From Campylobacter gracilis (lineage in GTDB: Bacteria; Campylobacterota; Campylobacteria; Campylobacterales; Campylobacteraceae), in assembly GCF_001190745.1 (NCBI RefSeq), contig NZ_CP012196.1, positions 310,001-374,000 on the forward strand: DNA of 64,000 bases, in the 5' to 3' direction. The notes beneath the pieces are model-generated. The model ran no database searches and had not been told where the DNA came from. It saw nothing but the letters and a program-made list of their open reading frames with translations. Every line of letters starts with the position of its first letter. Position 1 is the first letter of the stretch. Of this stretch, positions 1-64,000 are shown in pieces. The translations under genes were made by a program, and so were the position numbers.

Positions 1-2
1 GC

Positions 3-437
3 GGGCTGGTGGAGAAAGAATTTAGCTTTTTAGGCTTTTTGAATAATGATGGCGCGCAGCGAAAAGCTCAGATCCTAAATTTAATGCAAAGCCCCTATCC
101 GTGCGTGCTTTACGAATCTCCCAAGCGCGTGGTAAAGCTAATAGAGCAGATCGCGGGGATCGACGCGAAACGCAAAATTTTTGCGATCAAAGAAGCTACA
201 AAAAAATTTGAAACAAAATTTTTTGGTAGTGCCGCAGAGGTCTTGCTAGAGCTAAAAAGCGCAAATTTAAACGGCGAATGGTGCGTCGTGATTGACGGCG
301 CAGGCGAGAAAAGCTTTGAAAAAATCACGCAGGAAGATATTCTCTCGCTTGAGATCGCGCCGAAAATAAAAGCGAAACTGCTCTCAAAAATAAACGGCGA
401 ACCCGCCAAAGAAATATATAAAAATTTGATACGCTAA
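3..437 (+). CDS. rsmI: 16S rRNA 2'-O-methyltransferase RsmI, C-terminal part
   Basis: The reading frame is already open at the left edge, so only about the last 144 residues are present; the GTG at 9 is an internal codon, not a start. RsmI methylates the ribose of C1402 in 16S rRNA using S-adenosylmethionine. The segments FSFLGFL and CVLYESPKRV are typical of the C-terminal half of this tetrapyrrole-methylase-like family (hydrophobic strand, then the YESPxR motif). An rRNA methyltransferase gene follows 35 bases downstream on the same strand, the pairing I recall at Cj0154c-Cj0153c of C. jejuni. The identification is good; the N-terminal SAM-binding half is outside the window. Confidence 0.9.
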   Translation, partial: GLVEKEFSFLGFLNNDGAQRKAQILNLMQSPYPCVLYESPKRVVKLIEQIAGIDAKRKIFAIKEATKKFETKFFGSAAEVLLELKSANLNGEWCVVIDGAGEKSFEKITQEDILSLEIAPKIKAKLLSKINGEPAKEIYKNLIR

Positions 438-460
438 GTCATATTTTAACCGTTTTTCGC

Positions 461-466
461 TAAAAT
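461..466 (+). promoter_or_regulatory. -10 box (GCTAAAAT type) before rlmB
   Basis: TAAAAT preceded by GC matches the Campylobacter sigma-70 -10 consensus. It ends only six bases before the ATG at 473, so a transcript from it would start at or next to the start codon and be leaderless. No Shine-Dalgarno sequence is visible before that ATG, which fits. Read-through from rsmI would also cover the gene. Confidence 0.4.
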
Positions 467-472
467 CCCAAA

Positions 473-1174
473 ATGATTATTTACGGCAAGCAGCTGTTTT
501 TGCACCTTTTAAATCGGCATCCGCAGAAATTTATCCGCATCATCCTTGCAAAGGAGTGCGAGAAAGAAATTTTTAAAAAGATCGCCGCGACCGGCGTAAA
601 AATCGAGCGCGCCGATGCGAAAAAAGCTCAAGCCCTCGCTCGCGGCGGCAACCATCAAGGCTTTTTAGCCGAGGTGGAGGAGTTTAGCTTCGGCGATCTA
701 GCCAGCGTCAAAGACGATAAATTCGTGCCGATCCTTTATGGGCTTACCGATGTCGGAAACATCGGCGCGATAATGCGCAGCGCCTATGCTTTGGGCGCGG
801 ACAGCGTGATCGTCGTCGCAAATAATCTAAATATGGCAGGCGTAGTGCGCGCAAGTTCGGGCGCGGCGTATGAGCTAAACGTCGTTAAGGCCGCAGACGG
901 GCTTAGCGTGCTAAACGAGCTTAAACAAAGCGGCTTTGAAATTTACGCCGCGAGTGCTGGCGGGACGAGCTTTAAGGAGTTAGAGCTCGGCGCGAAAAAT
1001 GCACTCGTAATGGGAAACGAAGAAGAGGGGATACCCGCTAGGGCACTTAAAAAATGCGACTGCGCGGTATCGATAAAGATGCGCGAAGGCTGGGATTCGC
1101 TTAACGTAAGCGCGGCATTTGCGATATTATGCGATGGAATTTTAAATGGAAGAAATAAAAGAGAAGCTAAATAA
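473..1174 (+). CDS. rlmB: TrmH/RlmB-family rRNA 2'-O-methyltransferase (SPOUT)
   Basis: A 233-residue SPOUT-class methyltransferase, normal length for the family, probably methylating G2251 of 23S rRNA (RlmB) or a related 2'-O site. An N-terminal substrate-binding region (residues 1-75) precedes the knotted domain with its three motifs: LTDVGNIGAIMRSAYALGAD (motif 1, about residues 90-110), LVMGNEEEGI (motif 2, about 178) and IKMREGWDSLNVSAAFAI (motif 3, about 200). The 3' end overlaps the next gene by 29 bases. Position after rsmI matches C. jejuni Cj0153c. The exact nucleotide target cannot be told from sequence. Confidence 0.9.
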   Translation: MIIYGKQLFLHLLNRHPQKFIRIILAKECEKEIFKKIAATGVKIERADAKKAQALARGGNHQGFLAEVEEFSFGDLASVKDDKFVPILYGLTDVGNIGAIMRSAYALGADSVIVVANNLNMAGVVRASSGAAYELNVVKAADGLSVLNELKQSGFEIYAASAGGTSFKELELGAKNALVMGNEEEGIPARALKKCDCAVSIKMREGWDSLNVSAAFAILCDGILNGRNKREAK

Positions 1175-2165
1175 TACGGACGAGCAGGCGGAACAAACCG
1201 AGAAGCCGGAGCAAACACAGCAGCCAAAAAGCAGCGATCTAGATAAATTAAAATCTATGGATCTGATCGAGATAGCGCGTACGACGCGCATCGACGCGCA
1301 AAATTTAGAATACATCATAAACAAAGACTTTGAGAAGCTGGCAAATTTTAATGTTAGGGGCTATATTAAAATTTTAGAGCGCGAGTTCGGGCTGGATCTA
1401 TCAGACTGGCTTAGCGAGTTTGAGAGCGCCAAAGCGAGCTTTGCGCCCGTTAAAAAGGCCAAAGTCGAGCAGGTTTATGGTCAAAGGGTCAGCCCTAACA
1501 AAAGCGGCAGCGGTTGGCTTTTATGGCTGCTTGCGATGGTGCTAATCATAGGCGCAATCTTTTATTTCGGACTTTATAAAAGCTTCGGCGAGTTTTTGGG
1601 CTCGCTTTTATGGGAGCAAAACAAAACCACCTACTCGGACGCCCCGATTGTAAACAATACTCAAAAAAAGCTTGAAAACATCGGTATCGACGTCGTTTCG
1701 CACAACGCTACAGATGAAAAATTCGCATTAAAGTCAGATGCCAATGCAGCCGCTGTTGCGGATGAAAATTTAAGCTCGCTTAATGCGCTGGACCGCTCTA
1801 TCAGGATCGAACGCGCGAGCATTAAGACTGAGGAAAATTCTACCGACGAAAACGCCACGCAAAGCGCGCCCGCACCCAGCAAAGACATCGTGCTTAGCCC
1901 GCGCGGCAAGATGTGGATTGGCATCATTGATTTAAAAAGCGGCAAGAAGCGTGAGATGGTCATAAATGCCCCTTACGTCGTCGCTTCGCAAGGAGATGAG
2001 GAACTGCTAATCTCTACCGGTCATGGGATGTTTGAGCTCGGCAAAGCGGACGGCAACGTGAGCTTCAACGAAAAAAATACTCAAAAACTCCGCGTCAAAG
2101 ACGGAAACGTCACTAAAATTTCAAACGATGAGTTTCTGCGCCTAAACAAGGGCAAGAAGTGGTAA
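1146..2165 (+). CDS. Single-pass membrane protein of unknown function (Cj0152 type)
   Basis: A 339-residue protein that starts inside the end of rlmB, suggesting translational coupling. Residues 1-120 are acidic then mixed-charge and cytoplasmic, with a region LKSMDLIEIARTTRIDAQNL that resembles the helix-turn-helix-like start of RodZ/sporulation-type regulators. One strong membrane segment lies at about residues 123-142 (WLLWLLAMVLIIGAIFYFGL). A low-complexity linker rich in Asn, Ser, Ala and acids follows (about 170-245), then a C-terminal domain of about 90 residues beginning near KMWIGIIDLKSGKKREMV. The topology (HTH-like, TM, periplasmic beta domain) recalls RodZ, but the similarity is only architectural. 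Same position as Cj0152c. Confidence 0.75.
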   Translation: MEEIKEKLNNTDEQAEQTEKPEQTQQPKSSDLDKLKSMDLIEIARTTRIDAQNLEYIINKDFEKLANFNVRGYIKILEREFGLDLSDWLSEFESAKASFAPVKKAKVEQVYGQRVSPNKSGSGWLLWLLAMVLIIGAIFYFGLYKSFGEFLGSLLWEQNKTTYSDAPIVNNTQKKLENIGIDVVSHNATDEKFALKSDANAAAVADENLSSLNALDRSIRIERASIKTEENSTDENATQSAPAPSKDIVLSPRGKMWIGIIDLKSGKKREMVINAPYVVASQGDEELLISTGHGMFELGKADGNVSFNEKNTQKLRVKDGNVTKISNDEFLRLNKGKKW

Positions 2166-2688
2166 AGCTCTCGCGCGCGCGTAGTTTTTCACTCGTAGGA
2201 TTTCGCCGCTGCCGAGGGTAAAATTTCAGCTTGCTACGGTGCTCGGTTTAAATTTAACCTCGCGGCTGTAAATTTAAAAAGTTTGAATCGTGTTGCCTTG
2301 GATAAAATTCCAAGTGGCGTAGATAAAATTTAACGGTGCGATAAAATTTCAAGCGGTGCGGGCGCTTGAGGTAGAGCGCTAAATTTAAGAGGCGTCGTCC
2401 ATGGCGCCGTGCAAAATGGAAGCTTTGATCGTTATCGTTTTGATCGGACGTAAATTTAAACAGCGTCACAAAGGACCGCGATGCTCTAAATTTAAACAAT
2501 CAATGCCCCCGCGGTTTTTTAAAATTTTAGCGAGGCAAGGGTTTTAAACGCCTTAGCGATATAAAAGCGCCGCCGCATCGCTGCTAAAGCTTGAAATTTT
2601 AGCTTCCGTGCGGTACGAGCAGATCGCGCGTTTAAGGCGCTAAATTTTAAATAAAGCTTGAAAATTACTTTAAGATAAGAGGTTTGAG
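2166..2688 (+). repeat. Noncoding gap with short tandem GATAAAATT repeats
   Basis: About 520 bases without a convincing gene. Between about 2299 and 2360 there are three close-spaced copies of GATAAAATT(T/C) followed by CAAG or AACG and GGTGC, at 18-21 base spacing. AAATTTAA words recur through the rest. The open frames here translate to KFY-type repeats with no recognisable domain. The last 30 bases hold the ribosome-binding region of the aminotransferase gene (AAGATAAGAGG). Confidence 0.6.
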
Positions 2689-3894
2689 ATGTTTGACGAA
2701 ATCCGTTTTTCAAAAATCGAGCGTTTGCCCAATTACGTTTTTGCCGAGGTCAATGCCATAAAAATGGCGGCGCGCAGAGCCGGCGAGGATATAATCGATT
2801 TTTCGATGGGAAATCCCGATGGCAGGACGCCGCAGCATATAATCGACAAGCTTTGCGAAAGCGCGCAAAAGGATAAGACGCACGGCTACTCCGTAAGCCA
2901 GGGCATCTACAAGCTACGACTTGCGTGCGCGAATTGGTATAAGCGCAAATACGGCGTGATCTTAGATCCGGAAAGCGAGATCGTCGCGGTGATGGGCTCT
3001 AAAGAGGGCTTCGTGCATCTAACTAGCGCGATCGTAAATCCTGGCGATGTCGCGGTGGTGCCTGATCCCGCGTATCCGATACATACTCAAGCTTTCATCA
3101 TCGCGGGCGGCAACGTCGTTAAAATCCCGCTTGCCTATGATGAGAATTTAAATTTTAATGAGAATAAATTTTTCATCGATCTGCAAAAAACCTTCGACGA
3201 GAGCATTCCGCGTCCAAAATATGTCGTCGTAAATTTCCCGCATAACCCTACCACCGTCGTCGTGCAAAAGAGCTTCTACGAGCGGCTCGTGGCGATGGCG
3301 CGGCAGGAGCGGTTTTATATCATCAGCGATATCGCTTACGCAGAGATCGCTTTTGATGATTACAAAACGCCGTCCATTTTTGAGATTCAGGGTGCGAAGG
3401 ATGTCGCAGTCGAGGCGTACACTCTCTCTAAAAGCTACAATATGGCGGGCTGGCGCGTGGGTTTTGTTAGCGGCAACAAAAAGCTAGTCGCCGCGCTTAA
3501 AAAGATCAAATCGTGGTTTGATTACGGTATGTTTACGCCGATCCAAGTAGCCGCCACGATCGCGCTGGACGGGCCGCAGGAGTGCGTAGAGCAGATCCGC
3601 GCGAGCTATGAAAAGCGTAGGAATTTTTTGATTGACGCCTTTGCGGACGCGGGCTGGCAGATCGCTAAACCTAGCGCGTCGATGTTTGCGTGGGCGAAAT
3701 TACCGCCTGCGGCGGCTCATCTAAGGAGTATGGAGTTTTCCAAGCAGCTTCTTACCAAGGCGCGCGTCGCCGTAAGCCCGGGCGTGGGCTTTGGCGCGGC
3801 GGGAGACGATTACGTGCGGATCGCTTTTATCGAAAACGAAAACAGGACCCGCCAGGCCGCTAGAAATATAAAAAAATATTTGAAAGAGATCTGA
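2689..3894 (+). CDS. PLP-dependent class I/II aminotransferase
   Basis: A 401-residue fold-type I aminotransferase acting in cytoplasmic amino acid metabolism. Visible features are FSMGNPDGRTP near residue 38, the YSVSQGIYKLR substrate/cofactor loop, the PDPAYPIHTQA segment, NFPHNPTT (cofactor-ring Asn), SDIAYAEI (Asp contacting the PLP nitrogen) and the Schiff-base lysine in SKSYNMAGWR at about residue 248. The C-terminal YVRIAFIEN supplies the substrate-carboxylate Arg. Its 3' end abuts hom (stop and start overlap by one base), so it may serve alanine, aspartate-family or diaminopimelate transamination; substrate is inferred only. Corresponds to Cj0150c. Confidence 0.9.
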   Translation: MFDEIRFSKIERLPNYVFAEVNAIKMAARRAGEDIIDFSMGNPDGRTPQHIIDKLCESAQKDKTHGYSVSQGIYKLRLACANWYKRKYGVILDPESEIVAVMGSKEGFVHLTSAIVNPGDVAVVPDPAYPIHTQAFIIAGGNVVKIPLAYDENLNFNENKFFIDLQKTFDESIPRPKYVVVNFPHNPTTVVVQKSFYERLVAMARQERFYIISDIAYAEIAFDDYKTPSIFEIQGAKDVAVEAYTLSKSYNMAGWRVGFVSGNKKLVAALKKIKSWFDYGMFTPIQVAATIALDGPQECVEQIRASYEKRRNFLIDAFADAGWQIAKPSASMFAWAKLPPAAAHLRSMEFSKQLLTKARVAVSPGVGFGAAGDDYVRIAFIENENRTRQAARNIKKYLKEI

Positions 3895-5162
3895 TGAAGG
3901 TAGCGATTTTAGGCGTCGGCACCGTAGGTAGCGAAGTTGCAAACATTTTGATCAAAAACAAAGATATCATCCTTGCGCGCGCAGGCGTTAGCATAGAGCC
4001 CGTAATCGGGCTCGTGCGCGATACGAGCAAAAAAAGGGGCGTGCAAATTCCTCTTAGCAGCGACGCGCGAAGTATCATCGAGCGCGATGACATCGACGTT
4101 TTTGTAGAGCTTATGGGCGGGGTAGAAAAGCCCTACGAGGTCGTAAGTGAAATTTTAAAGCGTAAAAAGGCGGTCGTTACAGCAAATAAGGCGCTTTTGG
4201 CTTATCATCGCTACAAGCTCCAGGCTTTGGCGGGCGATACGCCTTTTGGCTTTGAAGCGAGCGTAGCGGGCGGAATTCCGATCATCAAAACCCTGCGCGA
4301 GGGCCTAAGCGCCAATCGTATCGAAAAGATAATCGGCATCGTAAACGGCACGAGCAACTTCATCCTTACGAATATGATGCAAAAAAACGAGAAATTTGAG
4401 GATGCGCTAAAGCGAGCTCAAGAGCTCGGATACGCCGAAGCCGATCCTAGCTTTGACATCGGCGGGTTCGACGCGGCGCATAAGCTTTTGATCTTAGCTA
4501 GCATCGCATACGGCGTGCACGGCGACCCAGAAGATATCCTAATCGAGGGGATCGAGGAGATCACGCAGGAGGATATCTATTTTGCGCGCGAATTCGACTT
4601 CATAATCAAGCTGCTTGCGGTAGCCAAGCGCGCGTGTGATAATAAAGTCGAGTTGCGCGTCCATCCTGCGCTCATTTCAAAGGATCAAATGCTCTCAAAA
4701 GTCGATGGCGTGATGAACGGCGTGAGCATCTACGGAGACTGCGTCGGCGAGAGTATGTATTACGGCCCTGGCGCGGGCGGAAGCGCTACGGCAAGCGCTG
4801 TTATAAGCGATCTTATCGATATCGCGCGCGATAATAAAAATCCGATGCTCGGCTATAAAATTTTGCCGAGTGAAAATTTTATGCAAATTTTGCCAAGCGA
4901 ACAGATCCGCACGAAGTATTATTTCAGGCTGCGCGTGCGCGACGAGAAGGGCGTGCTGGCGAAGCTTACGAACATTATGAGCTTAAACGATCTTTCGATC
5001 GACAGCTTTTTGCAAAAGCCGAAGCTCAAAACGGATGAGGAAGTGACGCTGTTTTTCACGACGCATACGTGCTGTGAGAAGGATATCAAGCGCGCAATAA
5101 GCGTAATTAGCGGCGAAAATTTCATCACGCAAAAGCCTTTTATGATCAGGATCGAAAGCTAA
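3894..5162 (+). CDS. hom: Homoserine dehydrogenase
   Basis: Makes L-homoserine from aspartate semialdehyde with NAD(P)H, the branch point to threonine and methionine. The 422 residues show an N-terminal Rossmann start (ILGVGTVGSEVANIL), VELMGGVEKPYEV, VTANKALLAYH, the catalytic core with FEASVAGGIPIIKTLREGL and VNGTSNFILTNM, and YAEADPSFDIGGFDAAHKL. A C-terminal ACT domain (about residues 345-420, RLRVRDEKGVLAKLTNIM) implies allosteric control by an amino acid, usually threonine. It overlaps the aminotransferase stop codon and is followed one base later by the next gene, forming a tight operon. Confidence 0.95.
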   Translation: MKVAILGVGTVGSEVANILIKNKDIILARAGVSIEPVIGLVRDTSKKRGVQIPLSSDARSIIERDDIDVFVELMGGVEKPYEVVSEILKRKKAVVTANKALLAYHRYKLQALAGDTPFGFEASVAGGIPIIKTLREGLSANRIEKIIGIVNGTSNFILTNMMQKNEKFEDALKRAQELGYAEADPSFDIGGFDAAHKLLILASIAYGVHGDPEDILIEGIEEITQEDIYFAREFDFIIKLLAVAKRACDNKVELRVHPALISKDQMLSKVDGVMNGVSIYGDCVGESMYYGPGAGGSATASAVISDLIDIARDNKNPMLGYKILPSENFMQILPSEQIRTKYYFRLRVRDEKGVLAKLTNIMSLNDLSIDSFLQKPKLKTDEEVTLFFTTHTCCEKDIKRAISVISGENFITQKPFMIRIES

Positions 5163-5163
5163 A

Positions 5164-5502
5164 TTGAGCTTAAAAGAATATCTTTTCGGCTTTGCCTGCG
5201 AGGACCGTGCGGCGGAATTTTTACGCGGCGAAGGATTTGAAATTTTAAAGCGAAATTTCCGCTGCCGCTTCGGCGAGATCGACATCGTCGCGCGCAAAGA
5301 CGGCATTTTGCACTTCGTAGAAGTAAAGGCCACGAGCGGCGATTACGACGCCGCAGAGCGCGTGACGGGCGCTAAGATGGCTAAAATTTTAAAGGCGGCG
5401 GAATTTTATCTGATGAGCTGCGATAAGGACGAGCCGTGGCAGATCGATGTCGTGGAAGTTTATCCAAAGCAGATAAAATTTATCGCCAACATATCTTTTT
5501 AA
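5164..5502 (+). CDS. YraN/UPF0102 family nuclease-like protein
   Basis: A 112-residue protein of the YraN (UPF0102) family, which has a restriction-endonuclease-like fold but no settled role. Family hallmarks are visible: G..CEDRAAEFL at the start, then FRCRFGEIDIVARKDG and LHFVEVKA, giving the E...GEIDIV...VEVKA pattern of a PD-(D/E)xK core. The start is a TTG one base after the hom stop, without its own strong ribosome-binding site, so translation is probably coupled to hom. Equivalent to Cj0148c. Function is uncertain despite intact putative catalytic residues. Confidence 0.85.
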   Translation: MSLKEYLFGFACEDRAAEFLRGEGFEILKRNFRCRFGEIDIVARKDGILHFVEVKATSGDYDAAERVTGAKMAKILKAAEFYLMSCDKDEPWQIDVVEVYPKQIKFIANISF

Positions 5503-5537
5503 ATTAGAATTTTTATTATTTATTTAAGATAATGAAC

Positions 5538-5543
5538 TATAAT
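5538..5543 (+). promoter_or_regulatory. -10 box TATAAT before trxA
   Basis: ACTATAATCC lies 29 bases upstream of the trxA ATG, followed by a good Shine-Dalgarno (AAGGAGAA). The upstream stretch is AT-rich with T-runs, the usual Campylobacter substitute for a -35 box. It gives trxA its own promoter apart from the hom operon. Confidence 0.65.
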
Positions 5544-5572
5544 CCGCAGAATTTTAACACAAGGAGAACATT

Positions 5573-5887
5573 ATGGGAAAGTATATAGAGCTTACTTCGG
5601 AGAATTTCGATGTTACTAAAGAGGGTGTCGCGCTAGTCGATTTCTGGGCGCCTTGGTGCGGACCGTGCCGTATGATCGCCCCGATCATCGAGGAGCTTGC
5701 GAACGATTACGACGGCAAGGCTAAAATTTGCAAAGTAAATACCGACGAAGCGCAGGATCTTGCGGTGCAGTTCGGCGTTCGCTCGATCCCAACGATACTA
5801 TTTTTCAAAGACGGCGAGCTAAAAGCTCAGCTCATCGGCGCGCAATCCAAGCAGATCATAGCCGACAAGCTAAACTCGCTTCTGTAA
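5573..5887 (+). CDS. trxA: Thioredoxin
   Basis: A 104-residue classical thioredoxin that reduces protein disulfides in the cytoplasm, recharged by the reductase encoded just downstream. The active site WCGPC is at about residues 29-33 in [16 protein letters not shown]; the cis-proline loop is [12 protein letters not shown]. Length and motif order are standard. It has its own -10 box, a strong ribosome-binding site and a clear intrinsic terminator immediately after the stop. Confidence 0.98.
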
Positions 5888-5892
5888 ATTTT

Positions 5893-5918
5893 AAAAGGGC
5901 GGCTTTCGCCCTTTCTTC
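5893..5918 (+). terminator. Intrinsic terminator after trxA
   Basis: An 8-bp stem AAAGGGCG/CGCCCTTT with a five-base loop begins six bases after the trxA stop and is followed by a pyrimidine run TTTCTTCT. It would end or attenuate transcription before trxB, which has its own ribosome-binding site. Confidence 0.75.
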
Positions 5919-5997
5919 TCCCACTCATCGTTTTATTAATTAAATTCGTAAATTTAACGCTCGCGGCTTTACTTAATAAAATAATTAAGGAGAAAAA

Positions 5998-6942
5998 ATG
6001 TTAGATTTAGCAATTATTGGCGGCGGTCCTGCGGGGCTAGCGGCGGGGCTTTATGCTACAAGAGGCGGTTTAAAGGATGTCGTGATGTTTGAGATGGGTA
6101 TGCCCGGCGGGCAGATTACCTCAAGCTCCGAGATGGAAAACTACCCAGGCGTTGCTGCGGTGACTGATGGGATGAGCTTTATGGCGCCTTGGCAGGAGCA
6201 GTGCTTCCGCTTCGGGCTGAAGCATGAGATGGTGCGCGTGCTGCGCGTCTCAAAAGACGGCGACGGAAATTTTACGATCTATCTCGAGGGCGATCAAACA
6301 CGTCGCGCGCGCGCCGTTATCGTGGCTACCGGCTCTACTCCGCGCCGCGCGGGAATCAAGGGTGAGGATGAGTTTTTTGGTCGCGGCGTCAGCACTTGCG
6401 CGACCTGCGACGGATTTTTTTATAAGGGCAAAGAGGTTGCCGTCCTCGGCGGCGGCGACACGGCGTTAGAGGAGTCGCTGTATCTAGCTAAAATTTGCTC
6501 TAAAGTCTATCTGATTCACCGTCGCGATGAGTTTCGAGCCGCGCCTTCTACCGTGCAAAAGGTGCGCGAAAGTGAAAATATCGAGCTCATCACAAACGCG
6601 CTCGTAGAGCAGATAAAAGGCGATGTAAGCGGCGTAACTGGCGTCGTAGTCAAGGATAAAACAAGCGGCGCCGCGCGCGAGCTGCAGCTGCCTGGGATCT
6701 TCGTATTTGTGGGGCTTGACGTACGAAACGAGGTGCTAAAAGACGAAAGCGGCAAGTTTATCTGCGACGTCACGCCAGGCGGACAAGTCGCGGTAAATTT
6801 AAAGATGCAAACAAGCGTACACGGGCTATTTGCGGCGGGCGATATGAGACAGGATGCGCCTAAACAGGTCGTTTGCGCGGCAGGCGACGGCGCGGTTGCC
6901 GCACTTAGCGCGATCGCGTATCTGCAAGGACACGACAAATAA
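5998..6942 (+). CDS. trxB: Thioredoxin reductase
   Basis: A 314-residue low-molecular-weight flavoprotein that passes electrons from NADPH through FAD and a redox disulfide to thioredoxin. It shows the FAD-binding start [15 protein letters not shown] (residues 6-20), the redox CxxC in CATCDGFF (about 135-140), the NADPH-binding [15 protein letters not shown], and the C-terminal FAD motif [10 protein letters not shown]. Start is ATG at 5998 with AAGGAG six bases upstream. It pairs with trxA 111 bases before it. Confidence 0.97.
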
Positions 6943-7018
6943 GCTTGTATTCGGGCTAAAATTTTACGGCGCGGCGGGCGAAGCTACTTCCGTCGCGCTT
7001 TTTAAATTTAAAAGCCCG

Positions 7019-7092
7019 CGTCAAATTTGAATGAAATAATGAAATTTTGACGCAAGGCGGCTCAAATTTAAAATTTCGTCAAATTGAGCCGC
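7019..7092. repeat. Two consecutive AAATTT-cored inverted repeats
   Basis: Two hairpins follow each other in the gap between convergent trxB and the lipoprotein gene. The first pairs CGTCAAATTT (7019-7028) with AAATTTTGACG (7042-7052). The second pairs GCGGCTCAAATTT (7057-7069) with AAATTGAGCCGC (7081-7092), with one bulged base. Being between convergent genes they could act as a bidirectional terminator, though neither has a strong T-run. Confidence 0.6.
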
Positions 7093-7162
7093 AAAATAAT
7101 GCTATCGTCTTTTGCGGAAACGCTTCCGAGCCGAAACGTCTTTTAAAAATTCAGATAAAATT

Positions 7163-7942
7163 TTATTGTCTTTCGTAGAAAGTTGCAAGGGCGTCTTCCG
7201 CCGTTTTTCTATTATTAAATGCCGATCTTATCTTAATAACATCATCAATTATATCTTTAGTCACTATAAATTTATCCGATAAACTTACGCTCTTATCGGC
7301 ATTCACGATAAAATTTAATTCGATCGCAGCCTGTGGCGGCAGCTCTGCTGCCCTTCCAAGCTGTAGCCTTATTTGGCTAGGCGTTAGCTGCGAATAATAA
7401 GCGACGTCTTCTAATGAATCAATAATATTACTCATATAAATCGCAGAAGTTTTTGGTTCACCATCCTTTAGTATTTCATCTTTTAATTTATCGTCGCAAT
7501 CAACTGGCTTTTTTTGAAATGAGTAATCTATTTTGCCTCTGTCTTTGAGCTCCTCTTGAAATTTCGTCTCATTTATTTTGCAATGTTCATTTGCCAATTT
7601 AAGTAAACGCTGTTGTTTATCATCAGATTTATCTTTATAGAAAAGCACGGCACCTCTTAAAGACGTGTTTAGCATAGCCTCTTTATATTTTTTGTTAAAG
7701 GCATCTACATCGACCTTTACTTTCTCCATATCCACGTCGCAAACCATCTTAACCGTCTTTAATCCGCCGTTTTCCTCTTTGCTCCAGGTAATATTTTTGC
7801 AGATTTTCGAGCCCTCGATCGCCGCGCCGATACTCATAGACTTAAAATCGGACAGAGTGTAGTTTTTCACGAGCCCTATCTCATCCTCGCCGCATCCTAC
7901 TAAAATCAATGCCGCTAGCGCGGCGCCTAACGTATATTTCAT
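7163..7942 (-). CDS. Exported lipoprotein of unknown function
   Basis: A 259-residue protein when started at the ATG at 7942, which has AAAGGAG at the right distance; a longer frame reaching 7999 lacks this. The signal peptide ends in a lipobox, LILVGC, so Cys18 should be lipidated. The mature part holds Cys residues at ICKNI, MVCDVD, EHCKIN and VDCDDK, possibly two disulfides, and no domain I recognise. Codon use is clearly more AT-rich than the neighbours (many ATT, AAA, TTA), and the gene lies on the 3' side of selC, hinting at horizontal acquisition. Confidence 0.75.
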   Translation of the reverse strand: MKYTLGAALAALILVGCGEDEIGLVKNYTLSDFKSMSIGAAIEGSKICKNITWSKEENGGLKTVKMVCDVDMEKVKVDVDAFNKKYKEAMLNTSLRGAVLFYKDKSDDKQQRLLKLANEHCKINETKFQEELKDRGKIDYSFQKKPVDCDDKLKDEILKDGEPKTSAIYMSNIIDSLEDVAYYSQLTPSQIRLQLGRAAELPPQAAIELNFIVNADKSVSLSDKFIVTKDIIDDVIKIRSAFNNRKTAEDALATFYERQ

Positions 7943-8084
7943 CTTCGCTCCTTTGAGATAAATTTTAAAAATAATGCTACCCCCTCCCTGCTTAAACATG
8001 TATAAATTTAAAGCCGAAATTTGAAATAAATTCGCAAAGCGCTAGAGATCAAGAATGCAAAGGTGAAATTTGATGAAAGAATTC

Positions 8085-8181
8085 GGCGAGAGAGGGAGGG
8101 AATCGAACCCCCCGGAAAACGGTCAACCGCCCTCCTATCGGATTTGAAGTCCGCAGACGCCACCAGGTCGCCATCCTCTCC
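8085..8181 (-). tRNA. selC: tRNA-Sec, anticodon TCA
   Basis: A 97-base cloverleaf read on the minus strand. The anticodon TCA sits at 8145-8147 inside the stem-loop GCGGACTTCAAATCCG, as in other bacterial selC genes. There is a long variable arm with an internal hairpin, and the T loop is GGTTCGATT. The 5' GGAGAGG pairs with CCTCTCT at the 3' end only in a shifted register with a G-U end pair, and the following bases are CGCC, so the mature 3' end is slightly uncertain. It inserts selenocysteine at programmed UGA codons; no selenoprotein gene is evident in this window. Confidence 0.95.
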
Positions 8182-8191
8182 AAATGCGAGA

Positions 8192-8197
8192 ATTATA
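8192..8197 (-). promoter_or_regulatory. -10 box TATAAT of selC
   Basis: On the minus strand GCTATAATTCTCG ends ten bases before the first tRNA base, within the 28-base gap after the RND exporter gene. It is well placed to drive selC independently of the upstream operon. Confidence 0.65.
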
Positions 8198-8209
8198 GCG
8201 AGATAAAAT

Positions 8210-11017
8210 TTATTTAGCTTTAAAGAGGCTAAATTTTAAGCCCTTTCGGCTCATTATTAGCGACGGTAGAATTATGAGCGCGCCTAAAAGAAGCAGGCTC
8301 ATCACCAGACATATTAACATCCCGAAGTAGATCGTAGGCCAGAAATTACTCATCATCATCACGCTAAAGCCCAAAATGATCGCAAACGACGTATAATACA
8401 TCGCGTATCCGATACTTGCGTGGCTCGCGCGGATAGCCGCGGCCTCGTCGCCCAGGCGCGCAAACTCGCGCTTGTAGCGATAGATATAGTGGATGACATC
8501 GTCCACGCCGATACCGATGCTGATCGCCGCTATCGTGATACTCATGATATCCAGCGGGATGCCCGCAACGCCCATGATGCCGAAGCAGGCGCAAAGCGGG
8601 ATTAAATTTACTATGATCGCGATAAGCGCGTATGAAAGCGAGCGAAAGATGATCACGAAAAGCACGAAAAGCACGAGCACGGTGATACCCAGGGTGTCTA
8701 TCTGCGAGCTCATCAGGCTTTGAAGCATATTGTTATAAAGCACCATTATGCCGCTAATTTGCGCGCTTGCCTGCTCGCCCTCGAGCAAAGAATTTAGCCC
8801 GCTTTGCAGATCTTTTAGGAATTTTGCTCTGCGTAAGCGCGGATCGCTGTCTATCGTGCGGACGCTAAAATGTGCTTCGCTCGCTTCGATATTTACAAAA
8901 GGTGAAAGCACCATTTCGCGGTAGTTTGCGGGCATTTCAGAGTAGATTAGAGCAAGGCTCAGATCGTCCAGATCGCGCCCCTGATTAATCTGCTTGCCGA
9001 GCTTTAAAAGCGATGCGAGCGAGCTTACGTTGCCGATAAACTCGTGTCCCGTGACGTTTTTGTCCTTCAAAAAATCATCTATTTTGCCGATGATACGCAT
9101 CTTTTCGGAGGTAAACCAATACTGCGGCTTGTTTTCGTTGGCGGCGTATTCAGCTTCAAAATCGCCAAAATCGTCGCTCGCAGTGGAATTCCGCTCTAAA
9201 TTTGCGGCATGGGTCTGATCTGAATTCACGGCTTCGCTTGGTTGTGCTGCCGCGAAGGAGCTTTGCTCGGTAAAATTTTGATCATTGAAATTTTGCGCCG
9301 CGGCAACGGAACTTTGAGGTATGGAATTTCCTGCAATAGAATTTTGCGCTGTGGCGGTAGAATTCTTAGTAGCGGAATTATGCGCGATAGAATTTTGCCC
9401 TGCGGGATTGGAATTTTCGCCGCTCTTAAAATTTGCGCTACCGCTTGCGGAATTTTCACTCCCGCTAGCAGTATCTGCGCCGCCTGCACTTTTAAATTTA
9501 ACGACGATATCAAGCGGGATTGTTCCGCCGAGATTTGTATCGATGACCTCCATGCCTGCGCGGATGTCGGTGCTTTTTTTGAAGTAGCCGATGAAGCTGT
9601 TTTCGACGCGCAGCTGCGAGATACCGTACAGCCCAAAGATCACCGCCGCAGCGCATACGCCATAGACCGCGCCTCTGCTGCGTAGCGCCGTTTCGGCGCA
9701 CCAAAGGGTAAATTTAAAGTGCTGCTCGAAGCTGCGATTATTGTGCGTACGCTTTAGCAGCGACATAACCGCGCCGAATACTCCAAACGCCGTAACTAGC
9801 GAGATACTGATGCCTACGCTCATCATAATTCCCAGAGAAATTACGGGTTTTATATCGCAAAAAATTAGCGACATAAAGCCGATAACGGTCGTAAAGATTG
9901 CGAAAAAGCAGGGCATCGCGCGCTCGCGAAGCACTGCGTAAACGAGCTGGCGTTGCGAAAATGCGTGAAAGCGCGCGCTAAATTCGCGGTATGCGACGAT
10001 TAGGTGGATACAGACCGAAACCGTGATGATGAGCTGAAGCGCGATAAAATTTGAGCTGATGACGGTAATTTCAAAGTCTAAAAAGCCGAAAAGCCCCGCT
10101 GCGAGCACGACCGAATACGCGCAGATGATAAGCGGCAGCAGGATAAATTTCGCCTGTCTAAAAAAGAGCCAAAAGCAAGCCAGCAGAAGCACCAAGGCGC
10201 CGAGTCCGTAGGTCGCCAGATCCGAGCGGACGTAGCCCACCATATCGTCTGCGATCATATTTAATCCGCCTAGAAACAATCGGTCGCCCGTAAATTCCTT
10301 CTCAAAGCCCGCGATCAGCGCGCGCAAAGCCACAATGTCGCGGTGATCCTTTTCGCGTAGTTCGTCGCGGTAGGATTTAAAATTTTGCTCCGCAACTTTA
10401 AGCGCGTCTTTAAGCTGTGAAATTTGAGCCCCCGAGCGGTTGCCCTCGTGCTCCGCTTGCTCTAGAGCGCTTTTAGCTCCGTCTCTTAGGCGCAAAAGCT
10501 CCTCGTAGCGGGTCTGCGGCTTTAAATTTATTAAAATTGCGGTAGTGCGAAAATCGGCGCTTACTAAATTTGATGCGTAAAAGGGGCTTGTGGCAAACTC
10601 GCGCCTAGCCGCGGTTAAATTTACGTCCGCGTCGGTAAGGGTGGGTATGTGTTTAAGCAGCTCGCTCATGCCGCCACCTTTGTTTAGCAAAAGCGGCACA
10701 TTCGTAATATCTGTGACGCTGGCGACGAAATCCAGCTTGGAAAAAGCTGCGTCCATCTGCGCTATCTTGCGGATCGTCTCGGGCGCTAAAAGATCGCCTG
10801 CGGGAGTGTATGCAAGCACCAAGAAATTCGGCGTTTCGTAGCGTTTGGATACTTCGCGCCAAATTTGAAGATCTTTGTCATTATCTAGTAGAAGCGTCTG
10901 GCTTGAAGCATCGATCTCAAGCTTTGTGGAGTAATATCCTAAAAACAGCGCCAGCGCCGTAAACAGCGCGAGCGTGATTTTCGGAAACGCGACGATTAAG
11001 CGAAAAATTTTTTTCAA
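8210..11017 (-). CDS. RND/MMPL-family exporter with a low-complexity insert
   Basis: A 935-residue inner-membrane protein of the RND superfamily (MMPL/HpnN-like, Cj1373 type). Topology is typical: one N-terminal helix, a large periplasmic loop (residues 35-250), a helix cluster (about 255-430), a second periplasmic loop and a C-terminal helix cluster (about 775-925). The conserved GIGVDDVIHYIYRYKRE segment matches the proton-relay region after the tenth helix. It follows mlaA and mlaC in one operon, so a role with them in lipid or hydrophobe transport across the envelope is likely. Residues about 510-625 are an Asn/Ser/Ala/Gln-rich degenerate repeat not expected in the family (see the separate entry). 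Promoter expected before mlaA. Confidence 0.88.
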   Translation of the reverse strand: MKKIFRLIVAFPKITLALFTALALFLGYYSTKLEIDASSQTLLLDNDKDLQIWREVSKRYETPNFLVLAYTPAGDLLAPETIRKIAQMDAAFSKLDFVASVTDITNVPLLLNKGGGMSELLKHIPTLTDADVNLTAARREFATSPFYASNLVSADFRTTAILINLKPQTRYEELLRLRDGAKSALEQAEHEGNRSGAQISQLKDALKVAEQNFKSYRDELREKDHRDIVALRALIAGFEKEFTGDRLFLGGLNMIADDMVGYVRSDLATYGLGALVLLLACFWLFFRQAKFILLPLIICAYSVVLAAGLFGFLDFEITVISSNFIALQLIITVSVCIHLIVAYREFSARFHAFSQRQLVYAVLRERAMPCFFAIFTTVIGFMSLIFCDIKPVISLGIMMSVGISISLVTAFGVFGAVMSLLKRTHNNRSFEQHFKFTLWCAETALRSRGAVYGVCAAAVIFGLYGISQLRVENSFIGYFKKSTDIRAGMEVIDTNLGGTIPLDIVVKFKSAGGADTASGSENSASGSANFKSGENSNPAGQNSIAHNSATKNSTATAQNSIAGNSIPQSSVAAAQNFNDQNFTEQSSFAAAQPSEAVNSDQTHAANLERNSTASDDFGDFEAEYAANENKPQYWFTSEKMRIIGKIDDFLKDKNVTGHEFIGNVSSLASLLKLGKQINQGRDLDDLSLALIYSEMPANYREMVLSPFVNIEASEAHFSVRTIDSDPRLRRAKFLKDLQSGLNSLLEGEQASAQISGIMVLYNNMLQSLMSSQIDTLGITVLVLFVLFVIIFRSLSYALIAIIVNLIPLCACFGIMGVAGIPLDIMSITIAAISIGIGVDDVIHYIYRYKREFARLGDEAAAIRASHASIGYAMYYTSFAIILGFSVMMMSNFWPTIYFGMLICLVMSLLLLGALIILPSLIMSRKGLKFSLFKAK
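9150..9490 (-). repeat. In-frame Asn/Ser repeat insert in the RND exporter gene
   Basis: About 340 bases inside the second periplasmic loop encode units such as QNSIA, HNSAT, KNSTA, GNSIP and QNFND at five- or seven-codon spacing. At the DNA level the units centre on AATTC or AAATTT preceded by CAA or GAA. No stop occurs in the coding frame. Flanking sequence (IPLDIVVKF before, KPQYWFTSEKMRIIG after) looks like ordinary RND protein. Confidence 0.75.
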
Positions 11018-11040
11018 ATACCGCTCTTTTGGGCGTGCCG

Positions 11041-11625
11041 CTATTCGCCGCTATTGATGACGGTGGAATTTAGCCGCTTTATAAGCTCGTCAAAGCCCAA
11101 ACTTTGCGTTACGTCGCCTAGCTGCGAGCGGTAGGTCTGAATTAGGCTGACACCCACGATATCGACGTCGTAGATGCGCCAATCCGCGCCGTTAGGATAA
11201 AATTTAAAATCGATGTCATAGTTTTTCTGCTCGCCGATGACCTGCGTTTTTAGCACGCGGCGCTTATCGCTCGGGCTTTGTTTACTTAGCACCTTCATAT
11301 CCTGATCGGTATAAAGCGAAAGCTTTTCGATAAAGGAGCGCTTTAGATGCGCCTCGAAGGCCTTATCAAATTCTGCGATCTGCGCCGGGCTAAGGCTCGC
11401 ATAATGTTTAGCAAGGGAGAGCTTTGCCATCATCTTATAATCAAAATAGCCGTCAAAAAGCGCAAAAATTTTCGCAGGCTTTGCGTCTTTTGGGGTGCTG
11501 CTTCGCATGATGCTTACGGCCTCGGCGACCTTTTGGCTCATCACCGGCTCGATATCCGCATCGCTAATAGCGTGCGCCGAAATCAAAAGCGCTCCGCAAA
11601 GCGCTAGAACTTTTAAAATTTTCAT
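11041..11625 (-). CDS. mlaC: MlaC-family periplasmic phospholipid-binding protein
   Basis: A 194-residue exported protein of the MlaC/Ttg2D family, which carries phospholipid between the outer-membrane MlaA complex and the inner membrane. A cleavable signal peptide occupies residues 1-19 (LALCGALLISAHA). Family features include FDGYFDYKMMAKLSLAKHY, FDKAFEAHLKRSFIEKL and the late WRIYDVDIVGVSLIQTYRSQ motif. It sits three bases after mlaA and 23 bases before the RND exporter. The MlaFED transporter genes are not nearby, so the exporter may act as the inner-membrane partner in this lineage; that is inference. Confidence 0.9.
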   Translation of the reverse strand: MKILKVLALCGALLISAHAISDADIEPVMSQKVAEAVSIMRSSTPKDAKPAKIFALFDGYFDYKMMAKLSLAKHYASLSPAQIAEFDKAFEAHLKRSFIEKLSLYTDQDMKVLSKQSPSDKRRVLKTQVIGEQKNYDIDFKFYPNGADWRIYDVDIVGVSLIQTYRSQLGDVTQSLGFDELIKRLNSTVINSGE

Positions 11626-11627
11626 TT

Positions 11628-12347
11628 TTATTCCTTTATTAATTTCTCGCGATTTTGCTCGTAAGCATCGCGTAAAAATGGATATAGATCCACCGCATCT
11701 TTGGTCATTTTTTCATAAAATTTCGGATCGCGCGAGTAGTCATTAAATATTCTAAATCCGTTGACAGAGTTTCGAACGGTGCCGTCTTTAATATAATTTA
11801 TCGGGTTTGAAAAATAATCTCCTACAAGCCCCGCTGTATCGCGGAGATTGCTTTGCCCCAAAATCGGCCAGACGATATGCGGACCTGCCGGCACGCCCCA
11901 GTATCCTAGCGTCTGCCCGAAATCCTCGTCGTGGCGCGGAATTCCGTAGTATTTGCCTGCCATATCGTTAAGCCCGCCGAAGCCGACGGTCGAATTGATC
12001 AAAAATCGCTTCGTCTCGTCCCAAGAATTTTCAAATTTACCCTGCAATAGGTTGTTTACGAGCCTCATCGGATATAAAATATTATAGAAAAAATTTGAAA
12101 ACGCGCCCTGGATCGGATCGGGCATTACGTAGTCGTAACCGCTGGCTACGGGGGTTAGTATGTATGAGTAAAATACGTCGTTGAAGCTCGTCATTACGCG
12201 GTTGTAGCCGCTAAGCGGATCGAAAACCTCACGCTTGGCGAACTCCTCGTCAAAACCATCCGTATCGCTAGGTGCTACGTCTTGCTTTTGCGAGCAACCG
12301 CAAAGCGCCAACGCCGCGGCTAAGAATAGAATTTTTATAAATTTCAA
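11628..12347 (-). CDS. mlaA: MlaA/VacJ-family outer-membrane lipoprotein
   Basis: A VacJ-family lipoprotein that removes misplaced phospholipids from the outer leaflet of the outer membrane. I prefer the TTG at 12347 because GAAGGG lies at the correct distance before it and it leaves a normal signal peptide with lipobox LALCGC; an ATG at 12371 would add eight residues. The mature protein (about 220 residues) holds the family pattern PLSGYNRVMTSFND, ANNFFY-type LSNFFYNILYP region, NSTVGFGGLNDMAG, the DFGQTLGYWGVPAGPHIVWP motif and RDTAGLVGDYF. First gene of the mlaA-mlaC-exporter operon. Confidence 0.93.
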   Translation of the reverse strand: MKFIKILFLAAALALCGCSQKQDVAPSDTDGFDEEFAKREVFDPLSGYNRVMTSFNDVFYSYILTPVASGYDYVMPDPIQGAFSNFFYNILYPMRLVNNLLQGKFENSWDETKRFLINSTVGFGGLNDMAGKYYGIPRHDEDFGQTLGYWGVPAGPHIVWPILGQSNLRDTAGLVGDYFSNPINYIKDGTVRNSVNGFRIFNDYSRDPKFYEKMTKDAVDLYPFLRDAYEQNREKLIKE

Positions 12348-12474
12348 ATGCGACCCTTCTTTATAAATCAAAGTGGCGATTTTACAAATTTAAAGAAATT
12401 TTGTCAATAAAGGTAAAATTTCATATAGAATTTCCCTCCTTATATCGCAGAATAAAGCCTGCAGCCGTTTAAGA

Positions 12475-12494
12475 AATATATCAGAGGATATATT
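12475..12494. promoter_or_regulatory. Inverted repeat abutting the modE-like promoter (candidate operator)
   Basis: AATATATC-AGAG-GATATATT is a perfect 8-bp inverted repeat with a four-base spacer. Its right arm ends where the -10 sequence TATAAAAT (12494-12501) begins, 30 bases before the start of the modE-like gene. ModE sites described in E. coli are also inverted repeats with TATATA cores, so autoregulation by molybdate-bound protein is plausible but unproven. Confidence 0.5.
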
Positions 12495-12530
12495 ATAAAA
12501 TCACGCGAAAGTAAATAAGAAAGGATGAAA

Positions 12531-13319
12531 ATGGACGCAAAATTTGCTTTGGAATTCCTACTTGGCGAGGAAACATCACTTTTAGCTAAGCATATTAAGC
12601 TGCTTAAAGCTGTGGACGAAACTAAAAGTATTACAAAGGCCGCAGAGATCGTAGGAGTGTCGTATAAAAACGGCTGGGACGCGCTAAATTTAATCAACAA
12701 CGCGAGCAAAAAGCCCCTCATCGTCCGCACTCAAGGCACTAAGAAAAATAGCGGCTCCGAGCTCACCCCTTACGCTCACAAGCTGATTCGCGCTTATGAT
12801 GCTATCAGCCACGCGGGCGAGACGTTTTTGAGTGAAATTTTAAAGCTTGACGAGATTACCGAAGAGAGCCTTTTAAGCTTAGAGAAGATCGGTATGAAGC
12901 TTTCTGCGCGAAATCAGCTAAGTGTTGAGATTACGGATGTTCAAACAGGCGCTGTAAATTCTCAAATCACGGCTAAGCTCGCAGGTGGCGAAATTTTATG
13001 CGCGACGGTAACTGTAGAGAGCGAAAAGAATTTAGGGCTAAAGACGGGCAAGGATGTGCTGTTTTTATTCAAAGCCCCAAGCGTCATCATCGCTAAAGGA
13101 GCCTCGGAGAAGCTAAAACTTAGCACGACGAATCAAATCAAAGGCACGATTAGCGAGGTCAAAATCGGCGCGGTAAACGCAGAGATCTGTCTAGGCACAA
13201 GCTCGCACCAAAATATCACCGCGATCATCACGCGAGAATCTGCCACCGCGATGGGTCTAGGAGTAGGAGATGAAGTAACGGCGATCATCGAGTCTAGCGA
13301 GATCATTATCGGTGCGTAA
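12531..13319 (+). CDS. modE: ModE-type molybdate-responsive regulator with two Mop domains
   Basis: A DNA-binding regulator that should repress molybdate uptake when molybdate binds. Residues 1-110 form a LysR/ModE-type winged helix-turn-helix (KAVDETKSITKAAEIVGVSY then KNGWDALNLINN). Two tandem Mop (TOBE-type) domains follow, about 125-190 and 197-262, each with the NQ(L/I)...G(A/V)VN pattern and a closing SVIIAKG or SEIIIGA. I chose ATG 12531 over 12525 because AAGGA lies five bases ahead of it. Divergent from mlaA and 100 bases upstream of modA. Full-length ModE architecture. Confidence 0.92.
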   Translation: MDAKFALEFLLGEETSLLAKHIKLLKAVDETKSITKAAEIVGVSYKNGWDALNLINNASKKPLIVRTQGTKKNSGSELTPYAHKLIRAYDAISHAGETFLSEILKLDEITEESLLSLEKIGMKLSARNQLSVEITDVQTGAVNSQITAKLAGGEILCATVTVESEKNLGLKTGKDVLFLFKAPSVIIAKGASEKLKLSTTNQIKGTISEVKIGAVNAEICLGTSSHQNITAIITRESATAMGLGVGDEVTAIIESSEIIIGA

Positions 13320-13391
13320 CGCGACGGAATTCAGGCGCGCAAATTTTAAAATTTAAGGCGCAAATTTAAAATTTTAGATACAATTCAATTC

Positions 13392-13405
13392 TCGGCGAGA
13401 GCCGA
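13392..13405 (+). promoter_or_regulatory. Small hairpin in the modA leader
   Basis: TCGGC-GAGA-GCCGA forms a 5-bp stem with a GNRA-type loop, between a -10-like TACAAT (13379-13384) and the modA Shine-Dalgarno AAAGG. It may stabilise the leader or tune initiation. It is far too small to be a molybdenum-cofactor riboswitch. Confidence 0.35.
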
Positions 13406-13420
13406 AACGAAAGGCATAAA

Positions 13421-14188
13421 ATGAAGTTAAAAGCAGTGCTTTTAGGAATTTTAACCGCAGGCGCGCTTAGCGCAGGAGAGGTCAGCGTAGCAGCCGCTGC
13501 GAACACGACGTATGCATTTGACGAGATCAAAGCGGAATTTGCCAAGCTGCATCCGCAAACCACGCTAAACGTGAGCTTGGGCGCCAGCGGTGCGCTTAGT
13601 ACGCAGATCAAAAACGGCGCGCCGTTTGATATTTTTATGGCGGCGGATATGAAATTTGCAGACGATCTGCATAAAGAGGGCTTCGCGGCGGCACCTGCCA
13701 AAACCTATGCAAAGGGCAAGGTGGCGATGTTTAGCGTGCGCGGCGTAGATCTTAGCAAAGGGCTTGAAATTTTAAAAGACCCTAGCGTAAAAACGATTTC
13801 GATAGCAAATCCAAAGACCGCTCCTTACGGCACCGCAAGCGTGGAAGCTTTCAAAAAAGCGGGAATTTACGAGGATATCAAAGGCAAAATCGTAGAAGCA
13901 AAATCGATCGGCGAGGCTCTTTCGCAAGCGCTTAAAGCTTCCGACGTCGGCTTTATCGCGGCCAGCGCGATGTATGCGCCTAAGATGGCAAAGGACGGCT
14001 GCAATGGCAAGCCTTGCAAGCAGGGAGAAAATTTCGTCTTGGTCGACACCAAGCTCTACGAGCCGATAGCTCAAGGCATGGTTGTGCTAAATCGCGCCAA
14101 AGACAATGCCGAAGCCAAGGCATTTTATGATTTTATCCTAAGCGATAAGGGCAAAGAGATCTTTGCTAAATACGGATACGAGTTTTAA
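13421..14188 (+). CDS. modA: Molybdate-binding periplasmic protein ModA
   Basis: The substrate-binding protein of the molybdate ABC transporter, 255 residues. A cleaved signal peptide ends near residue 19 (LTAGALSAGE). The binding-protein core begins VSVAAAANTTYAFDEI and contains LNVSLGASGALSTQIKNGAPFDIFMAAD, the oxyanion-binding region of ModA, then ANPKTAPYGTASVEAF and DVGFIAASAM. The mature chain has an extra Cys pair (DGCNGKPCKQ, about residue 190), which could form a periplasmic disulfide. Its stop overlaps the next start by one base (operon with the TOBE protein and modC). Confidence 0.96.
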   Translation: MKLKAVLLGILTAGALSAGEVSVAAAANTTYAFDEIKAEFAKLHPQTTLNVSLGASGALSTQIKNGAPFDIFMAADMKFADDLHKEGFAAAPAKTYAKGKVAMFSVRGVDLSKGLEILKDPSVKTISIANPKTAPYGTASVEAFKKAGIYEDIKGKIVEAKSIGEALSQALKASDVGFIAASAMYAPKMAKDGCNGKPCKQGENFVLVDTKLYEPIAQGMVVLNRAKDNAEAKAFYDFILSDKGKEIFAKYGYEF

Positions 14189-14580
14189 TGATTAGAGCGA
14201 GAATCAACGAAATTTTACAAAAAGACGGCATCCATTCTGTAGGATTTATCGCAGGCGGCATCAAGCTGCGTGGCGTATTTCTGCAGCTAAGTAGCGAGCT
14301 TAAGGTGGGCAGTGAAGTTTACGTGGGCTTTAAAAGCACCGATGTGCTTTTATCTCGCGAAGCCCTAAGTGGTGTATCTAGCGAAAATGAAATTCACGGC
14401 AAGATTATGAGCCTAAGTTTGGGCGAAATTCTATGCACGCTCAGGTTTGAAGGCAAGATAAGCTTTGATGTGCTCATTAGCGCGCATTCTGCGCAGGAGC
14501 TTGCTTTACGCGAGGGCGACGAGGTTTTCGCATACATTAACGCCACTGCGATATATATAGAAAAATATGATAACGATTGA
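14188..14580 (+). CDS. TOBE/Mop-domain protein of the molybdate operon
   Basis: A 130-residue cytoplasmic protein with a repeated TOBE-type fold: RARINEILQKDG...LRGVFLQLSS and IHGKIMSLSLGEILCTLRF, ending VFAYINATAIYIEK as in ModE/ModC Mop domains. It probably binds molybdate or stores it, or replaces the C-terminal regulation of ModC. It overlaps modA by one base and modC by 14 bases, so the three are co-translated. The same small gene lies between modA and modB in C. jejuni (Cj0302c). Confidence 0.8.
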   Translation: MIRARINEILQKDGIHSVGFIAGGIKLRGVFLQLSSELKVGSEVYVGFKSTDVLLSREALSGVSSENEIHGKIMSLSLGEILCTLRFEGKISFDVLISAHSAQELALREGDEVFAYINATAIYIEKYDND

Positions 14581-15415
14581 TTGTAAGAAAAAAATCAGTG
14601 ATGATTTCTCGATTGATGCTCGCTTAGAGATTAACAAAGGCTCGTTTGTGTGCCTATATGGGCGCAGCGGCAGCGGTAAGACTACGCTACTGCGCATTTT
14701 GGCTGGATTTTTGCGCGCAGATAGCGGTAGCATAAAAGACGGCGATCGTGTGCTGCAAGAAGGCAATGAATTCTTAAGTGCGGGCAAGCGCAGGATCGGC
14801 TTTTTATTTCAAGACTACGCACTTTTTGAGAATATGAGCGTGACGGGCAATCTACTTTTTGCCAGAAACGATCCGCAAAAAGCTGCGATGCTGCTTGAAA
14901 TTTTAGAGCTTAGTGAGTTTGCAAAATCCGGCGTCGAGGGTCTTAGCGGCGGGCAGAAGCAGCGCGTGGCACTTGCTCGCGCACTGATGCAGGAGCCTGA
15001 AATTTTGCTACTTGACGAGCCGCTTTCGGCGCTTGATTTTACGATGCGCGAAAAAATCCAAGAGTATTTGCTAAAGATCCACGAGCAGTTTCATCAGACC
15101 GTGATTTTGGTAAGCCACGATGTGAGCGAGATTTATAGGCTTTGCAAGCGAGTTTATGAGATGAAGGATGGCAGGATCGTCCGCACCGGTACGCCGGAGG
15201 AAATTTTTCTTAAAACTAGCGGCTCTCAGAAGTTTTCTTTCGTGGGCAAAATTGTTGATTTGCAAGCACGCGACGGGGTCAAAGTGGCTGTCGTAGCGAT
15301 CGGCAGCCAGCTGTGCGAAGTGGTGCTAAGCAATGCAGAAGCCGATGGCTTGCAAGTAGGCGATGAGGTCAAAGCGGGTGCCAAAGCCTTTAATATCACT
15401 CTGCGTAAAATTTAA
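14567..15415 (+). CDS. modC: Molybdate ABC transporter ATP-binding protein ModC
   Basis: The 282-residue ATPase of the molybdate importer. Visible motifs are Walker A GRSGSGKTT (about residues 31-39), the Q-loop FLFQDYALF, the signature LSGGQKQRVALARAL, Walker B ILLLDEPLSALD and the H-loop VILVSHDVSE. A short C-terminal Mop-like tail (from about 215, KIVDLQARDGVKVAV) may sense molybdate. It starts within the TOBE gene. Unlike the compact arrangement usual in Campylobacter, modB does not follow directly but lies 983 bases downstream. Confidence 0.95.
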   Translation: MITIDCKKKISDDFSIDARLEINKGSFVCLYGRSGSGKTTLLRILAGFLRADSGSIKDGDRVLQEGNEFLSAGKRRIGFLFQDYALFENMSVTGNLLFARNDPQKAAMLLEILELSEFAKSGVEGLSGGQKQRVALARALMQEPEILLLDEPLSALDFTMREKIQEYLLKIHEQFHQTVILVSHDVSEIYRLCKRVYEMKDGRIVRTGTPEEIFLKTSGSQKFSFVGKIVDLQARDGVKVAVVAIGSQLCEVVLSNAEADGLQVGDEVKAGAKAFNITLRKI

Positions 15416-16398
15416 ACTTGCAGACAAGCTTTTAGGTGCGCCTAAGTAGGAAACTTCAACTAGATTAGAGATTTAAATACAGGCTTTTATGGAATTTAGA
15501 CGAGGGATTTTGCGAAATTTTAGCTAGATTTGCCCGCAAAATACGGTGAGATTTTAAAATTTCATTCGCATCGCGCTTAGATTTTCATGAAACACAAAAT
15601 TTAAACGCAGGCTAGAGCAAAACCGCAATGCAAGACTAGATAGCGTGGGGAAAGTAAGCTTAAATTTTAGATTTTGCGCAGACAGGCGCCGTTAAATTCC
15701 TTCTTTGAATTTATTAATTGGCGTGGTGGGTTTATTTTTAAATTTGGCGGCTTTTAGCTTACTTTTTTGGCAGGAGTTGCGCGAATTCTATCATGCGATT
15801 TTGGTAAAAAATTTAATGTGAAGCTTCGCGCAAACTTAAAATTTTCAGATTTAGAATTTTACCTGGATTTTGTGGCTTTGAAATTTTAAAAGCTCTAACG
15901 GCCTGAAGCTTGCGTGCTAAACTCGCTCAATAAGAGCTGCGGCAAAATTTCATTAACCGGGTCTTTTGGGTTTATGCGAAATTTTAAAATTTTGTTTTTG
16001 TCAGGCTCAATGTAATTCCACTAAGTTGTTCAGAGAATGCCGTTTGGCTATATCTTGCGTGAAATTTGCGCTCAGATAAATCCTGCCCGCTCAAGTTTTA
16101 AAGCTAAGCTAAGCTTTTTGAAATTTAGCTCAGCAAAATTCGTGGTCTTAAAGAACCGCCAGCTTAGTAGAGTTTAAATGCCTGACGGAATTTGCACGCT
16201 TGAAGGAATTTATTGGCCAAGCACTTTTATAAATTCCGCTCGCTTTAGCTTGCGTGAAATTTTTAAAATTTCATTTTGCAAAGCCTTATGACTATGAGGT
16301 TTGCGCAAATTCTATCCAGCTTTGCCTCTAAATTTTAAAGCAGAGCTAGGCTTTTAAAATTTTATAGTTTGGGCCCAGCGGCTCGGCTCGGAGGATAA
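15416..16398 (+). repeat. Noncoding AAATTT-rich gap splitting the mod operon
   Basis: 983 bases between modC and modB with no gene I can support. The stretch is packed with AAATTTTA, GAAATTTTAAAATTT and similar words and with recurring phrases such as CTTGCGTGAAATTT (near 16055 and 16250). No insertion-sequence ends, transposase remnants or tRNA are visible. A short open frame of 38 codons (15705-15821, TTG start) encodes a hydrophobic peptide but lacks a ribosome-binding site. Confidence 0.6.
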
Positions 16399-17088
16399 AT
16401 GTTTGAAATTCTAAAGGGGCTCGATTACACGCCGTTTCTCGTTTCATTAAAGCTTGCCAGCTTGACGACGCTCGCGTTGTTTATCATCTGCGTGCCGCTC
16501 GCGTTTTTTATGGCGAGAAAAAATTTCCGCGGCAAAAGCGTGATCGAATCGATCATCTCGCTTCCACTCGTGCTGCCGCCTTCGGTGCTAGGGTTTTACC
16601 TACTCGTTTTTCTCTCGCCGTATTCGGTGCTGGGGGAGTTTTTCGACAAACACTTCGGGCTTCGGCTCGTATTTAATTTCAGCGGGCTAGTGATCGCGAG
16701 CTGTATCTACTCGCTGCCGTTTATGTTTTCACCGCTGGTTTCGGGCTTTCGCTCGCTTCCGCGCTCGCTTTTTTGGGCGTGTGACTCGCTCGGCAAGGGC
16801 TATTTTTCCAAGCTGTTTCGCGTCGCGTTGCCCGCGATTCGCCATTCTATGCTTAGCGCCTTGGTGATCTGCTTTGCGCATACGATGGGCGAGTTTGGCG
16901 TCGTGCTGATGATCGGCGGCAGCGTGAGCGAGCAGACCAAGGTCGCCTCCATCGCGATCTACGAAGCAACCGAAACGCTCGATTTTGCGCAGGCTCACGC
17001 ATATTCGGCGCTGATGCTGCTCTTTAGCTTCGCCGTGCTTTTGATTATGCATTTTTTGGGCGCAAAGGGCGCAAAAATACAAGCTTAA
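16399..17088 (+). CDS. modB: Molybdate ABC transporter permease ModB
   Basis: A 229-residue inner-membrane permease with five to six helices that forms the molybdate channel with ModC. The BPD/EAA loop that docks on the ATPase is at about 140-165 (ACDSLGKGYFSKLFRVALPA), and SLPLVLPPSVLGFYLLV is the family's conserved third-helix segment. Start ATG 16399 has GGAGG eight bases upstream. Reads on the same strand as modA-modC but is separated by the gap above, so it probably needs its own promoter or long read-through. Confidence 0.94.
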   Translation: MFEILKGLDYTPFLVSLKLASLTTLALFIICVPLAFFMARKNFRGKSVIESIISLPLVLPPSVLGFYLLVFLSPYSVLGEFFDKHFGLRLVFNFSGLVIASCIYSLPFMFSPLVSGFRSLPRSLFWACDSLGKGYFSKLFRVALPAIRHSMLSALVICFAHTMGEFGVVLMIGGSVSEQTKVASIAIYEATETLDFAQAHAYSALMLLFSFAVLLIMHFLGAKGAKIQA

Positions 17089-17111
17089 ATCGGCTTTAAA
17101 ACGAAATTTGC

Positions 17112-17117
17112 TAAAAT
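17112..17117 (+). promoter_or_regulatory. -10 box (GCTAAAAT type) before the GGDEF/EAL gene
   Basis: TTGCTAAAATCCCGC is a Campylobacter-type -10 box 22 bases before the ATG at 17140, in the 51-base gap after modB. It places transcription start near 17124 and favours the ATG over the TTG at 17128. Confidence 0.5.
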
Positions 17118-17139
17118 CCCGCAAAATTTGGAATTTGGC

Positions 17140-20100
17140 ATGAAAAACAAAAAAGACTTCGTTACCGAAAGATTTAACGCCGCCTTGATTCTAGGCGCTG
17201 CGCTGCTTACGCTTGTAGTAGTTTGCGAGATTAGCTTTTTGCGCACTAGGATCGCTACGCAGCTTGATTTGCGGACGCGCACGGCGATTACTTTACTTAA
17301 AAATACCGACGAGTCGCTTTTTAGCGAGCTTGAAATTCTAAAAGAAACTATCCTTTCTTTAGACGCAAGGCACGAAGCTATGCAAAGCAAGCTTTATGCG
17401 GATTTGATCCGTAATGTCGTAAAATCTTCTCATAGATTTGACGCTATTTTTTATCTACGCGCCCGCGGCGCGGAACAGGAGAGCTTAGCACATTTTTCAT
17501 CGGATGCGCGTATTTCGGATCTTGGCGAGATACGGCTTGCGGATATCGCAGGCGAGCTAAAAAAGGATGAATGGGTATCGCGCTATATGATGATGGACGG
17601 GGCGTGGCGGTATTTTTTAATCAAGCGTGTAAATGCTGATTCATATCTGCTAGGTTTTGCCAACACCGCTAGGCCGATTGCCAGACTCTCTTCGCTGGGA
17701 GATATTTTGGTCTTTAATGCCGAAGGTAAATTTTTTAACGCTCCTGGCAGCGTAACCGATATATTAGGGCAGGATTTTGATTTTTCGCGTCTAGGCGAAG
17801 TGGTGAGCTTTGAAGACGAATCTGGGCTAAGCTTTGCATATCTTGCGAAATTTGGGGATAATTTTGTAATGGCTCACGAACGAGCCGGCTATTTTTTAGG
17901 CGCGGACGATTTTATCGTCGTAGCGCTAGCAGCAGCGATTTTAGCTTATTTAATCCTTCTAATTTCAAATTTTACGTTTTTAAAAAAGCGCGTTTTCATC
18001 CCGCTAGCGGCAGTTCAAAACGCTCTGCGCCAAGGGGATTACCACTCCAAAATTCGCGATATAGAAGCGCTAAATCCGCTAAGCTCCGTCTTAGAAATTT
18101 CTAAATCCATAGATGAGGTTTTGAAGTCTAATCTGCGCCACGGCGATTTTAGCCTCAGCTTTAAAGATGCGCTAAAATACAGCTCTCTTTCAGTGCTTAG
18201 TATCGATAACGTTGCAGGTACGATCGAAAGCGCTAGCAACGGCGCACGCGAGCTTTATGGCGATGACGTCGTGGGACGGAATATCTTCGCGCTGCAAGCA
18301 GGCTCGTTTTACGATCACGCCTATCAAACCCAGCGCGCAAACTATGTCAAAGAAAACTACGTCGTAACCCGCCAAGAGACCAAAAACGGCGTTAAAGACC
18401 TCTATGTTAAAAAATCTTATATCCGCGACGGAAGTAAAATTTCAACCCTTTTTGTGGTGCTGGATGCGTCAAAATATCGCAGATTTTACGATGAAACTAA
18501 GCAAAAATATGAGTATTTAAATCACGCGCCTATCGTTACGCTAGTGTTTGACTACACTTCGGGCAAGATCGTAGATGCTAGCAAAAATATAAAAGAGCTT
18601 TGGGGCTACGAAGCGGCGCAGTTTTTAAGCGGCGAGATAAGGCTATGGGATTTGCTGGATGAAAAGGACGCGAATGAGGCTAAAAATGAAATTTTAAACC
18701 GCTTAGCCGATATGCCCGCAGAAGAGCTAAGCTTTTCTCAAAGCTATAAAATTCGCCACAATGACAATATCCGCTATAGCTACGAAGTGAGCATCTATGT
18801 CAAAAAGTCCGCCGCCAGGGCTGCGTTTTATTTTCAAAATATCGATGACGATGTTAAGGCGATCCGCGGCTTGCAGGAGGATTTGGACTTTTATCGCACC
18901 GTAATCGAGACTAGGAATTTTTGCACCTGCTTAATCGATCTTGATGCGCAGACGCTGTCGTTTGATAAAAATTACTTTAAAATTTTAAAATATCGCGGCA
19001 AAAGACTAAATACTGCGATGAGCTTTGGGGAGTTTAGTTATGAAATTTACTTCGCGGATTTAGAGAATTTCAATAAAATGATCCGCGAATGCACCGCCGG
19101 GCTTAGGAGCGATTTTAGCTGCGAATTCCGTCTGCGAAATGCCGCTAATGCCTATACTTGGATCAGTATGCAAGGCTACGTCACCGAAAAGCACGGCTCT
19201 CGCTCGCGCCTTGTAAAAACTACGCTCGAAGATATCAGCTCGCGCAAGCAGACGGAGCTGGAGTTAAATTTAAACGCTAATGTCTTTTCGCGCTCGCTAG
19301 AGGCGATCTTAATCACAGATGAGAGCGGTCGCGTGCTGCGCGCTAATAACGCCTTTTATGAAATCACCGGCTATAGCGAAAGCCAAACCATCGGCAAAAT
19401 TCCAAATTTCTTCGCTCCTACAGAGGGTGGAGCGGACGTGATGGAGAGGATTAGAAAAAATCTCGTCGGCAAACAGACCTCTTACAAAGATGAAATTTAC
19501 GGACTAAAAAGAGGTGGTGGCACCTTTCCTGCGCTATTTACGGCAATTGCGATAAAGGATGATTTTTCGCTTACTTCAAATTTCATCTTGATGTTTACCG
19601 AAATTTCGCAGATCAAGCAAAAAGAGAGCGAGCTAGCCAAGATCGCCCATCATGACGCGCTTACTGGGCTTCCAAATAGAGTGTATTTTATGAAGGCTGC
19701 GCAGAGATTTACGGCAAACTCGGGCGAAAATTCCAAGCTTATGGCAGTGCTTTTCATCGATTTTGACGGCTTTAAGGCGATCAACGACACCTACGGGCAC
19801 GAGGTCGGCGATATGTTTTTACAAGCGATCTCAAAGGCGATGAGCGGGCTGCTGCGTAAAGGTGATATTTTAGCGCGCCTAGGCGGTGATGAGTTTGGCG
19901 CCATCATCGGCGATCTGCAAAGCAAGGACGCCGCGCATGTGCTATTAGATCGCCTGCTTGGGATTTCAAAGATGAAATTTAACCTCAAAGGCAATGAAAT
20001 CAGCGCAAGCATCAGCGTTGGCGCAGCATTTTACGACGGCAGCGAAAAGATCGATTTTCCAGGACTTTTATCGCGCGCGGATAGGGCGATGTATCGCGCC

Positions 20101-21203
20101 AAAACGAGCGGTAAAAACCGCTACTGCATCTTTGAGCGCGCTGAAGCAGACGGACCTAGCGAAGAAGGGATTGCTGCAGCGATCGAAGAGGGGGAGTTTT
20201 TCGTGCTCTATCAGCCGATCATTAGCGGCGCGCAGATTTACGGATATGAGCTGCTTTTACGCTGGGATCGCGGGAAGCGCGGAATTCTTGCTCCGCAGGA
20301 TTTTGCGCAGATATTAAGCGAGCCTCGATTTGAATTGCCAATCTCAAAATTTGCGTTTTCAAAGATGATGGAATTTAACGCTCAAACAGGCGCAAACTGC
20401 TCGATAAACGTAAGTTTAGCCGTGCTTACAAACGACGAATTTTACGATTTCGTAGCTCACAGCTTGCGAGACAGGGCTAATGCAAAAGGCGAGTTGATGT
20501 TTGAGATAACCGATTTTAGCGAGCAAAATTTTAAGGAATTCGCCCCTGCGCGTGGGCGTTATGCAGATCTTGGGATTAAATTTGCCCTTAATAGTGCAAA
20601 TAAAAATAATATCCCATTCCTGAATGCCCAGCCTTTCGATATCGTTAAAATCGACCGCGAGCTCTGCCTTGACATAGGCAAGAAAAAAAATGCTATCCGA
20701 ACGATGGTGGAGATCACAGGCAAGCTAAAGCGGGAGTTTGGATTTGCTCTCGGCGCTCAAGGGGTCGAAAACGCGCTATCGCTGCGACTTTTAAATAATC
20801 TAAAATTTAACTATCTTCAGGGAAATTTTATCGCAAAAGCGCTGGATCGCAAGGAGATAGACGCTTTCATCGCGCGATTTAAAGATACGCCGAAGCTCGC
20901 AGCCATCGACAAAGATGAGTTTATCAGCTTCTTAAACGCGCTTGATTACAAAGAGCTTGCTTTAGGCTTCATCGCGCGCGGTCAAACGGGCGAGCTTAGC
21001 CCGGGAGAATTTGAAAGCTTTAGAGCGAAATTCGGCGAAATTTTAAATAAAACTCAAAGCGCGGGCAGCGAAAAATTTGCGCTAAATACAGAAATACGTA
21101 AGCAAATTTTAGATATTCTTTCGCTTGATTATCGCGCTTTAGTAAGCTTCATTCAGAGCTTTAAAACGCGGCTGAATCAGTTCATAAGCGATTTGGAGGC
21201 AGC

Positions 21204-21207
<4 letters not shown>
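17140..21207 (+). CDS. Membrane PAS-GGDEF-EAL protein (diguanylate cyclase, degenerate EAL)
   Basis: A 1355-residue inner-membrane sensor of cyclic-di-GMP signalling. Helix 1 (about 16-36) and helix 2 (about 262-284) bracket a periplasmic sensor. PAS-like domains follow at about 455-560, 600-710 and 715-835. The GGDEF domain (about 835-1000) has an intact RLGGDEF active site near residue 915 and an RKGD inhibitory site five residues ahead, so it should make c-di-GMP. The EAL domain (about 1015-1260) keeps GYELL and IKFxxVKID-type segments but lacks the DDFG motif (replaced by ALNSANKN) and has AQGVEN for AEGVE, so phosphodiesterase activity is unlikely. A 110-residue helical tail follows. It overlaps the next gene as ATGA. 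Confidence 0.92.
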
Positions 21208-23314
<2,107 letters not shown>

Positions 23315-23319
23315 AATCG

Positions 23320-23350
23320 GGCGGAATTTTAAGAATTTTAAAATTCCGCC
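23320..23350 (+). terminator. Perfect 12-bp hairpin after purA
   Basis: GGCGGAATTTTA (23320-23331) pairs perfectly with TAAAATTCCGCC (23339-23350) around a seven-base loop. It begins five bases after the purA stop. No long T-run follows, so it may be an mRNA-stabilising or weak terminator element. Its build (G/C arm plus AATTTTA) recurs elsewhere in the window. Confidence 0.6.
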
Positions 23351-23405
23351 GTTTGCAAACGCGGGCGGCGCGACCGCTCATAGAACTGAATTTAAAGGAA
23401 CGATC

Positions 23406-23957
23406 ATGCGAATACGACTACCACACGTGCCATATATCGCGCATAAAATAGCGCTGGATCTGCTAAACTCGGGCTGCGTTACGCTTAGTGCGGGCATAGA
23501 GCCCGTCGCCAAGGAAGCAGACGAGATCATAAGAGCCGATCTGCAAAAAGAAAGAGCGATAGACGAGCGCGCGAACGAGCTAATAGACGAGCGCGTAAGC
23601 GAGCTAGATGAGATGAGCGTGAATAAAAAAGATATGTTTTGGCTCATCAAACGCCACATCGCAAACGACGAGAATTTTGAGCTAAATTTCGAGGATCGCT
23701 ACGGCACCATATCGCATAAAATTTTAGAAACCGTTTGGAAGAAAAATTTGATCGATTACAAAGTCTCGGAAAACAGGCTAAAGACGATAATTTATAACGC
23801 GATCGACGAATATCTTAAAAATTATCAAAAGATTGAGGATGCGGTCTATGAAAAGATCGAGGGCTACAAGCAAAAATTGATCCCCGGCACCGAAGAATAC
23901 GAGCTTGTGTTTGAAAAGCTCTACGAAGAGGAGCTAAGAAAACGAGGCATGCTGTAA
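23406..23957 (+). CDS. DUF507 family protein
   Basis: A 183-residue soluble protein of the DUF507 family, found mostly in epsilonproteobacteria and Aquificae, with no known function. It opens MRIRLPHVPYIAHKIALDLL, as family members do. The rest is strongly charged and helical, with coiled-coil tendency around residues 45-75 (IDERANELIDERVSELDEM) and again near 125-160. Stop and carA start overlap by one base, and it follows purA as in C. jejuni Cj1495c, so it is probably expressed with carA. Confidence 0.85.
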   Translation: MRIRLPHVPYIAHKIALDLLNSGCVTLSAGIEPVAKEADEIIRADLQKERAIDERANELIDERVSELDEMSVNKKDMFWLIKRHIANDENFELNFEDRYGTISHKILETVWKKNLIDYKVSENRLKTIIYNAIDEYLKNYQKIEDAVYEKIEGYKQKLIPGTEEYELVFEKLYEEELRKRGML

Positions 23958-25075
23958 TGAACGCGTATATCTACATAGAAAACGGCATCTATCTGCAAGC
24001 CAAAGCGTTCGGCAAGGGCGGTAGCGCGTTCGGCGAGCTCGTGTTTAACACCTCCGCCACCGGCTACGAAGAGATCATTTCAGATCCTAGCTACGCGGGG
24101 CAGTTTATTATTTTCACTATGCCTGAAATCGGTATCGTAGGGATCAACGAAAACGACAAGGAAAGCTCCAAAATCCACGCCAGCGGAATTTTTGTAAGAA
24201 ATTTTAACAACGAGCCTTCAAATTTCCGCTCGCAGATGAGCTTGGAGGATTATTTTCTGCAAAACGGAAAATTCGGCGTTTACGACATCGACACTAGATT
24301 TTTAACCAAAATGCTGCGCGATCAGGGCAGTCTGCGCGCCTTCGTCTCTACGCAGATCAGCGATAAGGCGGCTCTTAAAAAGGCGCTTAGCGAGTCTGCG
24401 CGCATAGAGGAGATCAACTACGTAAGCATCGTAAGCACGAAGGCGCCATATAAGCACACCTCCGGTCGCTGGGACGCCGCGCGCGGAAGCTACGCTCAGC
24501 CCGCAAGCTGCGGCAAAAAGATAGCCGTGATCGATTACGGCGTCAAGCGAAATATCCTAAACGAGCTTTGCGATCTGGGGCTCGGCGTCGAGGTTTTTCC
24601 GCACGACGTTACGGCAGAGAGCCTGATTGCTAAGCTTAAAGAGGGGCAGATTGACGGCGTGTTTTTATCAAACGGCCCGGGCGAGCCTCGCATGCTTAAA
24701 GAGGAGATCGTGCAGATCAAAAAGATGGTCGAAGCGCGCGTGCCGATTTTTGGAATTTGCCTAGGTCATCAGCTGCTAAGCAACGCGATGGGGTATGAGA
24801 CCTACAAGCTGAAATTCGGCCAGCACGGCGCAAACCACCCAGTGCAAAATCTGCGCACCAAATCGATTGAGATCACCGCGCAAAACCACAACTACAACGT
24901 TCCAGAGACGATTGCGCAGATCTGTGAGATCACGCACCGAAATCTTTTCGACGGCACGATCGAGGGGGTGCGCTACAAAGACTATCCCGTATTTTCGGTG
25001 CAGCATCACCCAGAAGCCAGCGCGGGGCCTACCGAGAGCAAATATATCTTCAAAGAATTTCTTGAGATTTTATGA
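23957..25075 (+). CDS. carA: Carbamoyl phosphate synthase small subunit
   Basis: The glutamine amidotransferase subunit that feeds ammonia to CarB for arginine and pyrimidine synthesis. Of 372 residues, the N-terminal domain (1-150) begins IYIENGIYLQAKAFG and has ELVFNTSATGYEEIISDPSY. The class I glutaminase domain (from about 188, KKIAVIDYGVKRNILNEL) shows LSNGPGEP, the nucleophile Cys in FGICLGHQLL and the catalytic His-Glu in SVQHHPEASAGP. carB is not adjacent. A strong hairpin ends the transcript. Confidence 0.97.
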   Translation: MNAYIYIENGIYLQAKAFGKGGSAFGELVFNTSATGYEEIISDPSYAGQFIIFTMPEIGIVGINENDKESSKIHASGIFVRNFNNEPSNFRSQMSLEDYFLQNGKFGVYDIDTRFLTKMLRDQGSLRAFVSTQISDKAALKKALSESARIEEINYVSIVSTKAPYKHTSGRWDAARGSYAQPASCGKKIAVIDYGVKRNILNELCDLGLGVEVFPHDVTAESLIAKLKEGQIDGVFLSNGPGEPRMLKEEIVQIKKMVEARVPIFGICLGHQLLSNAMGYETYKLKFGQHGANHPVQNLRTKSIEITAQNHNYNVPETIAQICEITHRNLFDGTIEGVRYKDYPVFSVQHHPEASAGPTESKYIFKEFLEIL

Positions 25076-25097
25076 TTTTTAAAATTTTGCCCGTATG

Positions 25098-25127
25098 AAA
25101 TTTTACCGCGGTCGCGCGGTAAAATTT
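25098..25127 (+). terminator. 13-bp hairpin after carA
   Basis: AAATTTTACCGCG (25098-25110) pairs perfectly with CGCGGTAAAATTT (25115-25127) around GTCG, followed by TTTAAATTT. It starts 23 bases after the carA stop and is a good candidate terminator. Confidence 0.7.
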
Positions 25128-25924
25128 TAAATTTACGGCAAGCTTTAAATTTTAATGCGGTCTTTGCGTCGTAAATTTAAAGCCCGTCGCAGTCTGGATG
25201 ATTGCAGGCTGGAGCGGTACGCAAAGTGTGCTTTTGCGGGCTGAGGATTGCCGCGGTGATTTTGGATTAAGCAGCTTTTTGGATGAAACGAATCTGTGCT
25301 AGTCGCGGTTTTAAATTTAAACCAGCTGCGCGCTGCATGCTTTTCATTCGTGTGATTTCGTGTCCGTATAACTTCTAAGCTCGCAGCTAAATTTCATGCG
25401 TTTTAAATTTAAAAATTGGGCTTGGTGCGCTTAGCCCTTTCAAAACAGATCCTGCGGTACATTTAGCATGGCTTCAAGCTCTTAAATTTGACGAACCATT
25501 TTGTTGCCGTTAAAAGTTACGCTAGTAAGCTGCCTTGCCGTCCGTAAAATTTTATCTAACGCCGTTTACCCACTAAAACCTTATCAGTGCTGTTTCATTT
25601 CCCTCTAAAAGCCATTTGCCTAAAATAAAATTCCGCTCCGCCGCGTAGTGAAATTTTACCTGCGCTAGCTTTAAAATTTTACTTTCAGTCGTTATTAAAT
25701 CTCTTTCGCACCGATAAGATTTAGCCCGCATCACTTTAAATTTTGCCCATTCCTAGGCTGCAGTTTTTATCCACGCTTGTTTTTTAATCCCGCCCATATT
25801 TGCGCCTAAAATAAGAGTTGTGTTACTTTATGAAATTAAATTTTTAACTTAACATTATTTTAAGCTCAATAAAAGAGAAAATTTGAAAGAATTTCGTTTG
25901 AAATTTCGCCTTGAGGGGTCTGCT
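25128..25924 (+). repeat. AAATTT-rich noncoding gap before the response regulator
   Basis: About 800 bases without a supportable gene. Words such as TTTAAATTTAAA, AAATTTTA and GTAAATTTAAAG recur. The last 60 bases are very AT-rich and must contain the promoter of the response regulator gene; a -10-like TAACATTAT (near 25848) is possible. No RNA gene is recognised. Confidence 0.55.
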
Positions 25925-26608
25925 ATGAGCTGCGCTTTAAAAGAGCTGGACGTCTTGCTAGTCGAGGATGATACTAAATTACTAGCCTCGCTGCATAAGG
26001 CGTTTGAGGGTATTTTTAATAACGTTTACAATGCCCAAAACGGGCTTGAAGGTGTAAAAAAATTCAAAAAATTTAGTCCTAATCTCGTCATTACCGACAT
26101 TCTAATGCCGATCGAGGATGGGCTTGAGATGATACGTCAGATTAAGCAGATCTTTCCACATGCCCCTATCGTGGTGCTTAGCGGCTTCAGTAGGGAGGAG
26201 CAGCTAAAAGGCGTTATGGAGATTGGCGTCGAGCGGTATTACTTTAAACCGGTAGATATCGCCGCATTTGTGTTAGAGATAAGTGCGCTAATGAAGTCTA
26301 AGCTGGACTCTGTACGAGTCGTAAATATGGGCGCAGGCTACGTATTTGACGGGCTTCGCTGTATTTTGCTGAAGGATGGCGAGCAGATCGTGCTTACTAA
26401 AAAGGAGCTTTCTTTTGTCTCGCTGCTAGCCAGTCGCGTGGGCGAGCTGGTGCTTTACGACGAGATCAAGCATTATGTCTGGACCGAAGGAGCCGTGAGC
26501 GGTACGGCGCTTCGTACCTTCGTCAAGCGTATCCGCGATAAAGTGAGTGGAGAAATCATAAAAAACGTCCCGAGCCTGGGATACAAGATCGAGCTTGAGC
26601 CCGCTTAA
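25925..26608 (+). CDS. OmpR/PhoB-type response regulator (orphan)
   Basis: A 227-residue two-component response regulator. The receiver domain has the acidic pair in VLLVEDDTKLL (Asp15, Asp16), the phospho-acceptor Asp58 in LVITDILMP, the switch Ser in VVLSGFS and Lys108 in YYFKPVD, so it should be phosphorylatable. The C-terminal winged helix (about 140-225) has KKELSFVSLLASRVGELV and RTFVKRIRDKV, ending PSLGYKIEL. I chose ATG 25925 since the receiver normally begins a few residues after the start; a TTG at 25883 would add 14 residues. No histidine kinase is adjacent. Confidence 0.88.
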   Translation: MSCALKELDVLLVEDDTKLLASLHKAFEGIFNNVYNAQNGLEGVKKFKKFSPNLVITDILMPIEDGLEMIRQIKQIFPHAPIVVLSGFSREEQLKGVMEIGVERYYFKPVDIAAFVLEISALMKSKLDSVRVVNMGAGYVFDGLRCILLKDGEQIVLTKKELSFVSLLASRVGELVLYDEIKHYVWTEGAVSGTALRTFVKRIRDKVSGEIIKNVPSLGYKIELEPA

Positions 26609-26836
26609 ATTTGATCGCGTTTTTGCCGCTTTGTAATTTATCGAATTGCACTCGTAAAATTTTGCGTTTAAATATGCCGCGATTAATGCGGAGCGAGGTA
26701 GAATTCCGCGCTCAAAGCGCCATAGATTAAAATTTTACGCTCATCCGAAATTTGCTAAATTTGACTTGATAAAATTTAGCCTCTCAAGCTTTTCAAAAAC
26801 TTCTTTGCTTAAAAGCCCAAACTAAAAATTTCTTGC

Positions 26837-26842
26837 TAAAAT
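26837..26842 (+). promoter_or_regulatory. -10 box (GCTAAAAT type) before addB
   Basis: TTGCTAAAATATCGC matches the Campylobacter -10 consensus and lies 45 bases before the TTG at 26887. It overlaps the earliest possible start (TTG 26833), which argues for the downstream start. Confidence 0.5.
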
Positions 26843-26886
26843 ATCGCAAAATTCCGCGTTCTGCGAATCGCTCTAAAGGATTTGTT

Positions 26887-29799
26887 TTGAAAAATTTGCC
26901 CTCTAAAAATCTCTTTGTCTACACTAGCTCGCGTGCGCTACGCGCGGCGCTGCAAAACGAGAGCGGCGGCGTGTTGGCGCCCAGGATTACGTTGGCGGAA
27001 TTCTACGAAAAGGCGCTTTTTGTGCCGGATCTTGTCGCTTGCGGTGAGATAGACCGCGCGCTTTTTATGAAACAAGCGGTGAGCGAGAGCAAGCGCGCGG
27101 GCGAGAGGCTTAAATTCCCTAACGAGCTTTACGAGTTTATGCGCAACCGCGAGTATCTTTTCGGTTTTTTCAAGGAGCTTGCGACGGAGCGCGTGAGTAT
27201 CGATGCGCTCGATCTTAGCGACACCTACGCGTGGTACGCCGAGCATTTTGAAATTCTGCGAAAGCTAGCGGGGGCGTATGCAAGGATTTTGCGCGAGCAT
27301 GGATTTTACGACGAGATCACGCTGCCCGCGCTTTATGAGCTAAACGAGTCCTATCTGCGCGGATTTGAACGGATAGAAATTAACATCGACGGCAATCCTA
27401 GCGCATTTGAGTTCGAGGTTTTTAAGCGCGCTGCGGAGCTGAGCGAGGTCGTACTGAGCTTTAGAGCCACGACTTTAAATTCCAAGCCCGTGCGCGCGGT
27501 GGAGGAGCTTTGCGGCATAAGCCTAGAGTTAGGTTTTGCCTACCGCGTAAATCTTAGTACGGGTGAAATTTCAAGCCGAGAGCTGCTAAGCGTGGGCGGA
27601 GCGGTTGTGTGTAGAGGCTTTGAGCTGCGAAGCTTGCAGGCGAGCTACGTTTTTGAAAAAATTTCATCCTTTGTGCGCGCGGGCATCGCGCCGGAGAGCA
27701 TCGCGGTGATTTTGCCCGACGAGAGCTTTGCCGGCACGCTGCGGCTTTATGACGAGCGCATCGCAAGGGCTCGCGGCTCGCACCGCATGCTAAATTTTGC
27801 GATGGGAGAGAAGCTTAAAGATAACCTATTTTATGTAACGCTAGAGAAAATTTCGCAATGCTTAAAAGAAGCACGCACGCCGAAATTTGGCGTAGATTAC
27901 CGCGCATTCAAAAGTCCGGATGGAGGATTTTTGGATGCGGAGGATTCCGCAGTACAGCAAAATTTAGCGCTAGGGAATTTCGCTTCTGATAATTCTGCAT
28001 CGCAAAATTTCGCACAGCAAAATTCCGCGTTTGATTGCGAAATTTTTTCAAATTCTAAAACGGATTTAAATTTTATGTCTGCACGAGAGTTTGAAAATAC
28101 GGAAAATTTTGAAATTCTGCGCGAAATTTCGGCGGAACGCGCGAATAGCGCGGAGGAGCAAAGTTTTTCGCTAGATCTTGCAGAGTTTCAAGAGCCCTTG
28201 GAGTGTGCGCAGCAGCGCGATTATTCGGTTAGTGCAAAACGGCAGGAGCCTTCAAGGAAGCAGCAAGGGAGCCTACGATACTCTATGCAACTGGAGCATA
28301 TAGAGCTTGAGGAAGAAGATGGGTATTCAAAAAGCCCTAAACAGCGCGATCGCTTTAGGCGCTCTAAAATACGCGAGGGCGCAGATGAGTATCCGCAGCG
28401 CTCAAACCCACAGGAGCTTGATCTATTTTTTGCGAGTGTGGGCGTGGATGAGGCACTTTTTGGTGAGTTCGCATGCGATTTTGCAAAGCAAGTAAGCTTC
28501 GAGCATTTCGAGGCGCTAATTACCAAGCTCGCCTGTTTACCCAAAATTAGTGACGCGCTGCTGCAAGAAAAGCTAAAAGAGCCGCTATATCTAATTAAAA
28601 TTTTGCTTCGAAAATTTAAGGACGAAAACCTAAGCTTGGGCAATCTAATCGATCTTTTTTTGTTAGAAATTTCGCGCATTAAGCTTGATGATGTTCGTGG
28701 CGGAAAGGTCACGGTAATGGGGCTTTTAGAGAGCCGTGGGCTACAATTTGACGGCGTGATAATCCCCGATTTTAACGATGATCTGGTGCCAAAGCGCAGT
28801 AGCGGAGAGATGTTTTTAAACTCCGCTTTGCGCGCTAGAGCGGGGCTCATCAGCCACGCAGACCGCGAAAATTTGCAAAGATTTTACTACGACGGCTTGC
28901 TAAGAGGCGCTAAAAAAAGCGCGATTTGCTATCTGCAAAGCGTCGAGAAACTGCCTTCGCGGTTTTTGAAAAGCTTTGAAGTGCAACAAGACGCGGAATT
29001 TTCGCAGGAGGATTATTTGCGGCTTTTTGGGAGAGAGGAATTTAAGCCCGCCTTATGCGGACAAGAAGATCCCGTGGCTCGCCATGATTTTTTTGCCGAG
29101 GAGCTGTCGTTTTCGCGGCTGGATACGTTTTTAGAATGCAAGAGGAAGTATTATTACCGCTACGTTTTCGGGCTGAAGGAGGGGCTAAAATTTGGCGAGG
29201 ATAATGCGCTTTTAGGTAAAATTTTACATACGAGTTTTCAGCGTTTATATGAGCGAGCAGGAATGAAATTTAGTATGGAAAAATTCCGCTCTATTTATTC
29301 GCAGCTTGCGCGAGAAGCGGGCATCGCGCGCTTTGATGTGGAGCTTGAGCTAAAAGCTGTAGAAAAGCTAGCTAGGCTTTTGGAAGGGCATGAGCAAATT
29401 TGGAGCTTTAGCGGTAGTGAAGTATCGCTAAAAGGCGAGCTTGACGGAGTGCGGCTGAGCGGGCGGATCGACCGTATCGACGAAGATAAGGCAGGGCGGA
29501 AGTTCATCATCGATTACAAACGTGGTTCAGCTAAAAAGCATATGGAAAAATTTCAGCTTACGTTTTATCGCGCGCTTTTAGCCCAGGAATGCGAATGCGC
29601 CTATCTGTCGCTAAAAGATTGCGCGTTTGCAGCTCCTGGCGACAAAACGCCTAGCTTAGAAAATCTGCGCGAGACGCTAAGCTCTATCGGCAAGGAATTT
29701 GCAAGCGAGGTTGCTTTTACGCGCACGGAGGCGGTGCAAAGCTGCGAATACTGCGATTATAAAATCATTTGCAAGGGGCAGATCGATGGCAAAATTTGA
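26887..29799 (+). CDS. addB: AddB-type recombination nuclease subunit with a large insert
   Basis: A 970-residue AddB-like subunit of the double-strand-break resection complex with the helicase encoded next. The N-terminal two-thirds is a helicase-like fold without Walker motifs. The C-terminal nuclease (about 745-970) has the first cluster Cys in FLECKRKYYYRYVFG, LGKILHTSFQRLYE, the PD-(D/E)xK core GRIDRIDED...FIIDYKRGS, and the last cluster cysteines CEYCDYKIIC, so a 4Fe-4S staple is expected. TTG 26887 has AAAGGA upstream. Residues about 340-513 are an atypical low-complexity insert. It overlaps addA by 14 bases. Matches Cj1482c. Confidence 0.88.
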   Translation: MKNLPSKNLFVYTSSRALRAALQNESGGVLAPRITLAEFYEKALFVPDLVACGEIDRALFMKQAVSESKRAGERLKFPNELYEFMRNREYLFGFFKELATERVSIDALDLSDTYAWYAEHFEILRKLAGAYARILREHGFYDEITLPALYELNESYLRGFERIEINIDGNPSAFEFEVFKRAAELSEVVLSFRATTLNSKPVRAVEELCGISLELGFAYRVNLSTGEISSRELLSVGGAVVCRGFELRSLQASYVFEKISSFVRAGIAPESIAVILPDESFAGTLRLYDERIARARGSHRMLNFAMGEKLKDNLFYVTLEKISQCLKEARTPKFGVDYRAFKSPDGGFLDAEDSAVQQNLALGNFASDNSASQNFAQQNSAFDCEIFSNSKTDLNFMSAREFENTENFEILREISAERANSAEEQSFSLDLAEFQEPLECAQQRDYSVSAKRQEPSRKQQGSLRYSMQLEHIELEEEDGYSKSPKQRDRFRRSKIREGADEYPQRSNPQELDLFFASVGVDEALFGEFACDFAKQVSFEHFEALITKLACLPKISDALLQEKLKEPLYLIKILLRKFKDENLSLGNLIDLFLLEISRIKLDDVRGGKVTVMGLLESRGLQFDGVIIPDFNDDLVPKRSSGEMFLNSALRARAGLISHADRENLQRFYYDGLLRGAKKSAICYLQSVEKLPSRFLKSFEVQQDAEFSQEDYLRLFGREEFKPALCGQEDPVARHDFFAEELSFSRLDTFLECKRKYYYRYVFGLKEGLKFGEDNALLGKILHTSFQRLYERAGMKFSMEKFRSIYSQLAREAGIARFDVELELKAVEKLARLLEGHEQIWSFSGSEVSLKGELDGVRLSGRIDRIDEDKAGRKFIIDYKRGSAKKHMEKFQLTFYRALLAQECECAYLSLKDCAFAAPGDKTPSLENLRETLSSIGKEFASEVAFTRTEAVQSCEYCDYKIICKGQIDGKI
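27900..28425 (+). repeat. In-frame low-complexity insert in addB
   Basis: About 525 bases lie between ordinary AddB segments (KISQCLKE before, QELDLFFASVGVDEALF after). The first part encodes a clean five-residue period: QQNLA, LGNFA, SDNSA, SQNFA, QQNSA, that is, a 15-base repeat built on AAATTT or AATTC. It then runs into Glu/Gln/Arg/Ser-rich sequence. The frame is open throughout. Confidence 0.75.
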
Positions 29800-32704
29800 A
29801 AATTATCTGGCGCTTGAAGCAAGCGCAGGCAGCGGCAAGACCTTCAATCTCGCAGTAAGGTTCATCGAGCTGGTGCTAAAAGGCGAGCCGATCAATGAAA
29901 TTTTAGCTCTTACTTTTACCAAAAAAGCTGCTGCTGAGATGAAAACGCGCATCGTGGAGAAATTTCAAAATTTGCTTATCGTGCGCGACGGCGCTCTTGT
30001 GCCAAGCCCCGAGCTGGCGCAAATTTGCGAGGATCTGAATATGAGCGCGGATGAGGTTTTGGCGGCGCAGCGGCGCCTACTACCTAAATTTTTAAACGAG
30101 AGCCTAAACGTCTTTACCTTTGATGCGTTTTTTGCAAAGGCTCTGCGCTCGTTTGCGCTAAATAGCGGCATCGATCCCGGATTTGAAAACGATGAAAGCA
30201 TACTAGGCGTGCAGCAGCGGGAGTTTTTAAGCGCGATCTGTAAAGACGGCGCCATTTTAAGGGAGGTCGTGGATTATGTAAGCGACTCGGGAATGACAAA
30301 GAGCGAGTTTTTAAATAGCTTGCAAAGCATTTGGAGAGGCGATATAAGCATAAATCTGCCCACGCTTCCTGCAAGCTCGGCGCTAGCAGAGATAAATGAA
30401 ATTTTATCCTGCTTGCAAAAAGCGGCGAGAGATGCGGGCGTAAGCGCTGGAGCCGTAAATGGGCTAAGCCCTGTTAGCGATTTGTCAAAATTATCTTCGG
30501 GTTTCATTCTTTCGGCTCTTGCCAACGGCAGCTTCGATTATCCGCGCTCGCAGCTTAAAAAAATTTCGCATTTTGACGGCGAGTTAGCAAGGCTAAAAGA
30601 CGCCGTAGCTCGCGAAATAGCGTGGATGGATGCGACATATGCGGTTAAGCTGGCAGGACTAATTAAAATTTATGCCGAAGCGCTTAAATCGGTGCAGCGC
30701 AAAAGCGGCAAGCTCACGTTCGGTGATGTCACTGCAGCCGTGCACTCGCTGCTAAATCCAAGCGCAGAGGCGTTACAGGGCAACCGCGAGCTTTTGTATT
30801 TCAGGCTCGATTCTAAAATCACACATATTTTAATTGACGAATTCCAAGATACCGACATTTGCCAGTATGAAATTATGCTGCCGCTAATCTCTGAGGCGCT
30901 TGCTGGCAAAGGAGCGGAAGAGCGCTGCGGTAGCTTTTTTTACGTAGGCGATAAAAAACAGAGCATCTATAAATTTCGCGGCGCAGAGAGAAAAATTTTT
31001 GATATTTTGCGCGAGCAGTTTAGTCAAATCAAAACGCAGAGCCTGCCGCGCAATTATCGCAGTTTAAAACTTATCGTAAAATTTGTAAATGAGATCTTGC
31101 GCGATAAATTTGCGTCTTATGAAGATCAAATCGCGGCAAATAAGCTAGATAGCGATCTGCCTGCTTCGGTGCTGCAAAAAATCAAGGACTATCCGCTTTC
31201 TCATCCGCGAATGCCGCTATTTGAGGTACAAAGCGACGATTACGGCTATGTAGCAGCGTTTTCATACGACGACGTGCTAAAGGGGGCTGCGGAGCAAGCG
31301 CGCAGGCTTGTTGAGGAGTGCGGCGTGAGAGCTGATGATATCGCGATTTTATGCTGGAAAAACGAGCATGTAAGCGCACTAAAAGAGATGCTATCAGAAT
31401 TCTGCGAGGTTTGCAGCGGCTCAAATAAGGCTCTGCGTTGCAGCGAGCAGGTAAATGCCGTAATTCAATACGCGAAATTTTGCGTAGGTGGCGATGAAAT
31501 TTATCTACGAAACGCCGAAGCGATTTTAGGGAGGCGGCTTAAAAAAATAGCGGCCGATCTGCATAAAAATGCGCAAAAAACGGCAGAATTTATCGCTAGC
31601 GCGCTGAAATTAAATTTTGTCGATCCGGATCTACTGCTATTTTTTGAGACGCTGGCAAAATTTAATAGTTTTAGCGAGTATCTGTTTGCAAACGACGAAA
31701 CGGAGGTATTTGCCAAGGAAGAAAGCGGCATTAAAATTATGACCGTGCATAAGTCCAAGGGGCTTCAGTTTCCGCATGTAATCGTCTGCGACCGCATCGG
31801 AGGAAAAGACCGGGGCGAGAGCTCAAAGCTCGCGACGGACTATGATTTTACCACGCATAAGTGGAGAATTTTTTATAAATTTGCGAGCAGAAAGAGCCTG
31901 GATGCGGAATTTGCAGCATTAATGGATGAAAACGATCGCTCTGCGCATGAAGAGGACATAAACAAGCTCTACGTGGCATTTACTCGCGCTGAACGCTCGC
32001 TCATCATCGTAAAACGCTCCGAGTCAAAAATAGATCAATACAATTATAGCTTTTTTTCGCCTTACGCCAAAAAGACCAAGGGTGCGGGCGTCGTGGAGTG
32101 GCTGGATATCCCGGATTTTCAATACGGCTACGTAATCCCAAGCTCCGTAAAATCAGAAGAGAAGCCGCCGCAAAAAAAGGTCGCGCTCGTAGTGGGCGAG
32201 CCTCAAGGCGCGCAAGAAAAAGCAGGCGGTGGCGAAACGGAGGCGCTAAGCGCGATATATTTCGGCGAGGCGCTTCATTATGCTCTGGAGATGAGCGAAG
32301 GCTTTGCCGCAGATGAAATTTTACGAGGAGTAAGCCTGGCAAAAGGTCGCTACGCTAAATTTTTAAATGACGCGGATTTTGAAAATATCGCTGCGCGGGC
32401 GCTAGGACTAAGCAAAAACGAGGAATTTTTGACTCTGATAAAGGGCGCTCAAGCTTATAAAGAGATGCCGATAAAAAGCGCGGAGGGTGAACTTTTGCGC
32501 GTGGATCTGGCGTGCTTTAGGCGGGATGAAATTTTGCTTTTTGATTACAAGAGCTCCGAAAAATACCTCGCGCAAAACAAAGCTCAAGTGGCGCGATATA
32601 AAAGCGTGATCCGCGAGTTTTATCCGCATGCGCGAGTGTGCGCCTTCGTGCTGGCTCTCGAAGCTGCGAGTGCTAGGCTGATCGAAGTGAATGATGAGGG
32701 ATAA
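29786..32704 (+). CDS. addA: AddA-type UvrD-family helicase/exonuclease
   Basis: A 972-residue superfamily 1 helicase with a C-terminal nuclease, partner of AddB in repair of double-strand breaks. Helicase motifs are EASAGSGKTFNLAVRF (Walker A, residues 9-24), LALTFTKKAAAEMK (Ia), LIDEFQDTD (II), GDKKQSIYKFRGAE (III), NYRS (IV), IMTVHKSKGLQFPHVIV (V) and LYVAFTRAERSL (VI). The nuclease region has IYFGEALHYALE and LLFDYKSSEKYL. Start ATG 29786 has AGGGG upstream and overlaps the addB end; a longer frame from 29699 lies wholly in addB. Precedes rplM as in C. jejuni. Confidence 0.92.
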   Translation: MAKFENYLALEASAGSGKTFNLAVRFIELVLKGEPINEILALTFTKKAAAEMKTRIVEKFQNLLIVRDGALVPSPELAQICEDLNMSADEVLAAQRRLLPKFLNESLNVFTFDAFFAKALRSFALNSGIDPGFENDESILGVQQREFLSAICKDGAILREVVDYVSDSGMTKSEFLNSLQSIWRGDISINLPTLPASSALAEINEILSCLQKAARDAGVSAGAVNGLSPVSDLSKLSSGFILSALANGSFDYPRSQLKKISHFDGELARLKDAVAREIAWMDATYAVKLAGLIKIYAEALKSVQRKSGKLTFGDVTAAVHSLLNPSAEALQGNRELLYFRLDSKITHILIDEFQDTDICQYEIMLPLISEALAGKGAEERCGSFFYVGDKKQSIYKFRGAERKIFDILREQFSQIKTQSLPRNYRSLKLIVKFVNEILRDKFASYEDQIAANKLDSDLPASVLQKIKDYPLSHPRMPLFEVQSDDYGYVAAFSYDDVLKGAAEQARRLVEECGVRADDIAILCWKNEHVSALKEMLSEFCEVCSGSNKALRCSEQVNAVIQYAKFCVGGDEIYLRNAEAILGRRLKKIAADLHKNAQKTAEFIASALKLNFVDPDLLLFFETLAKFNSFSEYLFANDETEVFAKEESGIKIMTVHKSKGLQFPHVIVCDRIGGKDRGESSKLATDYDFTTHKWRIFYKFASRKSLDAEFAALMDENDRSAHEEDINKLYVAFTRAERSLIIVKRSESKIDQYNYSFFSPYAKKTKGAGVVEWLDIPDFQYGYVIPSSVKSEEKPPQKKVALVVGEPQGAQEKAGGGETEALSAIYFGEALHYALEMSEGFAADEILRGVSLAKGRYAKFLNDADFENIAARALGLSKNEEFLTLIKGAQAYKEMPIKSAEGELLRVDLACFRRDEILLFDYKSSEKYLAQNKAQVARYKSVIREFYPHARVCAFVLALEAASARLIEVNDEG

Positions 32705-32783
32705 AATTTTAAAGCTTAGATGAAATTTGAGCGCAGATATATTAAAGATAGCTTAAATTAAGCTATACGTAAGGATATTTCTA

Positions 32784-32789
32784 TATAAT
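32784..32789 (+). promoter_or_regulatory. -10 box TATAAT before rplM
   Basis: CTATATAATCACAG lies 30 bases before the rplM ATG, in an AT-rich stretch with preceding T-runs. A ribosome-binding AAGGCGG follows. Likely promoter of the rplM-rpsI pair. Confidence 0.65.
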
Positions 32790-32819
32790 CACAGCTCAAA
32801 TTTTAATAAGGCGGAAACC

Positions 32820-33245
32820 ATGACAGAAATTACAAAGCCTAGCGAAGTTAAGCGCGACTGGGTCGTTATCGACGCGACCGACAAAAGATTCGGTAGGATG
32901 CTTACCGAAGTTGCGGTATTGCTACGCGGCAAACACAAACCAAGCTACACTCCAAACGTGGATTGCGGAGACTACGTCGTTATCATCAACGCTTCAAAAG
33001 CCGTATTTACCGGCAATAACAAAGGCGACGATAAACTTTATCACAGCTACTCGGGCTATTTCGGAAGCGTAAAGAGCGTGAAATTTCAAGACCTGCTTAA
33101 AAACAATCCCGCAAAGCTCTACAGACTTGCGGTTCGCGGCATGCTTCCTAAGACGAAGCTCGGCAAGGCGATGATCAAAAAGCTATTCGTATATGAAGGC
33201 GGCGAGCACCCTCATACTGCGCAAACAACTAAAAAAGGAAAATAA
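32820..33245 (+). CDS. rplM: 50S ribosomal protein L13
   Basis: A 141-residue L13, an early-assembly protein of the large subunit that binds 23S rRNA. Family segments seen: [65 protein letters not shown] and the C-terminal [19 protein letters not shown]. Two bases separate it from rpsI, the universal L13-S9 pairing. Confidence 0.99.
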
Positions 33246-33247
33246 TC

Positions 33248-33637
33248 ATGGCGACAATTTATGCAACCGGAAAGAGAAAAACTGCCGTAGCTAAGGTTTG
33301 GGTAAAACCTGGAAGCGGCAAGATCGTAGTAAACGGTATGGATCTAAACACCTGGCTAGGCGGTCACGAAGCGATCAAGCTAAGGGTTGTTCAGCCGCTT
33401 TTGGCGACTAAACAAGAGACCTCGATGGACATCACCGCGCAGACTTTGGGTGGCGGATATTCGGCTCAAGCGGATGCGCTAAAGCACGGAATTTCAAAAG
33501 CGCTTGCCGCGATGGATAAGGATTTTAGAGCGGCTCTTAAGCCAAAAGGTCTGCTAACTCGCGATAGTCGCGTGGTCGAGCGAAAGAAATTCGGTCGCCG
33601 CAAAGCGCGTAGAAGTCCGCAGTTCTCTAAGAGATAA
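33248..33637 (+). CDS. rpsI: 30S ribosomal protein S9
   Basis: A 129-residue S9, which reaches the P-site tRNA with its C-terminal tail. Seen: [20 protein letters not shown] at the start, [19 protein letters not shown] in the middle and the basic tail ending [18 protein letters not shown], the invariant S9 terminus. Co-transcribed with rplM. Confidence 0.99.
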
Positions 33638-33644
33638 TGTTTTT

Positions 33645-33681
33645 TACAAATTTGTGGCGAAATTGTCGCAAATTTGTAAAT
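33645..33681 (+). terminator. Stem-loop after rpsI
   Basis: TACAAATTTG (33645-33654) and CAAATTTGTA, extended inward by GCGA/TCGC with a small bulge, form a long hairpin soon after the rpsI stop. The following TTCTTTAAAAATTTT is T-rich. Likely end of the ribosomal protein transcript before the cadF promoter. Confidence 0.5.
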
Positions 33682-33699
33682 TCTTTAAAAATTTTATGG

Positions 33700-33705
33700 T
33701 AATAT
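33700..33705 (+). promoter_or_regulatory. Probable -10 box before the cadF-like gene
   Basis: GGTAATATCG lies 31 bases before ATG 33737 in an AT-rich stretch with T-runs upstream. It is the best candidate for the promoter of this highly expressed outer-membrane protein gene. Confidence 0.4.
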
Positions 33706-33736
33706 CGAATTACAACTTTATTTGAAAGGATGTTTA

Positions 33737-34759
33737 ATGAAGAAAGTTCTACTTGCATTAAGCTTATGTGCATCCGGCGCATTGTTCGCTAGCGATGCTG
33801 ATTATCACTGGGAGATCACCCCTACTGTTGGCGGAATGACTCATGAGGGCAATATGGATTTAGATTCGAATTTTATGTTCGGTCTACGCCTTGCTAAAAA
33901 CCTACAGAATTCATTCATCGATCAATTAGAGGCAGGTTTCGATTACTCTCGTCATATCGGGGTAGAGGATCTAGCTTACAGAGCTGGTAATGCTAAGCCT
34001 AGCGCTAGATACTACCACATCAATGCTGTAAAAGACTTGGTAAATTTCACCGATAATTTCAAGCTATACGGTTTGCTAGGTCTTGGATATATGGATTACA
34101 CTAAAGATGTTTACAACGATGGTGATCAAGATAGCGGCTTCGGTCAATACGGCTTGGGTCTAAAGTACTACATTACCGACAATTTCGCTACAAAACTTGA
34201 GGCACGCGATGCTATCAGATTTGACGACGGCAACCACGTATTGTTCTATACTCTAGGCTTTGCAGTTGATTTTGGCAAGAGATATGCTGATGCAGCTCCA
34301 GCTGCCGCTCCGGCTCCTACAGGCTGCAAAGATGCAGATAACGACGGCGTATGCGATAATGTCGATAGATGCCCAGGCACACCTGCTGGTGTAGTTGTAG
34401 ATGAATATGGTTGCGAGAAGGTTATTAGATTAAATTTGGGCGTAAATTTCGCTACAGATAGCTCAAAAATTTCCCCTGAGTTTATGAATCAGATCAAAAA
34501 CGTAAGTGACGTGCTAGTAGCTCACCCTGATTACAAAGTAATCTTAGAGGGTCACACCGATAGCACCGGTTCGAACGCATATAATCAAAAGCTTTCCGAG
34601 CGCAGAGCTGCTGCAGTTGGAGGTGCGCTTAAGAGCTTCGGCGTAGATGCCAGCAGAATCACCACTGTAGGATACGGCGAGACTAAGCCTATCGCTACAA
34701 ACGCTACTAAAGCAGGTCGCGCTCAAAATAGACGCGTAGATGCTAAATTTAGAAAATAA
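33737..34759 (+). CDS. cadF: CadF-type OmpA-family outer-membrane protein
   Basis: A 340-residue outer-membrane protein. A signal peptide ends at ALFAS (about residue 19). Residues 25-190 form an eight-strand OmpA-type barrel. An Ala/Pro hinge (AAPAAAPAP) is followed by one thrombospondin type 3-like Ca-binding stretch (DADNDGVCDNVDRCPGTPAG). The OmpA-C domain (about 225-340) has LEGHTDSTGSNAYNQKLSERR-type sequence for peptidoglycan binding. Position after rpsI and before the HAD phosphatase is that of cadF. The FRLS fibronectin-binding motif of C. jejuni CadF is replaced by YYIT, so adhesion may differ. Start ATG 33737 follows AAAGGA. Confidence 0.9.
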   Translation: MKKVLLALSLCASGALFASDADYHWEITPTVGGMTHEGNMDLDSNFMFGLRLAKNLQNSFIDQLEAGFDYSRHIGVEDLAYRAGNAKPSARYYHINAVKDLVNFTDNFKLYGLLGLGYMDYTKDVYNDGDQDSGFGQYGLGLKYYITDNFATKLEARDAIRFDDGNHVLFYTLGFAVDFGKRYADAAPAAAPAPTGCKDADNDGVCDNVDRCPGTPAGVVVDEYGCEKVIRLNLGVNFATDSSKISPEFMNQIKNVSDVLVAHPDYKVILEGHTDSTGSNAYNQKLSERRAAAVGGALKSFGVDASRITTVGYGETKPIATNATKAGRAQNRRVDAKFRK

Positions 34760-34777
34760 TCTTTTCTAAATCCACAT

Positions 34778-34804
34778 AAGCGGAGCTTCGGCTCCGCTTT
34801 TTTT
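34778..34804 (+). terminator. Strong intrinsic terminator after cadF
   Basis: AGCGGAGC-TTCG-GCTCCGCT forms an 8-bp stem with a UUCG loop, followed by seven T. It begins about 20 bases after the cadF stop and is the clearest terminator in the window. Confidence 0.93.
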
Positions 34805-34825
34805 ATATCCAAATTAAATTTTAAA

Positions 34826-35884
34826 ATGCTAAAATTCCAAACCACTCTGCTTTTCGATCTCGATGGTACGCTCATAGACTCCACGCCCGCGATACTGGAC
34901 GGCTTTCACTACGCGTTTGCGCATTTGGGCGTTGCAGAGCCTAGCGATGAAGCGATTAAAAAGCTTATCGGACATCCGTTAGAGGTAATGTTTGAGCGTC
35001 TAGGTGTGACGCGCGATGTGCAGAATTTCGTGCTCGCCTACAAACAGCGATACGCGCAGACTTTTTTGGATCAGACCGTTCTGCTAAGCGGTGCGTTCGA
35101 AGCGGTTCGCACGGCGAGCGAGTTTACAAATTTAGGCGTCGTGACAACCAAGACGTCGAAATTTTCTAAAATTTTATTGCAGCATCTTGGTATCGCGGAA
35201 TTTTTTGGCACCATCGTCGGACGAGAGGACGTGCAAGATCCCAAACCAAGCGCCGAACCGATCTTAAAGGCGCTCGAAAATTTAGGAATTTGCGGCGCGA
35301 CCGCTAGCAAAAGCCCGCATGCGGCTCGCGGTAAAACTCACGACGCGACTGCCGATGAAAATACAAGCGCTGCTAGCAGGAGCGCGATTTTGAGTGAAAT
35401 TTCAGTGCCTGATTTAAAGAGTCTTCCTGCGCTTGATCCTAATCCTAGCAAAGTTTACGAGCAAAATTTAAGTAGCATCGCGAGTCAAAATTCCGATAGA
35501 ATTTCGTTTAAAAATTTAAGCGAAGCAAAGAGCGATGGATACGAGGCTGGCGATAAGGGTCAAAAGAGCGGTGTCAGCATCGAGGGCGAGAGCGATAAAG
35601 GCGGCGCGCGCGGCGGTGAAATTTATGATGCACATGAGCTAAATTCCACTACTTGTTATGACAAAATTTGCAGTGACGAAATCCTGCCTTCTGTAAGCCA
35701 AAATATCTTTATGATCGGCGATACGCTACTTGACGCCATCGCGGCAAAGTCGGCAGCGGTGCGAAGCGTGGGCGTAAGCTGCGGCTACGGCAATGCCTCG
35801 GAGCTACGGGCGTATTTCGAGTTCGTATGCGCGGACGCAAAAGAGGCGGTTGAGTTGATACGCGAAATTTCATCGAAATTTTAG
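34826..35884 (+). CDS. HAD-family phosphatase (phosphoglycolate phosphatase-like) with an insert
   Basis: A Gph-like haloacid dehalogenase hydrolase, probably cleaving phosphoglycolate or another small phosphate ester. Motif I is FDLDGTLIDST (nucleophile Asp near residue 11), motif II is in LGVVTTKTS, motif III is REDVQDPKPSAEPIL, and motif IV is FMIGDTLLDAIAAKSA. The family usually has about 215 residues; here there are 352, because residues about 155-290, between motifs III and IV, are a low-complexity insert. Both catalytic halves remain in frame. Same place as Cj1477c. Confidence 0.85.
   Translation: MLKFQTTLLFDLDGTLIDSTPAILDGFHYAFAHLGVAEPSDEAIKKLIGHPLEVMFERLGVTRDVQNFVLAYKQRYAQTFLDQTVLLSGAFEAVRTASEFTNLGVVTTKTSKFSKILLQHLGIAEFFGTIVGREDVQDPKPSAEPILKALENLGICGATASKSPHAARGKTHDATADENTSAASRSAILSEISVPDLKSLPALDPNPSKVYEQNLSSIASQNSDRISFKNLSEAKSDGYEAGDKGQKSGVSIEGESDKGGARGGEIYDAHELNSTTCYDKICSDEILPSVSQNIFMIGDTLLDAIAAKSAAVRSVGVSCGYGNASELRAYFEFVCADAKEAVELIREISSKF
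35290..35700 (+). repeat. In-frame low-complexity insert in the HAD phosphatase gene
   Basis: About 410 bases between the motif III helix and motif IV encode Ser, Ala, Asp, Lys and Asn-rich sequence, including EQNLSSIASQNSDRIS and FKNLSEA. These resemble the QN(L/S) and D(K/R)IS units in the other inserts, and the DNA again centres on AAATTTAA, AAATTCC and GATAGAATTTCG. No stop interrupts the frame. Confidence 0.72.
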
Positions 35885-36487
35885 GCGCGACGGAGCGAAA
35901 TTTTTCTAGCTTCGATGCGTTATTTTTGCAAATACTTATAAGCGAACCCGCGCCCGAAATTTAAAATTTGAAATTTTCAATTAATTTTGAGTTTTAAACA
36001 GCGCGCGATATAAATGTCCGCGCTATTTAGCTGAAGGGACAAGGCGCCTTCTAAGTGTTCAAGCGATACGCGGAGTTAAATTTCGCATCTTTCTGCTCTG
36101 GTCTGGCAAAATAGCCCGTGTGCCGTATCAACGATGTATGAGAAAATTTTACCACAGTCAAATTTTATGCAATTTTGCAATGTTTTTTGAGCCTGCGAAC
36201 GGCTTTTGCAAGAAATTTTATACAAGCTTCGCGCTCAAATTTTGGCTTTGATTTTAGTTTATACTCCACCTTATCGTGATAAATTCTACGCGCCGCTTGA
36301 GGCAAGTATTTGACAGACTTATTGCGCGATCCTGTTGCAAGCCTATTTGGTGCTTATTTAGGCGCCGTATTCAGGTTTAGTCGCAATTATGCTCGCTACG
36401 GATTTTCGGTTTGATTTATAGCATTTAAGGCCACGCCCGCGCCCAGCGAGCGCTAAACATATATGTTTTGAAGGCAGGCTTATATGC
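35885..36487 (+). repeat. Noncoding AAATTT-rich gap
   Basis: About 600 bases after the HAD phosphatase gene with no supportable coding region. Repeated words include GAAATTTAAAATTTGAAATTTTC (in pieces), AAATTTTA and GCAAGAAATTTTA. It leads into the possible small RNA and tRNA-Gln. Confidence 0.5.
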
Positions 36488-36498
36488 TAAAATTTCAT

Positions 36499-36590
36499 CC
36501 TGCAACAAATAGCTCGCAAAGGCGTAAATATAGGATAAACTAGCCAAATTTTAAAATATGGCTCCGCGGCGAGTAGCCATATTTTTTTAT
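36499..36590 (+). ncRNA. Possible small RNA ending in an intrinsic terminator
   Basis: A strong terminator hairpin, AAATATGGCT (36554-36563) with AGCCATATTT (36575-36584) and seven T, lies about 670 bases beyond the nearest upstream gene stop. A GCTAAAAT -10 box at 36488-36493 would start an RNA of about 90 bases that ends there. No long open frame lies between. The -10 resembles the abundant repeat word TAAAATTT, so it may be chance; the terminator is the firmer part. Confidence 0.35.
36554..36590 (+). terminator. Intrinsic terminator with T7 tail
   Basis: A perfect 10-bp stem AAATATGGCT/AGCCATATTT with an 11-base GC-rich loop, followed by TTTTTTTAT overlapping the 3' arm. Nothing coding ends nearby, which is why a small RNA is suspected. 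Confidence 0.75.
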
Positions 36591-36725
36591 CGGAACCTAT
36601 GAAAGCAGCGTTAGCTTTTGCGTTTGAATTTTATCGTTTCGGCGTAGCAGGGCTTTAAATTTGATCTAAAATTTTGCAAAATTTTAAAATTCCACCCGCT
36701 CTTATGCTTTTTTAAAGCAAAATTC

Positions 36726-36733
36726 TATAAAAT
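36726..36733 (+). promoter_or_regulatory. -10 box TATAAAAT of tRNA-Gln
   Basis: TCTATAAAATACC ends 13 bases before the first tRNA base, suitable for transcription starting a few bases upstream of the mature tRNA. Confidence 0.55.
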
Positions 36734-36746
36734 ACCGCTTTCGCAA

Positions 36747-36820
36747 TGGGCTATCGTCTAATGGCAGGACAACAAACTCTGGATTTGTGAATATAGGTTC
36801 GACCCCTATTAGCCCATCCA
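36747..36820 (+). tRNA. tRNA-Gln, anticodon CTG
   Basis: A 74-base cloverleaf including encoded CCA. The acceptor TGGGCTA/TAGCCCA pairs over seven bases, with the U1-A72 end pair usual for tRNA-Gln. The anticodon stem ACAAA/TTTGT holds the loop CTCTGGA, so the anticodon is CTG (reads CAG). The T loop is GGTTCGACC. The discriminator base is T, unusual where most tRNA-Gln have G. A -10 box lies just upstream. Confidence 0.95.
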
Positions 36821-36987
36821 CTTAAATTTTTTAATCCCCTTTATCATAGCTAGCGTTTGAAATTAATTTGCGCGGCGCCTTTGCAGATCGTGGCAGCATT
36901 CGCCAGCTAAAGTAAATTGCGCCAAGCCATAAATAGGCAAAATTTTATCGAACCAATAAGTAAGCGTGCCGCTTTAAAGCCGGCGGA

Positions 36988-37449
36988 TTATTTGATTTTT
37001 TCTTTGCCTTTGTAAGTGGCGATGCTTTGATACGAGCCGTCTTTTTTAAACGCTACCACATCATAGACCTCGGGCTGTGAGCCTTGCTCCATACCTGGCG
37101 CTTCTAGCGGCATGCCAGGTACTGCTATGCCGATAACGTCTTTAGGCTTATTTTTTAGTAATGTGCGGATCTCACCTGCTGGCATATGCCCTTCGACTAC
37201 ATACCCATCTATGATCGCGGTGTGGCAGCTAGCGAGCTCCAGCGGAAGCTTGAGCTCATTCTTCTTCTGGATAAGCGGCTCGTCGGCAAGCGAAATCATC
37301 TCGACTTCAAAGCCATTTTGCTCCATATATTTTGCCCAGTTGTGACAACAGCCGCAGCTCTCGCCGTGATAGACCTTGATGTGTTCGCCCGCCGCCGCAT
37401 AGCTACCTAATGCCGCTAAAAGCGCACCTGCAAATAAAATTTTCTTCAT
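36988..37449 (-). CDS. DUF411 periplasmic metal-binding protein
   Basis: A 153-residue exported protein of the DUF411 family, often found near copper-resistance genes. The signal peptide ends near residue 20 (LGSYAAAGE). The mature part begins IKVYHGESCGCCHNWAKYM, whose CxCC resembles a metal or thiol site in a thioredoxin-like fold. LASCHTAIIDGYVVEGHMPA supplies another conserved Cys-His, and VPGMPLEAPGME supplies Met residues typical of copper binding. No copper-export gene is adjacent, so a periplasmic copper role is inferred from family only. Confidence 0.88.
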   Translation of the reverse strand: MKKILFAGALLAALGSYAAAGEHIKVYHGESCGCCHNWAKYMEQNGFEVEMISLADEPLIQKKNELKLPLELASCHTAIIDGYVVEGHMPAGEIRTLLKNKPKDVIGIAVPGMPLEAPGMEQGSQPEVYDVVAFKKDGSYQSIATYKGKEKIK

Positions 37450-37559
37450 ATTTTACTCCAGTGATTAAAAGTTCTCGATTATACAATACGAATAGTAAAT
37501 TTTTAAGAGTGAACCGTAGGATTTTAAGATTAGATTTGGCGAAGCATACCCGCTAGTAA

Positions 37560-37591
37560 GCCGAAATTTTACGAAATTTTAAAATTTCGGC
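37560..37591. terminator. Perfect 12-bp AAATTT-type hairpin
   Basis: GCCGAAATTTTA (37560-37571) pairs with TAAAATTTCGGC (37580-37591) around CGAAATTT. It lies 17 bases beyond the stop of the minus-strand lipoprotein gene at 37608 and may end its transcript, although no T-run follows on that strand. Same build as the hairpins after purA and carA. Confidence 0.5.
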
Positions 37592-37607
37592 GTCGCGGAT
37601 AAATTGG

Positions 37608-38036
37608 TTATAGGCACTGAGAGAGTGCTGATTTGATAGCGGATTTTGATACGTAGCCTTCCGAGTCGCTGGTAAGTGATACGTCGCAGCCCGGCTTATA
37701 GTTTTTCCAAGTGTAGATGTTGCCGTTGTCTTCGGTTGTTTTGATGGAGTCTGGCTGTTTATTCCATGCAGAAATTACTTGGTTGATATGAAATGCATCG
37801 CTGCGATCTTTCGGCGCATTAGTCATACCTGTGCTATCGGGCAAGGTCGTTTCGACCATATCGGTGGTGCCTGCGGTGGAGACCTCTTGGACTTTATCAT
37901 TTACGCCACCGATATTTGTTTTACTGCTTTGGGATTTTGTTTGATTGCGTACTCCGCTTGGTTCGTTGGATATATTCCAGTTGGAACAACCGATAAAAAA
38001 TACCGCTGCTACGAGCGCAGCTATTAAATTTCTCAT
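37608..38036 (-). CDS. Lipoprotein of unknown function
   Basis: A 142-residue protein starting at ATG 38036, which is preceded by GAAGGAG at the right distance (a frame reaching 38051 adds five residues without this support). The signal peptide ends in lipobox FFIGC. A Ser/Thr/Asn-rich linker follows, then a C-terminal part of about 60 residues with HINQVISAWNKQPDSI, a Trp-containing IYTWKNYKPGC and a final Cys, suggesting one disulfide. I recognise no family. Isolated, with its own ribosome-binding site. Confidence 0.75.
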   Translation of the reverse strand: MRNLIAALVAAVFFIGCSNWNISNEPSGVRNQTKSQSSKTNIGGVNDKVQEVSTAGTTDMVETTLPDSTGMTNAPKDRSDAFHINQVISAWNKQPDSIKTTEDNGNIYTWKNYKPGCDVSLTSDSEGYVSKSAIKSALSQCL

Positions 38037-38255
38037 AAAATTCTCCTTCAAAAATTTCGTTGCGATAGTAGCACATTTATCTTTAGTTTAAAATAAATCC
38101 GAGCCCTTGAAATTTGAAATTTCGCAGGAATTTTGCGAGGCGTTTCAGTAGGAATTTATAAAATTTCGGATAATATTCAAAGTTTCATACCAAACGGGCT
38201 TTTAAATTTTGCACGGCAAATGCCTTTTTGGCTACCAAATTTTAAAGGATTTTTG

Positions 38256-38564
38256 ATGTATGCTATCATCAAACACGGCGGCAAGCAGTATAAGGTCGAA
38301 GAGGGCAACTACCTAAATTTAGACCATTTTAATGCTGAGCCGAAAGCAAAGCTCGAGCTTAGCGAAGTTTTAGCGCTAAACGACGGCGAGTTAAAGGTAG
38401 GAGCACCGTTCGTAAAGGGTGCCAAGGTGGTTTTGGAAGTCGTTTGCGAAGGCAAGGATAAAAAAGTCGTTATCTTCAAAAAACGCAGACGTAAAGATTC
38501 AAAAGTAAAACGCGGCTTCAGACGCCAATACACCCGCGTCAAAGTCGTTTCGATTAACGCATAA
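38256..38564 (+). CDS. rplU: 50S ribosomal protein L21
   Basis: A 102-residue L21 of the large subunit. The protein begins [19 protein letters not shown], the conserved family start, so ATG 38256 (after AAAGGA) is used although the frame is open from 38133. The C-terminal basic block [20 protein letters not shown] and closing [10 protein letters not shown] are typical. First gene of the rplU-rpmA pair; the -10 may be GGATAATATTC near 38168. Confidence 0.98.
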
Positions 38565-38574
38565 AGGATAGGAA

Positions 38575-38832
38575 ATGGCACACAAAAAAGGTCAAGGCTC
38601 AACCCAAAATAATAGAGATAGTATCGGACGCCGCTTGGGCGTCAAAAAATTTGGCGGCGAGTTCGTTCGCGCAGGCAACATCATCATCCGCCAGCGCGGC
38701 ACTGCGACGCACCCGGGTTGCAACGTAGGCATGGGTAACGATCACACTATTTTCGCGCTGATCGACGGCGTCGTAAAATTTGAGCGAAAAGATAAAAACC
38801 GCAAAAAAGTATCGGTTTATCCAGCCGCGTAA
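38575..38832 (+). CDS. rpmA: 50S ribosomal protein L27
   Basis: An 85-residue L27, whose N-terminal tail reaches the peptidyl-transferase centre. It begins [20 protein letters not shown] and has [20 protein letters not shown] and the [17 protein letters not shown] block. No N-terminal cleavable extension is seen, unlike Firmicutes L27. Follows rplU by ten bases with AAGGATAGG as the ribosome-binding site. Confidence 0.99.
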
Positions 38833-38849
38833 TTACCGCTAAAATCTTC

Positions 38850-38870
38850 GGGGGCGCAAGCCCCTCTTTT
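38850..38870 (+). terminator. Intrinsic terminator after rpmA
   Basis: GGGGC-GCAA-GCCCC with a GNRA loop followed by TCTTTT, 18 bases after the rpmA stop. It separates the ribosomal pair from obg, which has its own TATAAT. Confidence 0.8.
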
Positions 38871-38911
38871 AAAATTTCATCCGTTTAAAAATTATCTTCA
38901 ACTCATTTGGC

Positions 38912-38917
38912 TATAAT
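38912..38917 (+). promoter_or_regulatory. -10 box TATAAT before obg
   Basis: GGCTATAATTGCC lies 25 bases before the obg ATG, preceded by an AT-rich, T-run stretch. A clear Campylobacter promoter. Confidence 0.7.
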
Positions 38918-38942
38918 TGCCGTTTAAAATTTAAGGATAGCT

Positions 38943-39998
38943 ATGTTCATAGACAGCGTAAAGCTTAGCGTCAAATCAGGTGACGGCGGCGCAGGTTGCG
39001 TCAGCTTCCGCCGCGAAAAATTCGTCATCTCAGGCGGTCCCGACGGCGGCGACGGCGGCGACGGCGGCGACGTGTATTTTAGGGTCGATAAAAACTCCCA
39101 CACCCTCTCATCCTACAAGGGCAAGCGTGAGTTTAAAGCGCAAAACGGCGCGCCCGGCGAGGGTCGCAAAAAGACGGGCAAAAGCGGCGAGGATCTCTAT
39201 CTCATCGTCCCTCCAGGCACCAGCGTTTACGACGAAGATAGCGGCGAGCTAGTGCTTGATATGCTAAATGACGGCGAGACGAGGCTGTTTTTGCGAGGCG
39301 GCAAGGGCGGGCTCGGCAACGTGCACTTTAAAAGCTCGATCAACCAAGCCCCCGAATATGCGCAAAAAGGTCTCGAAGGGCAGACGCGAGAGGTGAGATT
39401 GGAGCTAAAACTCATCGCCGACGTGGGGCTCGTGGGCTTTCCAAACGTGGGCAAAAGCACGCTTATATCGACCGTCTCAAACGCCAAACCTCAGATCGCA
39501 AACTACGAGTTTACCACTCTCACGCCAAAGCTCGGTCTCGTCGAAGTGGACGAATACAGCGGCTTTGTAATGGCCGATATCCCTGGCATCATTGAGGGTG
39601 CGAGCGAAGGGCGTGGGCTTGGCGTGCAGTTTTTAAAACACGTCGAGCGCACGAAAATTTTGCTTTTTATGCTCGATCTTGCGAACTACCGCAGCCTTGA
39701 GGAGCAGTTTGACGCGCTGCGAGCCGAGACGGCGAAATTTTCAGAGGGGCTTGCAAAAAGAGATTACGCTATCGCCCTAACTCGCGCGGACGCGGCTGAA
39801 AATTTGCAGGAAAAATTTGACGCATTTTTAGCGCATTTGGGGCTCGCGGGCACGGTGGGCGAGATGAAATTTAAGCAAGATATTTATGAGCTTGACGCCG
39901 CCAAGCCGTTTTTCGTGATGCCGATATCTTCTGCGACGGGACAAAATATAAACGAGTTAAAATTTAACCTGCTTGAGCTGCTTAAAAAGGAGCTGTAG
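38943..39998 (+). CDS. obg: Obg-family GTPase
   Basis: A 351-residue essential GTPase that binds the 50S subunit during assembly. The glycine-rich Obg fold (1-155) has [18 protein letters not shown] and the [14 protein letters not shown] stretch. The G domain shows [12 protein letters not shown] (G1), FTTLTPKLG (G2), [12 protein letters not shown] (G3), TRAD (G4) and SSAT (G5). No C-terminal OCT domain is present, as is common in this group. Followed by an 8-bp hairpin at 40006-40032. Confidence 0.97.
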
Positions 39999-40005
39999 GT
40001 TGCGC

Positions 40006-40032
40006 CAAAAGCCGCGTCGCAGAGGGCTTTTG
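40006..40032 (+). terminator. Weak stem-loop after obg
   Basis: CAAAAGCC (40006-40013) pairs with GGCTTTTG (40025-40032) eight bases after the obg stop. No T-run follows, so termination efficiency is doubtful. Confidence 0.35.
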
Positions 40033-40124
40033 CGAACTTAGGCCTTAAGTGCGCCCGTATATGTGGGTAAATTTTATGTTTATCGCTCGCAAACGTCGCA
40101 AAAGATAAAATTTAAGAAGGCGAA

Positions 40125-40360
40125 ATGAATAAAATTTTATTCTAGTATTTTTATGCTTCGGCGCATACGGTTGCGATCCCGCCGATCCGGTGCCGAATTT
40201 TATGGACTTTAACGATAAAGATCGCGACGACGCGCTGAGCTTGCAGGAGTGGACGACGAGCGAGATGCCGTCTGGGCTGAGAGCAGAGCTAAATCTGCGC
40301 TCAGGCTCGGAATTTAAGAGGTTGGACTCTAATCGTGACGGCAAGATTAGCCTTGACTAG
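40125..40360 (+). pseudogene. Frameshifted EF-hand lipoprotein gene
   Basis: An ATG at 40125 with AAGAAGGCG upstream starts MNKILF and hits TAG at 40143-40145. In another frame, from 40142, the sequence continues LVFLCFGAYGC (signal peptide with Cys after AYG) and then a mature part with two EF-hand loops, DFNDKDRDDALSLQEW and DSNRDGKISLD, to a stop at 40358. A single-base change within the TTTTATT run near 40135-40141 would join the halves. It may be a true pseudogene, a phase-variable gene or a sequencing error. In C. jejuni this position holds proB. Confidence 0.65.
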
Positions 40361-40581
40361 CTGGGGGCGAAACCGTCTGCAAAGATTTATTGGTCCGAAG
40401 ATCCGTGCGCTTTTTGGCCTTGGCCGGACGGATCCGAGGATAAAAATCAATCCGCCGTCAAATAAGGCGCGGGCGAGTATAGACCAGGTTTGCTTCGCGA
40501 TCTGCGTAAAATTTATTTCGCTTGCGGCCGGCGCCTGCATGATCGCTCGCGCCGTGATTTGGCTAAATTTAAAGGAAAAGA

Positions 40582-41502
40582 ATGAATATAGTTTTTATGG
40601 GAACGCCTGAGTATGCGGCTAAAATTTTACGCGCGCTTGCCGAGGCGAAATTTGAGATCGCGGCCGTCTTTACGCAGCCCGATAAGCCCGTCGGCAGGAA
40701 GCAAATTTTAACGCCTAGCGAGGTTAAAGTTTACGCGCAGCGGCATTTGCCCGCCGTGCCGATCTTTCAGCCCGCGACACTCAAAGACGAGGCGGTTGCA
40801 GCGCAGATAAAAGAGCTAAAGCCTGATTTTATCGTGGTTGCCGCATACGGTAAAATTTTGCCGCAGGCCGTCCTTGATATCGCGCCTTGTATAAATTTGC
40901 ACGCCTCGATCCTGCCTAAATACCGCGGCGCGAGCCCCATTCAAAGCGCGATCTTGGCGGGCGAAAAGCAGACCGGCGTTACGGCGATGTTGATGGACGC
41001 GGGGCTTGATACGGGAGATATGCTTGATTTTGCCTACACGCCTTGCGAGGATAAAACGGCGGCGCAGCTGTTTGACGAACTGGGTGATCTAGCGGGCGAG
41101 CTGATCGTGCGAGTGTTGCGAAATTTTACAAATTTGATGCCGCTTAAGCAAGAGGGCGCGCAGGCTACACACTGCAAAAAAATAAGTAAATCTGACGGGC
41201 TTTTTAGCTTTGAGGAAAGCGCACGCCAAATTTATAACAAATTTCGTGCGCTAACGCCCTGGCCGGGGATTTATCTAGCTAGCGGGTTAAAAATTTTAGA
41301 ACTAGAGCTTTTGCACGAATCTTGCGGGCGTAAATTTGAACGCGCGGGCGAAATTCTACACATTGATAAGCCTAGTTTTTGCGTCGCATGCGGCGAAGGC
41401 GCGGTTAAGATCATAAAGGTGCAAGAGCCAGGCAAAAAGCCCGTGGACGCTAGCGCATATCTAAACGGTAAACGGCTAAAGATTGGTGATCTGCTATGCT
41501 AA
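40582..41502 (+). CDS. fmt: Methionyl-tRNA formyltransferase
   Basis: Formylates initiator Met-tRNA using 10-formyl-tetrahydrofolate. The 306 residues are standard length. Seen: NIVFMGTPEYAAKILRAL at the start, INLHASILPKYRGASPIQSA with the conserved Asn-His-SLLP signature, the catalytic Asp region LMDAGLDTGDML, and the C-terminal RNA-binding domain (from about 205, FNKFRALTPWPGIY-like). AAAGGA precedes the ATG. Its last seven bases overlap the following repeat-built open frame. Confidence 0.97.
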   Translation: MNIVFMGTPEYAAKILRALAEAKFEIAAVFTQPDKPVGRKQILTPSEVKVYAQRHLPAVPIFQPATLKDEAVAAQIKELKPDFIVVAAYGKILPQAVLDIAPCINLHASILPKYRGASPIQSAILAGEKQTGVTAMLMDAGLDTGDMLDFAYTPCEDKTAAQLFDELGDLAGELIVRVLRNFTNLMPLKQEGAQATHCKKISKSDGLFSFEESARQIYNKFRALTPWPGIYLASGLKILELELLHESCGRKFERAGEILHIDKPSFCVACGEGAVKIIKVQEPGKKPVDASAYLNGKRLKIGDLLC

Positions 41503-42038
41503 GCAGGATTTTAAATTCTCGCGTTTTGCGCCGCGCTTATGATGCTACGCGGAAATTTTATTTGCGCCGCACTTTTGGCGTTACGACGGAAATTTGCCTC
41601 AGGTATCGCCGCGATCGTGAAGTAAAATTTTGCCGTGCGGAATTTCGAAGCGAAGCTCCAAAACCAAGGCTTTATAAAATTTTAAAATTTTACTTCTATG
41701 CTCTAAAATTTTACGCTCGCAGGAGCTTTAAATTTCGCTTTGGCGGTTGCGGACTTTACGGCGCTACACCGAACACGCACCATTTAAAATTCTATGATCG
41801 TGCCGCAGAATTTTTGCGAGACAGGGCTTTAAAATTTTATCGAAATGCCGCTGGGAAAATTCGCGTTGCCAAAAAATTTAGCAAGATCGTAAAATTTCAT
41901 CGCATAAAATTCCGCTACGCCATAAAATTTAATCGTACTAAATTTTATCTTGTCTCAAAACTCTATAGCTACGCGGAATTTAAACGCTTGCAATATCGTA
42001 AGGTGAGCCCTTCGTCTTACGCAAGGAGTGAGCTATGA
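41496..42038 (+). CDS. Possible orphan KFY-repeat protein bridging fmt and birA
   Basis: A stop-free frame of 180 codons that overlaps the end of fmt (ATG inside its last codons) and the start of birA (ATGA). The product is very basic and built from LKFY, VKFH, IKFR, IKFN and TKFY units at five- to six-residue spacing, the in-frame reading of AAATTT words. I recognise no domain, signal peptide or long hydrophobic helix. fmt and birA normally adjoin, so this looks like repeat DNA inserted between them while keeping translational coupling. It may be a real new gene or just an open spacer. Alternative: chance. Confidence 0.4.
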   Translation: MLSRILNSRVLRRAYDATRKFYLRRTFGVTTEICLRYRRDREVKFCRAEFRSEAPKPRLYKILKFYFYALKFYARRSFKFRFGGCGLYGATPNTHHLKFYDRAAEFLRDRALKFYRNAAGKIRVAKKFSKIVKFHRIKFRYAIKFNRTKFYLVSKLYSYAEFKRLQYRKVSPSSYARSEL

Positions 42039-42670
42039 AGATAAAATTCGTAGAACAGATAGCCTCGACACAGGAGTTTTTAGTAGGCGCCGTGCGCGAA
42101 GGCAGGATAACGCCGCCTTTTGCGATAGCCGCAAATCGCCAAAGCGCCGGTATCGGCTCACGCGGCAATGATTGGGAGGGCGTAAGCGGCAATCTCGCAT
42201 TTTCGTTCTGTGTCGCTCAAACGGATCTGCCCGCAGATGTGCCGCCTCAGTCGGCGAGCATATATTTTGCGATGATTATGCAGGAGCTTCTCGCATCGCT
42301 CGGCTCTCAGCTTTGGTTAAAATGGCCTAACGATTTTTATCTAGGCGAGCGTAAAATCGGCGGAGCGATGACAAATAAGATCAAAAATACCCTCGTCTGC
42401 GGCATCGGCATGAACCTACTCGGCGCGCCCGAATATGCGGGAATTTTAGATATAAAAATCAGTGCAAAAGACGCTATAGATGGCTTTTTCGCACTATATG
42501 AAAATAAAATCCCGTGGAAGCAAATTTTTAGAAATTTTTCGTTACAATTCCAAAAATCGCAAAATTTTAGCGTTCATCTAGGCGGCGAAAAAATTTCACT
42601 CGCGCAGGCTAAACTTTGCGAAGACGGATCGATCATAATAAATGAAGAAAGGGTTTATGCTTTAAGATGA
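42035..42670 (+). CDS. birA: Biotin-protein ligase (monofunctional BirA)
   Basis: A 211-residue class I biotin-[acetyl-CoA carboxylase] ligase lacking the N-terminal DNA-binding domain of E. coli BirA. Seen: FVEQIASTQEFLV, the biotinyl-AMP loop AANRQSAGIGSRGNDWEG (GRGR-like loop changed to GIGSRG) with NLAFSF, and LKWPNDFYLGERKIGGAM with the catalytic Lys. AAGGAGTGAG precedes the ATG and lies in the preceding open frame. It overlaps parA by four bases (ATGA). Confidence 0.93.
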   Translation: MKIKFVEQIASTQEFLVGAVREGRITPPFAIAANRQSAGIGSRGNDWEGVSGNLAFSFCVAQTDLPADVPPQSASIYFAMIMQELLASLGSQLWLKWPNDFYLGERKIGGAMTNKIKNTLVCGIGMNLLGAPEYAGILDIKISAKDAIDGFFALYENKIPWKQIFRNFSLQFQKSQNFSVHLGGEKISLAQAKLCEDGSIIINEERVYALR

Positions 42671-43458
42671 GTGAAGTAATTACGATTGCCAATCAAAAAG
42701 GCGGCGTCGGAAAGACGACCACAGCGGTTAATCTTGCTGCGTCGCTAGCGATAAAGAAAAAGCGGGTCCTACTGATCGACGTAGACCCTCAGGCGAACGC
42801 TACGACCGGGCTTGGCTTTAACCGCAGCGACTTTGAATTTAACATTTATCACGTCTTAACGGGGCGTAAGAGCATGTCCGAAGTGATCCAAAAGACCGAA
42901 CTTGAGTTTATGGATTTAGTGCCGTCAAACATCGGACTTGTAGGTATCGAGCGCGAAGTAAGCGAAGAGAAAGACTTCAAACTAATGCTAAAAAACAGAA
43001 TTTCCGAGGTTAAGGACAGATACGATTTCATCATCATCGATTCGCCGCCGACGCTCGGTAGCATCACGGTAAATGCCTTGGTCGCAAGCGATAGCGTCAT
43101 CATCCCGATTCAGTGCGAATTCTACGCGCTTGAAGGCGTCGCGTTGATCCTAAATACCGTAAAAGTCGTCAAGCAAACGCTCAATAAAAATTTAAAAATT
43201 CGCGGATTTTTGCCTACGATGTATAGTTTGCAAAACAACCTCGCTAAAGAGACAGTCGCGAATTTACGCGAGTATTTCGACGATAAGCTCTTTCGTATCG
43301 GTAAGAGTGATGATCTAGTCATCATCCCGCGCAACATTAAGCTAGCCGAAAGCCCAAGCTTTGGCAAGCCGGTGGTTTTATACGATATAAAATCCGCCGG
43401 CTCCATCGCCTATCAAGACCTCGCTAAATCCATAATGGAGCAAAAATGGGCAAGGTAA
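42667..43458 (+). CDS. parA: Chromosome-partitioning ATPase ParA
   Basis: A 263-residue ParA/Soj ATPase that segregates the replication origin with ParB. The deviant Walker A is NQKGGVGKTTTAVNLA (residues 8-23). DVDPQANATTGLGF, the Walker B-like IIIDSPPTLGSITVNAL and PIQCEFYALEGV are family-typical. No N-terminal HTH, so the chromosomal (Soj) type. It overlaps birA by four bases and parB by 13. Confidence 0.97.
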   Translation: MSEVITIANQKGGVGKTTTAVNLAASLAIKKKRVLLIDVDPQANATTGLGFNRSDFEFNIYHVLTGRKSMSEVIQKTELEFMDLVPSNIGLVGIEREVSEEKDFKLMLKNRISEVKDRYDFIIIDSPPTLGSITVNALVASDSVIIPIQCEFYALEGVALILNTVKVVKQTLNKNLKIRGFLPTMYSLQNNLAKETVANLREYFDDKLFRIGKSDDLVIIPRNIKLAESPSFGKPVVLYDIKSAGSIAYQDLAKSIMEQKWAR

Positions 43459-44309
43459 AAAGAGCGCTCGGGCGCGGGCTCGGTGCGATTTTAGACGACG
43501 TAGAAAGTTCTTATAACAGGGAGCTAGAAAGTGGAAATGCCGATAGCTTAGTTATCGAAATCGATGTCGATAAAATCGAGCCAAATCCATATCAACCGCG
43601 TCAAAGCTTCGATGAAGAGGCACTTAGGCAGCTAAGCGAGAGCATCGCCCGCCACGGGCTTATTCAGCCTATCATCGTTATTCAAAAGGACGATTCTTAC
43701 GTCCTGATCGCCGGCGAGCGACGCCTAAGAGCGACGAAGCTTTTGGGCGAGAGTAAAATCAAAGCCGTAGTTGCAGATATAAAATCTCAAAATTTAAGAG
43801 AACTTGCCCTCATCGAAAATATCCAGCGCGAGGATCTAAATCCTATTGAGCTTGCCAAGTCCTATAAGGAGCTTATCGGTGAATATAGGATCACGCAAGA
43901 GGAGTTAGCCGACATCATCAAAAAGTCCCGCACGCAGATTACCAACACGCTAAGACTTTTAAATTTATGCTCCGAAGTGCAAGATGCCATAAGCGCAGAT
44001 AAAATTTCGCAAGGGCACGCCAAGATAATGGTTGGACTTGAAAAAGAGGATCAAATTTTAGCGCTAAATACCATTTTAGGACAGCGCCTAAGCGTAAGAG
44101 ATACCGAAACTTTAGTCAAAAAGCTCAAAGATAAAACCGTTCCAAAAGAGAAAAAGCCTGGCGTGGAATTTCAAAGCTTCAAGCCTGAACTTTTAAAGCT
44201 AAAGGCTAAGCTTGATCAATTTGGTAAAATAAGTATCAAAGAGCGTAAAATTTCGATCGAATTTAACGAAATTTTACAAATTTCCGAGTTTTTAAAGAAA
44301 ATCGGATGA
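43446..44309 (+). CDS. parB: Chromosome-partitioning protein ParB
   Basis: A 287-residue ParB/Spo0J protein that binds parS. It begins GKVKRALGRGLGAIL, then the CTPase/ParB-N domain DKIEPNPYQPRQSFDEEALR, GLIQPIIV and LIAGERRLRATKLLG (C-motifs), the central HTH EELADIIKKSRTQITNTLRLL, and a C-terminal dimerisation region. No perfect parS palindrome was noticed in the window. Ends before the ATP synthase promoter. Confidence 0.97.
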   Translation: MGKVKRALGRGLGAILDDVESSYNRELESGNADSLVIEIDVDKIEPNPYQPRQSFDEEALRQLSESIARHGLIQPIIVIQKDDSYVLIAGERRLRATKLLGESKIKAVVADIKSQNLRELALIENIQREDLNPIELAKSYKELIGEYRITQEELADIIKKSRTQITNTLRLLNLCSEVQDAISADKISQGHAKIMVGLEKEDQILALNTILGQRLSVRDTETLVKKLKDKTVPKEKKPGVEFQSFKPELLKLKAKLDQFGKISIKERKISIEFNEILQISEFLKKIG

Positions 44310-44341
44310 TTTTTTATAGTGTATTTTAATTTTTCATATTG

Positions 44342-44347
44342 TAAAAT
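44342..44347 (+). promoter_or_regulatory. -10 box TAAAAT before the ATP synthase operon
   Basis: TTGTAAAATACGC follows two T-rich stretches at about ten-base intervals, the Campylobacter promoter pattern, and lies 36 bases before the first atp ATG. The Shine-Dalgarno CTGGAGGAGG follows. Confidence 0.6.
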
Positions 44348-44383
44348 ACGCATTTTGTTTAAAACTAACCTGGAGGAGGTGCG

Positions 44384-44806
44384 ATGCTAGACGTAAGTTT
44401 GACCGCCATGATAACGACCATCGTCGTATTTTTAGCTTTGATTTACTTCTTAAATATCAAGCTTTATAGACCGCTACTTTTGCATATGGAAAAGCGAGAG
44501 GCTATTATTAAAGAAGATGAGGCAAATGCGATGAAAAATGCACAGGATGCAGATGCCGATAAAGCAGAGATCGTACGAATCATGGATGCTGCGAAGTTGC
44601 AAGCTGTTAAAATAAAGCAAGAGGCGATGGATAGCGCGAAGCAGGCTGCCGCCAGAGAAATAGCCGAGAAAAAGACCGCAATGGAGGAAGATTTTGATCA
44701 ATTTTTAGGCGGTTTGGATGAGCAAAAGCGCAACCTAAAAAATGATTTGCAAGCCAAAATTCCGGAATTTAAAAATGCTCTAAGCAGCGCTGTGGCTAAA
44801 GTATGA
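44384..44806 (+). CDS. atpF': F1Fo ATP synthase subunit b'
   Basis: A 140-residue second b-type stator subunit. One membrane helix lies at residues 6-26 (LTAMITTIVVFLALIYFLNI), followed by a long charged coiled coil to the C-terminus. Epsilonproteobacteria carry b and b' as separate genes, forming a heterodimeric peripheral stalk between Fo and F1. First gene of the operon; the a and c subunit genes (atpB, atpE) are elsewhere, as in C. jejuni. Confidence 0.93.
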   Translation: MLDVSLTAMITTIVVFLALIYFLNIKLYRPLLLHMEKREAIIKEDEANAMKNAQDADADKAEIVRIMDAAKLQAVKIKQEAMDSAKQAAAREIAEKKTAMEEDFDQFLGGLDEQKRNLKNDLQAKIPEFKNALSSAVAKV

Positions 44807-44816
44807 GGATTTCAGT

Positions 44817-45332
44817 ATGAAAAAATATCTATTTTTATTTATAATTCCCGCGCTTGTTTTAGCAAGTGGCGAGCACGATGGAGTCAAAGACTACGACGTG
44901 CTGTGGCGAAGCATAAATTTCATTTTGTTCTTCGGAATTTTGTTTTATCTTTTAAAAGGTCCCGTAAAAGCAGCATATCAAGGTAGGATCGACGGCATCG
45001 CATCTAGGCTTGAAGCTAATCAGAAAATTTTAAAAGAGTCTGCAGCTCGCAAGGAGCAAGCTAAAAAAGATCTGCAAGATGCTAAGGTTCAAGGCGCAGC
45101 TTTAATCGAAACCGCTAAAAAAGAGATCGTATTCGCCGCCGAAAAGATAAAAAATGCAACCGAGCAAGAGATTTCAAATCTACAAAAGTCTTTCGACGAG
45201 CAGAAGGATTTCGAAGCGCGTAAGATCAAAAAAGAGGTCGTAAGCGAGATACTGGATGATGTTTTTGCATCGGACGACATTAAATTCGGTCAAGATAAGC
45301 TGGTTAAAATCGTAGAGAAAAAGGTCGGATGA
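44817..45332 (+). CDS. atpF: F1Fo ATP synthase subunit b
   Basis: A 171-residue stator subunit. The N-terminus FLFIIPALVLASGEHDG looks like a cleavable signal or first hydrophobic stretch, as noted for this group. The main membrane helix is at about 33-50 (INFILFFGILFYLL). A long Lys/Glu/Ala-rich coiled coil follows (about 55-150). It overlaps atpH as ATGA. Confidence 0.94.
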   Translation: MKKYLFLFIIPALVLASGEHDGVKDYDVLWRSINFILFFGILFYLLKGPVKAAYQGRIDGIASRLEANQKILKESAARKEQAKKDLQDAKVQGAALIETAKKEIVFAAEKIKNATEQEISNLQKSFDEQKDFEARKIKKEVVSEILDDVFASDDIKFGQDKLVKIVEKKVG

Positions 45333-45862
45333 TGATAAATAACACCTCAAAAAGATATGTAAACGCCCTGATACTGAGCTATAAAAAAGATGAACTATGC
45401 TCTGTTTTGCAGACGCTCGAGAGCGTTGCGAGTGCATTTAGAATTCCAAAATTCCAAGATATTGTAAAATCTCCGACGCTAAAAGAGGAATCCAAAGTGG
45501 AACTTATCGCGTCATTTATAAAAAATCCAAGCGAAAAAATCGTAAATTTTATTAAACTTTTAGCTAAGAATAGGCGTATTGCACTAATCCCGCAGATAGT
45601 CGAGGAACTGCGCAAGAATATTGCGGCACTGGATAATAAATATTTGGGTAAAATTTATTCTGCTACCGAAATAGACGCCGCGAAAATAAAAGAGCTAGAG
45701 GCCAAAATTTCAAACAAATTTAATGCAGATATTACTCTGCAACCCGTTAAAAGCGAGCTTGAAGGCATTAAGATCGAAGTCGAGGATCTTGGATTTGAGA
45801 TTAGTTTTTCAGTTGATAGATTGAAACAAAAAATGAGCGAATATATTTTAAAAGCAATTTAA
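45329..45862 (+). CDS. atpH: F1Fo ATP synthase subunit delta
   Basis: A 177-residue OSCP/delta subunit linking the b stalk to the top of F1. It begins with the RYVNALILSYKKDEL helix typical of the N-terminal six-helix domain and ends with the C-terminal VEDLGFEISFSVDRLKQKM segment. ATG 45329 overlaps the atpF stop; a second ATG follows at 45332, and either is possible. Confidence 0.94.
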   Translation: MMINNTSKRYVNALILSYKKDELCSVLQTLESVASAFRIPKFQDIVKSPTLKEESKVELIASFIKNPSEKIVNFIKLLAKNRRIALIPQIVEELRKNIAALDNKYLGKIYSATEIDAAKIKELEAKISNKFNADITLQPVKSELEGIKIEVEDLGFEISFSVDRLKQKMSEYILKAI

Positions 45863-45873
45863 AGGAGTAAAGC

Positions 45874-47388
45874 GTGGGTGCGAAAATTAAGGCAGACGAA
45901 ATCAGTAGCATAATCAAAGAGCGAATCGAAAATTTCGATCTTAGCGTTGATATCGAAGAAACCGGTAAGGTCGTTTCGGTCGCAGACGGCGTTGCTAATG
46001 TTTACGGCTTAAAAAACGTAATGGCTAACGAGATGGTCGAATTCGAAAACGGAGCTCGTGGTATCGCGTTAAATTTAGAGGAAAGCAGTGTCGGCATCGT
46101 TATTTTAGGCGATACTAGCGGCATTAACGAAGGTAGTAGCGTTAAAAGACTGGGTAAGCTTTTGCGCGTTCCGGTAGGTGATGCATTAATCGGTCGCGTA
46201 GTAAATGCCCTAGGCGAACCGATCGACGGCAAAGGCGCGATAGAGACCAGCGATACTAGATTTGTCGAAGAAAAGGCCAAAGGCATCATGGCTCGTAAAT
46301 CCGTTCATGAGCCACTTCAAACCGGTCTTAAAGCGATAGACGCGCTAGTGCCGATCGGTCGCGGACAGCGCGAGCTCATCATTGGCGACCGCCAAACGGG
46401 AAAAACCACCGTTGCTGTTGATACTATCATCAATCAAAAGGGCCAGGATGTCATCTGCATATACGTAGCAATCGGCCAGAAGCAATCCACCGTCGCACAA
46501 GTCGTTAAAAAGCTTGAAGAATATGGTGCGATGGACTATACGATCGTAGTTGCAGCTGGTGCTAGCGAGGCGGCTGCGCTTCAATACTTGGCTCCGTATT
46601 CAGGCTGCACGATGGGTGAGTATTTCAGAGATAACTCCCGCCACGCGCTTATCATCTACGATGATTTGAGTAAGCATGCGGTTGCGTATCGCGAAATGTC
46701 ACTTATTTTACGCCGTCCACCTGGACGCGAGGCGTACCCTGGCGACGTATTTTATCTACATTCCCGTTTGCTTGAGCGCGCTAGCAAACTAAGCGATGCA
46801 CTCGGTGCAGGTAGCCTAACGGCGCTTCCTATCATCGAGACGCAAGCAGGCGACGTTTCGGCGTATATCCCTACAAACGTTATCTCCATTACTGACGGTC
46901 AAATTTTCCTAGAATCTGGTCTATTTAACTCTGGAATTCGTCCTGCGATCAACGTAGGCCTTTCCGTTAGCCGCGTCGGCGGTTCCGCGCAGATTAAAGC
47001 GATCAAAAAGGTCTCGGGAACCTTGCGCCTAGATCTTGCTCAATACCGCGAACTTCAGGCGTTTGCGCAGTTTGCGAGCGATCTGGACGAGAGTAGCCGC
47101 AAGCAGCTGGATCGCGGACAAAGAATGGTCGAAATTTTAAAGCAGCCTCCTTATTCGCCGCTTCCGGTCGAAAATCAAGTGGTCATCATCTTTGCGGGAA
47201 GCCGCGGATTTTTGGACGATGTGCCTACGAGTTCGATTGGTAAATTCGAAGCTGAGCTCTATCCGTATATCGAGGCGAAATATCCTGAAATTTTTGAAGA
47301 GATCAGAAGCAAAAAGACCATCGAGAAGGATTTGGAAGAAAATTTAATCAAGGCTCTAAATGACTTTAAAGCGACCTTTGCCGCTTAA
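45874..47388 (+). CDS. atpA: F1 ATP synthase subunit alpha
   Basis: A 504-residue alpha subunit, the non-catalytic nucleotide-binding half of the F1 hexamer. The P-loop is [13 protein letters not shown] (about 169-181), and the signature [17 protein letters not shown] is present. The start is GTG at 45874 with AAGGAG upstream, giving [17 protein letters not shown], a conserved family N-terminus. Between atpH (11 bases) and atpG (12 bases). Confidence 0.99.
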
Positions 47389-47400
47389 GAAGGCTAAATT

Positions 47401-49718
<2,318 letters not shown>

Positions 49719-49728
49719 GAATTTTAAG

Positions 49729-50133
49729 ATGAAAGAATTTTTGCTTTTAGATATCGTTACGCCCGAAGGGATGGTCTTTTCGGGTGAGGTCAAATCCGTC
49801 CAGCTCCCCGGCATTACTGGCGAAATGGGTATTTTGCCAGGGCATGCGAGCTTGCTAACAGGACTTAAAGACAAAAGCGAAGGCGGAGTCGTTGAGATCG
49901 TAGATAAAGACGGCAAAAAGCAGCTTGTTTTGGTAAACGACGGATTTTTGGAAGTTACCGAAGAAAAAACTACTATCCTAGCCACTCAAGCCGTAGCTAT
50001 CGGAGGCGATAGCGAAAGCGCCGTAGCAAAGTCTTTGCAGCGCGCCAAAGATATGCTTACGTCCATTAGCTCCGATGCGGCAAATTCCGCAGCAATCATG
50101 GCTAGAGTCGACGAATTCGCAAGGCAAAGTTAA
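49729..50133 (+). CDS. atpC: F1 ATP synthase subunit epsilon
   Basis: A 134-residue epsilon subunit, which regulates F1. The N-terminal beta sandwich shows LLDIVTPEGMVFSGEVKSVQ, LPGITGEMGILPGHASLLT and LVLVNDGFLEV. The C-terminal helical hairpin (from about 90) is shorter and Ala/Ser-rich. Last atp gene; exbB follows after two bases, so the Tol genes may be read from the same transcript. Confidence 0.97.
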   Translation: MKEFLLLDIVTPEGMVFSGEVKSVQLPGITGEMGILPGHASLLTGLKDKSEGGVVEIVDKDGKKQLVLVNDGFLEVTEEKTTILATQAVAIGGDSESAVAKSLQRAKDMLTSISSDAANSAAIMARVDEFARQS

Positions 50134-50135
50134 AT

Positions 50136-50711
50136 ATGCTAGATCTAATTTTAAGTTATTTTACGAGAAGTACGTTTATTACGATATTCGTACTTTCTTG
50201 GCTATCCGTCTATTTTGTCGTTACTTTTACGATTTTGATCTCCAGATTTGTAGGGCTTAGTGCGTGGCAACACCGCGAAGCAAAGGCACTCGAATCCTTG
50301 CTGATGGGTGGTAGGATTTCGCTTTCGGGCTCTATTTTTCAAAAAGTAAATACCGATAAAATTTCAAAAGAGGCCTTGGAAATTTATAAAGGCAAAGCCG
50401 AACGCGACTCCACTAGCGGACTTACCTGGCTATCTATCGTTGCCTCTACTTCGCCATTTATCGGGCTATTTGGTACGGTTGTTAGCATACTTCACACATT
50501 TTCCAAGCTTGGCGGCGGAAATTCCGGCATCGACACCATCGCTCCTGCGATCAGCGAGGCGCTAGTTGCCACAGGATGTGGAATTTTTGTAGCGATCCCC
50601 GCATACACCTTCAGCTTACTTATAAAACGCAAAGCATACGAAGTTATGAGCATTATAAATCGTACAGCGGATATTTTGCTATTTAAAGCAAATACTGGAA
50701 AAGCTATTTAA
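50136..50711 (+). CDS. tolQ: MotA/TolQ/ExbB proton channel protein
   Basis: A 191-residue inner-membrane protein with three helices (about 12-34, 108-130, 145-168). The MotA/TolQ/ExbB signature is WLSIVASTSPFIGLFGTVVS followed by AISEALVATGCGIFVAIPAY. Placement before exbD-like, tolA and tolB shows it powers the Tol-Pal system, so it acts as TolQ (C. jejuni calls it ExbB). Its stop overlaps the next start by one base. Confidence 0.93.
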   Translation: MLDLILSYFTRSTFITIFVLSWLSVYFVVTFTILISRFVGLSAWQHREAKALESLLMGGRISLSGSIFQKVNTDKISKEALEIYKGKAERDSTSGLTWLSIVASTSPFIGLFGTVVSILHTFSKLGGGNSGIDTIAPAISEALVATGCGIFVAIPAYTFSLLIKRKAYEVMSIINRTADILLFKANTGKAI

Positions 50712-51109
50712 TGTATAATTTCGACGAAAATCCAGAGCTAAATATCACTCCGCTCGTCGATATTATGCTTGTTTTGCTAGCGATTTTAATGGTCGCACAA
50801 ACGGCGATTATCTACGATGAAAAGATCGAACTGCCTAGTGGCTCAAAAGCACAGGTTTCGGAAAATACCGCGGAATTCTTGCTTGTGCGTATCGGCGAAG
50901 ATCGCAAGGTTTATATCGATAAAAGCTCGATGAGTCTGGCAGAATTCCCGGATAATCTCGTGCTGCTTAAAGGCACCGGCAAGTATAGCTTGGAAAAACC
51001 CGTCTATATCCAAGCCGATAAGAGACTCGTTTATGACGATGTAATGTTTGTCTTAAAGAGCTTAAAGCAAGCGGGTTTTACTAAAGTCGCGCTTCAAACA
51101 AATGGCTAA
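50711..51109 (+). CDS. tolR: TolR/ExbD-type biopolymer transport protein
   Basis: A 132-residue protein with a short cytoplasmic N-terminus, one helix (about 12-34, with the essential Asp in LNITPLVDIMLVLLAILMVA) and a periplasmic domain. The Asp17-type residue takes part in proton flow with TolQ. Starts in the tolQ stop codon and overlaps tolA by eight bases, so all three are co-translated. Confidence 0.93.
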   Translation: MYNFDENPELNITPLVDIMLVLLAILMVAQTAIIYDEKIELPSGSKAQVSENTAEFLLVRIGEDRKVYIDKSSMSLAEFPDNLVLLKGTGKYSLEKPVYIQADKRLVYDDVMFVLKSLKQAGFTKVALQTNG

Positions 51110-52082
51110 TTATTCAAATTTTACGGGGGTTAAATACGATAATTTCAAATCGTTTTTAATCGCCCTTTTTGCCTATTTGCTGGTGATTTTTGTTCTTTTA
51201 TATCAAATTTCAAAGCCGCAGGAAAAATTTAAAAAATATACTGACAATCCCAACGATTATATGGATGTTACTTTTGATTTCGAAATAGATGATAAACTTC
51301 CGTCCGCGCCTGAAATCGCTAAAGAAACAAAGCAAGGCGAGTTTGACAATAAGAATGTGAAGGATGTGCCGGAGGATAAAATTAAGACTACGGCGCAAGT
51401 AGTTCCGCCATCTCCGGTGGAGGCAAAGCCGAAAGAGCCCGAAAAGCCGAAGGAAGAGCCGAAGCCGGAACCTAAAAAGGACGAGCCTAAAGCTGAGCCC
51501 AAAAAAGAGGAGCCCAAGCCTGAGCCTAAGTTGGAAGATAAACCTTCCGAAAAAGTAGTAGAGAAAAAAGAGGAAGCTAAGCCGGAGCCGAAAAAAGAGG
51601 AAAAACCGAGCTTGAGCGATCTTTTTTCGGATACGACTAAGGACAATAAGAAGCTTGAGGAGAGTGCTAAAGCTAGCGACGCCGTTCAGAGTAACAAAAA
51701 GTCCGATAAAGAAACCGCCACCTCTAGTGCTAAGGATAAAGCGGCATCTAAAAATGCTGTCGTCAAATCCGATAAGCTTGGCGGCAGGACGCAAAGGACG
51801 GGCGAGTATAACGCTTATTACGGCGCTATCGAGAAGAAGCTTCAAGTTCTATGGAGCAGATATGTGGCGACCGCGAAGGACGACGCAAGGATTAAGATAG
51901 TCTTTAGCGCAGATGGGCGAGTAGCGGATTATACTATTATAGAGTTGGGGCGAGAGACTGAATTTAACCAGAAGTTGCGAGATTTTTTGGATAATCTATC
52001 GACTCAGACTTTCCCGAAGTCTCCCGACGGAGCGTCGCATGAGATTGATACTAGGATGTCCGACGTGATGAAGACAAATTAG
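51102..52082 (+). CDS. tolA: TolA/TonB-type energy-transducing protein
   Basis: A 326-residue TolA-like protein linking the inner-membrane TolQR motor to TolB-Pal. A cytoplasmic N-terminus precedes the single helix at about 19-38 (LIALFAYLLVIFVLLYQI). A long linker (about 105-175) made of KPEPKKEEP-like repeats follows, then a Lys/Ser/Ala-rich stretch. The C-terminal domain (about 230-326) has YYGAIEKKLQVLWSRY and DGRVADYTIIELGR, ending near FPKSPDG. This domain is closely copied by the next gene. Corresponds to Cj0111. Confidence 0.9.
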   Translation: MANYSNFTGVKYDNFKSFLIALFAYLLVIFVLLYQISKPQEKFKKYTDNPNDYMDVTFDFEIDDKLPSAPEIAKETKQGEFDNKNVKDVPEDKIKTTAQVVPPSPVEAKPKEPEKPKEEPKPEPKKDEPKAEPKKEEPKPEPKLEDKPSEKVVEKKEEAKPEPKKEEKPSLSDLFSDTTKDNKKLEESAKASDAVQSNKKSDKETATSSAKDKAASKNAVVKSDKLGGRTQRTGEYNAYYGAIEKKLQVLWSRYVATAKDDARIKIVFSADGRVADYTIIELGRETEFNQKLRDFLDNLSTQTFPKSPDGASHEIDTRMSDVMKTN

Positions 52083-52100
52083 AATTCGTAAGGGAAAAAA

Positions 52101-52496
52101 GTGAAGAGACTTTTTTGTATTTTTGCGTTTTGCTGTATGCTTTTTGCGGCGGATTTGGAACAGAATTTTATTTATGAAAGAAATTCCGTTTCGCAAAAAT
52201 CTGGTAAAATTAAAATTTCAAAGGAGTTAGATACTTATTTTTCGCAGATGACGTCGAAATTACAAACTCTATGGACGGAGTATCAAGTAGGCATTTCCGA
52301 TGAAGCTAGAGTTTGCGTAGAATTTAGCACCGATGGACGAGTGACAGATTATCAAATTTTAGAGCTTGGGCGTAGCACAGAATTTAACCAAAAGCTAAGG
52401 AAATTTTTAGATGAGCTTCCTAAGCGAAGCTTTCCAAAATCACCGGATAATAAATCTCACACATTTGAAATGGTATTATCCGACGTAACAAATTAA
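52101..52496 (+). CDS. Stand-alone secreted TolA C-terminal domain (paralogue)
   Basis: A 131-residue protein with its own signal peptide (residues 1-17, LFCIFAFCCMLFAAD) and no linker or membrane anchor. The mature part copies the C-terminal domain of the preceding TolA: SKLQTLWTEY, STDGRVTDYQILELGRSTEF and NQKLRKFLDELP...FPKSPD align one to one with TolA segments. It therefore looks like a duplicated TolA domain III released into the periplasm. It could bind TolB or Pal and modulate the system, or be a decoy for bacteriocins or phage. The start is GTG/ATG ambiguous; the frame begins at the GTG at 52101. Between tolA and tolB, same operon. Confidence 0.85.
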   Translation: MKRLFCIFAFCCMLFAADLEQNFIYERNSVSQKSGKIKISKELDTYFSQMTSKLQTLWTEYQVGISDEARVCVEFSTDGRVTDYQILELGRSTEFNQKLRKFLDELPKRSFPKSPDNKSHTFEMVLSDVTN

Positions 52497-52511
52497 ATTT
52501 AAGGAGAAAAG

Positions 52512-53759
52512 ATGAAGAAACTACTTTTGATTCTTGCATTTTGTAGTAGCATTTTCGCGGCAGATGCGACTATGTCTATCGTAAACGAAGGGGTAAATCT
52601 ACCTAAAATCGTCGTTCAAGATGCATCGAACCTTGCGAATTCAGAATTTGGCAACAAATTCTTTAAACTTATGGTGGGCGATCTAAAGGTCGGCGCGACT
52701 TTTGAAGTCAGCGACGAGTATCTACAAAGCAGCTACGATGCGGACGCTTCCAGCAATTCGGGTTCTAGCGGTGCCGCTCTTATCGTGCGCTACGCGGTAA
52801 GTGATAAAAGTTCGCCGATGAGCCTAAAAGCCAAAGTGCTCGAAGCAAACAGCGGCAGGGTGATGTACGAGAAGAGCTTTACGCTTTCAAATGCCGAGAA
52901 ATATCCGTTTTTAGCCCATATGGCGGTATCTGAGATCGTCAAGCAGCTAGGGTACTCAAACGTCGATTGGATGAAGGAGATGATTTTGCTCTCTCGCTAC
53001 ACTTCGACGCGCGAGAGCGAGATCATGGTGGCTGACTATACGCTTACCTACCAGCAGGTGGTGCTTCGCGGCGGATTAAATATCTTCCCTAAATGGGCAA
53101 GTGCAGCACAGAACGAATTTTATTACACCTACTATGTCAATAAAAACACCCCCGCTATCTATAAATTTAATCTATCCAACGGTAGCAAAAGTAAAATTTT
53201 TACCGGTCACGGCATGACGATAGCTTCAGATGTAAGCGCCGACGGCAGAAAGCTTTTAATCACCAATGCGCCTAAAGATCAACCCGATATTTATTTGTAT
53301 GATATAGCCTCGGGCAGCGCTAAGCAAATTACCGATTACGCTGGCATTGATGTAAATGGAAATTTTATCGACGGCGATTCGCGCGTGGCTTTTGTGAGCG
53401 ATCGTCTGGGTTATCCAAACGTATTTGCCACTAGCATAAATGGCGGCAACGTTCAGCAGCTCGTCTATCACGGCAAAAACAATAACTCCATCAGCACAAA
53501 TGGCAATTACGTTACTTACTCCAGTCGCGATGGCGGGGGCGGATTTAATATATATTTAATCTCTACTCAAACCGATATGATACGCCAGTTAACGGCTAGC
53601 GGCAAAAATATGTTTCCTAGATTTTCTAGCGATGGCGGCAGCATTATGTTTATCAAGCAAGACGGCAGCGGAAGCTCGGTAGGTATTATCAGAGTTAACG
53701 AGAATAAAAGTTTTCAATTTCCGTTAAGAGTGGGTAAAATTCAATCGGTTGATTGGTAA
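52512..53759 (+). CDS. tolB: Tol-Pal system protein TolB
   Basis: A 415-residue periplasmic protein that connects TolA with Pal. The signal peptide ends at SSIFAAD (about residue 17). An N-terminal alpha/beta domain (20-160) is followed by a six-blade beta propeller with WD40-like PD40 units: ADGRKLLITNAPKDQPDIYL, GDSRVAFVSDRLGYPNVFAT and SDGGSIMFIKQDGSG. AAGGAGAAAAG precedes the ATG. Length and order of domains are standard. Confidence 0.96.
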   Translation: MKKLLLILAFCSSIFAADATMSIVNEGVNLPKIVVQDASNLANSEFGNKFFKLMVGDLKVGATFEVSDEYLQSSYDADASSNSGSSGAALIVRYAVSDKSSPMSLKAKVLEANSGRVMYEKSFTLSNAEKYPFLAHMAVSEIVKQLGYSNVDWMKEMILLSRYTSTRESEIMVADYTLTYQQVVLRGGLNIFPKWASAAQNEFYYTYYVNKNTPAIYKFNLSNGSKSKIFTGHGMTIASDVSADGRKLLITNAPKDQPDIYLYDIASGSAKQITDYAGIDVNGNFIDGDSRVAFVSDRLGYPNVFATSINGGNVQQLVYHGKNNNSISTNGNYVTYSSRDGGGGFNIYLISTQTDMIRQLTASGKNMFPRFSSDGGSIMFIKQDGSGSSVGIIRVNENKSFQFPLRVGKIQSVDW

Positions 53760-53779
53760 AATATTAAAAAATCTCGTGA

Positions 53780-53785
53780 TATAAT
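53780..53785 (+). promoter_or_regulatory. -10 box TATAAT before pal
   Basis: GTGATATAATGACTTC lies 29 bases before the pal ATG, in the 55-base gap after tolB. It would allow extra transcription of the abundant lipoprotein Pal. AAAGGA is the ribosome-binding site. Confidence 0.6.
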
Positions 53786-53814
53786 GACTTCAATTTTTTT
53801 TGAAAGGATAGAAA

Positions 53815-54288
53815 ATGAAACATTTAGTTTTATCTTCGATAGCAGTTGCTGCTCTATTATTGAGCGGTTGTTCTAAAAAGACCCCAGAGGCCGATACTAC
53901 AAGCACAAGTGGTGCAGATAGACTAGCTGCTTTGGCATCTCAGATCCAAAGTGAAGTTGGCACTGTTTATTTCGACTTTGATAAATTTAATATTAGAGCC
54001 GATCAGCAAGGCACAATCAATAATAACGCAGCTCTATTCAACCAAGCAGGCGCAGAGTCCCTAACCGTCAAAGTTGAGGGTAACTGCGATGAGTGGGGTT
54101 CTGATGAGTACAACTATGCTCTTGGTCTAAAGAGAGCTACTGCAGCTAAAGACGCATTGGTTGCTCAAGGCGTAAATGAGAGCAGAATTTCCGTAGTAAG
54201 CTACGGCGAGAGCAATATGGCTTGCACAGAGCATTCTAAAGAGTGCGACGCTCAAAACAGACGCGACGAATTCAAAGTTGGATTCTAA
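53815..54288 (+). CDS. pal: Peptidoglycan-associated lipoprotein Pal
   Basis: A 157-residue outer-membrane lipoprotein (Omp18 of C. jejuni). The lipobox is LLLSGC, Cys19. The OmpA-C domain (about 45-157) has VYFDFDKFNIRADQQGTI, EGNCDEWGSDEYNYALGLKR (diaminopimelate-binding) and a C-terminal Cys pair (MACTEHSKECDAQ). It anchors the outer membrane to peptidoglycan and binds TolB. Confidence 0.97.
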   Translation: MKHLVLSSIAVAALLLSGCSKKTPEADTTSTSGADRLAALASQIQSEVGTVYFDFDKFNIRADQQGTINNNAALFNQAGAESLTVKVEGNCDEWGSDEYNYALGLKRATAAKDALVAQGVNESRISVVSYGESNMACTEHSKECDAQNRRDEFKVGF

Positions 54289-54289
54289 T

Positions 54290-55108
54290 TTGAAATTTAA
54301 AAATTTCACGGTGGCGGCTCTTTTGGGGGCTGCCACTTTTTTAAATGCAGAAACTTCTGCATTTGATGCTGGCAATATTGATTCAGGTAGCTCTTACGGG
54401 TTAACTGAAAACGAACAAGTATTACGCGATAACCGCAAGCGTATAAGCGAGATGCAAACTAGTGTAGATAATACACGCGAGAGCGTCGAAGGTTTGCGAA
54501 GCGTCCTTGAAGGAACAAGTTCTAAAATTTCGAACCTGGAAAACAGGGTAGCGGATCTAGAAATTCGTACTACGGGCAAAAGCCAAGGCAACAGCGAGCT
54601 AGATCAGATGAAACGAGATATCGCAACTATAAAAGCCCAAATCGCTGAAATTAATAAAAAATTAGGTAGCGGCAGTAGCGTAAAAAAAAACGCTGAATTA
54701 GACGCAGGCACTGCTTCAGTCCCTGCTAGTACAAAATCAGACTCCGATTTTAAATCAAAAGATCAAGCTTCAGTATTGAAAGAGGCTGACACTTTATATG
54801 CCAAAAAAGACTATTCCGGCGCAAAAGAGCGCTACAATTATCTAGTATCCAAAAATTACAAGCCCGCAAAGGCAAACTATATGCTGGGCGAAATTTCATA
54901 TTTCTCCGGCTCATACGCAGAAGCGATAAACTATTATAAAAAGAGCATCTCGCACAACGAGAGCCAAGACTACACTCCAAAGCTACTTTATCACACCGCG
55001 ATCAGCTTCGATAAGATCGGCGATAAAGACAGCGCAAATAAATTCTACAAAGCGTTAAAGGCTTCATACCCAGATTCCAAAGAAGCTAAAGCCGCGCCCG
55101 CTAGATAA
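54290..55108 (+). CDS. cpoB: CpoB/YbgF-type TPR coordinator of Tol-Pal
   Basis: A periplasmic protein of the YbgF/CpoB family. Start is probably TTG 54290, just after the pal stop, giving a clean signal peptide (KFKNFTVAALLGAATFLNAE); a TTG at 54278 would add four residues. Residues 40-125 form the trimerising coiled coil (ISEMQTSVDNTRESVEGLRS). The C-terminal TPR part (about 160-270) has AKKDYSGAKERYNYLV, YMLGEISYFSGSYAEAINYY and DKDSANKFYKALKASYPDS. In E. coli CpoB coordinates outer-membrane constriction with cell-wall synthesis. Confidence 0.92.
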   Translation: MKFKNFTVAALLGAATFLNAETSAFDAGNIDSGSSYGLTENEQVLRDNRKRISEMQTSVDNTRESVEGLRSVLEGTSSKISNLENRVADLEIRTTGKSQGNSELDQMKRDIATIKAQIAEINKKLGSGSSVKKNAELDAGTASVPASTKSDSDFKSKDQASVLKEADTLYAKKDYSGAKERYNYLVSKNYKPAKANYMLGEISYFSGSYAEAINYYKKSISHNESQDYTPKLLYHTAISFDKIGDKDSANKFYKALKASYPDSKEAKAAPAR

Positions 55109-55158
55109 CCTAAATTTAAATATAAAATCAAAAATAAAATTTTAAATAGGAGAAAACT

Positions 55159-55773
55159 ATGGCTAACAACCGAGTTATAAAGATGCATTATGAGCTAAAA
55201 GACGGCAAAACCGGTGAAATTTTAGAGTCAAATTTAAACTCCGACCCGATCGCCTTTCTTAGCGGCAAGGATCAAATCATCCAAAAGTTGGAAGATGAAA
55301 TTTTAAATCTACAAGCGGGCGAGAGCAAAACGGTTCGCATAAGCCCGAGCGACGGGGTCGGCGAGTATAGAGAAGACGCCGTGCAGATCCTGCCTAAAGA
55401 GCAGTTTGCGGGCATCGATCTGGCGGTGGGCATGGAGCTTTTCGGTCAGGCGGAGGACGGCGCGACTACCCGCGTGAGCGTCAAAGCTATCGGCGAGCAG
55501 GACGTTACTATTGACTTTAACCACCCATATGCGGGCAAGGAACTGGAATTTAATATAAAAATCGTCGAGAACCGCGAAGCGACGGCGGACGAAATTCTTA
55601 CCGGACAGCCGGAGAGCGCGCACAGCTGCGGCTGCGGACACGACCATCATCACGAGGGGCACGAGTGTTGCGGCGGGCACGGGCACGATCACGCTAGAGA
55701 TCATGAATGTTGCGGGGGCCACGATCACGGAAAAGATCACGAGTGCTGCGACGGGCACCACCACGAGCATTAG
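55159..55773 (+). CDS. slyD: SlyD-type FKBP peptidyl-prolyl isomerase with metal-binding tail
   Basis: A 204-residue SlyD: FKBP domain with an inserted chaperone flap (about residues 1-155; HYELKDGKTGEILESN, FLSGKDQIIQKLEDEI, DFNHPYAGKELEF). The last 50 residues are a His/Cys-rich tail with repeated HECCGGH and HDHGKDHECC units that should bind Ni, Zn or Cu. SlyD delivers nickel for hydrogenase and urease maturation in other bacteria. AGGAG precedes the ATG. fabD follows eight bases on. Confidence 0.95.
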   Translation: MANNRVIKMHYELKDGKTGEILESNLNSDPIAFLSGKDQIIQKLEDEILNLQAGESKTVRISPSDGVGEYREDAVQILPKEQFAGIDLAVGMELFGQAEDGATTRVSVKAIGEQDVTIDFNHPYAGKELEFNIKIVENREATADEILTGQPESAHSCGCGHDHHHEGHECCGGHGHDHARDHECCGGHDHGKDHECCDGHHHEH

Positions 55774-55781
55774 GATTTTTT

Positions 55782-56726
55782 ATGAAATTTGCTTTTATCT
55801 TCCCCGGACAGGGCAGCCAAAGCGTAGGCATGGGCAGGGGGTTTTACGAAAACTCCGCATCTGCGCGCGCGCTTTTGGATGGGGCTTCAGAATTTACCGG
55901 TATCGATTTTAAAAATTTACTGTTTGAGCCTAACGACAAGCTCGACGTTTCGGAATTTACGCAGCCTGCGATTGCATTAAATTCTATGATGGCGCTTGCG
56001 GCGCTACAAGAAAGGCTGGATCAAGAAAAGCTTAATATCGCTCCGCAGTTTTTGCTCGGACATTCGCTGGGCGAGTTTAGCGCACTAAGCGCTGCGGGAG
56101 GCATAGAGCCGAAGCAGATGTTAAAGCTCGTAAATATTCGCGGCAGGCTCATGCAGAGCGCCTGCGAGGGCAAAGGTGCCGGAATGATGGTAATTTTGGC
56201 TCTTGCCGACGAGGCGGTCGAGAAAATTTGCGCGGATGCGAGAAGCGCCGGTAAGCAGGTTTGGGCGGCGAATTATAACTGCGACGGACAGATCGTAGTC
56301 GCAGGCAAAAAAGATGATCTCGCGGCACTCGAGGGCGAGTTTAAGGCCGCAGGCGCAAAGCGCGCGATGTTACTGAATATGAGCGTCGCAAGCCACTGCC
56401 CGATGCTAGGGAGTGCCAGCGACGAGCTTTTGGAATTTTTACGCCCCGCGCTAAAAGAGAGCTTTGCCCCAGTCATCGCTAACGCCACCGCGCGAGCATA
56501 CAGGACAAAATCCGAAGCGCTGGAGCTGCTTAAAGCCCAGCTTATCAGCCCCGTGCTTTACAAACAAAGCATCAAAAATTACGAGGGCGAGACGGACTGC
56601 TTCGTCGAGTTCGGCGCAGCGGTTTTAAAAGGTATAAACAAAAAGATCACGCAGAAGCCGACCTTCAGCATCACGGATCTTGCGAGCTTAGATGAGTTTG
56701 TAAAATTTGCAAAGGAGAATGGATGA
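55782..56726 (+). CDS. fabD: Malonyl-CoA-acyl carrier protein transacylase FabD
   Basis: Loads malonate onto acyl carrier protein for fatty acid synthesis. From ATG 55782 it is 314 residues, beginning KFAFIFPGQGSQSVGMG, the family start; the open frame extends further upstream inside slyD but without support. The nucleophile Ser lies in LLGHSLGEFSAL and the catalytic His in SVASHCPML. It overlaps the next gene as ATGA. Confidence 0.97.
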   Translation: MKFAFIFPGQGSQSVGMGRGFYENSASARALLDGASEFTGIDFKNLLFEPNDKLDVSEFTQPAIALNSMMALAALQERLDQEKLNIAPQFLLGHSLGEFSALSAAGGIEPKQMLKLVNIRGRLMQSACEGKGAGMMVILALADEAVEKICADARSAGKQVWAANYNCDGQIVVAGKKDDLAALEGEFKAAGAKRAMLLNMSVASHCPMLGSASDELLEFLRPALKESFAPVIANATARAYRTKSEALELLKAQLISPVLYKQSIKNYEGETDCFVEFGAAVLKGINKKITQKPTFSITDLASLDEFVKFAKENG

Positions 56727-57421
56727 AAGTTGCGATCTTAGGCGCCATGCCCGAAGAGATCGAGCCGCTGCTATCTGCGCTGCGCGAGCGGGGTGTAAGC
56801 GTGGAAGCCGTGGAGCACGCGAATAATAAATTCTACGCCGCTAAGCTTAACGGTCACGATCTCGTGATCGCGTATTCGAAGATCGGCAAGGTAAATTCCG
56901 CCCTGACCGCTACGGTTATGATCGAGAAATTCGGCGCGCGCGCTCTCATTTTTACGGGCGTTGCGGGGGCTTTGAAGCGCGGCATTAAAATCGGCGAAAT
57001 TTTATACGCCACCTCGCTCGTGCAGCACGATCTTGATATCACGGCGTTCGGTCATCCGCACGGATTCGTGCCTGGAAGTAAAATTTCAGTCCAAACCGAC
57101 GCGAGGCTAAATTCCATAGCGCAAAGCGTCGCCGAGCAGCTAGGCATCACGCTAAAATCGGGCGTCATCGCTAGCGGCGATCAGTTCGTAAGCGGCGAGG
57201 AGCGCAAGAGCTGGATCGAGCGGATGTTTGACGCGAGCGCGGTCGAGATGGAGGGAGCGAGCGTGGCGCAGGTATGCGACGCGCTGGGCGTGCCGTTTTG
57301 CGTGCTGCGCGCGATAAGCGACGAGGCGGGACACAAAGCCGAGTTCGACTTTGACGAGTTTATGGTAAAAAGCGCGCAAACGAGCGCAAATTTCGTCCTA
57401 AAAATGATCGAAAGGTTATGA
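56723..57421 (+). CDS. mtnN: MTA/SAH nucleosidase (aminofutalosine nucleosidase)
   Basis: A 232-residue nucleosidase hydrolysing S-adenosylhomocysteine and methylthioadenosine. In Campylobacter and Helicobacter it also cleaves 6-amino-6-deoxyfutalosine for menaquinone synthesis. Seen: ILGAMPEEIEPLLSAL at the start, IFTGVAGALKRGIKIGEI, VEMEGASVAQVC (substrate Glu) and RAISDEAGHKAEFDFDEF (catalytic Asp). Overlaps fabD and the next gene by four bases each. Confidence 0.96.
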   Translation: MKVAILGAMPEEIEPLLSALRERGVSVEAVEHANNKFYAAKLNGHDLVIAYSKIGKVNSALTATVMIEKFGARALIFTGVAGALKRGIKIGEILYATSLVQHDLDITAFGHPHGFVPGSKISVQTDARLNSIAQSVAEQLGITLKSGVIASGDQFVSGEERKSWIERMFDASAVEMEGASVAQVCDALGVPFCVLRAISDEAGHKAEFDFDEFMVKSAQTSANFVLKMIERL

Positions 57422-58167
57422 TAAACCTCTCCAAAAAACTACTGCGCCGGGTCGGACAAACCAACGCCAAATACAAGATGTTTGAGCGCGGCGATAAAAT
57501 TTTACTAGCTCTTAGCGGCGGCAAGGACAGCATGAGCTTGGCGCACGTGCTGAAGCACTTCCAAAGCGTAAGCCCGCTAGATTGGGAGTTTCGAGCCGTT
57601 ACCGTCACCTACGGTATCGGCGAGGATCTGCGCGAGATAAGCGCCCATTTTAAAGAGCACGAGATTCCCTACGAGATAATCGATACTAAAATTTTTGAAT
57701 TCGGCAAGGAAAAGATCCGCGCAAACACCACGTTTTGCAGCTTTTGCTCGCGTATGAGGCGCGGATACATCTACTCCTACGCGCTCGAACACGGCTTTAA
57801 TAAGATCGCCATCGCCCACCACCTCGACGACGCTGCGGAGAGCTTTTTTATGAATTTCACCTTCAACGGCGCGCTTCGAACTCTCGCTCCGCGTTATGTC
57901 GCCGAAAATGGGCTTGTGATCATCCGCCCGTTCATTCTCGCGCGCGAGCGCCAAATCGCCGCCTGTGCTAGAGATAATAAGCTTCCGATCATGCGCGAGG
58001 AGGAGGTCTGCCCCGCGAGGCAATACGGCGGCAAGGAGCCTACCGCGCGTGCCGCTACGAAGGAGCTTTTGGCGCAGTACGAAAAGACCCATCCGAGGTT
58101 TTTTATCAGCCTGCAAGCCGCCTTTGCCAATATCCACGAAGAGACCTTTTTTGAGCCTAAATTTTAA
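57418..58167 (+). CDS. TtcA-family tRNA 2-thiolation protein
   Basis: A 249-residue N-type ATP pyrophosphatase of the TtcA family (Cj0118 type), which thiolates C32 of some tRNAs in E. coli. The PP-loop is LLALSGGKDSMSL (about 31-43). The CSFCSRMRRG Cys pair (about 107-110) can hold an Fe-S cluster, and AIAHHLDDAAESFFMN is the conserved adenylation segment. A later Cys in EEVCPARQYG completes the set. End of the long conserved block; a repeat-rich gap follows. Confidence 0.88.
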   Translation: MINLSKKLLRRVGQTNAKYKMFERGDKILLALSGGKDSMSLAHVLKHFQSVSPLDWEFRAVTVTYGIGEDLREISAHFKEHEIPYEIIDTKIFEFGKEKIRANTTFCSFCSRMRRGYIYSYALEHGFNKIAIAHHLDDAAESFFMNFTFNGALRTLAPRYVAENGLVIIRPFILARERQIAACARDNKLPIMREEEVCPARQYGGKEPTARAATKELLAQYEKTHPRFFISLQAAFANIHEETFFEPKF

Positions 58168-59518
58168 AATTTAAACCGCGATGCTAGGATTAAAATTGCG
58201 CCTTTTTCGACATAAGAATTAAATTTTCGTTGCGAGGGTAAAATTTGCAGCGCAGAGGTAAAATCCTTGACGTCGTGCGGCAGAATTTGCTACGCTCTTG
58301 CTAGGTGGCAAAATTTATCGTTTAAATTTACGCGAATTCTATCTTTGTAAAATTTGGCGCGATCCCTCGTCGAGGTGAGCTAAATCTTACGTACAGCCCC
58401 CACCGCGTGGCTTTAGGCGGCAACTCTTACGGCGTCGCGAGCTAAAATTTATGCAAAGAGACTCTAGGCGGCAGAAATTCGTGCGGCGCGCCCGCGCCCT
58501 TTCGCCGCTATCAGCACTTGACGTTTTTGGCCTTGCTATCTTGCATCGAGCGGAAAAATTCCGCCTTGCTTAGCGGGACTTCGTCTAGATGAGCGCTTGC
58601 AAAATGCTGCAGACGGCCCTCGTAATCCCCAAGCCCGATGAGCGGGGCAGGCGTCCGATCCGCCGCGATAAAAGCTTCGCCACGGCTCCCAAAGGCGCGA
58701 GCAGTTGCCCGTTACGTGCTCGAGCGGCTGCGTGAGAGCGGGCTGCGCCCTGCATTGCTTTTGCAAAACAGCCGCGGCTGTTTTCGGCGCCGCCCTCTCG
58801 TCCTGCTCAAAAGCCGCCCGTACCAAGCGGAGCCTTACGAGCAAGCGTTATGGGCTTGCAAAGCTCGCGCGAAAGATAGTTGTAGAAATTTCATTTCAAA
58901 AAAATGTTTCAGAAATTTTACTTCACAAAATTTTAAAATCCCAACCAGACTAAATTTTAAAATTTTAACGAAGCCCGATTCAAAACTCCGACGAAGCCGA
59001 ATTATGAAATTTTACCCCACAAAATTTTAAAATTTTATCGGCAGGCTATAGTTTAAGGCGCATTCGCAGATCCGCCCGCCGTGCGCCGTAAATTAAACCG
59101 CCCGCCCGCTCCGCAAAATGTTTCAAAAATTTTACTTCACAAAATTTTAAAATTTTAACGAAGCCGAATTTAAAATCTAGGTGGAGCCAAATTTTAAAAT
59201 TTCAACGCAACCGAATTTTAAAATTTAGCAAAGCTGAATTCTGAAATTTTATCGCAGCCGAATTTACGCTCTCATTCCATAAACGTTACCTTTTGAAATT
59301 TATCCGCTTGCGCCGGGTCAAATTTCATTCCGCTTCAAAGCCGTTTCAAACCTCCGCTGTTGCGCGCGTAGATTAAATTTTAAAATTTCGCGCACGCCGC
59401 ATTGCTTCTCAAATTTACACACCGCGAAATTTTAACCGATTTTCGCTCCGAAATTTATGCCGCATTAATCGCCGCGGATATATAATAGCCAATGTCATAT
59501 TTCACGTAAGGAGTAAGC
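58168..59518 (+). repeat. Long AAAATTTTA-rich gap with a gene remnant
   Basis: About 1350 bases. From 58890 on, units like TTTTAAAATTTTAACGAAGCCGAATT recur (near 58950, 59020, 59145, 59195, 59240), often followed by GAAGCC or GCAGCC. A GC-rich middle part (58490-58880) holds a ybdD-like remnant on the minus strand. The final 60 bases before the aldehyde dehydrogenase include ATATATAATAGCC, a likely -10 region. Other open frames here lack domain features. Confidence 0.6.
58511..58690 (-). pseudogene. YbdD/DUF466-like remnant
   Basis: Reading the minus strand to the TGA at 58511 gives LIGLGDYEGRLQHFASAH, then LDEVPLSKAEFFRSMQDS and a Cys-ending tail. This matches the YbdD (DUF466) pattern of (M)IG.DY..Y..H...HP...P(L/M)...EFFR..QD, ending in Cys. 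Upstream, the frame meets a stop near 58710 with no start codon between, so the N-terminus is lost or frameshifted. YbdD usually follows a cstA-type peptide or pyruvate transporter gene, which is absent here. Confidence 0.5.
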
Positions 59519-60985
59519 ATGGCTACAATCCAACCAAGCTATAAGCTTTTCATCGACGGCGAGTTCGTTGATGCCGAAGGCGGCGCGAGCCTAGACGTTT
59601 TTAATCCCGCTACCGGCGAGAAAATTTCAAAGATCGCAGACGCTAGCAAGGCGGACGTCGATAGAGCGGTCACCGCGGCGCGCAAGGCGTTTGAGAGCTT
59701 CCGCCGCACTAGCGTTTATGAGCGCAGCGCGCTGCTAAATAAGATCGCCGACGTCCTAGAGCAAAACGCCGAGTTCATCGCGACCGTAGAGACTATCGAC
59801 AACGGCAAGCCGATCCGCGAGACGCGCGCGGTCGACGTAGCGTGGTCGATCGAACATTTCCGCTATTTTGCGGGCGTGATTTTGGGCGAAGAGGGTAGCG
59901 CCAATATGCTAAAAGAGCGCTATCTATCCGTCGTCTTGCGCGAGCCGATCGGCGTAGTAGGACAGATCGTGCCGTGGAATTTCCCGTTTTTGATGGGCGC
60001 GTGGAAGCTCGCTCCGTTACTTGCCGCGGGCGATACGTGTGTGTTTAAGCCAAGCTCCGAAACCAGCCTTAGCATTTTGGAGTTTATCCGCCTAATCGCG
60101 CCGCTGCTTCCAAAGGGCGTCATCAACGTCGTAACCGGCAAGGGAAGCAAGGCAGGCGAGTTCGTCCGCACTCACAAAGGGCTCGATAAGCTCGCATTTA
60201 CGGGCTCGACCGAGGTCGGCAGAGGCATAGCGCTAGCCGCAGCGCAAAAGATCATCCCCGCTACGCTTGAACTTGGCGGCAAGAGCGCGAACATTATCTT
60301 TGACGATTGCGACTTCGACGTTGCGATCGACGGCGTGCAGCTTGGGATCCTTTTCAACCAAGGCCAGGTCTGCTGCGCGGGAAGTAGAATTTTCGTGCAG
60401 GAGGGCATCTACGATAAATTCGTACCGGCGCTCGTGGAGAAATTTAAGCGTATCAAGGTGGGCGATCCGCTCGATCCGAACACCCAGATGGGATGCCAGA
60501 TCAACAAAAAGCAAGCCGATAAAATTTTAGAGTACGTAAAAATCGGCGTAGAGGAGGGCGCTAAGATCGCCGTAGGCGGCAAGCGACATAGCGCGGGAGA
60601 GGCTTTCGTCGAGCCTACGCTACTCGTGGACGTACGCAACGATATGCGCGTGGCGCAGGAGGAGATCTTCGGTCCCGTGGGCGTCGTGATTAAATTTAAA
60701 GATCAAGACGAGCTCGTCCGCATGGCAAACGACAGCCTCTACGGACTCGGCGGTGCCGTATTTACGCGCGACATCGCAAAAGCACTCACGGTCGCACGCC
60801 TGCTTGAGACGGGTCGCGTGTGGGTCAATACCTACAACCAGATCCACGCTGGCGCGCCGTTTGGCGGCTACAAAGAATCGGGCATCGGTCGCGAGACGCA
60901 CAAGATGATCCTGGAGCACTACACCCAGACCAAAAACATCTACATCGACACGATCTCCAAACCGAGCGGCTTTTACGAGCAGTAA
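59519..60985 (+). CDS. NAD(P)-dependent aldehyde dehydrogenase
   Basis: A 488-residue ALDH-superfamily enzyme oxidising an aldehyde to the acid. Seen: the cofactor and oxyanion region VVGQIVPWNFPFLMGAWKLA, the nucleotide-binding FTGSTEVGRGI, the general base Glu in ATLELGGKSANII and the nucleophile Cys in FNQGQVCCAGSRIF (about residue 285). The C-terminus has GAPFGGYKESGIGRE. Substrate is not predictable; similar enzymes act on acetaldehyde, lactaldehyde or betaine aldehyde. Monocistronic: own ribosome-binding site AAGGAG and a strong terminator. Confidence 0.93.
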   Translation: MATIQPSYKLFIDGEFVDAEGGASLDVFNPATGEKISKIADASKADVDRAVTAARKAFESFRRTSVYERSALLNKIADVLEQNAEFIATVETIDNGKPIRETRAVDVAWSIEHFRYFAGVILGEEGSANMLKERYLSVVLREPIGVVGQIVPWNFPFLMGAWKLAPLLAAGDTCVFKPSSETSLSILEFIRLIAPLLPKGVINVVTGKGSKAGEFVRTHKGLDKLAFTGSTEVGRGIALAAAQKIIPATLELGGKSANIIFDDCDFDVAIDGVQLGILFNQGQVCCAGSRIFVQEGIYDKFVPALVEKFKRIKVGDPLDPNTQMGCQINKKQADKILEYVKIGVEEGAKIAVGGKRHSAGEAFVEPTLLVDVRNDMRVAQEEIFGPVGVVIKFKDQDELVRMANDSLYGLGGAVFTRDIAKALTVARLLETGRVWVNTYNQIHAGAPFGGYKESGIGRETHKMILEHYTQTKNIYIDTISKPSGFYEQ

Positions 60986-61002
60986 GGGCTTAGTGCGGTA
61001 TC

Positions 61003-61035
61003 TCGGGCGGTTTAGGCCGCCCGAAATTTTATTCT
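61003..61035 (+). terminator. Intrinsic terminator after the aldehyde dehydrogenase gene
   Basis: TCGGGCGG (61003-61010) pairs with CCGCCCGA (61017-61024) around TTTAGG, followed by AATTTTATTCTGTTT. It starts 18 bases after the stop. Confidence 0.8.
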
Positions 61036-61155
61036 GTTTGACTTGTAATTCATCAAAATCCTCTTTATATAATATATGGCTGCAAAAAGACAATATAAAA
61101 AACGAAAATTAAGTTTAACGAATATATAATTAGTCACCATTTAAAAGGAGAGGAA

Positions 61156-61458
61156 ATGAAACGAATTTTTTTATTGAGCCTTATGGCTATCGTAGGCTTA
61201 GGTCTTACTGGATGCAAGGAAGACGAGCCTAAAAAAACGGTTGCAGATTATCTGCTTGCGCCGCTAGAAGCAAAAGCGAAACTAGAGCTTTGCGAGAAAA
61301 TGGAGCCAAAGGATGTGATCAACGATAAAGAATGCAATAATGCAAACCGAGCGAAAGGGTTTTTGAGGGATCAAAATTTAGATCCAAATGGTCATTGGTA
61401 TGAAGTAGATTATTATATAAAGCACCCTGAGCGAATTAGCGAAGAGTATAAAAAATAA
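61156..61458 (+). CDS. EexN-family small lipoprotein
   Basis: A 100-residue lipoprotein with lipobox LGLTGC (Cys20). The mature part follows the EexN pattern: TVADYLLAPLEAKAKLELCEK, then a second Cys in DKECNNANRAKGFL, implying one disulfide. A shortened second unit, VDYYIKHPERISEEYKK, ends the protein. EexN proteins are named for entry exclusion in conjugation, but chromosomal copies in Campylobacter have no proven role. No conjugation genes are nearby. The gene is more AT-rich than its neighbours. AAAGGAGAGG precedes the ATG. Confidence 0.8.
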   Translation: MKRIFLLSLMAIVGLGLTGCKEDEPKKTVADYLLAPLEAKAKLELCEKMEPKDVINDKECNNANRAKGFLRDQNLDPNGHWYEVDYYIKHPERISEEYKK

Positions 61459-62060
61459 CAATCAAATTTTTGAAAGTAGTAGCGCAAATACGCTAATAAT
61501 TTTTTCCCAAAGCGGGATTTGGAGAGAGAAAGAGAGTGGAAGTCTTAACGGCGAGCATTAAGTAGCTTCAAATTTTTCAAATTTCTTTGCAGCTTTTATA
61601 GCCGCGTGCGTTCAAATGTCCGATATGACTTTTGTCGTAGGCGGCTCGATAAAAACCTTACTTGACTTACTGCGCTTACGCAGCGTTTAAATTTAATCTC
61701 GCTGTAGCCGCGCTAAATTTTAAAATTTCAAACTCGCCGTTTTAAAGACCCGTTATCTGCGCGAGTGTCGTAGGCGGACGCATGCAAGAAATAGCCTCGG
61801 GCGCTGTTTTATCGCGGGCCTCCGTCCATACCGAACCGCATTGAAGTCTTAAAACCCATGCGATTACTTTTCGCTATCAAGCCGCACCGAACCGCAGCCA
61901 AACTCGCGCGGCGAAAATCTAAATTTACGCTATAATCTTGCAAAGCGGAGCGTAGTACTCCTGCTGCGCGTGTGCGACGAAATTTAAACAAAGGCCCGCA
62001 AATTCGGGTTTCTTAGCTTTTGCGCGGCTGCGGCGTAACGCTAAATTTAACGGAGGGAGC
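61459..62060 (+). other. Intergenic region with no gene found
   Basis: About 600 bases. Only scattered AAATTT words and a promoter-like TATAAT at 61931 were found. A small CCCG-CAAATT-CGGG hairpin followed by TTTCTT lies near 62003-62020. No TPP riboswitch core is visible before thiL. Confidence 0.5.
61931..61936 (+). promoter_or_regulatory. -10 box TATAAT upstream of thiL
   Basis: TACGCTATAATCTTG is a good -10 box 124 bases ahead of the thiL ATG. It would give an unusually long leader of about 118 bases containing the small CCCG/CGGG hairpin. Confidence 0.5.
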
Positions 62061-63305
62061 ATGGATAAGGAGCGGTATATTTTTGAGAAATTTAGATCGA
62101 AGCTTAACGGCGATGATTGCGCCGTAATCGGCGAGCGGGCGTATTGCAAGGACCTTTTTGTCGAGGGCGTGCACTTTCGCCGCGGCTGGCTGAGCCTGCG
62201 CGAGATCGGCGCAAAGGCGATGCTCGTAAACATCTCGGATATGATCGCGACGAATGCGCGCGCCAAATACGCCCTGCTGGGGCTTGCGCTGCCGCGCGAG
62301 ATCGGCACGCGTGAGATCGACGAGCTGTGCGCAGGCGTGAGCGAAACGGCGCGCGAGTGGGGCATACGGATCATCGGCGGCGACACGATCGGCTCGGATC
62401 GCATCGCGCTTAGCGTGAGTCTGATCGGCAAGTGCAAGCGCCCCGTGTTTCGCAGCGGCGCGCGCGTGGGCGATCTCATCGCGCATACGGGCGAGCTAGG
62501 CAGCGTCGGGCGCGATCTGGCGGTGCTTTTAAGAGATGAAATTTCGCCCGCTAGCTCGCAGACGCAAAACCGAAACGATAAAATTTCGTCGGTGCAAAGC
62601 TCAAGCACCGCGCCGCAGGGCCTAAACGCCGAGACTTCGACGGCACAAAATCCTGGCGATGAGGTGCGAAGCCCGGACGATAAAATTTCGCTCGCTCATG
62701 CTAGGCTACAGAGCCTGGATAATGAAACTTCGGCAATACAAATTTTGGATCTTGAGCCGCAAAGTCTGGACGATAAAATTTTGCCTGCGTACGTCGAGCC
62801 GCTGAACCTGGATGCCGAAAATTCGGCAGAAAATTCCGTGTCGCAGAGCAGAAAGAATCGCAAGGATTCTACGTCGCAAAGCCTCGCATGTGAAAATTCC
62901 GCGCCTCAAAGCCAGGCATACGAAGGCTCCGTGTTTGATCTGCGCGCAAAAATTTCAAAGAATTCGCGCTTCGTCAGACCCGTTTTGCGCGATAAGTTTT
63001 TTTACAAGGCAGCGAAGTTCATCAGCGCGGCGATGGACATTAGCGATGGGCTTGCGCAGGACTTGCCCCGCCTGCTGGAGGCTAGCGGCGTTGGTGCGCG
63101 CTGGATAGCCCGCCCTAGCGAGGCTGCGTTGCAAAGCGGCGAGGAGTATGAGATTTTGTTTAGCTTCGCGCCGAAGTTTTTGCCTAAAATCTACGCGATT
63201 GCCGCTAAAACGGGCGTCGCGATCAATATCATCGCCGAGGTTTGCCCGCGCACGCCGCAAAGCTCGATGGAATTTCGCGGCAGCTCGCATCACTTCGCGC
63301 CTTGA
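62061..63305 (+). CDS. thiL: Thiamine-monophosphate kinase with a large insert
   Basis: Phosphorylates thiamine monophosphate to the active cofactor thiamine diphosphate. The N-terminal half has NGDDCAVIGE, LFVEGVHFRRGWLS, MLVNISDMIATNA and IIGGDTIGSD, the Mg-ATP-binding motifs of the AIR synthase-like fold. The C-terminal half resumes at FVRPVLRDKFFYKAAKFISA with AAMDISDGLAQDLPRLLE, and the protein ends SSHHFAP. The family has about 270-330 residues; here there are 414, because residues about 160-298 are a repeat-built insert. GGAGGGAG precedes the ATG. Confidence 0.88.
   Translation: MDKERYIFEKFRSKLNGDDCAVIGERAYCKDLFVEGVHFRRGWLSLREIGAKAMLVNISDMIATNARAKYALLGLALPREIGTREIDELCAGVSETAREWGIRIIGGDTIGSDRIALSVSLIGKCKRPVFRSGARVGDLIAHTGELGSVGRDLAVLLRDEISPASSQTQNRNDKISSVQSSSTAPQGLNAETSTAQNPGDEVRSPDDKISLAHARLQSLDNETSAIQILDLEPQSLDDKILPAYVEPLNLDAENSAENSVSQSRKNRKDSTSQSLACENSAPQSQAYEGSVFDLRAKISKNSRFVRPVLRDKFFYKAAKFISAAMDISDGLAQDLPRLLEASGVGARWIARPSEAALQSGEEYEILFSFAPKFLPKIYAIAAKTGVAINIIAEVCPRTPQSSMEFRGSSHHFAP
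62536..62955 (+). repeat. In-frame tandem repeat insert in thiL
   Basis: Three degenerate units start with GATAAAATTT at 62577, 62679 and 62772, that is, 102 and 93 bases apart (34 and 31 codons). Each encodes D(D)KI(S/L), then a run of about 16 residues, then L(N/D)xE(T/N)S(A). A partial unit (GATGAAATTTCG) precedes at 62536, and short AENSAENSV / CENSAPQS repeats follow. No stop occurs. The insert lies between LAVLLRDEI and FVRPVLRDK. Confidence 0.78.
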
Positions 63306-63600
63306 AATTTTGCCGCAGCCGCTTTAAATTTTAAGGCATGGGATTTGAATTTAAATCTGAAACGGCACGCAAAGCGAGTAAATTTTACTTAGCAAGTGAG
63401 CTACGGCGTGCTTTATACCAAAGAATTCGCGGTTTTTAGCATTTTCCGAATGGGTGAGATATGGGGCGTGGCTCTTGCGGGTGCTGCAGCTAACGGGCAT
63501 GAGCCTCAAATAGGTAAATTCCATATCCAAAGCGTTCGGCGCCTCAAGCCTTACGTTTAATTTAATCCACAACTGCAAGCCGAATTTTAATCTGTCCAAT
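63306..63600. other. Intergenic region with overlapping doubtful frames
   Basis: 295 bases between thiL and the convergent beta-propeller gene. Open frames of 54 codons (plus strand, GTG near 63399) and 82 codons (minus strand, 63351-63599) overlap each other. Neither has a ribosome-binding site or recognisable domain, so I assign none. Confidence 0.4.
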
Positions 63601-64000
63601 TTAAATATCCGCGCAGACGGCGTACATCGCGGCTCCGTCGTTTGCCACGGCGTAGAGGCGCCCGCCGCTAGCGAGCATGATCTGATCCGAGCCGAATTGA
63701 AACTTGCCGAATCCCACCTCTTTTAAGATCGAGCCGTCGTCCGCGCTAATCAAAACGGGCTTGCCGCGGCGGTCTGCGAGTAAAATTTTATCCTCGTACC
63801 ACGCAAAATACTCGGTGCCGCCGGTGTCAAGTTTAAAGATCACCTCGCCGCTTGCCGCGTCTACGGCGTATAGGTGCCCGCCCTTGCCCGTGGTGCCAAA
63901 ATACAGCGTCTCGCGACCCTGCCGCTTGTCTTGCGCATCAAAATGCAGTGCTCCGCCGCGCAGGCAAACAGGCGTATATAGATACGCTCCTAACTTCAGC
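63601..64000 (-). CDS. PQQ-like beta-propeller protein, C-terminal part
   Basis: The frame is open to the right edge of the window, so only the last 132 or so residues are seen; the GTG at 63843 is internal (GEVIFKLD). The sequence shows repeated propeller-blade strands: LYFGTTGKGGHLYAVDAASG, KILLADRRGKPVLISADDG and GGRLYAVANDGAAMYAV. These follow the (L/I)YA(V/L)D..(T/S)G pattern of PQQ/BamB-type quinoprotein-like propellers. Enzymatic or structural role cannot be told without the N-terminus. Confidence 0.75.
   Translation of the reverse strand, partial: LKLGAYLYTPVCLRGGALHFDAQDKRQGRETLYFGTTGKGGHLYAVDAASGEVIFKLDTGGTEYFAWYEDKILLADRRGKPVLISADDGSILKEVGFGKFQFGSDQIMLASGGRLYAVANDGAAMYAVCADI

Follow-up and report, generated by a model that had tools for sequence, protein, structure and literature searches.

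A predicted secreted, anchorless TolA domain III protein encoded between tolA and tolB of Campylobacter gracilis, and its possible role as a decoy

Gram-negative protein bacteriocins are imported by two engines, TolA and TonB, and filamentous phages use TolA as their inner co-receptor. According to the literature, the direct partner of TolA domain III (TolA-III) is TolB and not Pal (PMC7391070). TolB, colicin N and the phage protein g3p use one common strand-addition site on TolA-III, and changes at this site block all three; the affinity of TolA for TolB is weak, about 40 μM in E. coli (PMC4339652). Periplasmic pIII-N1 in E. coli decreased phage uptake by 4 logs and gave resistance to colicin A, which was ascribed to sequestration of TolA (PMC10424213). 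When TolA-III is made as a free domain in the E. coli periplasm, periplasmic proteins leak out (PMC6195910, with reference to Wan and Baneyx), so that the free domain can interfere with Tol function. The engineered TolAIII used there, a signal sequence followed by domain III, is an artificial equivalent of the gene described here, but it is an overproduced construct for obtaining leaky cells and not a natural gene.

This gene, orf131, is located in a window of 64,000 nucleotides from a C. gracilis genome of 2.28 Mb in one contig. All positions below are those of the window, and the features of the locus are as follows.

50136..50711, plus strand: tolQ (ExbB/TolQ family)
50711..51109, plus strand: tolR (ExbD/TolR family)
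51102..52082, plus strand: tolA, 326 aa, inner-membrane anchored
51780..52079, plus strand: TolA domain III, nearest within-genome relative of the orf131 domain (BLASTP, tree)
52090..52094, plus strand: ribosome-binding sequence AAGGG of orf131 (sequence)
52101..52496, plus strand: orf131, 131 aa, GTG start, predicted secreted, anchorless TolA domain III protein
52512..53759, plus strand: tolB
53815..54288, plus strand: pal
54278..55108, plus strand: cpoB (ybgF)

The gene order is atpC-tolQ-tolR-tolA-[orf131]-tolB-pal-cpoB, with gaps of 18 nt between tolA and orf131 and of 15 nt between orf131 and tolB, and AAGGG is placed 6 nt 5' of the GTG. No terminator-like site was found on the plus strand of the tolA-tolB interval, and orf131 is apparently co-transcribed with tolQRA and tolB. 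By eye, a TTTACA/TACAATT-like promoter sequence was seen in the tolA-tolB gap of several relatives (L003, L008-L013); window positions 52083-52100, 5' of orf131, do not contain it. TolB of the window was named from gene order, its PD40 repeat and its likeness to relatives, as PF04052 (TolB_N) had matches elsewhere in the genome but none on this protein. Its mature N-terminus, ADATMSIVNEG..., is the segment expected to bind TolA-III by analogy with the interaction described in PMC7391070.

The first-pass annotation had described a nearly end-to-end alignment of orf131 with the C-terminus of TolA. This was borne out by BLASTP, in which residues 34-129 of orf131 matched residues 227-322 of the window TolA with 48 of 96 positions identical (E 5e-34), a match that excludes a chance ORF. 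All three motifs that had been quoted, (S/A)DGRV(A/T)DY, LGR(E/S)TEFNQKLR and FPKSPD, were found in orf131, and Pfam TonB_2 (PF13103) scored above its curated cut-off in both orf131 (30.4 bits) and TolA (27.6 bits). The protein was divided into the following parts.

52101..52151, plus strand: predicted signal peptide, about residues 1-17 (MKRLFCIFAFCCMLFAA), without lipobox (sequence, hydropathy)
52152..52217, plus strand: short linker, about residues 18-39, predicted disordered (pLDDT <50 over model residues 1-21)
52200..52487, plus strand: TolA domain III homology, residues 34-129, 50% identical to the own TolA (BLASTP, model, Foldseek)
52458..52481, plus strand: last strand HTFEMVLS, residues 120-127 (model strand 103-110)

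The N-terminus (MKRLFCIFAFCCMLFAAD) has two positive residues, an 11-residue hydrophobic core with a mean Kyte-Doolittle value of 2.9 and small residues at the likely cleavage site, and it resembles the signal of the neighbouring TolB. Judged by rule, the n-, h- and c-regions of a signal peptide are present, in agreement with the signal peptide proposed earlier, and the protein is presumably secreted; a lipoprotein was dismissed, since there is no lipobox. With a signal-like N-terminus followed by a short linker, orf131 does not have the transmembrane anchor by which TolA contacts TolQ and TolR, and with 131 aa in all it also lacks the periplasm-spanning domain II. Thus it has the domain, predicted fold and ancestry in common with TolA domain III (PF13103 in Campylobacterales, PF06519 in enterobacteria), but differs from TolA in its own predicted signal peptide, the loss of transmembrane helix and domain II, and an altered domain II/III junction.

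An AlphaFold model of orf131, built with seven sequences, had a mean pLDDT of 77, with most of the domain at 76-91, and its elements H-E-E-H-E correspond to the helix-strand-strand-helix-strand fold of TolA-III and the TonB C-terminal domain. The best PDB match of the model in Foldseek was 2x9a_B, TolA-III bound to g3p of phage IF1 (E 1.9e-3, probability 1.00). TonB C-terminal domains followed, those of H. pylori and P. aeruginosa being among the top matches, and entries of CTXphi pIII-TolA, colicin A-TolA and TolB peptide-TolA were also retrieved. TonB shares superfamily and fold with orf131, but by its phylogeny and its gene neighbourhood orf131 belongs with TolA. The strand HTFEMVLS is probably the counterpart of the edge strand of E. 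coli TolA-III that is bound by TolB, g3p and colicin N (PMC4339652, PMC7391070). The PADLOC-DB 2.0.0 defence models matched neither orf131 nor the scanned mobile copies described below, and an NCBIfam search with orf131 gave no lead.

A second domain III match was present in one of the 14 genomes of the genus, namely that of the window (G000); the second match in G008 was merely the signal peptide of TolB. The usual order, tolA directly followed by tolB, had been given in the first-pass annotation and was confirmed: the 13 other genus genomes had no second domain match, and in the family loci that were read tolB stood close behind tolA. C. gracilis was represented by one genome. In searches of 150 and 152 genomes of the family one further case was detected, G148, in which a 107-aa domain III protein with a signal peptide is encoded between tolA and tolB and its stop overlaps the tolB start. 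The searches of genus, family and order rule out a common Campylobacter gene missed by annotation. Two other frames were rejected: the match at G044:C1:252735, taken as a third case in the Campylobacteraceae, is actually TonB beside ExbB/ExbD and reads as two frames, and a 75-aa frame of G449, whose assembly is fragmented, appears to be incomplete. The G044 locus itself (L049:1387-2484) is an ExbB-ExbD-TonB cluster in which TonB is split over frames of 126 aa and 109 aa.

In the tree of both domains, orf131 fell within the clade of C. gracilis and G011 TolA (support 100/98), while the free copy of G148 grouped with its own TolA lineage (99/98). Trees uniting orf131 with the G148 copy were rejected by the AU test (p-AU 0.002), as was a single origin for all free domain III copies (p-AU 0.0003). 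The placement of a free copy in the tolA-tolB interval therefore most likely arose at least twice independently.

A profile search across the order, covering 399 genomes, led to family f9, which we take to be probably Arcobacteraceae, and all 104 genomes of this family were searched. Free domain III genes, all PF13103-positive, were found in G461 (two genes), G507, G510, G516, G518, G456 and G547. In G461 (L060), G507 (L064) and G516 (L066) the gene comes immediately after that of a CI-type repressor, the two either overlapping or separated by 3 nt. The integrated elements in which they lie are related to one another and measure roughly 10-13 kb. Besides an endolysin and a holin-like gene, which they share, a tyrosine integrase, a CII-like gene and a collagen-like fibre occur in one or another of them. 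In the G456 element the integrase is related, at 49% identity, and the free domain III is accompanied by a CI-like gene and an Mrr-type nuclease.

L060:2436-15644, L061:8324-19089, L064:426-10643 and L066:3283-14306: small integrated phage-like elements of family f9 with CI/CII-like regulators
L063:12917-14145: free domain III of G456, then an Mrr-type restriction endonuclease gene (PF04471)

The scanned structural-looking proteins of L060 had no clear assignment in PHROGs or Pfam, and one of them gave no tblastn match in the phage collection; the elements are possibly an undescribed temperate virus group. In two copies the last 12 residues were closer to host TolA than the rest, with 83% identity for the first copy of G461 (53% overall) and 75% for that of G507 (49% overall). 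Two genes of the family were seen outside recognised mobile elements: a secreted domain III protein of G518 is encoded beside a riboflavin-synthesis-like gene (L067:1388-1792), and a lipoprotein of G547 near secDF/leuS-like genes (L068:6303-6728). No lead was obtained by tblastn of orf131 and the prophage copies against phages and plasmids, by a scan of genome contigs with orf131 or by a scan of viral contigs with a prophage copy.

With E. coli TolA-III as query one phage record was matched, the lambdoid coliphage mEp460_ev081, which encodes a 142-aa domain III lipoprotein between Q and the lysis genes (holin/lysozyme). The protein belongs to phrog_5772, an entry without function, and is called 'cell envelope integrity protein TolA' by PGAP. 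Among 5,426 complete E. coli genomes, 886 contained DNA of this gene, in almost all cases on the chromosome, and the two copies that were read were both in prophages. Like orf131, phrog_5772 is a free domain III predicted to be sent across the inner membrane, and it has kept the last strand, LDFKP; unlike orf131, it has a lipoprotein signal, a host-like enterobacterial domain and a separate origin, and it is phage-borne. In one E. coli prophage (L080:6001-6975, NZ_CP033250.1) two free TolA domain III genes are adjacent; the annotation marks one of them as an incomplete TolA pseudogene, yet this 429-nt gene equals that of mEp460_ev081.

Among plasmids, 749 records matched free TolA domain III, and a 123-aa lipoprotein form was present in 379 records at at least 99% identity. 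The small plasmids that were read carried colicin E3-like or pore-forming bacteriocin genes alongside the domain. On Klebsiella cloacin/klebicin plasmids the domain III gene (WP_001237044.1, annotated as TolA) is overlapped by the next one downstream, which codes for a free and secreted TonB C-terminal domain (PF03544), so that both bacteriocin import systems are represented, and the pair lies on the strand opposite the bacteriocin-lysis operon.

L079:2756-3489 (NZ_CP090466.1): two-gene overlap, TolA domain III lipoprotein and secreted free TonB C-terminal domain

The free TonB domain gene occurred in 422 records, with an identity of at least 99% in 346, and most of the 379 Klebsiella plasmid records pair it with domain III. 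WP_001237044.1 is a free domain III like orf131, about 47% identical to E. coli TolA-III, but differs in being a lipoprotein, in the TonB domain that follows and in its location on bacteriocin plasmids. On the plasmids L073, L074 and L076 the free domain III lies beside or near a gene for an Exc2-family lipoprotein, and the two may form one exclusion module. In the mobile copies too, the domain II/III junction was the least conserved part.

The account to which we incline, with slightly less than even confidence, is that orf131 acts as a decoy. By this account the domain III of the host tolA was duplicated and joined to a predicted signal peptide, and the product would place a soluble TolA tip in the periplasm. 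This tip has kept the last edge strand and the core where ligands bind, has neither inner-membrane anchor nor periplasm-spanning domain and has an altered domain II/III junction. As the likeliest step, it would rival anchored TolA in binding those proteins that attach to domain III by strand addition. The selected benefit would be that orf131, as a molecule which the motor cannot pull, soaks up invading TolA-binding proteins, namely the pilot proteins of filamentous phages and Tol-dependent bacteriocins. Temperate phages and bacteriocin plasmids would then carry, in their free domain III genes, the mobile equivalents of this chromosomal gene. Such a mechanism is proposed tentatively; binding, competition and protection by orf131 are suggested by analogy with its relatives. 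In the pIII-N1 precedent a free periplasmic domain blocks the contact between TolA and its ligand and gives resistance to phage and colicin; there the ligand titrates TolA, whereas orf131, as a copy of TolA, would titrate the ligand. Taken with the common strand-addition site, the reverse arrangement, in which a free TolA tip detached from the motor would take up the docking segment of the invader, follows naturally from this precedent. As excess TolAIII makes E. coli leaky (PMC6195910), the dosage of a free domain III must be limited.

Free copies in phages and bacteriocin plasmids of unrelated bacteria indicate that a recurring decoy against TolA-grabbing invaders may exist. The repressor-linked copies, and the TolA and TonB domains together on bacteriocin plasmids, are the company that would be expected of a decoy, and the independent copies on elements, coliphages and plasmids make a strong circumstantial case for a decoy of bacteriocins or phage coat proteins. 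Points against it are that the enterobacterial copies are lipoproteins and that in coliphages the gene is flanked by Q and the lysis genes, a position that may lead to late expression and is compatible with a lysis role. The analogy with the mobile copies is also indirect, because orf131 lies in the core chromosomal tol operon and off mobile elements. In addition, the genomes with a free domain III were neither enriched for nor depleted of Zot genes of filamentous-phage assembly in the small sample of the genus and family f9. The window's genome has a Zot gene (G000:C1:1445833-1446450), so that an inovirus has been in the lineage, but 7 of the 13 other genomes of the genus have one too; in family f9 it was found in 1 of the 7 genomes with free domain III versus 18 of 104 overall.

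Instead of being a decoy, orf131 may equally tune TolA-TolB traffic, rivalling energised TolA for the N-terminus of TolB and thereby adjusting Pal mobilisation as a brake or buffer. The position immediately before tolB in the tol operon, with short gaps and no terminator found between the genes, is what such a modulator would have, the independent G148 copy occupies the same place, and the leakage described in PMC6195910 fits interference with Tol. Its near-absence from the genus (13 of 14 genomes without it) and the family (all but two of about 152) argues, however, that there is no general regulatory need for orf131, and buffering would need high levels because the affinity of TolA for TolB is weak. 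Tuning also leaves the carriage by phages and bacteriocin plasmids unexplained, and this mobile carriage favours a decoy over a brake or buffer. Altogether we regard tuning as less likely than a decoy. Of the first-pass reading, the free and presumably secreted TolA-III, the unusual gene order and the absence of decay have thus stood and the decoy has gained circumstantial support, while the brake or buffer, still plausible, gained no such support.

Less probable still is that domain III weakens the outer membrane as a dominant negative on Tol and so aids lysis, release of phages or bacteriocins, or vesicle formation. The coliphage copies between Q and holin/lysozyme, the plasmid copies on the same plasmids as colicin lysis genes and the release of periplasmic proteins by TolAIII expression would all suit this role. 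In the f9 elements, however, the gene is behind the repressor, where expression in the lysogen is expected, and the Klebsiella copy and the bacteriocin-lysis operon are on different strands, while the free TonB domain with which this copy is paired has no obvious lysis role. For orf131 itself the location in the tol operon leads one to expect constitutive expression.

A decaying or neutral duplicate without function, a possibility raised in the first-pass annotation, is improbable, and we are highly confident that orf131 is a real, selected gene. Between orf131 and TolA, pS was 0.80 (saturated) and pN 0.36. In a neutral simulation at K = 0.7 substitutions per site, 28% amino acid identity was left and the chance of no stop in 96 codons was 1%, compared with the observed 50% identity and an open frame. 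As synonymous sites are saturated and yet the frame is open and the core conserved, orf131 is not a decaying duplicate; it also has its own predicted signal peptide and ribosome-binding site. In favour of decay are the GTG start, the occurrence in one genome, a branch longer than that of TolA (0.72 versus 0.42) and the lowest GC3 (0.31) of the 60 window ORFs of at least 100 aa (median 0.52), which could be due to drift, to a low level of expression or to transfer by way of a more AT-rich relative. With G011 TolA, the nearest relative, as outgroup, orf131 had 16 unique changes and TolA 8, a difference that was not significant (chi2 2.67). Nine of the 16 were at residues 37-52, the N-terminal domain II/III junction, where TolA proteins share TG-Y---G and orf131 has lost T40, G41 and G48, while the core and last strand were better kept; the domain was thus retained and its former domain II junction relaxed. 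That orf131 is a new structural Tol partner with its own ligand, such as a periplasmic or peptidoglycan protein, and unrelated to parasites, is very improbable: the altered junction suggests a changed interaction surface, and the end of domain II of E. coli TolA binds CpoB (PMC8928145), but orf131 has no conserved new motif, and the low conservation of the junction in phage and plasmid copies as well is consistent with simple loss of the tether.

Returning to the decoy, free TolA domain III and the free TonB C-terminal domains of plasmids may form a convergent class of periplasmic receptor decoys, with which temperate phages, bacteriocin plasmids and a few chromosomes would titrate the docking segment of TolA- or TonB-dependent invaders; like the mechanism for orf131, this class is a tentative proposal. 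A search of the open-access literature found no description of free TolA or TonB domain decoys; a plasmid TolA is mentioned in passing, without function, in PMC10269471. Annotations of E. coli and Klebsiella list the free domain III as housekeeping tolA, either whole or as a fragment. If the proposal is true, unanchored tip-domain decoys would be a form of exclusion absent from the defence catalogue that was searched (PADLOC-DB 2.0.0), and roughly every sixth complete E. coli genome and hundreds of Klebsiella plasmids would already carry such a decoy.
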